From: Polyangiaceae bacterium
Lineage (GTDB): Bacteria; Myxococcota_A; Polyangia; Polyangiales; Polyangiaceae
NCBI GenBank assembly: GCA_029941785.1
Contig: JAPYTK010000025.1
Span: 1 to 40,763, forward strand
Reading direction: 5' to 3'
Length of the DNA stretch: 40,763 nucleotides
Shown here: positions 1-40,763 of the stretch, one piece after another
How positions within the stretch are numbered: position 1 is the first letter of the stretch
Layout: each line of letters starts with the position of its first letter
Notes under the pieces: generated by a model
Seen by the model: the letters and a program-made list of their open reading frames with translations, nothing else
Told to the model about the DNA's origin: nothing
Database searches by the model: none
Program-made: the position numbers and the translations under genes

Positions 1-531
1 GCACTTGATGACGTTGACGCCCATCGCGTGGGCTTGTTTTAGCGTGGCGCCGCCCCGTCCGACGAGCGTCTTTTGGGGCGTGCCCGCTCCGCAGGTGGGC
101 GTGTCGATCACGATGAGGCGGCCCCCCTTGTCACTGCGCGCCGTCAGCTTGCCTTGGCTCAGTTTGGCGGTGAGGGCGGAGATGGCCTCGTGATCCGGTG
201 ATGGATCGCCGGGATGCGCGGACAGCATGGCGATCGTGTAACTGATCGCCATCATTTGCTTTTGCATCGTGTCCGTGGCCTGAATCGGTCCGCTCGAGCC
301 CAGGGGAATCGGACGCGGGGGCATCGGGCGCGGCTTGGCGGATGCTTTGGGCTTGGGCTTGGGCTTGGGCTTTTCTGCCTCGGCCGAGGCTGTCGCCGTC
401 GCGGAGGTCGTCGCGGCGGCCGAGGCGTCGCCATCGGGTTTGTCGCAGGCAGCGAGCAAGAAAAATCCCAGGGCGCCACAGACTGCAATAGTACAGAATC
501 GACGTGTCGAGGTCGTGGTGCGAGCCATCAT
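1..531 (-). CDS. lipoprotein, C-terminus cut by window edge
   Basis: The reading frame is open from an ATG-ATG start at 531/528 to base 1, giving 177 residues with no stop, so the C-terminus lies outside the window. The N-terminus (MMARTTTSTRRF, a hydrophobic stretch, then LAAC) is a lipoprotein signal peptide with the lipobox Cys near residue 31. An Ala/Thr-rich linker with a Lys-Pro run follows, then a compact part containing IDTPTCGAGTP and ending GVNVIKC. This suggests an envelope lipoprotein with a flexible wall-spanning linker and a small disulfide-containing domain. I do not recognise the domain. It diverges from the lipoprotein at 629, and the 97-base gap must hold both promoters. The composition is seen directly; the lipid anchor is inferred from the lipobox. 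Confidence 0.75.
   Translation of the reverse strand, partial: MMARTTTSTRRFCTIAVCGALGFFLLAACDKPDGDASAAATTSATATASAEAEKPKPKPKPKASAKPRPMPPRPIPLGSSGPIQATDTMQKQMMAISYTIAMLSAHPGDPSPDHEAISALTAKLSQGKLTARSDKGGRLIVIDTPTCGAGTPQKTLVGRGGATLKQAHAMGVNVIKC
349..372. repeat. in-frame hexanucleotide tandem repeat (GGGCTT x4)
   Basis: Four perfect copies of GGGCTT lie inside the left-edge lipoprotein gene. Read on the minus strand, each unit encodes Lys-Pro. Unit changes would keep the frame and lengthen or shorten the linker between the lipid anchor and the folded domain by two residues. Confidence 0.85.
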
Positions 532-628
532 GAAGAGGGCTTGTAGCCTAGATCCACCTACGCTGCGATGGCTGTTGCTCATCCAGACACGACGCTCTGG
601 ACTCCAGGCTGCTAAGCTTCACGGACCG

Positions 629-1375
629 ATGCGATTGCCCATGATGTTGTTCGGCTTGGCCATGGGGCTCTGGGCTTGTGGCTCTTCGTCCGAGACGGCG
701 GCGACGGCGAGCGCCTCGGGGACCAACGCCAGCAGCGCTGCATCTTCCGGAGCTGGCGGGCAAGGGGGAGCGAGCAGCAGCGGTGCGAGCATGCCGAGCG
801 GGCAGGGGGGCTCGGCGGGGCAAGGAGGCTCGGTGGGCGCGGCCCAGTGCATGACGATCTGCGATACCCAGGCCCAGCTCGTCTGTCCGGGTTTCGATCA
901 CGTGGGGTGCGTGGCAGATTGCGAGAGCTTGGCTGAAGTCGCGCCGTGGTGCATGACGACGACCGACGCGTTCAACGCCTGCCTCGCCGCTCAATCGGCC
1001 AACAGTTTCGTCTGCGATCCGGAGACCGCTGGCGATGTCGACGCGAAACCGGGCGTGTGCAGCGCTGAAGTCGATGCGGTGCGCGATTGCTGGTTCGAGG
1101 GGCCGAGCGGGGGTCTTCCGGATTTGTCCGCAGCCGTCGCGTCCATTTGCACGGAGCAGAAAAGCTTACCCTGCGCTCACGCGAGCTGCGTCTCCGACTA
1201 CACGGCGCTTCTTGCCGAGAGCGCGACGTGCAACGGCGCCTGGGCGGCGATGTTCGCGTGTGTTGCGAAGATCCCCGACAAGCAGTGGGGCTGCAATAAC
1301 GGCAACCCCAAGCTGCTCAACGATGGCGGGGCTTGCGAGTTTCAGCTCGCGCTCGTCTTCGCCTGCGAGAACTGA
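629..1375 (+). CDS. cysteine-rich lipoprotein of unknown function
   Basis: This 248-residue protein starts MRLPMMLFGLAMGLWACG, a short lipoprotein signal peptide with the lipobox Cys at residue 17. The ATG at 629 is preferred over upstream in-frame ATGs because it places the signal peptide at the N-terminus. After the anchor comes a low-complexity Ser/Gly/Gln linker (about residues 20-70), typical of myxobacterial surface lipoproteins. A globular part with many cysteines in pairs follows (for example CMTICDTQAQLVC), suggesting a disulfide-stabilised periplasmic or surface domain. I do not recognise the family. It is divergent from the lipoprotein at 531 and convergent with the membrane protein ending at 1379, with only three bases between the stops. 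Confidence 0.75.
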   Translation: MRLPMMLFGLAMGLWACGSSSETAATASASGTNASSAASSGAGGQGGASSSGASMPSGQGGSAGQGGSVGAAQCMTICDTQAQLVCPGFDHVGCVADCESLAEVAPWCMTTTDAFNACLAAQSANSFVCDPETAGDVDAKPGVCSAEVDAVRDCWFEGPSGGLPDLSAAVASICTEQKSLPCAHASCVSDYTALLAESATCNGAWAAMFACVAKIPDKQWGCNNGNPKLLNDGGACEFQLALVFACEN

Positions 1376-1378
1376 GCG

Positions 1379-2626
1379 TCAGTCGGTCGCCGACGCGGCG
1401 TCTTCCTCCTCGAGCGCGCCGAGGGCCTCGGCGATCGCTTCGGTGTCGTCTTGGTCGGCGACGTGATCGATGGCGATGCGCAGCTTGGGTGAGGCGACGG
1501 TGCTTGCGACACGTTTCAGGCGTGCACTCTCCGACTCGTCGAGCTGTTCTCCGAGGGCTACGGCCGCGGCGGCGCGATCGACCGCGCGCGAGGCGTGATC
1601 TTCGATCGTGCGCCACAGGGCCTCGATGGAAATGGCTGCGCGCCGGTGGGCCCCGACCTCGAGGCGGGCTTGCAGGGCCTTGACCCAGTCGATGTGAGAG
1701 AGCTCCCCGCGCTGGATCAGGGCCTGGGCTTGGACGGGGACGCGCTGGCGGTGCTGAACGAGCGAGGCGTAAATCCGGGCGTAGATGGCGGGCGTTTCGC
1801 CCGACGACCACTGCTTATGTTCGACGGGGATCCGGTACGTTTCGCCGGAGCGGAGCTGAAGCTCCACTCCGGAGTGTTTCTGGTTTCCGAAGCCCCGTTC
1901 TTTCTCCGCCACCGAGACCACGTCGTCGTAGTCGATGAAGCGCTCGCGCCCCAGCCAGCGCGTGAGCAGGCCATCGGCGCCAACTTCCAGCCGGGTGGGC
2001 GCGTGCTGCACCGTGATCATCGCGACCAAGAATCCGAGCATGCCAATGATGCCGAGGCTGGGGTGGATTTCGGCCAGGATCGCGACGAGCAGACCCATGC
2101 CGACAAGACCGCCGACCCCGACCGCGAAGGCCTTCAATGGCGCGACTGCGCGCATACGCGACAAGGTGCGAAAGCGCCCCACGGTCTGATCGACACCAAA
2201 TCCCAGCGCGCTGAGTACCTGCTCACCTTGGGTCCAGTCGGGTACCGCGATCTCGATGTCGGACCGAAATCGTCCGCGGACGAGCCGCACCCGGGTGTGA
2301 TCGCCGCCCGGCGCCAGGTAGGCGTTCTTGATGGATGTGCGGGGGAAGGACTTCTCGCCGATGTAGAGCGTGTCGTCGTCGGCGCGAAGCTCGGTGGGAA
2401 CGAGGCGCGGGCGGTAGTTGCGCTTGTACAGCCAGAGGTTCAGCACCAGTCCGCCGATGGTCAAGTGCCCGGTCGGGAGGAGAAACAGGGCGTTCCATTT
2501 GACGAGCGCGAGGAGGCCGAGCAGTCCGGTGAGGATGAACGGCGACGCGCCCAGCCATTGAAACCACGGGTTGCGTTTGACCGTGCGGGAGGTGACTTCG
2601 ATACGCTTGGCGTCTTGTCGCGACAT
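1379..2626 (-). CDS. four-TM membrane protein with PH-like segments
   Basis: The 415-residue product has two predicted TM hairpins (about residues 26-66 and 165-207). Each is followed by a beta-rich soluble segment (about 71-145 and 210-285) with phrases such as IDYDDVVSV that resemble bacterial PH-like domains. The last 130 residues are charged and probably helical, ending in an acidic tail (LEEEDAAS). The fold reading is by eye and could be wrong; no catalytic motif is visible. It starts 14 bases after the symporter gene (2641-4125) on the same strand, so the two are probably cotranscribed. A role in membrane or transporter homeostasis is only a context-based guess. Confidence 0.65.
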   Translation of the reverse strand: MSRQDAKRIEVTSRTVKRNPWFQWLGASPFILTGLLGLLALVKWNALFLLPTGHLTIGGLVLNLWLYKRNYRPRLVPTELRADDDTLYIGEKSFPRTSIKNAYLAPGGDHTRVRLVRGRFRSDIEIAVPDWTQGEQVLSALGFGVDQTVGRFRTLSRMRAVAPLKAFAVGVGGLVGMGLLVAILAEIHPSLGIIGMLGFLVAMITVQHAPTRLEVGADGLLTRWLGRERFIDYDDVVSVAEKERGFGNQKHSGVELQLRSGETYRIPVEHKQWSSGETPAIYARIYASLVQHRQRVPVQAQALIQRGELSHIDWVKALQARLEVGAHRRAAISIEALWRTIEDHASRAVDRAAAAVALGEQLDESESARLKRVASTVASPKLRIAIDHVADQDDTEAIAEALGALEEEDAASATD

Positions 2627-2640
2627 CGTCGAGAGCGATC

Positions 2641-4125
2641 TTACTCGCTGTCACCGGCCGCGATGGCGAGAAAGCGCGTGGTCTCGTCTACGTTCGTGTC
2701 TTCGGCTCGGGCGCCGCGCGACAGCCACGCCATGACGATGATGTTGGCGATGAGGCCATAGAGCCCGGCGTGCAGCTTGAGTGGTTGCCAGTCCGGCTTG
2801 AGCACGAACAAGGTCGTGACGAGGGAGCCCGCGATCAGGCCGCCGAGCACGCCCCGTCCCGTGACGCGCTTCAGGTAGAGCGTCGCGAGCACCACGGGCG
2901 CGAACTGAACCACCGCGCCGTAGGCCGACAGCAGCAGCATGACGAGCGACACCCCGTAGGCGTGGGCGATCATGGCCGTGATGTACGACGCGATCATCAC
3001 CACCACGACGAGCCAGCGGATCACCGTGCGCTCGCGTTCGGGCGCCATCTCATGCCCGCCAGCGTGTCGCCAGCCGTCGCGCACGGCGATCGATGCGGCG
3101 GCGTGCACCATGGCGTCACCGGAGGACATCGACGCGGCGAGCGCGCCGGCGCAGAACAGACCGACCAGAACGGCGGGCAGATCGGTGTTCATCAAGATGT
3201 GCGGCAAGATCTGATCGGGGCGCCCGGGGGAGGTGGCGAAGAGCACGCCCGCGAAGCCGATCAAGAACAGCGGGACGAGGAAGATCTGAAAGGTTGGGAA
3301 CAGCACCACCGTGCGGCGGATGGTCTTGTCGTCCTTGGCGGTGAAGGCCTTCATGAACAGGTGCGGCCATACCGACGCGCCGACGGTCGAGACGATGATC
3401 GCCGCAGAGTACTGTCCCCAGGTCCATTTGCTCCCGGGCGCGACGAGGTGTTCCGGTTTCGTGGCGACGATCTGTTCGAACATCGGGCCCACACCGCCGT
3501 AGAGCACCTCGGGCAGGTACAGGCCGAGCCCCCAGGCGAGGACCAACATGAAGATCCCTTGCAGGGTGTTCGTCCAGCCCACGCCGAGCACGCCGCTCTT
3601 GAGCACGTAGGCGAGCACCACGGCGTAGACGATGGCGCCCCCCGCCCAGACCGGCAGCGCGCCGCGGGTGACCGTCTCGAGCACCATGCCGGCGCCCTGG
3701 ATTTGCAGCGCGAGGTAGGGAATGAAAGCGACGACGCTGATGGCGGCCATCACGCCCGCGATCGCCGGGGTGCGAAAGCGGTGGGCGACCATCGCGCCCT
3801 GCGTGACGAATCCGTACTCCCGTCCGAGGCGAGCGGCCCGCGGGCCCAAGAAATAGAAGGGCGCGAAGCCCATGGCGCCGTAGGCGAGGATGTAAAAGGA
3901 TGCGGCGCCCTTGCTGTAGGCCCAGCCCGGCGCCCCGAGGAAGGCGAAGGCGCTGAAGACGGTCGCGCCAGTGATGAAGTACATCACCACGAGCCCGAGG
4001 TTGCGGTCCCCCGCGACGTAGCCGACGGCGGTATTGCTCGCCTTTCGGCCCGGCCACATGCCCACCACGAGCGAGAGCAGGAGGTAGGCTGCGGCCACGC
4101 TGACGACCACGGCTGAAGAGGTCAT
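2641..4125 (-). CDS. sodium:solute symporter (SSS family) permease
   Basis: The 494-residue, very hydrophobic protein has about 13 predicted TM segments, the usual size and topology of the sodium/solute symporter superfamily. Family-like stretches are the N-terminal TM with a following GYVAGDRNLG loop, FSAFAFLGAPGWAYSKG in TM2, and ALAASMSSGDAMVHAAAS around the TM8 sodium-binding region, where the Ser pair is characteristic. It would move a small solute such as a monocarboxylate, amino acid or proline with Na+; the substrate cannot be read from sequence. The start MTSSAVVV follows a 150-base divergent gap shared with the acyltransferase at 4276. The same-strand DUF3311-like gene at 4960 fits the frequent SSS/DUF3311 partnership, although here another gene intervenes. 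Confidence 0.9.
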   Translation of the reverse strand: MTSSAVVVSVAAAYLLLSLVVGMWPGRKASNTAVGYVAGDRNLGLVVMYFITGATVFSAFAFLGAPGWAYSKGAASFYILAYGAMGFAPFYFLGPRAARLGREYGFVTQGAMVAHRFRTPAIAGVMAAISVVAFIPYLALQIQGAGMVLETVTRGALPVWAGGAIVYAVVLAYVLKSGVLGVGWTNTLQGIFMLVLAWGLGLYLPEVLYGGVGPMFEQIVATKPEHLVAPGSKWTWGQYSAAIIVSTVGASVWPHLFMKAFTAKDDKTIRRTVVLFPTFQIFLVPLFLIGFAGVLFATSPGRPDQILPHILMNTDLPAVLVGLFCAGALAASMSSGDAMVHAAASIAVRDGWRHAGGHEMAPERERTVIRWLVVVVMIASYITAMIAHAYGVSLVMLLLSAYGAVVQFAPVVLATLYLKRVTGRGVLGGLIAGSLVTTLFVLKPDWQPLKLHAGLYGLIANIIVMAWLSRGARAEDTNVDETTRFLAIAAGDSE

Positions 4126-4275
4126 GACCAGCGGTGTATTCGCGTTGCCTCTCCGCGTCGCCCCCCAAAGCGCTGTCGTGAGACAGAAGTGACGCGCCGC
4201 GGCAATGTCACAACTCGGTCATACCACCCCGCTGCCGATTGAGCGTACCGGGGCAGGTATGCGATTCTAAAGCGG

Positions 4276-4905
4276 ATGCGAGGACCAAAAGCCACACATG
4301 ACGGCCCGCGGAGCGCCTGGCTCCTGTATTGGGTAGGCCGCGCCTGGATGAAGGTTGCCGGCTGGGATGTCAAAGGTCAGCTTCCCGAGGGTGGCAAGGG
4401 CGTGCTCGTCGCCTCGCCGCACACCAGCAATTGGGATCTGCCGTACATGATCGCCGTCGCTTGGATTTTTCGGTTGCGGATCAACTGGCTCGGCAAGCAC
4501 ACCTTGTTCAAGAGTTGGCGCGGCCCGTTCATGCGGTGGCTCGGCGGTGTGCCCGTCGATCGGAGCGCGTCGCATGGCGTCGTGGACCAGGCTGCCGATC
4601 TGCTCACGGACAGCGACGGGATGTACCTCGCGGTAGCGCCCGCTGGCACCCGATCTCGCGCTGCGCACTGGAAGAGCGGTTTTTATCACATCGCCAACAC
4701 GGCCAAGGTACCCATCGTCTTTGCCTTTCTCGATGTTGAGAACAAGGTTGGCGGCGTCGGGCCGGGCTTCGTTCCGACCGGTGACATTCACGCCGACATG
4801 GACAAGATCCGCGCGTTTTATGACGGCATGAAGGGCTTCCGCCCTGAGCTCAGCACCGTGATGATGCTCAAAGAAGAGATGACCGAAGAAGCCCAGGCGG
4901 CTTGA
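4276..4905 (+). CDS. PlsC-like lysophospholipid acyltransferase
   Basis: This 209-residue protein matches the small 1-acyl-glycerol-3-phosphate acyltransferase family (COG0204 type). The catalytic HX4D motif is HTSNWD at residues 49-54. Blocks LGKHTLFKSWRGPFMRWLGG and VPVDRS (acyl-acceptor binding) and WKSGFYHIA follow in the usual order. Such enzymes acylate a lysophospholipid or related glycerolipid at the inner membrane. One oddity is that the third family motif, normally PEGTR, reads APAGTRSR at 121-128, so the conserved Glu is Ala. Activity or substrate range may therefore differ. The gene stands alone on the plus strand between two minus-strand transport genes. The ATG at 4276 gives the expected N-terminus just before the first hydrophobic helix. 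Confidence 0.85.
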   Translation: MRGPKATHDGPRSAWLLYWVGRAWMKVAGWDVKGQLPEGGKGVLVASPHTSNWDLPYMIAVAWIFRLRINWLGKHTLFKSWRGPFMRWLGGVPVDRSASHGVVDQAADLLTDSDGMYLAVAPAGTRSRAAHWKSGFYHIANTAKVPIVFAFLDVENKVGGVGPGFVPTGDIHADMDKIRAFYDGMKGFRPELSTVMMLKEEMTEEAQAA

Positions 4906-4959
4906 GCGTTCGCCGGTAGGATCGGGGTGCGGGAGACGACGCGCGGCGCCGCGACTCTC

Positions 4960-5163
4960 CTAGCCTTCCTCGCCGGTGGCAAGATGGTAGCTAAGCATCG
5001 CCACGAAGGTCAGCAGCACCCACATGATGCTGTAGGCAAAGGATGGTGGAAGACCGAAGATGAGGGGTGTCGCCCGGTTGCCGAGCGCCGGATACACCGG
5101 CCAAATCAGCGCGACCATGCACACGGCGAAGTAGCTTCCGAGGATGAGGTGTCGACGTTCCAT
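4960..5163 (-). CDS. DUF3311-like small membrane protein
   Basis: The 67-residue protein has two TM segments (about residues 6-25 and 41-60) separated by a short loop containing LIFGLPPSFAYSIMWVLL. This resembles DUF3311 proteins, which carry a GLP-aromatic turn before the second helix and are usually encoded next to SSS-family symporters, where they are thought to be accessory subunits. A same-strand symporter does lie downstream (2641-4125), but the plus-strand acyltransferase sits between them. The assignment rests on length, topology and that motif. The function of DUF3311 itself is not established. Confidence 0.65.
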   Translation of the reverse strand: MERRHLILGSYFAVCMVALIWPVYPALGNRATPLIFGLPPSFAYSIMWVLLTFVAMLSYHLATGEEG

Positions 5164-5249
5164 CGCGTGGGAGCCATGTTTCGGCTGACGGCTGCGTGGG
5201 TCAAGTCCGCTGGTGTCTGGTTCGGCCCCCGGATGTGCTCAAGAGCTGA

Positions 5250-5861
5250 TCAGGGCACGATCCGAAGTGGCGTGCGTGGCGATCCGTCGGCGTGGCATCC
5301 CGGTCGGTGGAAGGCGAAAACGTCCTCGATCCAATCGTTGTCGAGTGCGACGCAACCAAGTGTCCAATCGCCCGACTCCTCTCCTCCTCCCCCTCCGTGG
5401 ACTTGCAGGTAACTACCAAGCGGTGTGTTTTGCGGCGCGAGACGGCAGCTTCGATTGGCCCGCTCGATGGCATCGTGCTGTCTGCGTGTGATTTGTTTTT
5501 CGGCCAGGCCCCGCTGGGCATCTTGCACATTCGGATAACCGATCTGCAAGGTCCGGTGGAAGCGGCTGTGCCACTTTCCCGTGATCAGGTACTCGCCCTC
5601 CGGCGTCCGGCCGTCTCCTTCGTGGTGCTTGTGGCCCGCTGGCGTGAAACCGAGCGAGACATCGTAGCGACCGGCAATTGTATCGCCACACAGCAGCTCG
5701 AGAGTGCGCTCGGACTTGTCGACAACAATGGAACGCGCGCCGCTGCATGAGGAGAGGAGCGACGATTGGACGGGGAGCGGCGCATTATCTGCGGGCGCGA
5801 TCGCCCCGCAACTAAAGACGGCTGCGAGGGCCGTACAGAGAAGGTGACGGTGTGGGGGCAT
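5250..5861 (-). CDS. L,D-transpeptidase family protein (YafK-like)
   Basis: From the ATG at 5861 the product is 203 residues with a hydrophobic N-terminus (about residues 6-24), a signal peptide; a lipobox reading of VFSC is possible but weak. The L,D-transpeptidase (YkuD) catalytic signature is present: His155-Gly156 in YLQVHGG and the nucleophile Cys170 in DWTLGCVAL. Upstream motifs GHKHHEGDGRTPEGEY (76-91) and IGYPNVQDA match the YafK/DpaA branch, some members of which cleave or form links between peptidoglycan and outer-membrane proteins. It therefore probably acts in the periplasm on the meso-diaminopimelate cross-link. A longer frame opens at 5981, but its extra 40 residues would put the signal peptide internally, so 5861 is preferred. 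Confidence 0.85.
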   Translation of the reverse strand: MPPHRHLLCTALAAVFSCGAIAPADNAPLPVQSSLLSSCSGARSIVVDKSERTLELLCGDTIAGRYDVSLGFTPAGHKHHEGDGRTPEGEYLITGKWHSRFHRTLQIGYPNVQDAQRGLAEKQITRRQHDAIERANRSCRLAPQNTPLGSYLQVHGGGGGEESGDWTLGCVALDNDWIEDVFAFHRPGCHADGSPRTPLRIVP

Positions 5862-5988
5862 GTTGAGCCTCGCGAGTGTTGGGTGCAGCGAGCCTGACGA
5901 CGGCGAAAACCGCTGCCGCCCGCTCATTCCATGCATCGCTTCCGGATGACAAAGTGTGACTATCTGTCGAAAACTTCTCACTTTCGAT

Positions 5989-5994
5989 CATAAT
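5989..5994 (+). promoter_or_regulatory. possible -10 element (CATAAT)
   Basis: CATAAT lies about 25 bases before the start of the 59-residue membrane protein. A weak -35-like TGTCGA is 18 bases upstream of it. This is a candidate sigma-70-type promoter in a locally AT-rich gap, judged by eye. Confidence 0.25.
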
Positions 5995-6018
5995 TTCCAA
6001 GTGTTGCGACAGTGAGGT

Positions 6019-6198
6019 ATGATGCGTTCGGTGGGGACTGCGATTTTCAATATCGTTGTGGGCTTGGGCTTGCTCGTCGCTGGCTTGAGCGGAGAGTTCA
6101 ATCTGATTGGCACGAGCAGTCCGACTCTGCTCGCGCTTGTTGGCGGGTTGATCGGGGCGCTAGGGATCTTTCAACTCTCCAAGGCACGCCGCCGCTGA
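6019..6198 (+). CDS. small two-TM membrane protein (59 residues)
   Basis: A 59-codon frame starts at ATG-ATG (6019/6022), with GAGG just upstream giving better spacing to the second ATG, and ends at TGA 6196-6198. The product has two hydrophobic helices (about residues 7-22 and 36-51) joined by a short SGEFNLIGTSSP loop, and ends in a positively charged tail KARRR. Helical hairpin plus positive tail suggests an inner-membrane protein with both ends in the cytoplasm. No family is recognised. It lies 86 bases upstream of the large lipoprotein gene and divergent from the L,D-transpeptidase. The hydrophobic pattern makes a real gene more likely than chance. Confidence 0.55.
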   Translation: MMRSVGTAIFNIVVGLGLLVAGLSGEFNLIGTSSPTLLALVGGLIGALGIFQLSKARRR

Positions 6199-6284
6199 TC
6201 GCGGGATGCGATCGCCAAGATCGCGTCGCCGAGCCGGAGCTGGTAGTGATACCTCTTGTGGTATTTGCTATTGGGAGAGGTCGG

Positions 6285-8822
6285 ATGTTGAAGATGTGGC
6301 GTAGGTTTTGGGCACCGTGCTTGGTGTTGGCGGTTGGCTTTGGCATGGCGTGTTCGAGTTCGACCGGGACCGACACGGACGGGGGGACGGCGCGGGAGTG
6401 CACCTACAACTCCGATTGCAAAGATCCCCTGCTCTGTCTGTACGGGTCGTGCGTGGCTCAGTGCAAAGCCAAGGTGGATTGTTCGACGGGCTACGATTGT
6501 GTGAATGGCGTGTGCGAGCCATCGGGGGCGAGCTCAGGTAGCGGCGGAGGCGAGCCACTGCCCGAGAATTGCACCAACGGGGACAAGGACGTCGACGAGA
6601 CGGACGTCGATTGTGGCGGCAGCTGCGCACCGTGCGAAAGCGGTAAGGCCTGTGGCGGAGAAAGTGACTGCGACAGCAAGAACTGCAACAACGGGGTGTG
6701 CCAGGCGGCGACCTGCTCCGACATGATCCAAAACGGCGGAGAGAGCGACGTCGATTGCGGTGGGACCGCATGTGCTAAGTGCGACAACGGCGGCGAGTGC
6801 GGGGCAGCTTCTGATTGTGCGAGCGGTATTTGCTCAGGGGGCAAGTGTGTCGAGCCTAGCTGCGTCGACGGTATCAAGAACGGTGACGAGACCGACGTCG
6901 ACTGCGGAGGAAGTTGCGCGAGTTGTGACTCGACCAAAGGTTGCGACAAGGGAAGCGATTGCACGAGTGGCGTCTGCTCTGGTGGTGCATGCCAGCAACC
7001 GAGCTGCAGCGACGGCGTCAAGAACGGCATGGAGACGGATCTGGACTGTGGCGGCGGCTGCGATGCGTGCGGCACCAACAAGACCTGCGCCATGAACGGC
7101 GATTGCGCCAGCGGCGTGTGTGATGGAGGCAGTTGTTTGTCAGCCGGATGCGGGGACATGGTGAAGAACGGCGACGAGACGGACGTCGATTGCGGAGGGG
7201 CTTCGTGCGGGGACTGCGTCGACGCCGCGGCCTGCCTGATCGACGGCGACTGCATCAGCGGCGCGTGCGTTGGCAATGTATGTACGCCGACCTACGTGCT
7301 GACGGTCATCAAAGCCGGAGCGGGAAGCGGCTTTGTCGAGGCCTTGCTGGACGGGATCAACTGCGGGCAGCAGTGCAGCAAGAAGTTCGTGTCAGGTAAA
7401 CAGGTGACGCTCTCGGCCCTCGCCGATGGTGGCTCGACCTTCGCAGGTTGGCAGGGTGGAGGCTGCAGCGGAATCGGCGACTGTTCGGTGTCGATGACCC
7501 AGGCCGAGGTGGTGACGGCCACCTTCGACGCCAATCAAATCGGGGCGCATAGCTGGTCTGTATCGTATGGCAGCAACGGCTACGACCGCCTGTCCGCAGT
7601 GGCGATCTCGAGCGATGGAGATGTGGCGGCGGTGGGCAGCTTCCAGAACACCATCGATTTCGGAGGTGGTCCACTCAGCGCCGTTCATCAAGATGACTTG
7701 CTGATCATGAAACGAAAATCCGACGGTGCTCCCGCGTGGTCGCGCCGTTTTGGTTCCTCCTATGGAGACTTTGCCCGAGCGGTCGCGGTCGACTCGCAGG
7801 GTGATGTCTTGGCGTCTGGCTTCATGACGGCAAGTTTCTCACTCGGTGGGGCGGTCTTGCCGTGTTCGAACGCGGCCTTTTTTGCAAAGTATGCGTCCGG
7901 CAATGGCGCACATCTGTGGTCGCGCTGCACCGGCAGCTCGCCCGTGATGTTGCGCGCGGTCACGGACAGCATGGACAACATGATCGTGGCGGGTCATACC
8001 GTCAATGGCAGCCCCGACTTTGGTGGTGGATCCATTGGGACTTTCGGGAGCGGTGATGCCGTGATCATCAAGTACAAGGGGACCGATGGTGGCTACCTTT
8101 GGGCCAAGCGCTATGGCAGTAGCTCACAGGATTATGTGAGGGGCTTGGACATTGGTCCCAACGACGAGCTCTATTTGTGTGGCAAGTTCAAGAGCAGCAT
8201 GAACATCGGGGGTCAGGGTTTGCTTGGCGTCGGCGATTACGATATTTTCGTCACGAAGTTGACCGCGGCCGGCGGCCATACGTGGTCGAAGAGCTTCGGT
8301 GACAGTTTCGCCGACGAGGCCGAGGACGTGGCGGTGGGGCCGCAAGGCGATGTCGTCATCGTCGGAGAATTTCGCGGTACAGTCGACTTTGGCGGCGGCC
8401 CGCTGACGAGTCAGGGCAACACGGACATCTTCGTCGTCAAGCTCAAGGCAAACGACGGCTCTTACATGTGGGGCAAGCGTTTTGGCGGGGGCGACGCCGA
8501 CGTGGCCAGAGATGTAGAGATCGATTCGAATGGCGAAATCGTCGTCTCGGGGGTTATCGGCAGCAACGTCGACTTCGGCGGCGGCCCTCTCACGAACAAG
8601 GGATTGAGCGACATGTTCGTGGCGCGGTTTTCCAGCGGCGGCGCCGTCATCTGGGCGAACAGCTTCGGCACGAGCGCCAACGATGACGTCCACGGCCTGT
8701 CCCTCGATAGCTTGGGTAGCCCGGTCCTTGTAGGAGAAGTCCCGGGACCGCTCGACTTTGGCGGTGGTTTCCTACCCCACGTTGCGCTGAGCGACATGTT
8801 CATCACGAAACTGACGCCGTGA
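6285..8822 (+). CDS. lipoprotein: Cys-rich repeats, InlB-like repeat, seven-bladed beta-propeller
   Basis: The 845-residue protein starts at ATG 6285 behind a strong GGGAGAGG ribosome site. The signal peptide ends GFGMAC (lipobox Cys near residue 24), so it is lipid-anchored. The order is: a short Cys-rich module (about 34-75); five tandem 48-residue Cys repeats at residues 96-333, each with an ETDVDCGG-type core followed by CxxC; an InlB B-repeat-like segment (about 336-415, with FAGWQGGGC); then seven repeats of about 61 residues (about 420-845) carrying SLDSLG- or DSQGDV-type strands and an FGGGPL turn. The last part resembles SBBP/delta-60 repeats and would close a seven-bladed beta-propeller. 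It is probably a surface adhesin or ligand-binding protein. The stop overlaps the kinase start by four bases. Confidence 0.85.
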   Translation: MLKMWRRFWAPCLVLAVGFGMACSSSTGTDTDGGTARECTYNSDCKDPLLCLYGSCVAQCKAKVDCSTGYDCVNGVCEPSGASSGSGGGEPLPENCTNGDKDVDETDVDCGGSCAPCESGKACGGESDCDSKNCNNGVCQAATCSDMIQNGGESDVDCGGTACAKCDNGGECGAASDCASGICSGGKCVEPSCVDGIKNGDETDVDCGGSCASCDSTKGCDKGSDCTSGVCSGGACQQPSCSDGVKNGMETDLDCGGGCDACGTNKTCAMNGDCASGVCDGGSCLSAGCGDMVKNGDETDVDCGGASCGDCVDAAACLIDGDCISGACVGNVCTPTYVLTVIKAGAGSGFVEALLDGINCGQQCSKKFVSGKQVTLSALADGGSTFAGWQGGGCSGIGDCSVSMTQAEVVTATFDANQIGAHSWSVSYGSNGYDRLSAVAISSDGDVAAVGSFQNTIDFGGGPLSAVHQDDLLIMKRKSDGAPAWSRRFGSSYGDFARAVAVDSQGDVLASGFMTASFSLGGAVLPCSNAAFFAKYASGNGAHLWSRCTGSSPVMLRAVTDSMDNMIVAGHTVNGSPDFGGGSIGTFGSGDAVIIKYKGTDGGYLWAKRYGSSSQDYVRGLDIGPNDELYLCGKFKSSMNIGGQGLLGVGDYDIFVTKLTAAGGHTWSKSFGDSFADEAEDVAVGPQGDVVIVGEFRGTVDFGGGPLTSQGNTDIFVVKLKANDGSYMWGKRFGGGDADVARDVEIDSNGEIVVSGVIGSNVDFGGGPLTNKGLSDMFVARFSSGGAVIWANSFGTSANDDVHGLSLDSLGSPVLVGEVPGPLDFGGGFLPHVALSDMFITKLTP
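6570..7283. repeat. five tandem Cys-rich coding repeats (about 144 bp each)
   Basis: Five direct repeats of about 48 codons share a core encoding ETDVDCGG followed by CxxC and a later SDC-SG-C-GG-C block. They are diverged at the DNA level, but the stretch GACGTCGATTG recurs in several copies, so recombination between copies is possible. Confidence 0.85.
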
Positions 8823-10591
8823 CCCGACCGTCCGGAGGCGACGAAGCGACGCGGGCCGACAGTGGCGTCCGAAACGACGCGGCCGTCGAACCGCAAGAAG
8901 AGGTCACGGGCGCTTCGGGACCATCGATTCAGTTGCGTTCGCTATCAGGAGCCGAGTACCGGAGCGCGACGGCGAGCCTGGTGAGCACTGTGGCGGTTCG
9001 GGACGAGCAAGCGGCTCGAGCGAAGGCTGCCACGAAACTCAGCGTGGCCGCGTCGTGTGTGACACTCGTCGCCTTGCAATTCCCGCAGCATCACGCGCCG
9101 GGGGGACGTGCTTTGGCGGCAATCAGTCTGGTCGGTGTGCTCGTGTGCGGGCTGGTCTTGATGTGGCGCCAGCGGCGCAGCGCTTTCAATCCGAGCGAGG
9201 TGGCCATGCTTGGCCTCGTCTCGGTGCCCGCCACGTTGACCATCACGTATGACGTGGGCGTCTTCTCGCCCGTGGTGCTCGTCCTCTTTCTCTTGGTGTA
9301 CTTTTTCGGCCTGAGTGATGACAGCCGAGGCGGCCTCCTCGTGGTCGTCGCATGCGCGGGTGGGTATGTGGGGCTCGCCCTCCTCGCCATTGTCGGGCGA
9401 ATCGATCCCGGGCAATCGATGGTGCCCTTGGGCGATGTCGATCGAGTGGCTCTCGTCGCATTGACGACCGTCATTGCGCTTCTTTTCGGCATGACCCACT
9501 TGCTCGCTCGGATGAGTCGTCGAGCCACCATGGAGGCGATGCTGAATCTCGAACTGGCCCAGCGGCAAATACGGCAGCGGGAGGCCCTGCTCAACGAGGT
9601 GCACGCCGAGATGCGCGACGTGAAGAAGGCTGGCCGCATCGGCCGGCTCACGGGGCAAGACGTCGGTCCGTATTGGGTGGGAGAGGTGCTCGGTCGCGGC
9701 GCCATGGGAGAGGTGTACGAGGGAGCGGAGCGGGAGGGCGAGGAGCAGGTCGCGCTCAAGGTCTTGCACGCTCATATGATCGACAGCGAACACTATGTGG
9801 AGCGCTTTTTTCGCGAGGCGCAGATCACAAGTGCGCTCGAGTCTGCGCACATCGTCGGTGTTCACGGGACCGGCCATGCCCCCGACGGATCGCCCTACCT
9901 CGCCATGGAGCATCTGATAGGTCACGATCTCGGCTGGCATGTTCGTGATCGCGGGCGCTTCTCCCTTTCCGACGCCACGGAACTGATCGCGCAGCTGGGC
10001 CGAGGGCTGGCCGTGGCGCATGACGCGGAGGTCGTGCATCGGGATCTGAAGCCGGCCAATGTCTTCTTCGATGAAAAATCGAAAGTGTGGAAGGTGTTGG
10101 ATTTTGGCATCAGTAAGATTCATCAGAGCGGCGGCACGCTGACCGGCGGAGAGGCCATCGGCACGCCGAGCTACATGGCTCCCGAGCAGGCGGGGGGGGA
10201 GGACGTGGACCATCGCGCGGACATCTTTGCGCTCGGCGTGATCGCTTACCGTGTGCTGACCGGTCGGCCAGCGTTTACCGGCAAGGACGCTCTGACGACC
10301 ATGTTGGCTGTGATGAAGGACCAACCGGTGCGGCCGAGCGAACTCGCCCCGCTCGATATCGATGTGAATCGCGCGCTCGCTCTCGCCCTTGCCAAGGAGC
10401 GGGACGAGCGCTTCGACAGCGCGCGCGATTTTGCCAAAGCACTTTTTAGTGCCAGCCGAGCCTGCCTGCCGGACAATCTTCGTGACAAGGCCGATCGTCT
10501 CATCGCGGCGCGGCCGTGGAAGCGTGACACCTCCGGAGTGACGCAGGTGGATCGGAAAGCCGACCCACCGACCGAGACGCATGTAGAGTGA
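8819..10591 (+). CDS. six-TM Ser/Thr protein kinase
   Basis: The 590-residue protein has an N-terminal cytosolic tail, six predicted TM helices (about residues 74-230), a charged helical linker (about 232-272) and a C-terminal Hanks-type kinase domain (about 284-545). All catalytic motifs are intact: GRGAMGEVYEG P-loop at 292-302, Lys314 in ALKVL, HRDLKPAN at 407-414, DFG at 428-430 and GTPSYMAPEQ in the activation segment. The kinase should be active and cytoplasmic, with the TM bundle as sensor or dimerisation module. This is the reverse of the common kinase-TM-sensor order. The GTG start at 8819 overlaps the lipoprotein stop (GTGA), implying translational coupling. The targets are not known. 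Confidence 0.9.
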   Translation: MTRPSGGDEATRADSGVRNDAAVEPQEEVTGASGPSIQLRSLSGAEYRSATASLVSTVAVRDEQAARAKAATKLSVAASCVTLVALQFPQHHAPGGRALAAISLVGVLVCGLVLMWRQRRSAFNPSEVAMLGLVSVPATLTITYDVGVFSPVVLVLFLLVYFFGLSDDSRGGLLVVVACAGGYVGLALLAIVGRIDPGQSMVPLGDVDRVALVALTTVIALLFGMTHLLARMSRRATMEAMLNLELAQRQIRQREALLNEVHAEMRDVKKAGRIGRLTGQDVGPYWVGEVLGRGAMGEVYEGAEREGEEQVALKVLHAHMIDSEHYVERFFREAQITSALESAHIVGVHGTGHAPDGSPYLAMEHLIGHDLGWHVRDRGRFSLSDATELIAQLGRGLAVAHDAEVVHRDLKPANVFFDEKSKVWKVLDFGISKIHQSGGTLTGGEAIGTPSYMAPEQAGGEDVDHRADIFALGVIAYRVLTGRPAFTGKDALTTMLAVMKDQPVRPSELAPLDIDVNRALALALAKERDERFDSARDFAKALFSASRACLPDNLRDKADRLIAARPWKRDTSGVTQVDRKADPPTETHVE

Positions 10592-10595
10592 GCTG

Positions 10596-11768
10596 GTGCA
10601 GGACGAGAACCCCAAGCGTGCTCGCGTGGTCGATGTCGTTGCGGCGATCGACAGTATCGACGCAGCGAGTTGGGATGCCTGCGCGGGCTCCGCGGATCCG
10701 TTCGTCTCCCACGCCTTCCTGAGGGCATTGGAGAACAGTGGTTCGGCGACTGCGGAGACCGGCTGGCTGCCGCAACACCTCGTGGTTCGAGGCGACGGTG
10801 GCCAGATCGACGCGGTGGCGCCGCTCTACGTCAAGGCGCACTCGTACGGTGAATACGTCTTCGATTGGAGTTGGGCTTCGGCCTACGAACGAGCCGGCGG
10901 GCGTTACTATCCCAAGCTTCAGTGTTGCGTACCCTTCACGCCGGTCCCCGGATCGCGGCTCTTGGTGCGCGATACGGCCCACCGTTCCGAGTTGCGCAAG
11001 GTGCTCGTCACGGCGATGCACGAACTTGGCGAACGGCACGAGCTAAGCTCGGTGCATGTGAGTTTTCTTCTCCCGGAAGAGCAGGCGTGCTGTGAGGATC
11101 TCGGGTTCTTGGCGCGCACCGGGATACAGTATCATTGGCACAATCGCGGCTACGCGAGCTTCGACGAATTTCTCGCGGCACTCGTGTCGCGCAAACGAAA
11201 GGCGATCCGTCGGGAGCGCCGTGAAGCAGCGGCTTCAGGCCTGCGCCTGGTGACCCTCACCGGCGACAGCATTCTTCCTTCGCATTGGGATGCCTTCGAT
11301 CGCTTCTACCGCGATACGACGTCCCGTAAATGGGCGGAGCCCTATCTGAACAAGGACTTCTTTTGCCAGCTCGGCGAGACGATGCCGGAGCGCGTCGTCT
11401 TGATGATGGCCGAGCAAGATGGCCAATGGGTAGCGGGGGCGCTGCACGTGCTTGGGGAACAGGCACTGTACGGCCGCTACTGGGGTACGCTCATCGACCG
11501 GCCCTTTCTCCATTTCGAACTCTGCTACTACCGGGCGATCGAGTTCGCGATCGAGCATGGCCTCGACCGAGTTGAGGCAGGCGCTCAAGGCGAGCACAAG
11601 ATCAGCCGGGGGTATCTACCGCAAAGAACCCACAGCGTTCACAGCCTGGCGAACCTCGGATTTTCCGAGGCGGTGGAGGCAGCACTGGAACGCGAATCGT
11701 GCGCACTGGATCGGCAAGAACAGCTACTTCTTGCGCAAAGCCCGTATCGTCAAGACGACGAGGCTTGA
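10596..11768 (+). CDS. COG3146-type predicted N-acyltransferase
   Basis: This 390-residue protein matches the predicted N-acyltransferases once called DUF482, which have a duplicated GNAT-like fold. Recognisable blocks are ADPFVSHAFLRALE near the N-terminus, YGEYVFDWSWASAYERAG, YYPKLQCCVPFTPVPGSRLL, and the C-terminal EAGAQGEHKISRGYLP with the following THSVHSLA. The acyl donor and acceptor are not established for the family. The GTG start lies four bases after the kinase stop, which argues for cotranscription with it and the lipoprotein. No ATG offers a better start without losing conserved N-terminal sequence. Confidence 0.85.
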   Translation: MQDENPKRARVVDVVAAIDSIDAASWDACAGSADPFVSHAFLRALENSGSATAETGWLPQHLVVRGDGGQIDAVAPLYVKAHSYGEYVFDWSWASAYERAGGRYYPKLQCCVPFTPVPGSRLLVRDTAHRSELRKVLVTAMHELGERHELSSVHVSFLLPEEQACCEDLGFLARTGIQYHWHNRGYASFDEFLAALVSRKRKAIRRERREAAASGLRLVTLTGDSILPSHWDAFDRFYRDTTSRKWAEPYLNKDFFCQLGETMPERVVLMMAEQDGQWVAGALHVLGEQALYGRYWGTLIDRPFLHFELCYYRAIEFAIEHGLDRVEAGAQGEHKISRGYLPQRTHSVHSLANLGFSEAVEAALERESCALDRQEQLLLAQSPYRQDDEA

Positions 11769-11798
11769 CGGCATCGCGGGGCGAGCTGCCCTACGGCG

Positions 11799-12410
11799 AT
11801 GAGTTTCCTCGATCGCTTGGGAAAACAGGCCATGGACGCGCTCGACAAGGGCGTGCGGCGCGTGGAGAGTACCCGCCGCCGGGTCGGGCCTTTGCTGGAA
11901 AAGGCGCCGATCCCCGAGGCCTTGCGCGAGCGCTTGCGCTTGCACGACGAGCCCATCGAAAGCGTACCCGAGCCCGAGCAAAACCGTTCGCCTTTCGCCA
12001 AACCAGAAACGCCCGACCAACCACAGGGCCCGTTGGGTGATGAAGAATGTGCGGCGCAGCTCTACGGAAAGAGTTCCTGCCCGTGGACGGGTCGTACCCA
12101 GCAGTTGCTTCGCGATTACGATGTGGAACACGACTTCATCGATCTCGCGACGAAAGAGGGGTCCCGTTTCGGACCTCGGTTGATCGCCGAAACGAAGCAG
12201 CACGAGAGCCCCTATGTATTCTTGCGTGGTGAATTTATCGGTGGCTTCAACGCGCTGAGCGAGATTGTCCGACTCGGACAGCTCGACGAGATGACGACTG
12301 CGGAAGGCGATCGTCGACAGGCCGAAGGCCGAACGCGCATCGTGATTGCCAAGCGAAGCGACGCGGATGCGCCTCCCGGCGAACGAGGGAATCCCGACGA
12401 CCGCGACTGA
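11799..12410 (+). CDS. glutaredoxin-domain protein with extended termini
   Basis: The 203-residue protein has an amphipathic, charged N-terminal helix region (1-50), a Pro/Glu-rich linker (51-82), a glutaredoxin-like domain (about 83-160) and a charged, probably disordered tail. The active-site motif is CPWT at 94-97 (YGKSSCPWTGRTQQLL), which keeps only the first Cys of the usual CPYC, a monothiol arrangement. The cis-Pro loop SPYVFLRGEFIGGFNAL at 137-153 matches the glutathione-binding GG motif of glutaredoxins. A role in thiol reduction, deglutathionylation or Fe-S handling is inferred from the fold. It lies 30 bases downstream of the acyltransferase and is probably the last gene of that run. 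Confidence 0.8.
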   Translation: MSFLDRLGKQAMDALDKGVRRVESTRRRVGPLLEKAPIPEALRERLRLHDEPIESVPEPEQNRSPFAKPETPDQPQGPLGDEECAAQLYGKSSCPWTGRTQQLLRDYDVEHDFIDLATKEGSRFGPRLIAETKQHESPYVFLRGEFIGGFNALSEIVRLGQLDEMTTAEGDRRQAEGRTRIVIAKRSDADAPPGERGNPDDRD

Positions 12411-12423
12411 AGGTGGCTGGCCT

Positions 12424-13614
12424 TCAAGGAGGCGCGGTCTGTCGATCGAGGGCGATCTCCAATCGTTGCCTTTCGAGTTGAGGTGCTGTTTGGGGCCCCC
12501 AGACCCACCCGATATGCAGCAGCCAGACGCAAAATCCCGACGCGCAGAGGGTCGCGAAGAAACGCGTGATTCGCCGGCGGTAGGTCCCGTGGCCCCTGGC
12601 TCGGAGCGCACCCATGAGCAGCAAAATCGGAAGCACCGCGCCGAAGGCGCGACACACGTCGAGCCAAGCGAGGGTCCGCCGATAGATCCGGGCGAATACG
12701 ACCTCGGCCTGTTGGCCGAGCGGCCGCCAGTTGCTTTTTAGCGGAGGAGCGGTTCGTCGTGATATGGCGTAGTCGACCAGGATCGCGGGATGGTCGGAGA
12801 GCGCAAGGGTCTCCCCGGTCCGAAGCTTGACCTCTTCCTTCCACAGCTGCCGCACCTCGCGAGCGTCGATGGTTAGGTCGCCCGCGGACCGGAACATTTG
12901 CGCATCGATCTCAAATTCCCGCCCCGCCATCGAAAGTTTCGCGCGTCGGGCCATGAGCTTCGATGCTAGCTGATCCGGTTCGACGTTGAAGTCTCCAGCG
13001 ACAATGATCGGCCGTCGCTCTTCACGGCTCTTTTTCGCAAGCACACGACCCACTTCGTAGGCCTGCGACAGGATCACCTCTTCGTAGTCTCGCATGAAGT
13101 ACTGCGCCTGGAGGTGAGTGTTCGCGACCATCAGCGATCCGAGGGGCGTGTCAATCGTGGCCATGCACACGCCCTTAATGGCCATCCAATCGAGGTGCCA
13201 CGGAATCAAGATGGGACGGCCCATCGTGAAGGGATGAAACTGGACGTCGAGGATGGGGTGTCGGGACGCGAGCCACAGGCCGCTTCCGCTGTCGCTGTGG
13301 CCACTTGCTTGCGCGTAGTGATGACTCAAGCCCGCCGCACTCAGGACTTTCGCCATGGCTCTTCCGTCTTCCGGAAGCCACACCTCCTGCAGCATGACCA
13401 CGTCGGGCGAGAGCTTGGCGATGGCTGCGCCGATAGCGTCGAGTCGCGCGCGTCGGGCGGGGCTAATGTGCGGCAGTCCCCATACGTTGTAGCTCAGGAC
13501 GCGAAACGACAGGGATTGAGGCGCGCTCTCATTGGCTGCGAGCGGATGGGACCAAAGACCCGCGAGCAGCAAGCAGACCATGACCTTCAGCTGCTGGGCG
13601 CGCTGGGAGAACAC
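12424..13614 (-). CDS. neutral sphingomyelinase-like phosphodiesterase, membrane-anchored
   Basis: This 396-residue protein of the endonuclease/exonuclease/phosphatase superfamily has a signal-like N-terminus (about 8-27), a catalytic domain (36-285) and two C-terminal TM helices (about 320-338 and 352-372). Metal and catalytic residues are in place: SYNVW with Asn43, LQEVW with Glu77, NTH with His167, GDFN with Asp208 and Asn210, SDH with Asp274-His275. The spacing and phrases SGSGLWLASRHPI and NTHLQAQY resemble eukaryotic neutral sphingomyelinase SMPD2, which also ends in two TM helices. The likely reaction is Mg2+-dependent phospholipid headgroup hydrolysis at the membrane; a nuclease role cannot be excluded. 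It is divergent from the amidotransferase at 13682. Confidence 0.8.
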   Translation of the reverse strand: MFSQRAQQLKVMVCLLLAGLWSHPLAANESAPQSLSFRVLSYNVWGLPHISPARRARLDAIGAAIAKLSPDVVMLQEVWLPEDGRAMAKVLSAAGLSHHYAQASGHSDSGSGLWLASRHPILDVQFHPFTMGRPILIPWHLDWMAIKGVCMATIDTPLGSLMVANTHLQAQYFMRDYEEVILSQAYEVGRVLAKKSREERRPIIVAGDFNVEPDQLASKLMARRAKLSMAGREFEIDAQMFRSAGDLTIDAREVRQLWKEEVKLRTGETLALSDHPAILVDYAISRRTAPPLKSNWRPLGQQAEVVFARIYRRTLAWLDVCRAFGAVLPILLLMGALRARGHGTYRRRITRFFATLCASGFCVWLLHIGWVWGPQTAPQLERQRLEIALDRQTAPP

Positions 13615-13681
13615 CGGCCGACTTTACACCCCGAGGACCCTCGCGTCCGCCCGACTTTCGACTATAGTCACGACCCTCATC

Positions 13682-14659
13682 ATGTGCCGCGTACTCGGAT
13701 ACCTCGGACCCAAGGTCAGGATTGCTGATCTCATCACGCGACCTAAGAACTCGCTCATCAACCAGAGCTTCGACGCGGAGTACCACCATATGCTCCAGGT
13801 CGCCGGCGGGGGTTTTGCGAGTTGGGAGAAGGGGTCGCCGACAGAGGGCGAGCCCCTCATCTACAAGAGCTGCCAGCCTGCTTTTTACGACAAGAACTTG
13901 CAGGCGCTCAGCCGCAAGCTTCACACGAACAACCTGCTCGCCCATATACGGGCCACCGGCTACTCGCATCGCGCCTCGATCCACGACGACAACTGCCACC
14001 CGTTCCTGTATCCGGAATTTCGTCTGGCATTGGCACACAACGGCGGCCTCCCCGGTTGGCGAGAGATGCGCAGCGACATCATGGCGGCGAGCAAGCCCGA
14101 AATCGTCCGTCACCTCGCGGGAAGTACCGATACCGAGACCCTCTATTGTTTGCTCATGTCGCAATACGACGATCCCACGCGGGACATGAGCAGCGCGGAG
14201 ATCATCGACGGGCTCACGCGCTTCATGCAGAAGATCGTAGAGATCAAGAAACGGCACGGGAACCGGAACATTGCCAAGCTGAAGTTCTTCCTCGCCGATG
14301 GCAATGACCTCGTCGTGGCGAACATGGGTCTCGGTCTTGATTACGCGACGGAGATCGACACGAGTTGGGAGGACGTACGTCACACCGCCCCCGGCACGGA
14401 CGAGCACAAGATCGCGGGGGTGATCGAGCCCGTTTGGTACCTGAGTGGCAGCGATTACGGCGAGCAGTTCGACGGCGATCGAGCCGGGCAGTTCACCATG
14501 CGCCATCGGGGGACCGATGCGACGGACGCGGTCATCATTTCATCGGAACACCTCACGGCCGATCCCAGCGATTGGACGCCGGTCGACTTTCAACATGTCG
14601 TTTTCTTTCGTCGTGGCGAGACCGGTTGTCAGGTCGAGGTACAGCGTTTGAGCATCTGA
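13682..14659 (+). CDS. class II glutamine amidotransferase
   Basis: The 325-residue protein begins MCRVLGYLG. Removal of Met1 would expose Cys2 as the N-terminal nucleophile typical of class II (Ntn) glutamine amidotransferases, which fixes the start at 13682. Other family marks are NNLLAHIRATGYSH (Arg90), the NCHPF segment (104-108), AHNGG with Asn120-Gly121 as oxyanion hole, and GSTDTE at 147-152. It resembles EgtC/YafJ-type stand-alone amidohydrolase domains, which hydrolyse gamma-glutamyl amides. No ergothioneine genes lie nearby, so the substrate is unknown. It is followed after 13 bases by the exonuclease gene and nine bases further by a flavin reductase, suggesting one operon. Confidence 0.85.
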   Translation: MCRVLGYLGPKVRIADLITRPKNSLINQSFDAEYHHMLQVAGGGFASWEKGSPTEGEPLIYKSCQPAFYDKNLQALSRKLHTNNLLAHIRATGYSHRASIHDDNCHPFLYPEFRLALAHNGGLPGWREMRSDIMAASKPEIVRHLAGSTDTETLYCLLMSQYDDPTRDMSSAEIIDGLTRFMQKIVEIKKRHGNRNIAKLKFFLADGNDLVVANMGLGLDYATEIDTSWEDVRHTAPGTDEHKIAGVIEPVWYLSGSDYGEQFDGDRAGQFTMRHRGTDATDAVIISSEHLTADPSDWTPVDFQHVVFFRRGETGCQVEVQRLSI

Positions 14660-14672
14660 GCGCGGAATCGCC

Positions 14673-15554
14673 ATGAAGATCCATCTCGTCGACGGTACCT
14701 TCGAGTTGTTTCGGGCCCACTTTGGTGCGCCGTCGGCTACGGGCCGCGATGGACAGGAGGTCGGAGCGACGCGGGGTCTGTTGCGCTCGCTTTGGGTACT
14801 GCTCGCCGAGCCGCAGGTCACGCACGTCGCGATCGCCTTCGACACGGTCGTAGAGTCGTTTCGCAACGATCTCTTCGATGGGTACAAGACGGGGGAGGGC
14901 CTCGAGCCGGAGCTTTGGGCACAGTTTCCTCTTGCCGAGCGAGCCGCGCACGCGCTCGGCATGGTCGTCTGGCCGATGGTCGATTTCGAGGCGGATGATG
15001 CACTCGCGACGGGGGCGGCGCGATGGGCGGATGTTCCCGAGGTCGATCGGGTGGTGCTCTGTTCACCGGACAAGGATCTCACCCAATGCGTGATCGGCGA
15101 CAAAGTCGTCTGCGTCGATCGGATGCGCAAGCGGTCGCTGAATCATGAAGGGGTGATCGCGAAATATGGCGTCGAGCCGGCGAGCATCCCCGATTACCTC
15201 GGCCTCGTTGGCGACGCGGCGGATGGCATTCCCGGGATCCCTCGTTGGGGGGCCAAGGGAGCGGCGGCGGTGCTTTCACATTATCGTCACGTGGACGCCA
15301 TTCCCGAAGACGTCGACAGCTGGGCGATCAAGGTTCGGGGTGCCAAGACGCTCGCGGCCAATCTCAACGCGCAACGGGAGGACGCACGACTGTACGTCGA
15401 GCTGGCGACCTTGCGGCGTGATGTTCCTCTCAGCGAGAGCTTGGACGAGCTGTCCTGGTCCGGAGCGCGCCGCGAGTATCTCGCGACCTTGTGCGAAGAA
15501 ATCGGAATGCGAGCGGAATTTCTCGATCGGATCAGCCAGTGGCGTGATGACTAG
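14673..15554 (+). CDS. stand-alone 5'-3' exonuclease (Pol I N-domain/FEN family)
   Basis: This 293-residue protein is like the 5'-3' exonuclease domain of DNA polymerase I without the polymerase. Metal-ligand acidic residues are all present: Asp7 in IHLVDGT, Asp57 in AFD, Glu106 with Asp108/Asp109 in EADDAL, Asp133 and Asp135 in SPDKDLTQ, and Asp181/Asp184 in VGDAADGIPGIP, the start of the DNA-binding helix-hairpin-helix region. The protein probably cleaves flaps or RNA primers. Length agrees with bacterial stand-alone members such as Xni and YpcP. It sits between the amidotransferase and the flavin reductase, with gaps of 13 and 9 bases. Confidence 0.9.
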   Translation: MKIHLVDGTFELFRAHFGAPSATGRDGQEVGATRGLLRSLWVLLAEPQVTHVAIAFDTVVESFRNDLFDGYKTGEGLEPELWAQFPLAERAAHALGMVVWPMVDFEADDALATGAARWADVPEVDRVVLCSPDKDLTQCVIGDKVVCVDRMRKRSLNHEGVIAKYGVEPASIPDYLGLVGDAADGIPGIPRWGAKGAAAVLSHYRHVDAIPEDVDSWAIKVRGAKTLAANLNAQREDARLYVELATLRRDVPLSESLDELSWSGARREYLATLCEEIGMRAEFLDRISQWRDD

Positions 15555-15563
15555 GACGGCAGT

Positions 15564-16169
15564 ATGCAAATCGATCCCAAAGACTACGACTCCCGCCGGC
15601 TCTATCATCTCTTGATGAGTTGCGTCACGCCCCGGCCGATCGCTTGGGTCTCGACGGTGTCGCGCGAAGGGGTGCGCAACCTCGCCCCGTTCAGCTACTT
15701 CAACGCGGTGACGTCCAAGCCCCCGCTGCTCTCGATCGCGGTGGGCCGCCGTCGCGGAAAGCGAAAAGACACCGCAGCCAATGCCTCGAGCACCCGCGAG
15801 CTTGTCGTGAATATCGTCACCGAGCCGCTACTCGACAAAATGGTTGAGACGAGCGCGGAAGTCGGCCCGGAGGTCGACGAAATTGCGACGGCTGGTCTTA
15901 CGGTGATCGAGAGCGTGGTCGTCAAGCCGCCGCGTATCGCCGAGGCGCCGATCCAGCTCGAATGTCGCACGCGAGAGATCTTCGAGATCTCCCCCGGGAT
16001 AGTTGATCTCGTCATCGCCGAGGTCGTCATGTTTCACGTGTCGGACGAACTTCCCATCGATGAGGAGCTGCACATTCCTGCGGCGTCCCTCCGGCCTGTC
16101 GCGAGGTTGGGAGCGTCGGACTATGCCTTTCTCGGCGAGATCCAACGGCGTGATCGGCCTGCCAAGTAG
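15564..16169 (+). CDS. flavin reductase-like FMN-binding protein
   Basis: The 201-residue protein shows the flavin reductase-like (split-barrel, DIM6/NTAB) pattern: CVTPRPIAWVSTVS near residue 20, NLAPFSYFNAVTSKPPLLSI carrying the FMN-phosphate contacts, KDTAANASSTRELVVNIV, and a C-terminal FHVSDEL strand. It should bind FMN and may reduce free flavin for a partner monooxygenase or act as an NAD(P)H oxidoreductase. No monooxygenase is encoded next to it. It begins nine bases after the exonuclease stop and is the last plus-strand gene before the terminator at 16220-16248, which serves the converging gene. Confidence 0.85.
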   Translation: MQIDPKDYDSRRLYHLLMSCVTPRPIAWVSTVSREGVRNLAPFSYFNAVTSKPPLLSIAVGRRRGKRKDTAANASSTRELVVNIVTEPLLDKMVETSAEVGPEVDEIATAGLTVIESVVVKPPRIAEAPIQLECRTREIFEISPGIVDLVIAEVVMFHVSDELPIDEELHIPAASLRPVARLGASDYAFLGEIQRRDRPAK

Positions 16170-16219
16170 CCACGCGAGCGCGATCGTCAACGCCGCGGCC
16201 TACCTGGGTGCACAAAGCT

Positions 16220-16248
16220 AAAAAAGGGCAGGCTCGAGAGCCTGCCCT
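16220..16248 (-). terminator. intrinsic terminator for the 16328-17629 lipoprotein
   Basis: A perfect 10-bp stem (AGGGCAGGCT / AGCCTGCCCT, loop CGAG, 16225-16248) is followed on the minus strand by six U (A-run 16220-16225). The T-run is only on the minus side, so the terminator acts on the converging lipoprotein transcript. It lies about 80 bases after that gene's stop. Confidence 0.85.
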
Positions 16249-16327
16249 CGGGAGGGAGGAGTGAACAAGGAGTTCGGGATAAAGTTCGTTTGAAGCGAGC
16301 CGCTGCTGCCCGCTTCGGTGGTACGGA

Positions 16328-17629
16328 CTAGAGGGTGCCGTACTCGGCGCAGCCCCAAGCCTTGATGGTGAGCTCCCAGTCCCACTTGCTCAGGAAGTGT
16401 TTTCCGTCGCGGCGTACGGTCCAGAAAGCGCCATTTGTGAGTTCGAGATGGGTATCCATGTCGATGGTCTGTTGCGCATTGAAGAGGTGGTCATCCGTGT
16501 CGAGCGCGAGACCACTCGAGACGACGGGAGCGATGCTGCCGGCTGTCTTGAAGATCCAGCCGTTGTCCCCTTCGACGTGGTCGCCAATTTCGCTGGCGGC
16601 GCCGCCGATGGCATTGATCATGTTCTGGTAACCGTCGGTGGTGTCCGCTTCGATGCAATCGTAGGTGACCAAGAGGGAACCGCCCGGAGTCGTCGGCCCG
16701 GCTTGACCCCAGAAGACGCCTGACTCCAAGGAGAACTGATGGGTCTCGCCCTCATCGAGCGGTGGCGTTTGCGGGGTGACCCGGATTTCCGCGCCATTTG
16801 TCGATTCGGCTTGAACGACGCAGTAGACCTTGTCGTTGGCGATGTCGTCATCTTCCTCGTGCACGGTGACGGCGGCCACCGCCAGTCGGAGCTTCGGATC
16901 ACCACACTCGATGGTGCCACCGAACTCGTCGGTCATCGGCGTGTAGCTGATGGGCTCCATCTGCCTTTCGGGGTAGTAGGCGCGGTAGGCTGACAATTCG
17001 CTGAGGCCGACCTTGTCGAGCGAGCGGAGCAAGGAGGCGCGCGCCTCGGGGTGAGCGGTGAACACGCCCCGAAGTTTCGTTACGAAGGGATGTTCATTGC
17101 GTACGTGAAGGGTGTCGAGTGCTGCGACGAGCACGCGCATTCCGTCATCGGCTTGGGCGATGCGCTTCGCGAGCCGCTCTGCGAGCATCTCGGGGCTGAT
17201 GTAGTCCATCTTGGGGACATCGAAGTCGGGTCGGTGCGTCAGGTCACCGGGGGGAACATCGGCGTCATTGCAGGACGGGGCGATGTCGCATGGCTTGCAC
17301 GTGCCGCAATCGGCTTCGCAGTTCATGCAGTCCTCGTCGGCGGTGCAGAAGTTGTCCCCGCAGCCATCTTGAGCGCCGGGATCGGTGACCGGATCAGGAC
17401 ATTCACACGCTTCGAAGCCCTGTCCTTCCGCGTCGCAGACTTGGAGTCCGTTCTGCTCTTCGGGGCATGCGCAGGACGTCTGGTGGCCGGGGATGCAGAG
17501 CTGGTCGCCGTCCGTCGCGGTCTGCTCGGTGCTGGCGTTGATGTCTTGCTCGCTGGTGTCTGCTGCCGCGCACCCGAGCATCGAGCTGATGCTGAGGGCC
17601 AAGACGCAAGTCAATGGTGTGCTTCTCAT
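16328..17629 (-). CDS. Cys-rich lipoprotein of unknown function
   Basis: Starting at ATG 17629 behind an AGGAG ribosome site, the 433-residue product has a signal peptide ending SSMLGC (lipobox Cys20). About residues 45-125 hold a dense Cys region with CIPGHQTSCACPEEQNG and DGCGDNFCTADEDCMNCEAD, both of a type common in myxobacterial secreted proteins. The rest (about 140-433) is a larger domain with no enzyme motif that I recognise; it includes an acidic HEEDDDI stretch and ends KAWGCAEYGTL. An upstream in-frame ATG at 17671 would add 14 residues before the signal peptide and is disfavoured by the ribosome site. The gene ends at a clear terminator and is probably monocistronic. Confidence 0.8.
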   Translation of the reverse strand: MRSTPLTCVLALSISSMLGCAAADTSEQDINASTEQTATDGDQLCIPGHQTSCACPEEQNGLQVCDAEGQGFEACECPDPVTDPGAQDGCGDNFCTADEDCMNCEADCGTCKPCDIAPSCNDADVPPGDLTHRPDFDVPKMDYISPEMLAERLAKRIAQADDGMRVLVAALDTLHVRNEHPFVTKLRGVFTAHPEARASLLRSLDKVGLSELSAYRAYYPERQMEPISYTPMTDEFGGTIECGDPKLRLAVAAVTVHEEDDDIANDKVYCVVQAESTNGAEIRVTPQTPPLDEGETHQFSLESGVFWGQAGPTTPGGSLLVTYDCIEADTTDGYQNMINAIGGAASEIGDHVEGDNGWIFKTAGSIAPVVSSGLALDTDDHLFNAQQTIDMDTHLELTNGAFWTVRRDGKHFLSKWDWELTIKAWGCAEYGTL

Positions 17630-17899
17630 GTTCACTTCTCCTTGTGGTGTCGGTCGTCGAAGCCCTCCCAAGCCGCGATGACGGTATGCACATAAGCACT
17701 AACCGTGCCTATAGGGTGAACGGGGTTCATCTGCGTAAATGTAGGCGAACTGACCACATTTCTCTATGTGATTGCAAATACTTACACTCGTCGTGCAGGC
17801 CGACGTCGAGGCTGAGCGTACGGAGCTGAAGGGCGCCCCGAACTGGATCAGATTTCACCCAACTGAGGGTCTGAGGATCCAAGTCGCGGGTGACGGAAG

Positions 17900-19153
17900 C
17901 TAGGGTGTGACGGGCAGGCCGGGCGGTACCCATTCGCACAGAGCCGCGCGTTTCGAGTCGCAATCTTCGTCGTTGAAACCACTCTTTCCACCGACATTGT
18001 CGAACAGGTCGACGCAGTCTTCGCCGAAGGAATCGTTCGGTTCACCGTCGTCCTTCCAGGGGGGGGATTGCTTGTAGGGCCATGTCCAAGCCTCCCCGGT
18101 CACCCAGGCGAAGATGCCTTCGTCGGCGCTGTCTGTCGCGCCGATCCACGTGCGGGTACTCGGCGAGGTGACGTCGTAGGCGCACTTCATCTCGGTCGAT
18201 GTGGTGAGGGTCGCGAGGTAGCCCTTGGTCTGTTGTCCTCCGTAGACCAAGCTCGCGCAGTGTGATTTTGCTCCATCCCAGGTGCCGTTGATCGCCTCGC
18301 GCATGTAACAATGGCTCGTCTGAGCACAGAGCGTCCAACCCGCCGGGCATTTGATCAAACACGCGGAGTCGCAGCCGTCGTCGTTCTCGTTGTTGCCGTC
18401 ATCGCATTCCTCGTAGTTGTCCTTTTGGACGACGCTGTCGCCGCAGCCCGTGAGCTCGAGGTGCAGATCGAATGTCGAGGCGGGATCGGTCGTGGCTTCC
18501 ACGACGATGTGGATGCGTTCTCCTTTATTGACCTTGAGTTTCGTGGCCGCCGGCTGGTCTCCAGCCGCTTCGTGACAACTCTTGACGGCGGAGCCGTTGC
18601 AGCTCTCGAGCAAGTAGAAGAGCTTGTCGTTCTGCCCCTCGAGGGTGATGTAAAGGTAGCCGTCGTGTTGCGGCTCGACGATGAACATCTCGTCCCCTGT
18701 CTCTGTCGTTTGGGTGCACGCGCCGGCGGGTGACTTGTTGAGCTGCATGCCAGGAATCGTCTCGATTGGCGCCATGGCTCCAAAGGGAATTTGGATGACG
18801 TTGGCGAGCTCACTCGTGCAATCAAACCGGATGGCGCATGCGAGGTCGCAACCATCGTCGGGCTCGTCATTGCCATCGTCACAGGCCTCTCCTGATTCGA
18901 CGACTCCGTTGCCACACATCGGGCCCGTCATTGCACCACTGGAGTCCATGTTACCGGTGGCGCCTTGGCCGTTTTGATTCCCGCTGGTCGAGCCTCCGAC
19001 AGCCGGTCCGCTGTTCGTGGCCGGCGCGCTGCCATAGGCCCCAGCACCGTCAGGAAGCAGACCGCTTCGATCGAGAGCGCATGCCGCGAGAGCGAACGGC
19101 ACGGTGATGATGACCATCATCCACCATGGGCTCTTAGGGATGCGGCGGGACAT
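17900..19153 (-). CDS. lipoprotein with DUF4215-type repeats and a C-type lectin domain
   Basis: The 417-residue protein has a lipoprotein signal (TVPFALAAC, lipobox Cys25), then a Gly/Ser/Asn-rich linker (about 35-78). Two Myxococcus-type Cys repeats follow (CGNGVVESGEACDDGN and the similar CGDSVVQKDNYEECDDGN), flanking a beta-rich segment (about 110-235). The C-terminal part (about 270-410) is a C-type lectin-like domain with CPAGWTLC, WIGATD, an EPND Ca2+/sugar motif, GEDCVDL and NDEDC before the closing Cys. EPN suggests mannose-type specificity, although this rule is unreliable in bacteria. It is probably a surface glycan-binding protein. The GAGGAG ribosome site supports the start, and a perfect palindrome lies just upstream. 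Confidence 0.85.
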   Translation of the reverse strand: MSRRIPKSPWWMMVIITVPFALAACALDRSGLLPDGAGAYGSAPATNSGPAVGGSTSGNQNGQGATGNMDSSGAMTGPMCGNGVVESGEACDDGNDEPDDGCDLACAIRFDCTSELANVIQIPFGAMAPIETIPGMQLNKSPAGACTQTTETGDEMFIVEPQHDGYLYITLEGQNDKLFYLLESCNGSAVKSCHEAAGDQPAATKLKVNKGERIHIVVEATTDPASTFDLHLELTGCGDSVVQKDNYEECDDGNNENDDGCDSACLIKCPAGWTLCAQTSHCYMREAINGTWDGAKSHCASLVYGGQQTKGYLATLTTSTEMKCAYDVTSPSTRTWIGATDSADEGIFAWVTGEAWTWPYKQSPPWKDDGEPNDSFGEDCVDLFDNVGGKSGFNDEDCDSKRAALCEWVPPGLPVTP

Positions 19154-19167
19154 TCGACGTGATCTCC

Positions 19168-19183
19168 TCGTGCTCGAGCACGA
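19168..19183. promoter_or_regulatory. 16-bp perfect palindrome before the lectin gene
   Basis: TCGTGCTCGAGCACGA is a perfect inverted repeat 15-30 bases upstream of the lectin-lipoprotein start and directly before its ribosome site. It could be an operator or a 5'-UTR hairpin that modulates translation. Assignment is by position and symmetry only. Confidence 0.35.
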
Positions 19184-19287
19184 TCGCGCTCTTCGCTAGT
19201 GTATCGCAATTGGAGACGACGCCAATGTTGAAACGCGTTCTCTTCAATGTCGGGGCCGCTTGGGCCGGCCGGGGGGAGGCCCGTGGT

Positions 19288-20811
19288 TCAGCCCACGTCG
19301 AAGGTAACGCCCTGGGCCAACGGCAATTCGCCGCCCCAGTTGATCGTGCAGGTCTGGCGGCGCATGTATGCTTTCCAGGCGTCGGATCCGGCCTCGCGGC
19401 CGCCTCCGGTGTCTTTTTCTCCGCCAAAAGCTCCACCGATTTCCGCGCCGCTCGTGCCGATGTTCACGTTGGCGATCCCGCAGTCGGAGCCGGCTGGGGA
19501 AAGGAAGCGCTCCGCGGTGCTGAGGCTGTCGGTGAAGACCGCGCTCGAAAGCCCTTGGGTCACGGCGTTTTGATCGATGATGGCCTGATTCAGATCATCG
19601 ACCTCAAACAGGTACACGATGGGGGCGAAGGTCTCTTCCCAGGCGATCGGGAAGCCCTGTTGCGGGGGGGCCTTGATGACCGTTGGCTCCACGAAGAAAC
19701 CGGGCCCCTCAACGGCGTTGCCGCCGCACAGCACCTCGCCGCCCTGTTGTTGCGCCAACTCGATGGCGGCCTTGAAGTCCGCCACGGCGCGCGCGGTGGC
19801 GAGCGGCCCGAGCAAGGTGCTCTCGTCGAGCGGGTCGCCACTCTTGATGGTGCTGTAGGCCTTGCACAAGGTCTGACTCAGCTTGCCGTGGATCCCCTTT
19901 TGCGCGAACACGCGTCGGGTTGTCGTGCAACGCTGACCTGCCGTGCCGACGGCGCCGAAGGTGATCGCTCGGGTCGTGAGATCCAAGTCGGCGTCGTCCA
20001 TCACGATGATGGCGTTGTTCCCGCCGAGTTCCAGGATGCTCCGGCCCAGCCGGCCGGCAACCTGGGCTGCTACCTTGCGGCCGACCGGGATCGATCCGGT
20101 GAAGGAGACGATGGGGATGCGTCCTTCGTCGGCCATCCAACGACCTTCATCCGCTCCACCGACGATCAGGTTGAACAAGCCCTGGCAGTCGTTTTCCGCC
20201 ATCACTTCGTTGCAGATTTTCTGCACGGCCAGCGCACAAAGGGGCGTCGCCGGTGAGGGTTTCCACAAAGACACGTCGCCGCAGATGGCGGCAATGGCGG
20301 CGTTCCAGGCCCACACGGCCATCGGGAAGTTGAAGGCGCTGATGATGCCGACGGCTCCCATGGGATGCCACTGCTCATACATGCGGTGTCGGTTGCGTTC
20401 TGAATGCATCGTCAGCCCGTAGAGCTGCCGGCTGAGTCCGACGGCAAAGTCGCAGATGTCGATCATCTCCTGAACTTCACCCAAGCCTTCGGAGCGGATC
20501 TTGCCCATCTCGAGCGCGATGAGTTCACCCAGGGGCTCCTTGTGTTCGCGTAGCTTGTTGCCCAGTTGGCGGATGACCTCTCCGCGAGCCGGTGCGGGCA
20601 CCATGCGCCAGCTATCGAAGCGCTCGAGCGCGCGGGCCAGGACGAGCTGGCACTCCGGGCGTCGGGCTCCGGTCACCGTCCCGAGCGGTTCGCCGGTCGA
20701 TGGGTTGAGCGAGGTGATAGGCTCGCCGGTCGTTTCGATCCATTCACCGGTGCAGGCGCCGTGGTGGAGGTTGTCGATCCCGAGTGTTTTTAGCAAAGGG
20801 TGGCTATCCAT
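19288..20811 (-). CDS. antiquitin-type aldehyde dehydrogenase (ALDH7 family)
   Basis: The 507-residue protein is an NAD(P)+-dependent aldehyde dehydrogenase. Asn161 (SAFN), Glu261 (LELGGNNA) and the nucleophile Cys295 (AGQRCTTTRR) are present. The C-terminal block GGEKDTGGGREAGSDAWK and the later NWGGELPLAQGVTF are hallmarks of the antiquitin (ALDH7A1) branch, which oxidises alpha-aminoadipic semialdehyde in lysine breakdown. Length is normal for the family. It is divergent from the E1 dehydrogenase at 20981, with about 170 bases between. A link between 2-aminoadipate and that E1 enzyme is possible but not shown. Confidence 0.92.
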   Translation of the reverse strand: MDSHPLLKTLGIDNLHHGACTGEWIETTGEPITSLNPSTGEPLGTVTGARRPECQLVLARALERFDSWRMVPAPARGEVIRQLGNKLREHKEPLGELIALEMGKIRSEGLGEVQEMIDICDFAVGLSRQLYGLTMHSERNRHRMYEQWHPMGAVGIISAFNFPMAVWAWNAAIAAICGDVSLWKPSPATPLCALAVQKICNEVMAENDCQGLFNLIVGGADEGRWMADEGRIPIVSFTGSIPVGRKVAAQVAGRLGRSILELGGNNAIIVMDDADLDLTTRAITFGAVGTAGQRCTTTRRVFAQKGIHGKLSQTLCKAYSTIKSGDPLDESTLLGPLATARAVADFKAAIELAQQQGGEVLCGGNAVEGPGFFVEPTVIKAPPQQGFPIAWEETFAPIVYLFEVDDLNQAIIDQNAVTQGLSSAVFTDSLSTAERFLSPAGSDCGIANVNIGTSGAEIGGAFGGEKDTGGGREAGSDAWKAYMRRQTCTINWGGELPLAQGVTFDVG

Positions 20812-20980
20812 CAGGAGCCCCCATTAGCACGCTCGCACGACGCTGGGCACGAGCAAAAAGCAGGGCCGAGGTCGATTGCGACGCGCTGCGGCAAAGCGCG
20901 CGGCCTGACGAGACGCGAAAGGTTCTGCAAGCCCATGGGGTGGTGCTCCTGGCCATAAAGTGCGTATAGTCCGCCGCCCG

Positions 20981-23239
20981 ATGAAGCGTCGCACTGCCGA
21001 TCCGCAATCCTTCGACCGCATCCCGTTCGTGGACCGTGGGTTCACCGACCGCGTCGCGGCCCTGTCAGCCGCCTCACCCGCTGGCGATCTCGATGCCCCC
21101 TTGCGCGCCGGGAGCTTTATGACCGGGCGCGTTGCCCTCGATTTGTTTCAGTCGGCGCTCGAGAGCCGCCACGCCGACTTTTGTGCACGGCGACTCAAGC
21201 AGGCCGGAGAGGGATTTTACACCATCAGCTCTGCGGGCCACGAGCCCAACGCCGTGGTCGCCGCGGCGCTTCAGACCACCGATCCCGCAATACTCCATTA
21301 CCGATCCGGCGGGTTCTTCATGCAGCGCGCCCGGCAAGCGGGCTACCCCGATGCGCTGCGTGACGTACTTCTGGGCGTCGCGGCATCGTCTACCGAACCC
21401 ATGTCCGGCGGGCGCCACAAGGTTTTCGGCAGCGCACCGCTCAGCGTGTGGCCGCAGACGTCGACCATCGCTTCGCATCTGCCCAAGGCAGTGGGCATGG
21501 CTTTTTCCTTGGAGCGCGCGCGCCGATTGCAGCTCGCGGTGTCGACCCCTTACGACGCGGTTGTCGTGTGCTCTTTCGGTGACGCTTCGGCGAACCACTC
21601 AACCGCGAGCGGAGCCGTCAACGCCGCATGTTGGGCTGCCCACCAGGGTGCAGCCGTTCCGTTGCTCTTCGTGTGTGAAGACAACGGCTTTGGGATCTCG
21701 GTCCGGACGCCCCGTGATTGGGTGGCGGCGAGCTACGGAACGCGCCCGTCGCTGCGTTATATCGAAGCGGACAGTCGCGATTGGATCGGGGCCTATGATG
21801 CTGCTTGTGAGGCGGTGGACCACGTTCGATCGACCCGGCGGCCGTGCTTCTTGCACCTGCGCGTGGTTCGTTTGCTCGGTCATGGGGGATCGGACATTGA
21901 GGTGCTCTACCGGTCCTCGGATGACATCGAAGAAACGGAAGCCATCGATCCCCTGTGCGAGCTGGCGGCGCTGTTGGCTGCGGAGGGTTTGGCGACACCG
22001 GACGCGATACTCGACATGTACGCCGCGATGCGAAGACGTTGCGATGACTTGATGGTCGAGGTCGCTCGCCAACCCAAGATCCAGGATGCTACCGAGGTTG
22101 TCGCTCCATTGTCCCCCCGTGACCCCGAGGCCATCGCCACGCTCGTGAGCCAACCGCTGGACGAGGCCGCGCGTGCGGCCTTCTGGCAAGGGAAACTCCC
22201 CGAAGACGCCAAGGCTGGTCCTCTTGGTCTGCAGCTCAATCGGGCCCTCGGCGATCTTCTCGTCCAACATCCAGAGCTGCTCCTTTTTGGCGAGGACGTC
22301 GCGCACAAAGGTGGGGTGTACGGGATCACGCGTGACCTCGCGCGGCGGGCGAAACGTGGGCGAGTGTTTGATACCTTGCTCGACGAACAGACCATCTTCG
22401 GCATCGCGATCGGCGCCGGACAGCTTGGTTGTGTTCCCGTTCCGGAGATTCAGTACCTCGCCTATTTGCACAACGCAGAAGATCAACTCCGCGGTGAGGC
22501 GGCGAGCATGCAGTTTTTCTCGCAGGGGCAGTTTCGCAATCCGATGGTGGTGCGAATCGCAGCCTACGCTTACCAAAAGGGATTCGGCGGACACTTTCAC
22601 AACGACAATTCGATCGGCGTGTTGCGGGACATTCCGGGAATCGTCATCGCCTCTCCGTCGCGCGGCGATGACGCGGTGGCGATGCTCCAGACCTGCGTCG
22701 CCGCCGCCAAACAATGCGGATCGGTGTGTGTCTTTCTGGAGCCGATCGCGCTGTACCCAGAGCGGGACCTTCACGAAAAGGGGGACGGCGGATGGTGTTG
22801 TTCCTACGATCCTCGTCCCGCGCACGTGCCCATCGGTCGAGCCCGCGCATACGGCGAGGGTGAAGACATCTTGATCGTGTCGTGGGCGAACGGTTTGTGG
22901 CGGAGTTTGCGGGTGGCCGCGCGGCTCGAAGCAGAACATCAGATCCGCGCCACGGTGTTGGACCTGAGGTGGCTGAGTCCCTTGCCGATTGCCGATCTGC
23001 TTCACTACGCAGCCCGGACGAGTCGGGTGCTCGTTGTGGATGAAACGCGCAAGAGTGGTGGCGTCTCGGAGGGGCTCATCGCCGCGCTCATCGACGAACG
23101 CTACGATGGGGATATCCGCCGGGTGGCGGCGCACGACAGTTTCATTCCCCTCGGAACCGCGGCCGATCATGTGTTGATTCAAGAAGCCGACATCGAGCGC
23201 GCGGTGATCGACTGGGAGGGAGCGAAAAACGATGCCTGA
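20981..23239 (+). CDS. 2-oxoacid dehydrogenase E1, fused alpha and beta subunits
   Basis: This 752-residue protein joins E1-alpha (about 1-365) to E1-beta (about 412-752), normally two polypeptides. The alpha part has SAGHEPNAVVAAAL (84-97), HYRSGG and the thiamine-diphosphate motif GDASANHS starting at 200 with Asn235 in CEDNGFGIS. The beta part has LFGEDVAHKGGVYG (Glu438), LDEQTIFGIAIGAGQLG and VVDETRKSGG. It should decarboxylate a branched-chain or similar 2-oxoacid and pass the acyl group to an E2 lipoyl protein, which is not in the window. ATG 20981 is chosen; an upstream in-frame GTG at 20960 is possible. A MaoC gene overlaps its 3' end. Confidence 0.9.
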   Translation: MKRRTADPQSFDRIPFVDRGFTDRVAALSAASPAGDLDAPLRAGSFMTGRVALDLFQSALESRHADFCARRLKQAGEGFYTISSAGHEPNAVVAAALQTTDPAILHYRSGGFFMQRARQAGYPDALRDVLLGVAASSTEPMSGGRHKVFGSAPLSVWPQTSTIASHLPKAVGMAFSLERARRLQLAVSTPYDAVVVCSFGDASANHSTASGAVNAACWAAHQGAAVPLLFVCEDNGFGISVRTPRDWVAASYGTRPSLRYIEADSRDWIGAYDAACEAVDHVRSTRRPCFLHLRVVRLLGHGGSDIEVLYRSSDDIEETEAIDPLCELAALLAAEGLATPDAILDMYAAMRRRCDDLMVEVARQPKIQDATEVVAPLSPRDPEAIATLVSQPLDEAARAAFWQGKLPEDAKAGPLGLQLNRALGDLLVQHPELLLFGEDVAHKGGVYGITRDLARRAKRGRVFDTLLDEQTIFGIAIGAGQLGCVPVPEIQYLAYLHNAEDQLRGEAASMQFFSQGQFRNPMVVRIAAYAYQKGFGGHFHNDNSIGVLRDIPGIVIASPSRGDDAVAMLQTCVAAAKQCGSVCVFLEPIALYPERDLHEKGDGGWCCSYDPRPAHVPIGRARAYGEGEDILIVSWANGLWRSLRVAARLEAEHQIRATVLDLRWLSPLPIADLLHYAARTSRVLVVDETRKSGGVSEGLIAALIDERYDGDIRRVAAHDSFIPLGTAADHVLIQEADIERAVIDWEGAKNDA

Positions 23240-23699
23240 GATTCGTTTCGATGATCTCGATGCTCTTCAACAGCAGATCAGCGAGGAGTATGGCGACTTC
23301 GGTTCACCGATCCACGTCAGCCAAGCCATGATCGACAGCTTTGCAGAGATCACCATGGACCCTCAGTGGATCCACGTGGATGTCGAGCGCGCAAAGCGCG
23401 AGAGCCCGTTTGGCGGTACCATCGCTCACGGCTTTCTCGTGCTCAGCTTGATGACCGCTCTGCAGGATGGCTCCGACCTGCGGGTCGTGGGTTATGGCAG
23501 CGCGATCAACTACGGCGCAGAGAAGCTGCGCTTCGTCAGCCCGGTGCCTGCGGATAGCGATGTCCACTGTCGCCGGCGTGTTCAGCATGTACGGCGCAAG
23601 GGGCCTGGCACGCAGATCAGCTACGACGTGGAGGTAGCCGTCGTTGGCGCCGAGAAGCCCGCGCTGGTGGTTCGGCAGCTTGCGCTGTTCTTGCCCTGA
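23232..23699 (+). CDS. MaoC-like (R)-enoyl-CoA hydratase
   Basis: The 155-residue single hot-dog protein matches the MaoC/(R)-specific enoyl-CoA hydratase family. The catalytic dyad Asp43 and His48 is seen in MDPQWIHVD, followed by the GGTIAHGFL helix segment, and by INYGAEKLRF in the central strand. It hydrates 2-enoyl-CoA to (R)-3-hydroxyacyl-CoA. Length is typical of the stand-alone form. The start overlaps the E1 gene by eight bases, so the two are cotranscribed and probably translationally coupled, pointing to a shared acyl-CoA route after oxoacid decarboxylation. The convergent DUF4139 gene ends nine bases away. Confidence 0.9.
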   Translation: MPEIRFDDLDALQQQISEEYGDFGSPIHVSQAMIDSFAEITMDPQWIHVDVERAKRESPFGGTIAHGFLVLSLMTALQDGSDLRVVGYGSAINYGAEKLRFVSPVPADSDVHCRRRVQHVRRKGPGTQISYDVEVAVVGAEKPALVVRQLALFLP

Positions 23700-23708
23700 G
23701 GCGCGCGT

Positions 23709-25973
23709 CTATTTTTTCTTCTTGTCGGGCGAGCTGAGGGAGATATTTCGTAGCTTGTCTTCCAGAGCGATCTTCTTTTGAAGTCGCTCGCTTCGCAGTT
23801 TCACGATCTCGCGGCCGAGGCGGTCCCCTTCTTTGGTGAAATCATCGAGACGCTTCTGTAGATCGCGCCGAAGCTTTGCGGCGGACAGCGATTTGTCCTT
23901 CTCCATGGCCCGAAGGTTGTCACGCGTCTGCGATGCGCGACCATCCAGTTCGCGTTGCTGTCGTTTGTAGCCGGTGATCTTCGTGTCGATCTTGCCAATG
24001 GCTTGCCGGAGCTGGACGATGGGCTCGAGCTGCTTACGGTTTTTGGCGGTGAGTTCGGTGTGCGCAAGCAAGGTGATCAACACTTTCGTCGCTCGCCCGT
24101 CCCAGATGCTCAGCGTGGTCCGGCGGGGCGTCTGCTCGATGATCTCGATGTGGGCCGTCCGTTTGCCTTTGGGCACGACCACGGGCAGGAGATAGGCGCC
24201 GGGTACTTCCTCGAGCTTGGCGGGTTTATCTTGCAGCTCATATCGTGGTCCGGCTTTCGGATGGCGGACGAGCACGGTGAAGCCATCGTCTTTCGTCTGC
24301 GCTTTGACGGTCCACTTTGTCTTCTTCCGACTGAAGCGCTCGACGTGAATGACGCCCCGCACAATCTTCAACAGGCGGACGCGCTCGGGAATGTAGTTGG
24401 TTTGTTGGCTGACCATGATCCCCGGCTCGACGGCGAAGGGAATGGTTGCGCTGCTGCCGGCACCGATCGCTTGGCTGATCCCCTCGCCGACGAAACTGCC
24501 GCCGGAGTAGATGCTGATCGGCCCGGGCTCAAGCGCGAAGGGCGTGTCGTTCTTGAAGCGGACGACGCGGTAAGGATTGCTTTCATAGCCGCGGCCGGCG
24601 CCGCCGGGCTTAAAGAGGAAAGTCTCCTCGCCCTTCACGGCTTGGTTTACCACCGCAACCATCGTCGAACTGCCATCGGGAACGGTCACGGGGGTGGCGA
24701 GCTCGAAGCGAGTGAGGCCGCTTGCTTGTGCAGCGTGTGCCTGGGCGGCCGTGCTCTTTTTAAGCGAGTCGAAGCTGACGGCGGCCGGGCGACCGGAGCT
24801 GCCAAAGGCGTCGGCGAGTTTCGAAGGCATGCCGCCGTACGCGCCCATAGAGGCCGGCGGAGCCGGGGCTGCTTTGTCGCCACGAGGGCCTCGGCGGCTG
24901 GGCTTCGGACGGTAACGCGACCGACGCTTGCGCCCTAACTTCCCTTTCTTGGCGCGCGATTTTTCTTCTGCGGCGCCGCTCTCGTCGTCCGCGTCTTCCG
25001 GTTCCTCGTAAACCGATTCCCCAACAGCGACCCGGGCACGTCGGCGGTTCACGCGCGCGGTCAAGTCGTCGCGGTGAACGTTGCGGGGCGTGTGCAGATC
25101 GTAGCGAAAAGCGATGGGTGCTCCCGCGGTGAGCGCGAGATGGACGTCCCGCCAGTCTTCTCCGCTGGTGTTGTCGACGACGGCCCAGGCCTGCAGCAAC
25201 GCTTCGCCCTTGCCGTCCTTTGGCAGGACGACGCGGTAGGTGGGTTTCCACATCGGTGCGGCTACGACGTAGCTCACGATGAGGTCGTGGGGGCTGTCGC
25301 CGCTGAGTCGAATGGTGACTTCGACCTGTTGGAACATGCCTTCGCCGGCCGTCGCGTTCAGGCTGCGATGGAACTGCATCGCCAAATCGCCGTCTTCCAG
25401 CTCGATGTCCCGGACCTTGGAGAGCCGCACGACCTGCAGCTGTTTGCCTTCCATCAAGGTGATCCTGTGGTCGCGACCGAGCGGTTGCGGTGCGACGTGG
25501 CCATGGTTGCGCATGGGGATCGGATCGGGTTCGTCGTCGATTCGCTCGACCATGACGATCCGACCCGACAGCATACCGCGCGTCGTGCCGAGGGTGACCT
25601 GGCTGCCCCGTAGCGCGTCGAGCACCTGCGCGAGGCTCCCTTGACCGGGGCTCAGCGTCGCGAGAGCCGCGTTCGCCCAGCTCTTCGGATCGAGGGGCAT
25701 CGAGACGCTCAGGACGCTGCCGCTGTTACGGTCGACCACGGTGAGGCTCTTGAGCAGATCGTTGATTTGGTCCTTGCGCACCTTGATCCGAAGCTCATGG
25801 TTGGCCACCTCGCCCTGCCGTTCGAAATAGCCGACTCCATTGCGGTAGAGCACGACCCGCTTGAGGTTCAAGGCATGTTCTGTGGCCGGGTAATCGGGCC
25901 GCGAACCTTGGTTGTGGCAAGCGGTGCCAACGGCACTGAGCAGGAGGAAGGCGGAGAGGCGCCATGGGTTCAT
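23709..25973 (-). CDS. DUF4139-domain lipoprotein
   Basis: From ATG 25973 (AAAGGA upstream) the 754-residue product has a signal peptide ending GTAC (lipobox Cys19). LKRVVLYRNGVGYFERQG near residue 36 and the later MWKPTYRVVL with DNTSGEDWRDVHL are typical of DUF4139 proteins. A low-complexity insertion (about 320-380) switches from acidic to strongly basic with Arg/Lys/Pro-rich sequence. Another beta-rich region follows, and the last 110 residues form a long coiled coil ending KKKK. The function of the family is not known; envelope anchoring is inferred from the lipobox. It lies 89 bases downstream of chorismate synthase on the same strand. Longer upstream frames overlapping that gene were rejected because they bury the signal peptide. 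Confidence 0.8.
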   Translation of the reverse strand: MNPWRLSAFLLLSAVGTACHNQGSRPDYPATEHALNLKRVVLYRNGVGYFERQGEVANHELRIKVRKDQINDLLKSLTVVDRNSGSVLSVSMPLDPKSWANAALATLSPGQGSLAQVLDALRGSQVTLGTTRGMLSGRIVMVERIDDEPDPIPMRNHGHVAPQPLGRDHRITLMEGKQLQVVRLSKVRDIELEDGDLAMQFHRSLNATAGEGMFQQVEVTIRLSGDSPHDLIVSYVVAAPMWKPTYRVVLPKDGKGEALLQAWAVVDNTSGEDWRDVHLALTAGAPIAFRYDLHTPRNVHRDDLTARVNRRRARVAVGESVYEEPEDADDESGAAEEKSRAKKGKLGRKRRSRYRPKPSRRGPRGDKAAPAPPASMGAYGGMPSKLADAFGSSGRPAAVSFDSLKKSTAAQAHAAQASGLTRFELATPVTVPDGSSTMVAVVNQAVKGEETFLFKPGGAGRGYESNPYRVVRFKNDTPFALEPGPISIYSGGSFVGEGISQAIGAGSSATIPFAVEPGIMVSQQTNYIPERVRLLKIVRGVIHVERFSRKKTKWTVKAQTKDDGFTVLVRHPKAGPRYELQDKPAKLEEVPGAYLLPVVVPKGKRTAHIEIIEQTPRRTTLSIWDGRATKVLITLLAHTELTAKNRKQLEPIVQLRQAIGKIDTKITGYKRQQRELDGRASQTRDNLRAMEKDKSLSAAKLRRDLQKRLDDFTKEGDRLGREIVKLRSERLQKKIALEDKLRNISLSSPDKKKK

Positions 25974-26062
25974 CGTTCTTGTCCTTTTAAGGTCTGTGGT
26001 CATCGTGCGAGGAGACGAACGATAGTCGGCTTCGGCCTGGAAGCGAAGCGACGAAATAGTGC

Positions 26063-27178
26063 TCAGCGGCCTGTTTGACCGCGCCAACGTAAATAGTGGT
26101 CGGCGATCACGATGGCGATCATGGCTTCGGCCATGGGAATGAAACGTGGCAGCAGACACGGATCGTGACGGCCGGTCGTTCGTATGGTTGTGGCCTGACC
26201 GTCCGTCGTCACGGTGGCTTGTTCGGTTGGCAAGCTGCTCGTTGGCTTCACGGCGGCCCGCAGCACGATCGGCATGCCGCTGGAGATACCCCCGAGCATG
26301 CCACCGTGTCGATTCGTCTGTGTGCGGAGCTTGCTGCTGCCATCGTCACTGGGGACAAAGACGTCGTTGTTCTCCGTACCGCGCAGGGTGGCGCAGCCGA
26401 ATCCCACCCCATATTCCACCCCCAGCACGGCCGGCAGGCTGAACAAGGCTTTTCCGAGGTCGGCCTTGAGCTTGTCGAACACCGGCTCTCCCAAGCCTGC
26501 GGGAAGATGGTTGACCACGATCTCGGCGATGCCTCCAATCGAGTCGCCGGCCTTCCGCACCGTTTCGATCAACGTGATCATCTTTGCTCCTGCGTCGGCG
26601 TCCGGGCAGCGGATGATGTTGGCGCTCCCGTCGGCGAGTTGCTCGACGTCACATAGGTTGACGAGCTCAGGTTGCGAAACCGACGCGACGATGTCACCCA
26701 CTTGTTTGACGTACCCGATCACGTTTCCGCCGAAGGCGTCTGCGATGAGTGCCTTGGCGACTGCGCCTGCGGCCACCCGGGCGACAGTCTCCCTCGCGCT
26801 GCTGCGCCCACCACCACGGTAGTCGCGCCGCCCGTACTTGGCGTCATAGCTGTGATCGGCGTGTCCTGGGCGGTACTTGTCTTTGATGCCGGAGTAATCT
26901 CGGCTTCGCTGGTCTTGGTTCTTGACCAGAATGCTGATGGCGGTCCCCGTCGTCACACCTTCGAAGACGCCCGACAGGATCTCGGCTCGGTCGGCTTCTT
27001 GCCGTTGGGTCACGATGCGACTCTGCCCAGGGCGGCGGCGATCGAGGTCACGCTGGATGGCCGTCTCTTCGAGCGGTAGCCCGGGTGGACAGCCGTCGAT
27101 GATGACGACATTGGCGGGGCCATGCGATTCGCCTGCTGTCGTCACACGAAATGCTTGCCCGAAGCTGTTGCCCGCCAT
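26063..27178 (-). CDS. aroC: chorismate synthase
   Basis: The 371-residue protein converts 5-enolpyruvylshikimate-3-phosphate to chorismate, the last step of the shikimate pathway, with reduced FMN as cofactor. Signature stretches are GQAFRVTTAGESHGPA at 7-22 (family signature 1), RRPGQSRIVTQRQE, KYGRRDYRGGGRSSARETVARV (cited in part: GGGRSSARE) and the C-terminal GRHDPCLLPRFIPMAEAM. Length is normal (about 360). The start MAGNSFGQ is the conserved N-terminus. It is divergent from the riboswitch-controlled gene and followed on the same strand by the DUF4139 lipoprotein, which is not obviously related. Confidence 0.97.
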   Translation of the reverse strand: MAGNSFGQAFRVTTAGESHGPANVVIIDGCPPGLPLEETAIQRDLDRRRPGQSRIVTQRQEADRAEILSGVFEGVTTGTAISILVKNQDQRSRDYSGIKDKYRPGHADHSYDAKYGRRDYRGGGRSSARETVARVAAGAVAKALIADAFGGNVIGYVKQVGDIVASVSQPELVNLCDVEQLADGSANIIRCPDADAGAKMITLIETVRKAGDSIGGIAEIVVNHLPAGLGEPVFDKLKADLGKALFSLPAVLGVEYGVGFGCATLRGTENNDVFVPSDDGSSKLRTQTNRHGGMLGGISSGMPIVLRAAVKPTSSLPTEQATVTTDGQATTIRTTGRHDPCLLPRFIPMAEAMIAIVIADHYLRWRGQTGR

Positions 27179-27646
27179 AGGCGCATCATACTTGCTGCTT
27201 TGCCCAGGTTGCTATGGCTCTGTGCGGCTTCATCCTGCTCGCCCCCACAAGCGCCTACCTAATTGCCGCCTTTTTGGGGTGGCAGGATTGACTTCGTCTT
27301 TTTCGGACACAAACTTACATCACGGGCCGGGAATGGTTCCCTCCCGATAAAGGCAAACCAGTCGCGAGGCTGGGACGCAAAGCCACGGATCTCCAACCTC
27401 AAAAGGGGGCGAGATAGCCGGGTTGCCGAAAGAGGAGAAGCAAAAGTTAATTGCTTTTGACCATTTAGCCGCTTCTATCTCCCTCATTGCCCCTAGCTGC
27501 GGGGTTGGCGAGTTGCTCTCATACAGCTCGTTTCGGTGTTTTCATTCGCGCCAACCGTGATCGATTCATGTTCACGGGTCGTGGTGGTGTGCGCTGTTCT
27601 CAAGACGCGCGCCGCAGGCCACGATTCACCGCATAGGTAGAGCCCC
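27179..27646 (+). other. 468-base intergenic region between aroC and the riboswitch-controlled gene
   Basis: No gene is seen here. A TTGACT hexamer at 27288-27293, with only a weak -10 about 17 bases on, could be the promoter for the riboswitch transcript. The aptamer itself is at 27340-27435. Downstream, GAGGAGAAGC (27432-27441) can pair with 27471-27481 (one bulged A) around an inner CAAAAG/CTTTTG hairpin, which would compete with the closing stem of the aptamer. CCCC/GGGG (27490-27504) is another short hairpin. The remaining stretch to the start codon is unassigned leader. Confidence 0.6.
27340..27435 (+). ncRNA. cyclic-di-GMP-I (GEMM-I) riboswitch aptamer
   Basis: The conserved GEMM-I core is present in order: GGCAAACCA, a P1b stem CCAGTC/GGCTGG capped by a GCGA tetraloop (27358-27373), GGGACGCAAAGCCACGG (tetraloop-receptor region), a second hairpin with ATCTC/GAGAT, and AGCCGGGTTGCCGAA. 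A closing helix CCTC (27340-27343)/GAGG (27432-27435) brackets it, and GGCAA (27352-27356) pairs with TTGCC. The base equivalent to the ligand-discriminating position is G (27352), as in c-di-GMP aptamers, rather than A as in cGAMP-binding variants. It lies about 210 bases ahead of the lipoprotein gene. The family call is by recognised consensus; ligand specificity is inferred. Confidence 0.93.
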
Positions 27647-28636
27647 ATGTCCAACAACACCTTCCAGACCCGCATTCTCCCCACCTTTGCTCTCGGCGTT
27701 CTGCTGGCCGCCACTGGCTGCAGCATCGGTACCGAGCCAGGAGACCTCGATTCGGCGAACGCTGACGTATTGAGCGATTCCGCCGAGCTCGACCAGGACC
27801 CGGAGTTCAATATGGACGCCCCCTCAGAAAATGAAGAAGCCTCCGACGCGACGGTTCAGGCTGCGGGAAGCAGCGACAAGGAAATAGCGCCGGGGGTGAG
27901 CGTTCCGGAAAAAGCAGACGAGCCCGAAGCGCAGCCCGCGCTTCCGCTATCGGGGAGCTACCTCGACATGATCGTCAGGCGCATCCGTTACGTGACGCCT
28001 TCGGAGATGAGCGAAGTGGTCAAGGACGACTTCCTGACCTTCGATCTTGCCGGGGCGCTGAACCTCTCGCCGGTCCCCTTCAATCCCGCCATCGTGACCG
28101 GGCATCGTTACGATGAGGAAGCCCGCGTCTTGGAAATCAGCTTCACGGCCGCGGACAATACGAATCAAGGTTCGATGGACTGCGCGGTGAGCGAAACGCA
28201 GTCGGCCGCGTCGCACGAGCGTCGATTCGAGTGCAACTTCTCACTCGACAACGGTGAAAGTGAAATGGCGGGGAAGGTTTACCTCTCGCACGAACTTTAC
28301 TCCGACAGCCTCCGCTCGATGGTGAGCAGCAAGGACTACCGCGCCGTAGGCACCACCAATCTGAACGGTTGGGTCTATGTCCAGCAAGTGAGTGCAAGTT
28401 GTCACACCGTCCAGTCCAACCACCGTATTTCCGCACCCAACGGCGTTGTGTATGCCGCCTCGATGGCAAACGTCATTCAGTGCGACAATCGTTGTCAGCC
28501 AGAGTCGGGTCGCATCGAGATGAGCGTGGCGGCTGGCGCCGACGCCGTAGGCTTCACGCTCGAGGCGGTGACCGGCGACCCGTGGCGCATGACGGATGTC
28601 GAGGGCACATCGTACGCCGTCAACGCGTGCCACTAA
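27647..28636 (+). CDS. riboswitch-controlled lipoprotein of unknown function
   Basis: The 329-residue product starts MSNNTFQTRILP. A hydrophobic segment ends AATGC, a lipobox with Cys25. An acidic, low-complexity region (about 30-100, rich in Asp, Glu, Ala) follows, then a probably beta-rich domain (about 105-329) with five or so scattered cysteines (DCAVSE, FECNF, SCHTVQ, QCDNRCQPESG) that could form disulfides. I do not recognise the family and see no enzyme motif. An AGG ribosome site lies about eight bases upstream. The c-di-GMP riboswitch in its leader and the strong terminator behind it make it a monocistronic unit; a role in surface attachment, matrix or motility is inferred from that control alone. 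Confidence 0.85.
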   Translation: MSNNTFQTRILPTFALGVLLAATGCSIGTEPGDLDSANADVLSDSAELDQDPEFNMDAPSENEEASDATVQAAGSSDKEIAPGVSVPEKADEPEAQPALPLSGSYLDMIVRRIRYVTPSEMSEVVKDDFLTFDLAGALNLSPVPFNPAIVTGHRYDEEARVLEISFTAADNTNQGSMDCAVSETQSAASHERRFECNFSLDNGESEMAGKVYLSHELYSDSLRSMVSSKDYRAVGTTNLNGWVYVQQVSASCHTVQSNHRISAPNGVVYAASMANVIQCDNRCQPESGRIEMSVAAGADAVGFTLEAVTGDPWRMTDVEGTSYAVNACH

Positions 28637-29073
28637 CAAAAAAGCCATACGACCAGGCTGCTCTCGACGTTCTCGGATGAACGGAGTGGCTGACGTCGTT
28701 GGGACATGGTTCCTCAAAGCAGCAGCCCCGGAGAGCTTTACGCTTTCCGGGGTTTTTTGTGTATTCGCCAACGAAGAGACGCCGGACGTTTCGTCTCGAG
28801 CGGTGCGCCTCCGAAGATGCATGTTCGCCGGTGTGTGAGCCACGAAACGAAAGGTTTTCGTGAGATTTCGAGTGGACCATCGTTCGAAAGTGAAAGACGA
28901 TGATTCAATAGTGAAATGATCCCGACAGAAGTTGTAATCTAAGTTGCTGATTCTACGTTCGCCCATTGTTGGTATGCGTCGTGCATATGTCTGGCGCAGC
29001 GCTTCGACGGAAACCTTCCCCCCCCAGGTCCGTCGCGGCGCTGTTTCTATTTTGTTCGTGGTATGGCCAACGG
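28637..29073 (+). other. 437-base intergenic region before tatD
   Basis: Besides the terminator at 28726-28758 this stretch holds no gene that I can support. The part from about 28850 to 28960 is more AT-rich than its surroundings and may carry the promoter for the TatD gene, but no convincing -35/-10 pair stands out. In-frame ATGs at 28966 and 28987 could lengthen TatD. Confidence 0.5.
28726..28758 (+). terminator. intrinsic terminator of the riboswitch-controlled gene
   Basis: An 11-bp stem CCCCGGAGAGC / GCTTTCCGGGG (one G-U pair, loop TTTAC) is followed directly by six T at 28753-28758. It is the strongest plus-strand intrinsic terminator in the window and lies 90 bases after the lipoprotein stop. 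Confidence 0.92.
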
Positions 29074-29859
29074 GTGATCGACGCACACTGTCATCTCGAT
29101 TTTCCCGCTTTCGACGAGGACCGAGAGGCCTGCATGGCCCGCGCCCGGGATCTCGGGATCCGTGGTTATGTCGTGGCCGGTGTCCGTCCCGACGGATGGG
29201 GCGCGCAGCAGCAGCTCGAGCGACGCTGCCCTGAGGCTCGTGCGGCCTTTGGCCTTCATCCTTGGCATGTGGCGGCGATGCCGGACGAGGGGCTCGCGCT
29301 CGCCCTCGATGCGCTCGGGCAGCGGGCTCGTTTCGCCGTGGGAGAGACGGGCCTCGATCACGGTCGACGCTGCCCGGTGGACAGCTTCCCGCGCCAGGAG
29401 CGAGCATTTCGTGCTCAACTCGCGCTCGCGCGCAACCGGGATCTTCCTGTCATCTTGCACGTGGTTGGAGCGCACGATCGGGTGCTCGAGATCCTAAGAC
29501 GTGATGGGCTGCCCGGGGCAGGAGGGATGGTGCACAGCTACTCCGGCTCCGCAGAGCAGGTACGCGCCTATGCGGACCTCGGGCTTTGCGTGTCCTTTTC
29601 CGGAGGCTCGAGTCGGGGCCGTCCGTCCAAAGCGGCCGCCATTGCACGGGCCGTTCCCCAGCACTTGCTGCTGGTCGAGACCGACTGTCCGGACCAGCCC
29701 CCGACCGAGCGGCAACCCTGCGAGCGAAACCTTCCCGAGTGGCTACTGGATGTGATAGCCACGGTGGCGCAGCTACGTGGGCAGCAGCCAGAAGAAGTGG
29801 CGGCGCTTACGGCCCGCAACGCGCGCCGACTTTTCGGTGCACCGGCAACATGGTCATGA
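29074..29859 (+). CDS. TatD-family metal-dependent hydrolase
   Basis: The 261-residue protein has the TatD metal site: His5 and His7 in MIDAHCHLDF, Glu91 in VGETGLD, His129 in ILHVV, His154 in MVHSYSG and Asp204 in ETDCPD. TatD enzymes are Mg2+-dependent deoxyribonucleases/phosphoesterases linked to DNA repair. GTG 29074 is chosen because it places the conserved HxH at residues 5-7 and gives the usual length; upstream ATGs at 28966 and 28987 would add a non-conserved extension. No strong ribosome site is visible, so the start is uncertain. The stop overlaps the tcdA start (ATGA). Confidence 0.88.
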   Translation: MIDAHCHLDFPAFDEDREACMARARDLGIRGYVVAGVRPDGWGAQQQLERRCPEARAAFGLHPWHVAAMPDEGLALALDALGQRARFAVGETGLDHGRRCPVDSFPRQERAFRAQLALARNRDLPVILHVVGAHDRVLEILRRDGLPGAGGMVHSYSGSAEQVRAYADLGLCVSFSGGSSRGRPSKAAAIARAVPQHLLLVETDCPDQPPTERQPCERNLPEWLLDVIATVAQLRGQQPEEVAALTARNARRLFGAPATWS

Positions 29860-30695
29860 GTCTCGTTGAACTACAGGTCGAAGATCGATATCGCTTGCAC
29901 CGGCGCTTCGATCGAATGGGGCGCCTCGTTGGTGACGCGGGGATGCGCGCGTTGTTCGACGCCCATGTCGTGGTGGTCGGTATCGGCGGCGTAGGCTCTT
30001 TTGCGGCGGAGGCGTTGGCCCGCAGCGGCGTGGGTCGGCTTACGCTGATCGATTTCGACTTGGTGTGCATCACGAACAGCAATCGGCAGATCCACACCTT
30101 GAAGGGGACGATCGGCAAACCAAAGGTCGAGGTGATGGCCGAGCGTTTGCGGCGCATCAACCCGCAGATCCAAGTGGAGCCTCGCCGCCTCTTTTATAGC
30201 GAGCAGGATGCGAATGAGGTGGTGTTGGGCGACGCGGATTGGGTGGTCGACGCCATCGACAACATCACCGCGAAATGCCACCTCCTCGCCACGTGCAAGG
30301 AGCGACAGATCCCCGTGATCTGTTCGACCGGCGCCGCGGCCCGCATGGATCCGACGCGGGTAGCGGTGACGGATCTCGCCAAGACGCGCGTCGATCCCTT
30401 GGCTCGGGCGGTGCGAAAGATCTTGCGCGAGCAGTACGATTTTCCACGCGACAGTGACCGGCCCTTTCGCATCCCGGCTGTGTTTAGTGATGAGCAGCCT
30501 CTTGCCCCTCAGCAGCTCGATTACGACGAGGGGAAGGGCTTTCGGTGCGTGTGTCCGCAAGGGAACAACAACTTGCACGGCTGTGAAGACCGAAACCGCA
30601 TCGACGGGACATCGGGATTCGTGACCGGTACCTTCGGCTTGGTGTGCGCCTCCTGGGTTGTCCGGCACATTTGCGAAAACGCCGCGAATTGTTGA
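29856..30695 (+). CDS. tcdA: tRNA threonylcarbamoyladenosine dehydratase
   Basis: The 279-residue protein is an E1-like (ThiF/MoeB fold) enzyme of the TcdA/CsdL type, which uses ATP to cyclise the t6A base at position 37 of ANN-decoding tRNAs to ct6A. Visible marks are the nucleotide loop GIGGVGS (42-48), DFDLVCITNSNRQIH with Asp66, VDAIDN, STGAAARMDPTR and the C-terminal GTSGFVTGTFG. The length matches the family (about 270). The start ATG 29856 overlaps the TatD stop by four bases; an in-frame ATG at 29850 is an alternative. No partner CsdA/CsdE genes are adjacent. Confidence 0.93.
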   Translation: MSLVELQVEDRYRLHRRFDRMGRLVGDAGMRALFDAHVVVVGIGGVGSFAAEALARSGVGRLTLIDFDLVCITNSNRQIHTLKGTIGKPKVEVMAERLRRINPQIQVEPRRLFYSEQDANEVVLGDADWVVDAIDNITAKCHLLATCKERQIPVICSTGAAARMDPTRVAVTDLAKTRVDPLARAVRKILREQYDFPRDSDRPFRIPAVFSDEQPLAPQQLDYDEGKGFRCVCPQGNNNLHGCEDRNRIDGTSGFVTGTFGLVCASWVVRHICENAANC

Positions 30696-31128
30696 AAGAC
30701 GCTCCATCGCATGCCGGCGCGCCGCGAGCGCACGTGTGCGGCCACGGCGCAATTATTTAACCACAGCGAAATTGGAGCAAGTATGTTAAATCATGCGCTC
30801 TCCGATGCCGCGTGCGGTGGCCGCTTCGCAAACTTCTTCCGGTTTGGGTCGCTCGGAGCATGATCTTAATGTCATACTTTGCCCTACTCATCAGCACGTT
30901 TTTCGAGGCGGGCCGGCTTGTCTATTTCTTTATATCACTTTGAAATCCTTTACTAATTAGACCATTATTGCGCCCTTGACGCGGCGCGGCGCTCTGTGGC
31001 CTACCCCTTGCATATTCCCAAGTGAGCGAACTTGTTCGTCTCCGCTGCAATTCGGTAGGATCACAATCGAAGGCCAGCTGGCGCTTCGTTACTTTTCTTC
31101 CCCTACTTCGTTCATTCCGAATCACACC
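30696..31128 (+). other. 433-base intergenic region before the capsule operon
   Basis: No gene is supported here. It contains an AT-rich island (about 30900-30970) with a promoter-like sequence (30940-30968) and a long leader of about 150 bases before kdsD. A 27-codon frame near 30783 has no ribosome site or recognisable product and is not called. Confidence 0.5.
30940..30968 (+). promoter_or_regulatory. putative sigma-70-type promoter of the capsule operon
   Basis: TTGAAA (30940-30945) and CATTAT (30963-30968) are separated by exactly 17 bases in a locally AT-rich stretch, and the whole capsule operon follows with no other good candidate nearby. Predicted transcription would begin about 30975, leaving a leader of about 150 bases. 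Confidence 0.45.
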
Positions 31129-32121
31129 ATGCCGAAACCATCCAACGTTATCGCGTTTCGCGGTCGTCGTGCCGGAGCACTTGCACCGGTCGAACGAGCC
31201 CGCGCGGTGTTTCGACAGCAGGCCGAAGCCATCGCGCGTCTGGCTGACCGAGTGGACGACGACTTTGCTCACGCCGTCGAGGCGATCTATCGCACGCGAG
31301 GGCACATCGTTGTCATCGGAGTAGGCAAGTCCGGACTCGTAGGAAAGAAGATCGCGGCTACGCTAGCGTCCACGGGAACGCCCGCGATTTTCGTGCACGC
31401 TGCAGAGGCTCATCACGGGGATCTCGGCATGTTGACCGAGCGGGATACTGCTCTTTTGATCTCCTACAGCGGTGAGACCGAAGAGGTCGTGACCCTGCTG
31501 CCCCATCTCGTGCGCCTCGGCGTGCCGATGATCGGGATCATGGGTGACACGCGCTCCACGCTGGGGCGCGGTGTGGATGTCACGCTCGATGTATCGGTTG
31601 AACGTGAGGCCTGTCCGAACGGGCTAGCGCCCACCAACTCCACCTTGGCGACGATGGCCATGGGGGACGCCCTGGCTGTGTCGCTCATCCAGCGCCGTGA
31701 GTTCGGGGTTGACGATTTTGCGCGTTTCCATCCTGGCGGCTCGCTTGGGCGCAAGCTCTTGACCCGCGTCAAAGACGCGATGCGCTGCTTGGAACTCCCC
31801 TGCGTGAAGCCGACTGCTTCGGTGGGCGAATCGCTCATCACCATGACCGGCGGGCGTTTGGGCCTCGTTCTGGTGATGGAGGGCGACGAGCTCATCGGTA
31901 TCGTGACGGATGGCGACCTCCGGCGCGCGATGCAGCGCTACGACGATCTGCTCGCTCGACCAGTCCACGAGATCATGACCGCCGACCCGGTGACCGTGCA
32001 CGAAGACACCCTGTTTGCCGAGGCACAGAAGCGCATGGCGGCACGAAAGCTCAAGGAGCTTGTCGTCGTCAATGAGCACGGTAAAGTGACGGGCGTCGTT
32101 CAAGTGTTTGACGAACGATAA
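31129..32121 (+). CDS. kdsD: arabinose-5-phosphate isomerase (KdsD/KpsF)
   Basis: The 330-residue protein interconverts ribulose-5-phosphate and arabinose-5-phosphate, the first step of Kdo synthesis. An N-terminal SIS domain (about 25-205) has IGVGKSGLVGKK (64-74), HAAEAHHGDLG (90-100) and SYSGET (112-117), the phosphosugar-binding elements. Two CBS domains follow (about 213-330), as in KdsD, GutQ and KpsF. Length agrees with E. coli KdsD (328). ATG 31129 gives a 19-residue lead before the SIS domain. As first gene of the capsule operon, in the position of kpsF in E. coli group 2 capsule loci, it is probably dedicated to capsular Kdo. A 12-base gap leads to kpsM. Confidence 0.93.
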   Translation: MPKPSNVIAFRGRRAGALAPVERARAVFRQQAEAIARLADRVDDDFAHAVEAIYRTRGHIVVIGVGKSGLVGKKIAATLASTGTPAIFVHAAEAHHGDLGMLTERDTALLISYSGETEEVVTLLPHLVRLGVPMIGIMGDTRSTLGRGVDVTLDVSVEREACPNGLAPTNSTLATMAMGDALAVSLIQRREFGVDDFARFHPGGSLGRKLLTRVKDAMRCLELPCVKPTASVGESLITMTGGRLGLVLVMEGDELIGIVTDGDLRRAMQRYDDLLARPVHEIMTADPVTVHEDTLFAEAQKRMAARKLKELVVVNEHGKVTGVVQVFDER

Positions 32122-32133
32122 CCCCTCTTCACA

Positions 32134-32940
32134 ATGTCCAGCGCAAGTCGTCTCACGATGCCGACCTTTGTGCGCGGATTGGTGGCACAAGGGCAAGTCG
32201 TGCACGCCTTGGTGTTGCGAGAGACTCGCACCCGGTTTGGCGCTCATCAGCTGGGTTACCTGTGGGCGGTGCTCGAACCGGTCCTGCTGATCCTGACCTT
32301 CTATATCTTGTTCGTGGTGGCGAATCGTCAGCTGCTGCCCGGTATGGACGCGATGAGTTTCGTGGCCACAGGAGTCATTCCCTACAACCTCTTCGCAAAC
32401 TCCCTCAATCGGGTATCGCAGTCGATCGCCGGCAACAGGGCGTTGCTCTTCTATCCGCAGGTGCGCCCCATCGATCTCGCTATCGCCCGATCCTTGCTCG
32501 AGGTGGCGACCTACTGCGCGGTATTCGTCGTTCTCATGACCGGTCATGGTCTGTATACGCAGAGCTTCGAGATCGACAGCGCCCTCAAGACCGCCGTCGG
32601 TTTCATGTTGGCCGGGGTGCTCGGTAGCACGGCTGGCTTGGTGTTTTGTACGCTCGGGCAGTTCTCCAACGCGGTGGATCGCATTCGGGGTCCGATGATT
32701 CGACCGCTCTTCTGGATTTCGGGGATCTTCTTTGCCGTGTCTGAGCTGCCGGCTGGCGCGCGCGACGTGATGCTCTACAACCCCGTGCTGCACGTGACGG
32801 AGCTCGTTCGCAGTGGCTGGTACCCATCCTACGAGTCGCAGTACGTCGATCTTTCTTACGTCATGGGGTGGTGCCTCGTGCTCGCCTTCGTCGGACTATC
32901 TTTGGAGCGCGTCGTGCGCCGCCGAATTGAGCTGTCATGA
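32134..32940 (+). CDS. kpsM: capsule ABC transporter permease (KpsM type)
   Basis: The 268-residue inner-membrane protein has six predicted TM helices and the ABC-2 polysaccharide exporter pattern: RETRTRFGAHQLGYLWAVLE before TM1, VPYNLF-like IPYNLFANS, the amphipathic NAVDRIRGPMIRPLFWISG and the LYNPVLHVTELVRSGWY segment near the C-terminus. It would form the channel that moves capsule glycolipid out of the cytoplasm with KpsT. Length is normal (about 260). It overlaps kpsT by four bases (ATGA), so translation of the two subunits is coupled. Confidence 0.92.
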   Translation: MSSASRLTMPTFVRGLVAQGQVVHALVLRETRTRFGAHQLGYLWAVLEPVLLILTFYILFVVANRQLLPGMDAMSFVATGVIPYNLFANSLNRVSQSIAGNRALLFYPQVRPIDLAIARSLLEVATYCAVFVVLMTGHGLYTQSFEIDSALKTAVGFMLAGVLGSTAGLVFCTLGQFSNAVDRIRGPMIRPLFWISGIFFAVSELPAGARDVMLYNPVLHVTELVRSGWYPSYESQYVDLSYVMGWCLVLAFVGLSLERVVRRRIELS

Positions 32941-33596
32941 TCGAGCTACGCAACATCACGAAGAGCTACCGAACGCCATTCGGGCCCAAGGTGGTTTTGA
33001 GCGACTTGAGCGTGGTCTTTCCCTCGCTCCAGAGCGTTGGCATCATCGGAGTGAACGGCGCGGGAAAGTCGACCTTGCTTCGGATCATCGGTGGGGCTTT
33101 GCAGCCGGACTCAGGGTCGGTTGTTCGCGACGGGAGCATCTCATGGCCCATCGGATTCGCGGGGGGCTTCAACGGTACGCTCACGGGCGAGGAGAACTGC
33201 CGTTTCGTCGCCCGGATCTATGGTCAGGAAGTGGATCGGGTCGTTGAAGAGACGCGGGCTTTCGCCGAGATCGGCAACTATTTCTTCATGTCGGTCCGGA
33301 CTTATTCTTCGGGCATGCGCGCTCGAGTGGCCTTCGGCTTGAGCATGGCCATCAATTTTGATGCCTATTTGGTCGATGAGGTTACTGCTGTCGGAGATCG
33401 GGATTTCAAGAAGAAATGTCATGCCGCCTTCCAGGAACGTCAGGAGCGATCGAGCCTGATCATGGTGTCACACAGTATCGACACGCTGAAGCGCTTCTGT
33501 CAGAAGTGCGCGGTGCTCGACACCAGCGGCCTCACGATCTACGACAGTGTAGCGGAAGCGGCCTCGGCATACGGTGAAACGGAGGACGAGTCGTGA
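32937..33596 (+). CDS. kpsT: capsule ABC transporter ATP-binding protein (KpsT type)
   Basis: The 219-residue ATPase has Walker A GVNGAGKST (38-46), the signature TYSSGMRARVAF (the LSGGQ equivalent, as usual in KpsT-type proteins), Walker B FDAYLVDEV (141-149) and the switch His in VSHS. The short length, without the extra C-terminal carbohydrate-binding domain of Wzt O-antigen ATPases, argues for capsule export of the KpsT/CtrD/BexA class. It overlaps kpsM and kpsE by four bases on each side, so it sits inside a tightly coupled export cassette. Confidence 0.93.
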   Translation: MIELRNITKSYRTPFGPKVVLSDLSVVFPSLQSVGIIGVNGAGKSTLLRIIGGALQPDSGSVVRDGSISWPIGFAGGFNGTLTGEENCRFVARIYGQEVDRVVEETRAFAEIGNYFFMSVRTYSSGMRARVAFGLSMAINFDAYLVDEVTAVGDRDFKKKCHAAFQERQERSSLIMVSHSIDTLKRFCQKCAVLDTSGLTIYDSVAEAASAYGETEDES

Positions 33597-34579
33597 CGAC
33601 CACGAACGAAAAAACGACCGCGCAGGCCATGCGCCAAGCGAGTTTGAAGCGGCTACTGCGGAGCTTTGGGATCTGGGTCGTCCTGCCGACCGTGTTGGCG
33701 TGCGTCTATTACGGGCTCGTGGCGTCTTCGGAATACGAATCCGTGGGAATATTTGCTCTGCGATCGCCAGAAGCTTCGACGAAGCTGGCTGCCGACACAG
33801 CGAAGCGCGGAAAGAGCCCAGACGTCGACGCGGATGGTCGTATCGGACTCTTGCTTCAAGATTATGCCCGATCGCGAGACATGCTGGTTGTGCTCAACGA
33901 GAAGCACGGCTTCGCCAGACACTACCAATCTTCCGAGGTCGATTGGATGTCTCGCTTAGCCTCGGATAGCAAACAAGAATCCGTGTACGCACTTTTTCGG
34001 GAGAAGGTGTCGATCGGGTTTACGGCGTCATCGGGAACGCTGCAGGTTCGCGCGTTCGCATTTTCTGCCGAATCCGCTCAGGCCTTCGTGACCATCATCG
34101 GTGCGGCGCTGAAGATGAAGTTGCATGAAATGCACCAGCGGAATCGTGCAGAACAACTGTCGCGCGCTGAGCGGGACATGGCCGGCGCGATCAAGCGGTT
34201 TTCATCTGCACGGGCGGCGTTTGCCAAAGCCATGTCGGCAGCTCCGAGCCAGCCGGTCATGCCGGCGGCGGGGGGCTCGAGTGAACCGGCCACGACGGTT
34301 CCGGTCAAGCCCTTGGGTGATTTTCCCCGTATCGAGGAGCTACAGTTCCAACAAGCCAAGAAGCTCTATGATGCCGCGGCGGACCGGGTGAGCATGGCCC
34401 AAATCGCCGAGGGGGTGCCACAGCGTTACATGATGGCGATCGCGAGGCCGTCTCTGCCAGATGCCGCGGTGCGCCCGAAGCGAATCTGGAGCGTGATGAC
34501 CGTCTTCGTCGTGGCTCTGTTGCTGATGGGAGTGTTGGGCCTTCTCGGCGCGGCGGTGCGGGAGCACGCGAATTTCTAG
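33593..34579 (+). CDS. kpsE: capsule export periplasmic adaptor (KpsE/BexC/CtrB type)
   Basis: The 328-residue protein has a TM helix near the N-terminus (about 25-45), a large periplasmic part with probable coiled-coil around 175-225 and 265-290, and a second TM near the C-terminus (about 300-322). This is the topology of polysaccharide co-polymerase/adaptor proteins such as KpsE. Family-like phrases include YEYSS-like SSEYESVGIFALRS after TM1 and GVPQRYMMAIARPSLPD before TM2. It would link KpsMT to an outer-membrane polysaccharide exporter, whose gene is not in the window. The 225-260 region is a Pro/Ala-rich insertion. GTG start overlaps kpsT stop. Confidence 0.88.
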   Translation: MTTTNEKTTAQAMRQASLKRLLRSFGIWVVLPTVLACVYYGLVASSEYESVGIFALRSPEASTKLAADTAKRGKSPDVDADGRIGLLLQDYARSRDMLVVLNEKHGFARHYQSSEVDWMSRLASDSKQESVYALFREKVSIGFTASSGTLQVRAFAFSAESAQAFVTIIGAALKMKLHEMHQRNRAEQLSRAERDMAGAIKRFSSARAAFAKAMSAAPSQPVMPAAGGSSEPATTVPVKPLGDFPRIEELQFQQAKKLYDAAADRVSMAQIAEGVPQRYMMAIARPSLPDAAVRPKRIWSVMTVFVVALLLMGVLGLLGAAVREHANF

Positions 34580-34597
34580 GGGTGAGGGGGCACGAAA

Positions 34598-35431
34598 ATG
34601 GAACTTGCTGGTTATCAAGTAGGCAATCGTGAACCGCTGTTCTTGATCGGTGGTCCGTGCGTCATCGAGAGTGAAGCCCAGGTCTTGCAGGTGGCCGAGG
34701 CGATGCGGGAGATAACCTCCCGGCTTCAGGTGCCGTACATTTTCAAGGCGAGCTTTGACAAGGCGAACCGTACTTCCGTCGACGCGAAGCGTGGACCGGG
34801 CTTGAAAGAGGGTCTTCGCATCTTGGAGAAGGTTCGAAGCGAGTTCGGTGTTCCGGTCTTGACCGATGTGCATGAGGACACACCTGTGGACGAGGTGGCG
34901 GCCGTCGTCGACATCTTGCAGACGCCGGCCTTCCTGGTTCGCCAGACCAACTTCATCCAGAGAGTGGCTGCCGCGGGCAAGCCGATGAACATCAAGAAGG
35001 GCCAGTTTCTTGCTCCCTGGGATATGGAGCACGTGGTGGCGAAATGTCACGCCGCGGGCAACCAGCAGGTCATGCTCTGCGAGCGAGGCGTGAGCTTTGG
35101 TTACAACACGCTCGTCTCGGATATGCGGTCCTTGCCCATCATGCGTCGTACGGGCTGTCCGGTCGTCTTCGATGCCACACATTCGGTGCAGCAACCCGGA
35201 GGGCAGGGGGCGGCCACGGGCGGTCAGAGGGAGATGGTACCGGTGCTAGCGCGCAGTGCTGTGGCGGTGGGTGTGGCCGGCGTGTTCATGGAAATCCACC
35301 CCGATCCGGAGCGAGCATGGAGCGACGGGCCCAATCAGTGGCCACTGTCGCGCACCGAGGAACTGTTGACCATGTTGGTGGACATCGATCGCGCGGTGAA
35401 GGCTCGACCCTATCTCGAGGATGATATCTGA
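34598..35431 (+). CDS. kdsA: 3-deoxy-8-phosphooctulonate synthase (Kdo-8-P synthase)
   Basis: The 277-residue TIM-barrel enzyme condenses phosphoenolpyruvate with arabinose-5-phosphate. Seen are [59 protein letters not shown] and the C-terminal MEIHPDPE. The N-terminal motif reads GGPCVIES with Cys21, the residue that marks the metal-dependent class (as in Aquifex), whereas E. coli-type enzymes have Asn there. Length is normal (about 280). It follows kpsE by 18 bases behind a GGGGTGAGGG ribosome site, and its stop overlaps the start of the next gene (TGATG). Confidence 0.96.
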
Positions 35432-36710
35432 TGCTGTCTCGCGCCCAGTTGCGTGAACGACTGAGGCGGATCAAACTGCTGGTGACTGACGTCGATGGTG
35501 TCTTGACGGACGGACGGCTCCACTATGGCGCGCAGGGCGAGACGGACAAGGCCTTTCACGTCCGGGACGGGAAGGGGATCCGTCTGCTCATCGAGGCAGG
35601 CGTCGAGGTGGCGGTCATCACGGCGCGCCGTTCCGAAGCGGTGGAGCGACGCATGGCCGAGCTGGGAGTTGAGCACTGTGTGACGGGTTGTTCCGAAAAA
35701 GGGGCGGCCATCGAATCGATGTTCTCGCAGCTCGGCGTCAGCCCGGAGGAGACGGCTTACGTTGGCGACGATGTGCAGGACTTGCCCGCTCTGGAAAAGG
35801 TAGGCTTGGCTGTGACGGTGGCTGACGGTCACTCCGAGGTGAAGGCCAAAGTCGACTGGATCACTCACGCTCACGGGGGGCACGGAGTCATTCGGGAAAT
35901 CGCGGATACGCTTCTGGCGAACCGGGGGGAGTCGAGCGTCGAGCCTTTTCACGTGGTCATTCCCTCGCGTTTTGGCTCGACTCGTTTGGAAGGCAAGCCT
36001 CTTCGGCTTCTTGCCGGGCTGCCGATGATCGAGCACGTGTGGCGCCGGGCCCAAGAGGCAGGGGCGGCCGAGGTCATCGTGGCGACCGACGATGAGCGCA
36101 TACGGTCGACGGTCCAGGAGTTTGGCGGGGTGGCGAGGATGACGTCGTCCGATCACCCGTCGGGAACGGACCGCCTCGCCGAGGTCGCCAGGGCCGAGGG
36201 CTGGGCTGACGATGTCGTGGTGGTGAATCTCCAGGGAGACGAGCCTTGTGTGCCGGGCGAGCTGGTGGCCGCCGTCGCTCGGGCCCTGTTCGAGCAATCC
36301 AGCGCTGGCGTGGCGACCATCGCGACTCCGGTGCGTGATGCCACGGAGCTGTTCGACCCGAACGTGGTGAAGGTCGTGTGCGACGACGAGGGCCTGGCGT
36401 CCTATTTCAGCCGGGCTCCCATCCCTTGGGTGCGCGACGAATTCGATCCTCTGGCGATCGCACGCGGGGAGGCGGAGCTCCCTGAGGGGACCGTCTTTTT
36501 GCGCCACATCGGCATGTACGCATACCGCGTGGGCGCCTTGCGCCGTATCGCTCGAGCCCCGGTGGCGGCAACCGAGCAGGCGGAGCGCCTCGAACAGCTT
36601 CGCGCGCTCGCATTGGGAATTTCGATCCACGTGACCGTGGTGAAAGACGCTCCCTTGGCGGGTGTCGATACCGAAGAGGATCTCGCGCGTCTCGAGCAGG
36701 TGTTGGCTCC

Positions 36711-36714
<4 letters not shown>
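35431..36714 (+). CDS. fused Kdo-8-P phosphatase and CMP-Kdo synthetase (KdsC-KdsB)
   Basis: The 427-residue protein joins two consecutive enzymes. Residues 1 to about 165 are a KdsC-type HAD phosphatase: nucleophile motif [11 protein letters not shown] (Asp20, Asp22), Lys90 in GCSEKG and [10 protein letters not shown] with Asp113/Asp114. Residues about 172-427 are a KdsB/KpsU-type CMP-Kdo synthetase: [17 protein letters not shown] (175-191), ATDDERI, NLQGDEP and [11 protein letters not shown]. It would convert Kdo-8-phosphate to free Kdo and activate it with CTP. Both active sites look intact, and the join has no stop or frameshift. It overlaps kdsA and kpsC, fixing its place in the operon. 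Confidence 0.93.
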
Positions 36715-38787
<2,073 letters not shown>

Positions 38788-38798
<11 letters not shown>

Positions 38799-40059
38799 TT
38801 TCGGAGCCAAACGAGCATTGTTGCTCCAAGGTCCTGTTGGCCCGTTTTTTCGACGCCTGGCCGACGAGCTGATCGGTCGCGGAGTCGCGGTGACTCGTGT
38901 CAATTTCAACTCCGGTGATCAGCTATTTTTTCGTGGACCGGAGGCCGTCGCGTTTCGCGAGTCGTTTACCGCCTGGCCGGCGTTTTTCCGGGCACTGGTT
39001 CAAGAGCGGGGCATCGACTCGATATTTCTTTCGGGGGATTGCCGTCCGCTGCACAAGCAGGCGATTCAGATTGCGGAGCAGCTCGGCATTCGCGTGTGGG
39101 TCTTCGAAGAGGGGTACCTGCGGCCGGATCACATCACGGTAGAGCGTGGCGGCGTGAACGGGCACTCGAGCATGTCGAAGGATCCGGCGTTTTATCTCGA
39201 GACGAGTGGCGACAAGCCACCGCTGCCGCCCGCGTTTCCCGTCGGGAGCATCTTCGGTCCGTGGGCTTGGTACACGACGCTGTACGCATGCGCGCTCACG
39301 TTTCTTGGCTGGCGGTTTCCACACTATAGGCACCACCGCAACAACAACGCTTTTCGGGAGGCCTTCTGTTGGGTGCTCGGCTTCTTTCGCAAGATTCGTT
39401 ACCGCTTTAGCGAACGGCGGATCGTCGGACATGCTCGCACGGCGTGGAGCGGCGCTTACTACTTCTTACCGTTGCAGGTGTATTGCGATTCGCAGCTCGA
39501 CCACGCCGATTTCGAAAATATCGAGCAACTCATCGAGACGGTGATGGAGGCTTTTGCCGAGCACGCGGATTCCGGAGTCCGTTTGATCATCAAGCATCAT
39601 CCTCACGATCGGGGGCATCGTGACTACACCCGCCTCATCAAGAAGTTGGGGCAACGCTTGGCTTGTCGAGATCGGGTGATCTACGTTCACGATGTCCACC
39701 TTCCGACCTTGCTCAAGAATGCGCGGGGCACGATCACGATGAACAGCACGGTCGGCTTGTCTTCGATGTACCACGGGACGCCGGTCAATGTTCTCGGGCG
39801 AGCCGTCTACCATGTGCCGGGTTTGAGCTCGACGTTGAGCCTCGCGGAGTTCTTGCAGGATCCAGGCGAACTCGATGTCCAACTGTATCAGGCGTTTTGT
39901 CGATGGCTGCGAGACAACAACCAGCTCAACGGTAGCTACTACAAAGCCTTGGATGTCTTTGGCAGTCGAGCGGGCATTCAGGTCCCTGGCACGCTCCCTT
40001 GGCCAGACCCCACCGATAGCAAGCGGGTTGGCACGCTGTCCGTGGGCGAGTCAAACTGA
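38788..40059 (+). CDS. kpsS: capsular polysaccharide Kdo transferase KpsS
   Basis: The 423-residue protein resembles KpsS, the enzyme that adds the first Kdo to lysophosphatidylglycerol before KpsC extends the linker. Seen are the N-terminal [32 protein letters not shown], the acidic [27 protein letters not shown] and [16 protein letters not shown]. Length is close to E. coli KpsS (about 390-400). It is the last gene of the operon; the convergent oxidoreductase ends nine bases away and no intrinsic terminator is visible between them. Confidence 0.92.
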
Positions 40060-40068
40060 GGTTTTCTC

Positions 40069-40763
40069 TCAGCCGCGAGCGAAGGCCTGAGCCGCGAGCA
40101 AGCCTGGTGCGCCGGTGATCCCGCCGCCAGGGTGACAGCCGCTGCCCGCGAGCCAAAGCCCATCGACAGGCGTGCGATAGTGGGCGCAGCTGACGGCTGG
40201 TCGCATGAAGAGCATCTGGTCCGGCGCGTGTTCGATGTGGTGGACGTGCCCTCCGCTGAGCTGAAAGCGGGACGCGAGATCGCTCGGCAAGAGCATTTCA
40301 CGGGCCACGATGCGATCATCGATGGACGGGCAGCAGCGTTTGAGTTCGGCCACCGCACGGTCGGCGAGGGCTTCTCTTGCCTCGTCGCTGTCGACTTGAT
40401 GGCTCGCTCCGTGAACCAGAGCGCTCACGACGGCATGTCCCGGCGGGCAGAGGCTGGGATCTTCGACGGACGGCACCCATAGGTCGAGCACGGGCTTGGT
40501 GGCCACTTCGCCGTATTTTACTGGGTCGAAGGCCCGCTCGATGTCGTCGAGTGTCTCGCCCGTGTGCATGCGGGTGACGGTTTCGCCGCTGGCCAACTCG
40601 AGTGGACCCGACAGCGCGAGGTGGAGCTTGGCGGTCGTCCCTCGTGCACGGATGTTGTGCATGTCTTGGCTGAGCTGGATGGGTAGATCGATTTCGCCGA
40701 TGAGCGACAAGAAGGTTTGCTTGGGATGGCAGCTTGCGAGGACCGCTGCGGCTTCGATCGATT
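40069..40763 (-). CDS. phytoene dehydrogenase-like FAD oxidoreductase, N-terminus cut by window edge
   Basis: The frame is open from the stop at 40069 to the right edge (first complete codon at 40761), giving about 231 residues of the C-terminal part; the N-terminus and FAD-binding GxGxxG lie outside. The ending GLWLAGSGCHPGGGITGAPG is the C-terminal FAD-proximal signature of the CrtI/phytoene desaturase and COG1233 family, and FLSLIGEIDLP with the preceding ASCHPKQTF fits the same family. Substrate may be a carotenoid, retinoid-like or other polyene, which cannot be decided from this fragment. It is convergent with kpsS and unrelated to it. Confidence 0.85.
   Translation of the reverse strand, partial: SIEAAAVLASCHPKQTFLSLIGEIDLPIQLSQDMHNIRARGTTAKLHLALSGPLELASGETVTRMHTGETLDDIERAFDPVKYGEVATKPVLDLWVPSVEDPSLCPPGHAVVSALVHGASHQVDSDEAREALADRAVAELKRCCPSIDDRIVAREMLLPSDLASRFQLSGGHVHHIEHAPDQMLFMRPAVSCAHYRTPVDGLWLAGSGCHPGGGITGAPGLLAAQAFARG

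Follow-up and report, generated by a model that had tools for sequence, protein, structure and literature searches.

A c-di-GMP-I riboswitch upstream of a lipoprotein gene of no known family in a Polyangiaceae bacterium, and the repeated placement of such aptamers before lipoprotein genes in its class

The stretch of DNA analysed here (40,763 nt from a Polyangiaceae bacterium; hereafter the window) carries a GEMM-I aptamer 215 nt from the start codon of a lipoprotein gene, and this raises the questions of what the RNA senses, whether and in which direction it controls the gene, and whether the arrangement is peculiar to this locus. The RNA belongs, as an unexceptional member, to a known class of riboswitch; what is uncertain is its expression platform. 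Positions 27343-27431 of the forward strand (P2 27358-27373, P3 from 27382) match the complete model of RF03167 (c-di-GMP-I-GGC, model positions 1-80; 76.8 bits, E 1.2e-16) and that of RF01051 (c-di-GMP-I, 1-87; 76.7 bits), far above the gathering scores of both (59 and 35 bits, respectively), and this is the sole Rfam match at gathering threshold in the whole window. The initial annotation, which had read a complete GEMM-I aptamer from the letters and named an RF01051 covariance search as its check, is thus borne out on this point. A weak promoter-like -35 box, TTGACT, lies about 50 nt 5' of the aptamer (27288-27293, forward strand); a consensus promoter scan called no promoter at these positions.

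The gene behind the aptamer (27647-28636, forward strand) encodes a protein of 329 aa that conforms to a PS00013-type rule, with the lipobox AATGC ending at Cys25, and its product is predicted from signal sequence and lipobox to be a bacterial lipoprotein. Its start codon cannot be earlier than 27647, because an in-frame stop lies directly 5' of it (TAG AGC CCC ATG). The protein had been described as belonging to no known family, and neither Pfam nor NCBIfam has a family above cut-off for it, so that these searches, together with the two covariance scores, support the proposed GEMM-I riboswitch ahead of an unrecognised lipoprotein. Structure prediction from the single sequence gave a beta-rich model of low confidence (pLDDT 41.8). 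Matches of the protein in the PDB were insignificant. The strong terminator previously noted behind the gene is present at 28724-28754 (forward strand), where a 13-pair stem ending in TT is followed by a TTTTGTG tail. With this terminator behind it and a divergent chorismate synthase gene upstream (26066-27178, reverse strand), the lipoprotein gene looks like a one-gene unit.

The choice of ligand depends on a few pocket letters, which we read from an alignment of 138 related aptamers and Vc2. The window aptamer has G20, in agreement with the G already assigned to the ligand-selecting position, and A47; the conserved C of the 3' end (C92) is also present, one column off the Vc2 numbering. Position 47 is A in all 138 relatives; at position 20, 121 have G, 11 have A and six have C. 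RF03167 is the best cmscan label for five of the genome's six aptamers, the window aptamer included, which could be read as a sign of another ligand; the related possibility is 3',3'-cGAMP. We take membership of RF03167 to mean a G at position 47, judging from the model's name and consensus (GACGCGAAGC, against GACGCAAAGC in the window), and this G47 is absent from the window aptamer and from all 138 relatives, just as the A20 of GEMM-Ib (3',3'-cGAMP) is absent from the window aptamer. RF03167 and RF01051 are moreover tied to within 0.1 bit, and with pocket letters that are ordinary the GGC label is therefore no evidence for another ligand; it is a label that can land on aptamers whose c-di-GMP pocket is ordinary. 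The base that stacks between the c-di-GMP guanines is A47 (PMC9049102), and position 20 has been described as a selectivity factor (PMC9262584). The genome also encodes twelve GGDEF domains; the motif is legible in eight, and each of these carries the ordinary substrate residue. Given the retained A47 and G20 and these ordinary GGDEF motifs, c-di-GMP is the ligand expected from sequence, and either of the other ligands is very unlikely. Elsewhere in the same class, some GEMM-I aptamers keep A47 and have A20 (L064, L070, L108, L059 and L121), a letter known from cGAMP switches, or C20 (L103, L104, L111, L115 and L067), which is odd and might reflect another ligand preference.

The window aptamer is one of six GEMM-I aptamers in its genome, five of which precede lipoprotein genes. 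Besides the window gene, these encode a paralogous lipoprotein (contig C127), a lipoprotein with a GmrSD_C nuclease-type domain (C236), one with a peptidase M66 match (C56) and a Sel1 lipoprotein (C58); the lipoboxes on C236 and C56 were judged by eye, and both fail the strict lipobox rule of the class survey described below. The sixth aptamer, on C178 (L004, G000:C178:7808-7882), has GGAGG and ATG in the layout usual among relatives, yet no lipoprotein gene behind it: only a seven-codon frame (MGRFCEF) and a stop follow directly, which might represent a leader peptide or what remains of a decayed gene. There is also a second, longer GEMM-I type (L006, L027, L028 and L029), found in four genomes of the family before related lipoproteins and with a distant ribosome site; its member in this genome is the one with the Sel1 repeat.

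In a search of 59 genomes (this one and relatives), the window lipoprotein has two relatives, paralogues on C127 and C256 of its own genome, each with 22-23% identity to it. A profile run over 308 genomes of the class found nothing beyond short, weak matches close to the N-terminus, and a scan of genome contigs confirmed no homologue outside the bacterium's own genome. Whether homologues consistently lack the RNA, the point on which the initial annotation would have been given up, has a split answer: the C127 paralogue lies behind a GEMM-I aptamer with a leader of about 206 nt and a similar promoter-like box (TTGACA, at the same offset as TTGACT in the window), and no aptamer precedes the C256 paralogue, whose ribosome site is plain. 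The window aptamer shares 83% identity with the C127 one, 82-88% with its siblings in the genome and 90% with an aptamer outside the class. Since the aptamers are 83-90% identical and the proteins 22-23%, the RNA is conserved far more tightly than the lipoproteins. A recent duplication burst as the origin of the genome's five similar aptamers is not supported, as the window aptamer is nearer to one in another class (90%) than to its siblings (82-88%); a tree of such short sequences is weak.

Lipoprotein targets are not peculiar to this genome. Among the genomes searched, RF01051 occurs in 15 of the family's 108, in 25 of the order's 184 and in 49 of the class's 318; of 379 genomes sampled over the whole phylum, 69 have it. 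From the surveyed genomes 138 loci were read. Within the class, 68 distinct aptamers yield 56 callable target genes, and 36 of these, spread over 31 of 42 genomes, pass the strict lipobox rule, compared with 1.3-2.2% per gene when random anchors in the same DNA are given an identical gene choice. Even against a background of 13% (4/30 long frames of the window, any start allowed) the binomial probability is near 1e-18; the counts ignore shared ancestry, although the targets nonetheless fall into many unrelated groups. Their domains include subtilase, trypsin, a reprolysin-type metalloprotease, a pro-kumamolisin domain and carbohydrate-binding modules, along with a GDSL lipase match below its cut-off, and many targets have no recognisable domain. 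The repeated use of GEMM-I aptamers before mostly unrelated lipoprotein genes in the class is thus well supported statistically. The idea that the product of the window gene is an exceptional c-di-GMP effector is not upheld: it would be a regulated target, and one of the kind usual for GEMM-I in this class.

Three further arrangements were seen in the surveyed genomes. One genome outside the class (G427) has seven GEMM-I aptamers (L091, L122-L127), each with a start codon 10 nt behind, whose targets all look like lipoproteins and in several cases carry long Asp runs or DxDxDG-type repeats. One genus of the class has tandem GEMM-I pairs (L109 in G229:C986, L073 in G235:C360 and L107 in G236:C1001), and the aptamers of this genus finish with GGAGGATGCGTTGC or a similar sequence; no lipoprotein start is evident in their vicinity. 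In two Bacillota metagenome bins (L168 and L170), an aptamer with a CCGAAGGAG end is followed by a gene beginning SLGIDLGYGFVKG, which by eye looks actin-like.

The relatives suggest a direction of control. Of the 68 class aptamers, 32 have the chosen start codon 8-14 nt behind them, and a ribosome-site motif coincides with the P1 3' strand in 31 of those 32. Pairing between the two strands of P1 is also better than in permuted pairs, with a mean longest helix of 4.15 against 3.23 (sd 0.09) over all aptamers and 4.26 against 3.66 (sd 0.12) in the near-start subset (0/1000 permutations in each case). As the ribosome site is itself the 3' strand of P1, ligand-induced shut-off of translation is implied, and the simplest reading of the usual layout is that a ligand-stabilised P1 hides the ribosome site, so that translation would fall at high c-di-GMP.

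The window copy departs from this layout, and with 215 nt between aptamer and start codon its read-out is uncertain. The 5' strand of P1 (UUCCCUC, 27337-27343) pairs with 27432-27439, with one bulged A, and the 3' strand with its extension, GAGGAGAAGC (27432-27441), contains the GGAG that most sister switches use as their ribosome site; the idea that this GGAG serves a hidden small gene in the window was rejected, since no ATG or GTG is suitably spaced from it. The probable ribosome-binding region of the lipoprotein gene is instead AGGUAGAGC (27635-27643), before the ATG at 27647, and the leader in between (27432-27646) is more structured than its shuffles (fold z-score -2.78). In folding and duplex tests an arm of this leader, GCUUCUAUCUCC (27471-27482), can pair either with 27432-27441 or with the ribosome site, in both cases marginally when set against shuffles (all these features are on the forward strand). 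The mutually exclusive pairing proposed initially, in which the letters that close the aptamer against 27337-27343 pair alternatively with 27471-27481, is real as complementarity, and the unconstrained fold favours the alternative by about 4-5 kcal/mol; with 4% of dinucleotide shuffles of the next 60 nt, and 6% of those of the whole leader, pairing as well, the competing hairpin alone is only marginally beyond chance. When P1 is forced, the arm (27471-27480) is freed and pairs with the ribosome site in the minimum-energy fold, lowering the mean unpaired probability of that site from 0.25 to 0.06, a site that is thus mostly paired even in the free fold. The joint pairing of the arm is matched by 33 of 200 shuffles, so the swap does not exceed chance. 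Nor is this exchange seen in the C127 leader, and a swap conserved in both aptamer-led paralogues is therefore not supported. As a switching element the pairing is therefore possible, at a statistically marginal level.

A leader of this length and structure could be read out in other ways. P1 and the competing hairpin might choose between read-through and termination within the leader, with either polarity, and a terminator-like site does occur at 27507-27532; of its nine pairs, however, four are G-C, its T run is broken, such sites occur 1.9 times on average in shuffles of this region, and most relatives have the plain translational layout, which leaves a transcriptional read-out as a minority reading that we think unlikely. 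The leader may also contain a promoter of its own. More doubtful again is that the aptamer is a relic, which still folds and has lost control of the lipoprotein because 215 nt separate the start codon from P1. The departure from the relatives' layout, the marginal competing pairing and the C178 aptamer without a lipoprotein gene directly behind it all speak for a relic; against it, the window has a complete aptamer that shares 82-90% identity with others, and the C127 copy keeps the same layout even though protein identity has fallen to 23%.

On balance we favour, with some reserve, a canonical c-di-GMP-I riboswitch that controls a one-gene mRNA for a lineage-specific lipoprotein, as one of a set through which c-di-GMP would control lipoproteins in this bacterium and the rest of its class; P1 would hide the ribosome site in most members of the set, and the window copy would reach the same polarity through the arm swap. 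For the window copy we infer ligand binding, the direction of control and the swap itself as follows. Without ligand, the arm would pair with 27432-27441. With ligand bound, P1 (27337-27343 with 27432-27439) would form and release 27471-27480, and the freed arm would then cover the true ribosome site at 27635-27643, giving an OFF response as in the relatives. A wider proposal, which we put forward only tentatively and with low confidence, is that the c-di-GMP-I riboswitches of the class form a compact cassette of aptamer and ribosome site before many unrelated lipoprotein genes, so that surface lipoproteins, proteases and a nuclease among them, would make up a programme repressed by c-di-GMP, and that in the window the old ribosome site is now a decoy competing for the arm able to cover the distant true one. 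If these riboswitches are linked throughout the class to lipoproteins, among them several hydrolases, c-di-GMP would bear directly on display and digestion at the cell surface; about 36 target genes are on offer for which the predicted polarity is simple and open to reporter tests.

Discussion of GEMM-I riboswitches usually centres on genes for motility, biofilms and electron transfer. The kind of riboswitch is known; for lipoproteins as its target class, we found no report on GEMM-I and lipoproteins in myxobacteria in a library of largely open-access papers. The window copy resembles the c-di-GMP-I (GEMM-I) riboswitches of RF01051 in its full-length match, its G20 and A47 and its position upstream of a gene for an exported protein, and differs in having as its target a lipoprotein of no known family with a start codon 215 nt from the aptamer. 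To the c-di-GMP-I-GGC family (RF03167) it is linked by the best score, by 0.1 bit, but not by that family's consensus G47. With the GEMM-Ib (3',3'-cGAMP) riboswitches of Geobacter it shares the fold and the extracellular nature of the targets, but GEMM-Ib riboswitches carry A at position 20, where the window has G. The Geobacter targets include an operon of lipoprotein transpeptidases, and deletion of the cGAMP enzyme lowers target transcription (PMC6456294), an ON response, in contrast to the OFF response that we would expect of the window copy.
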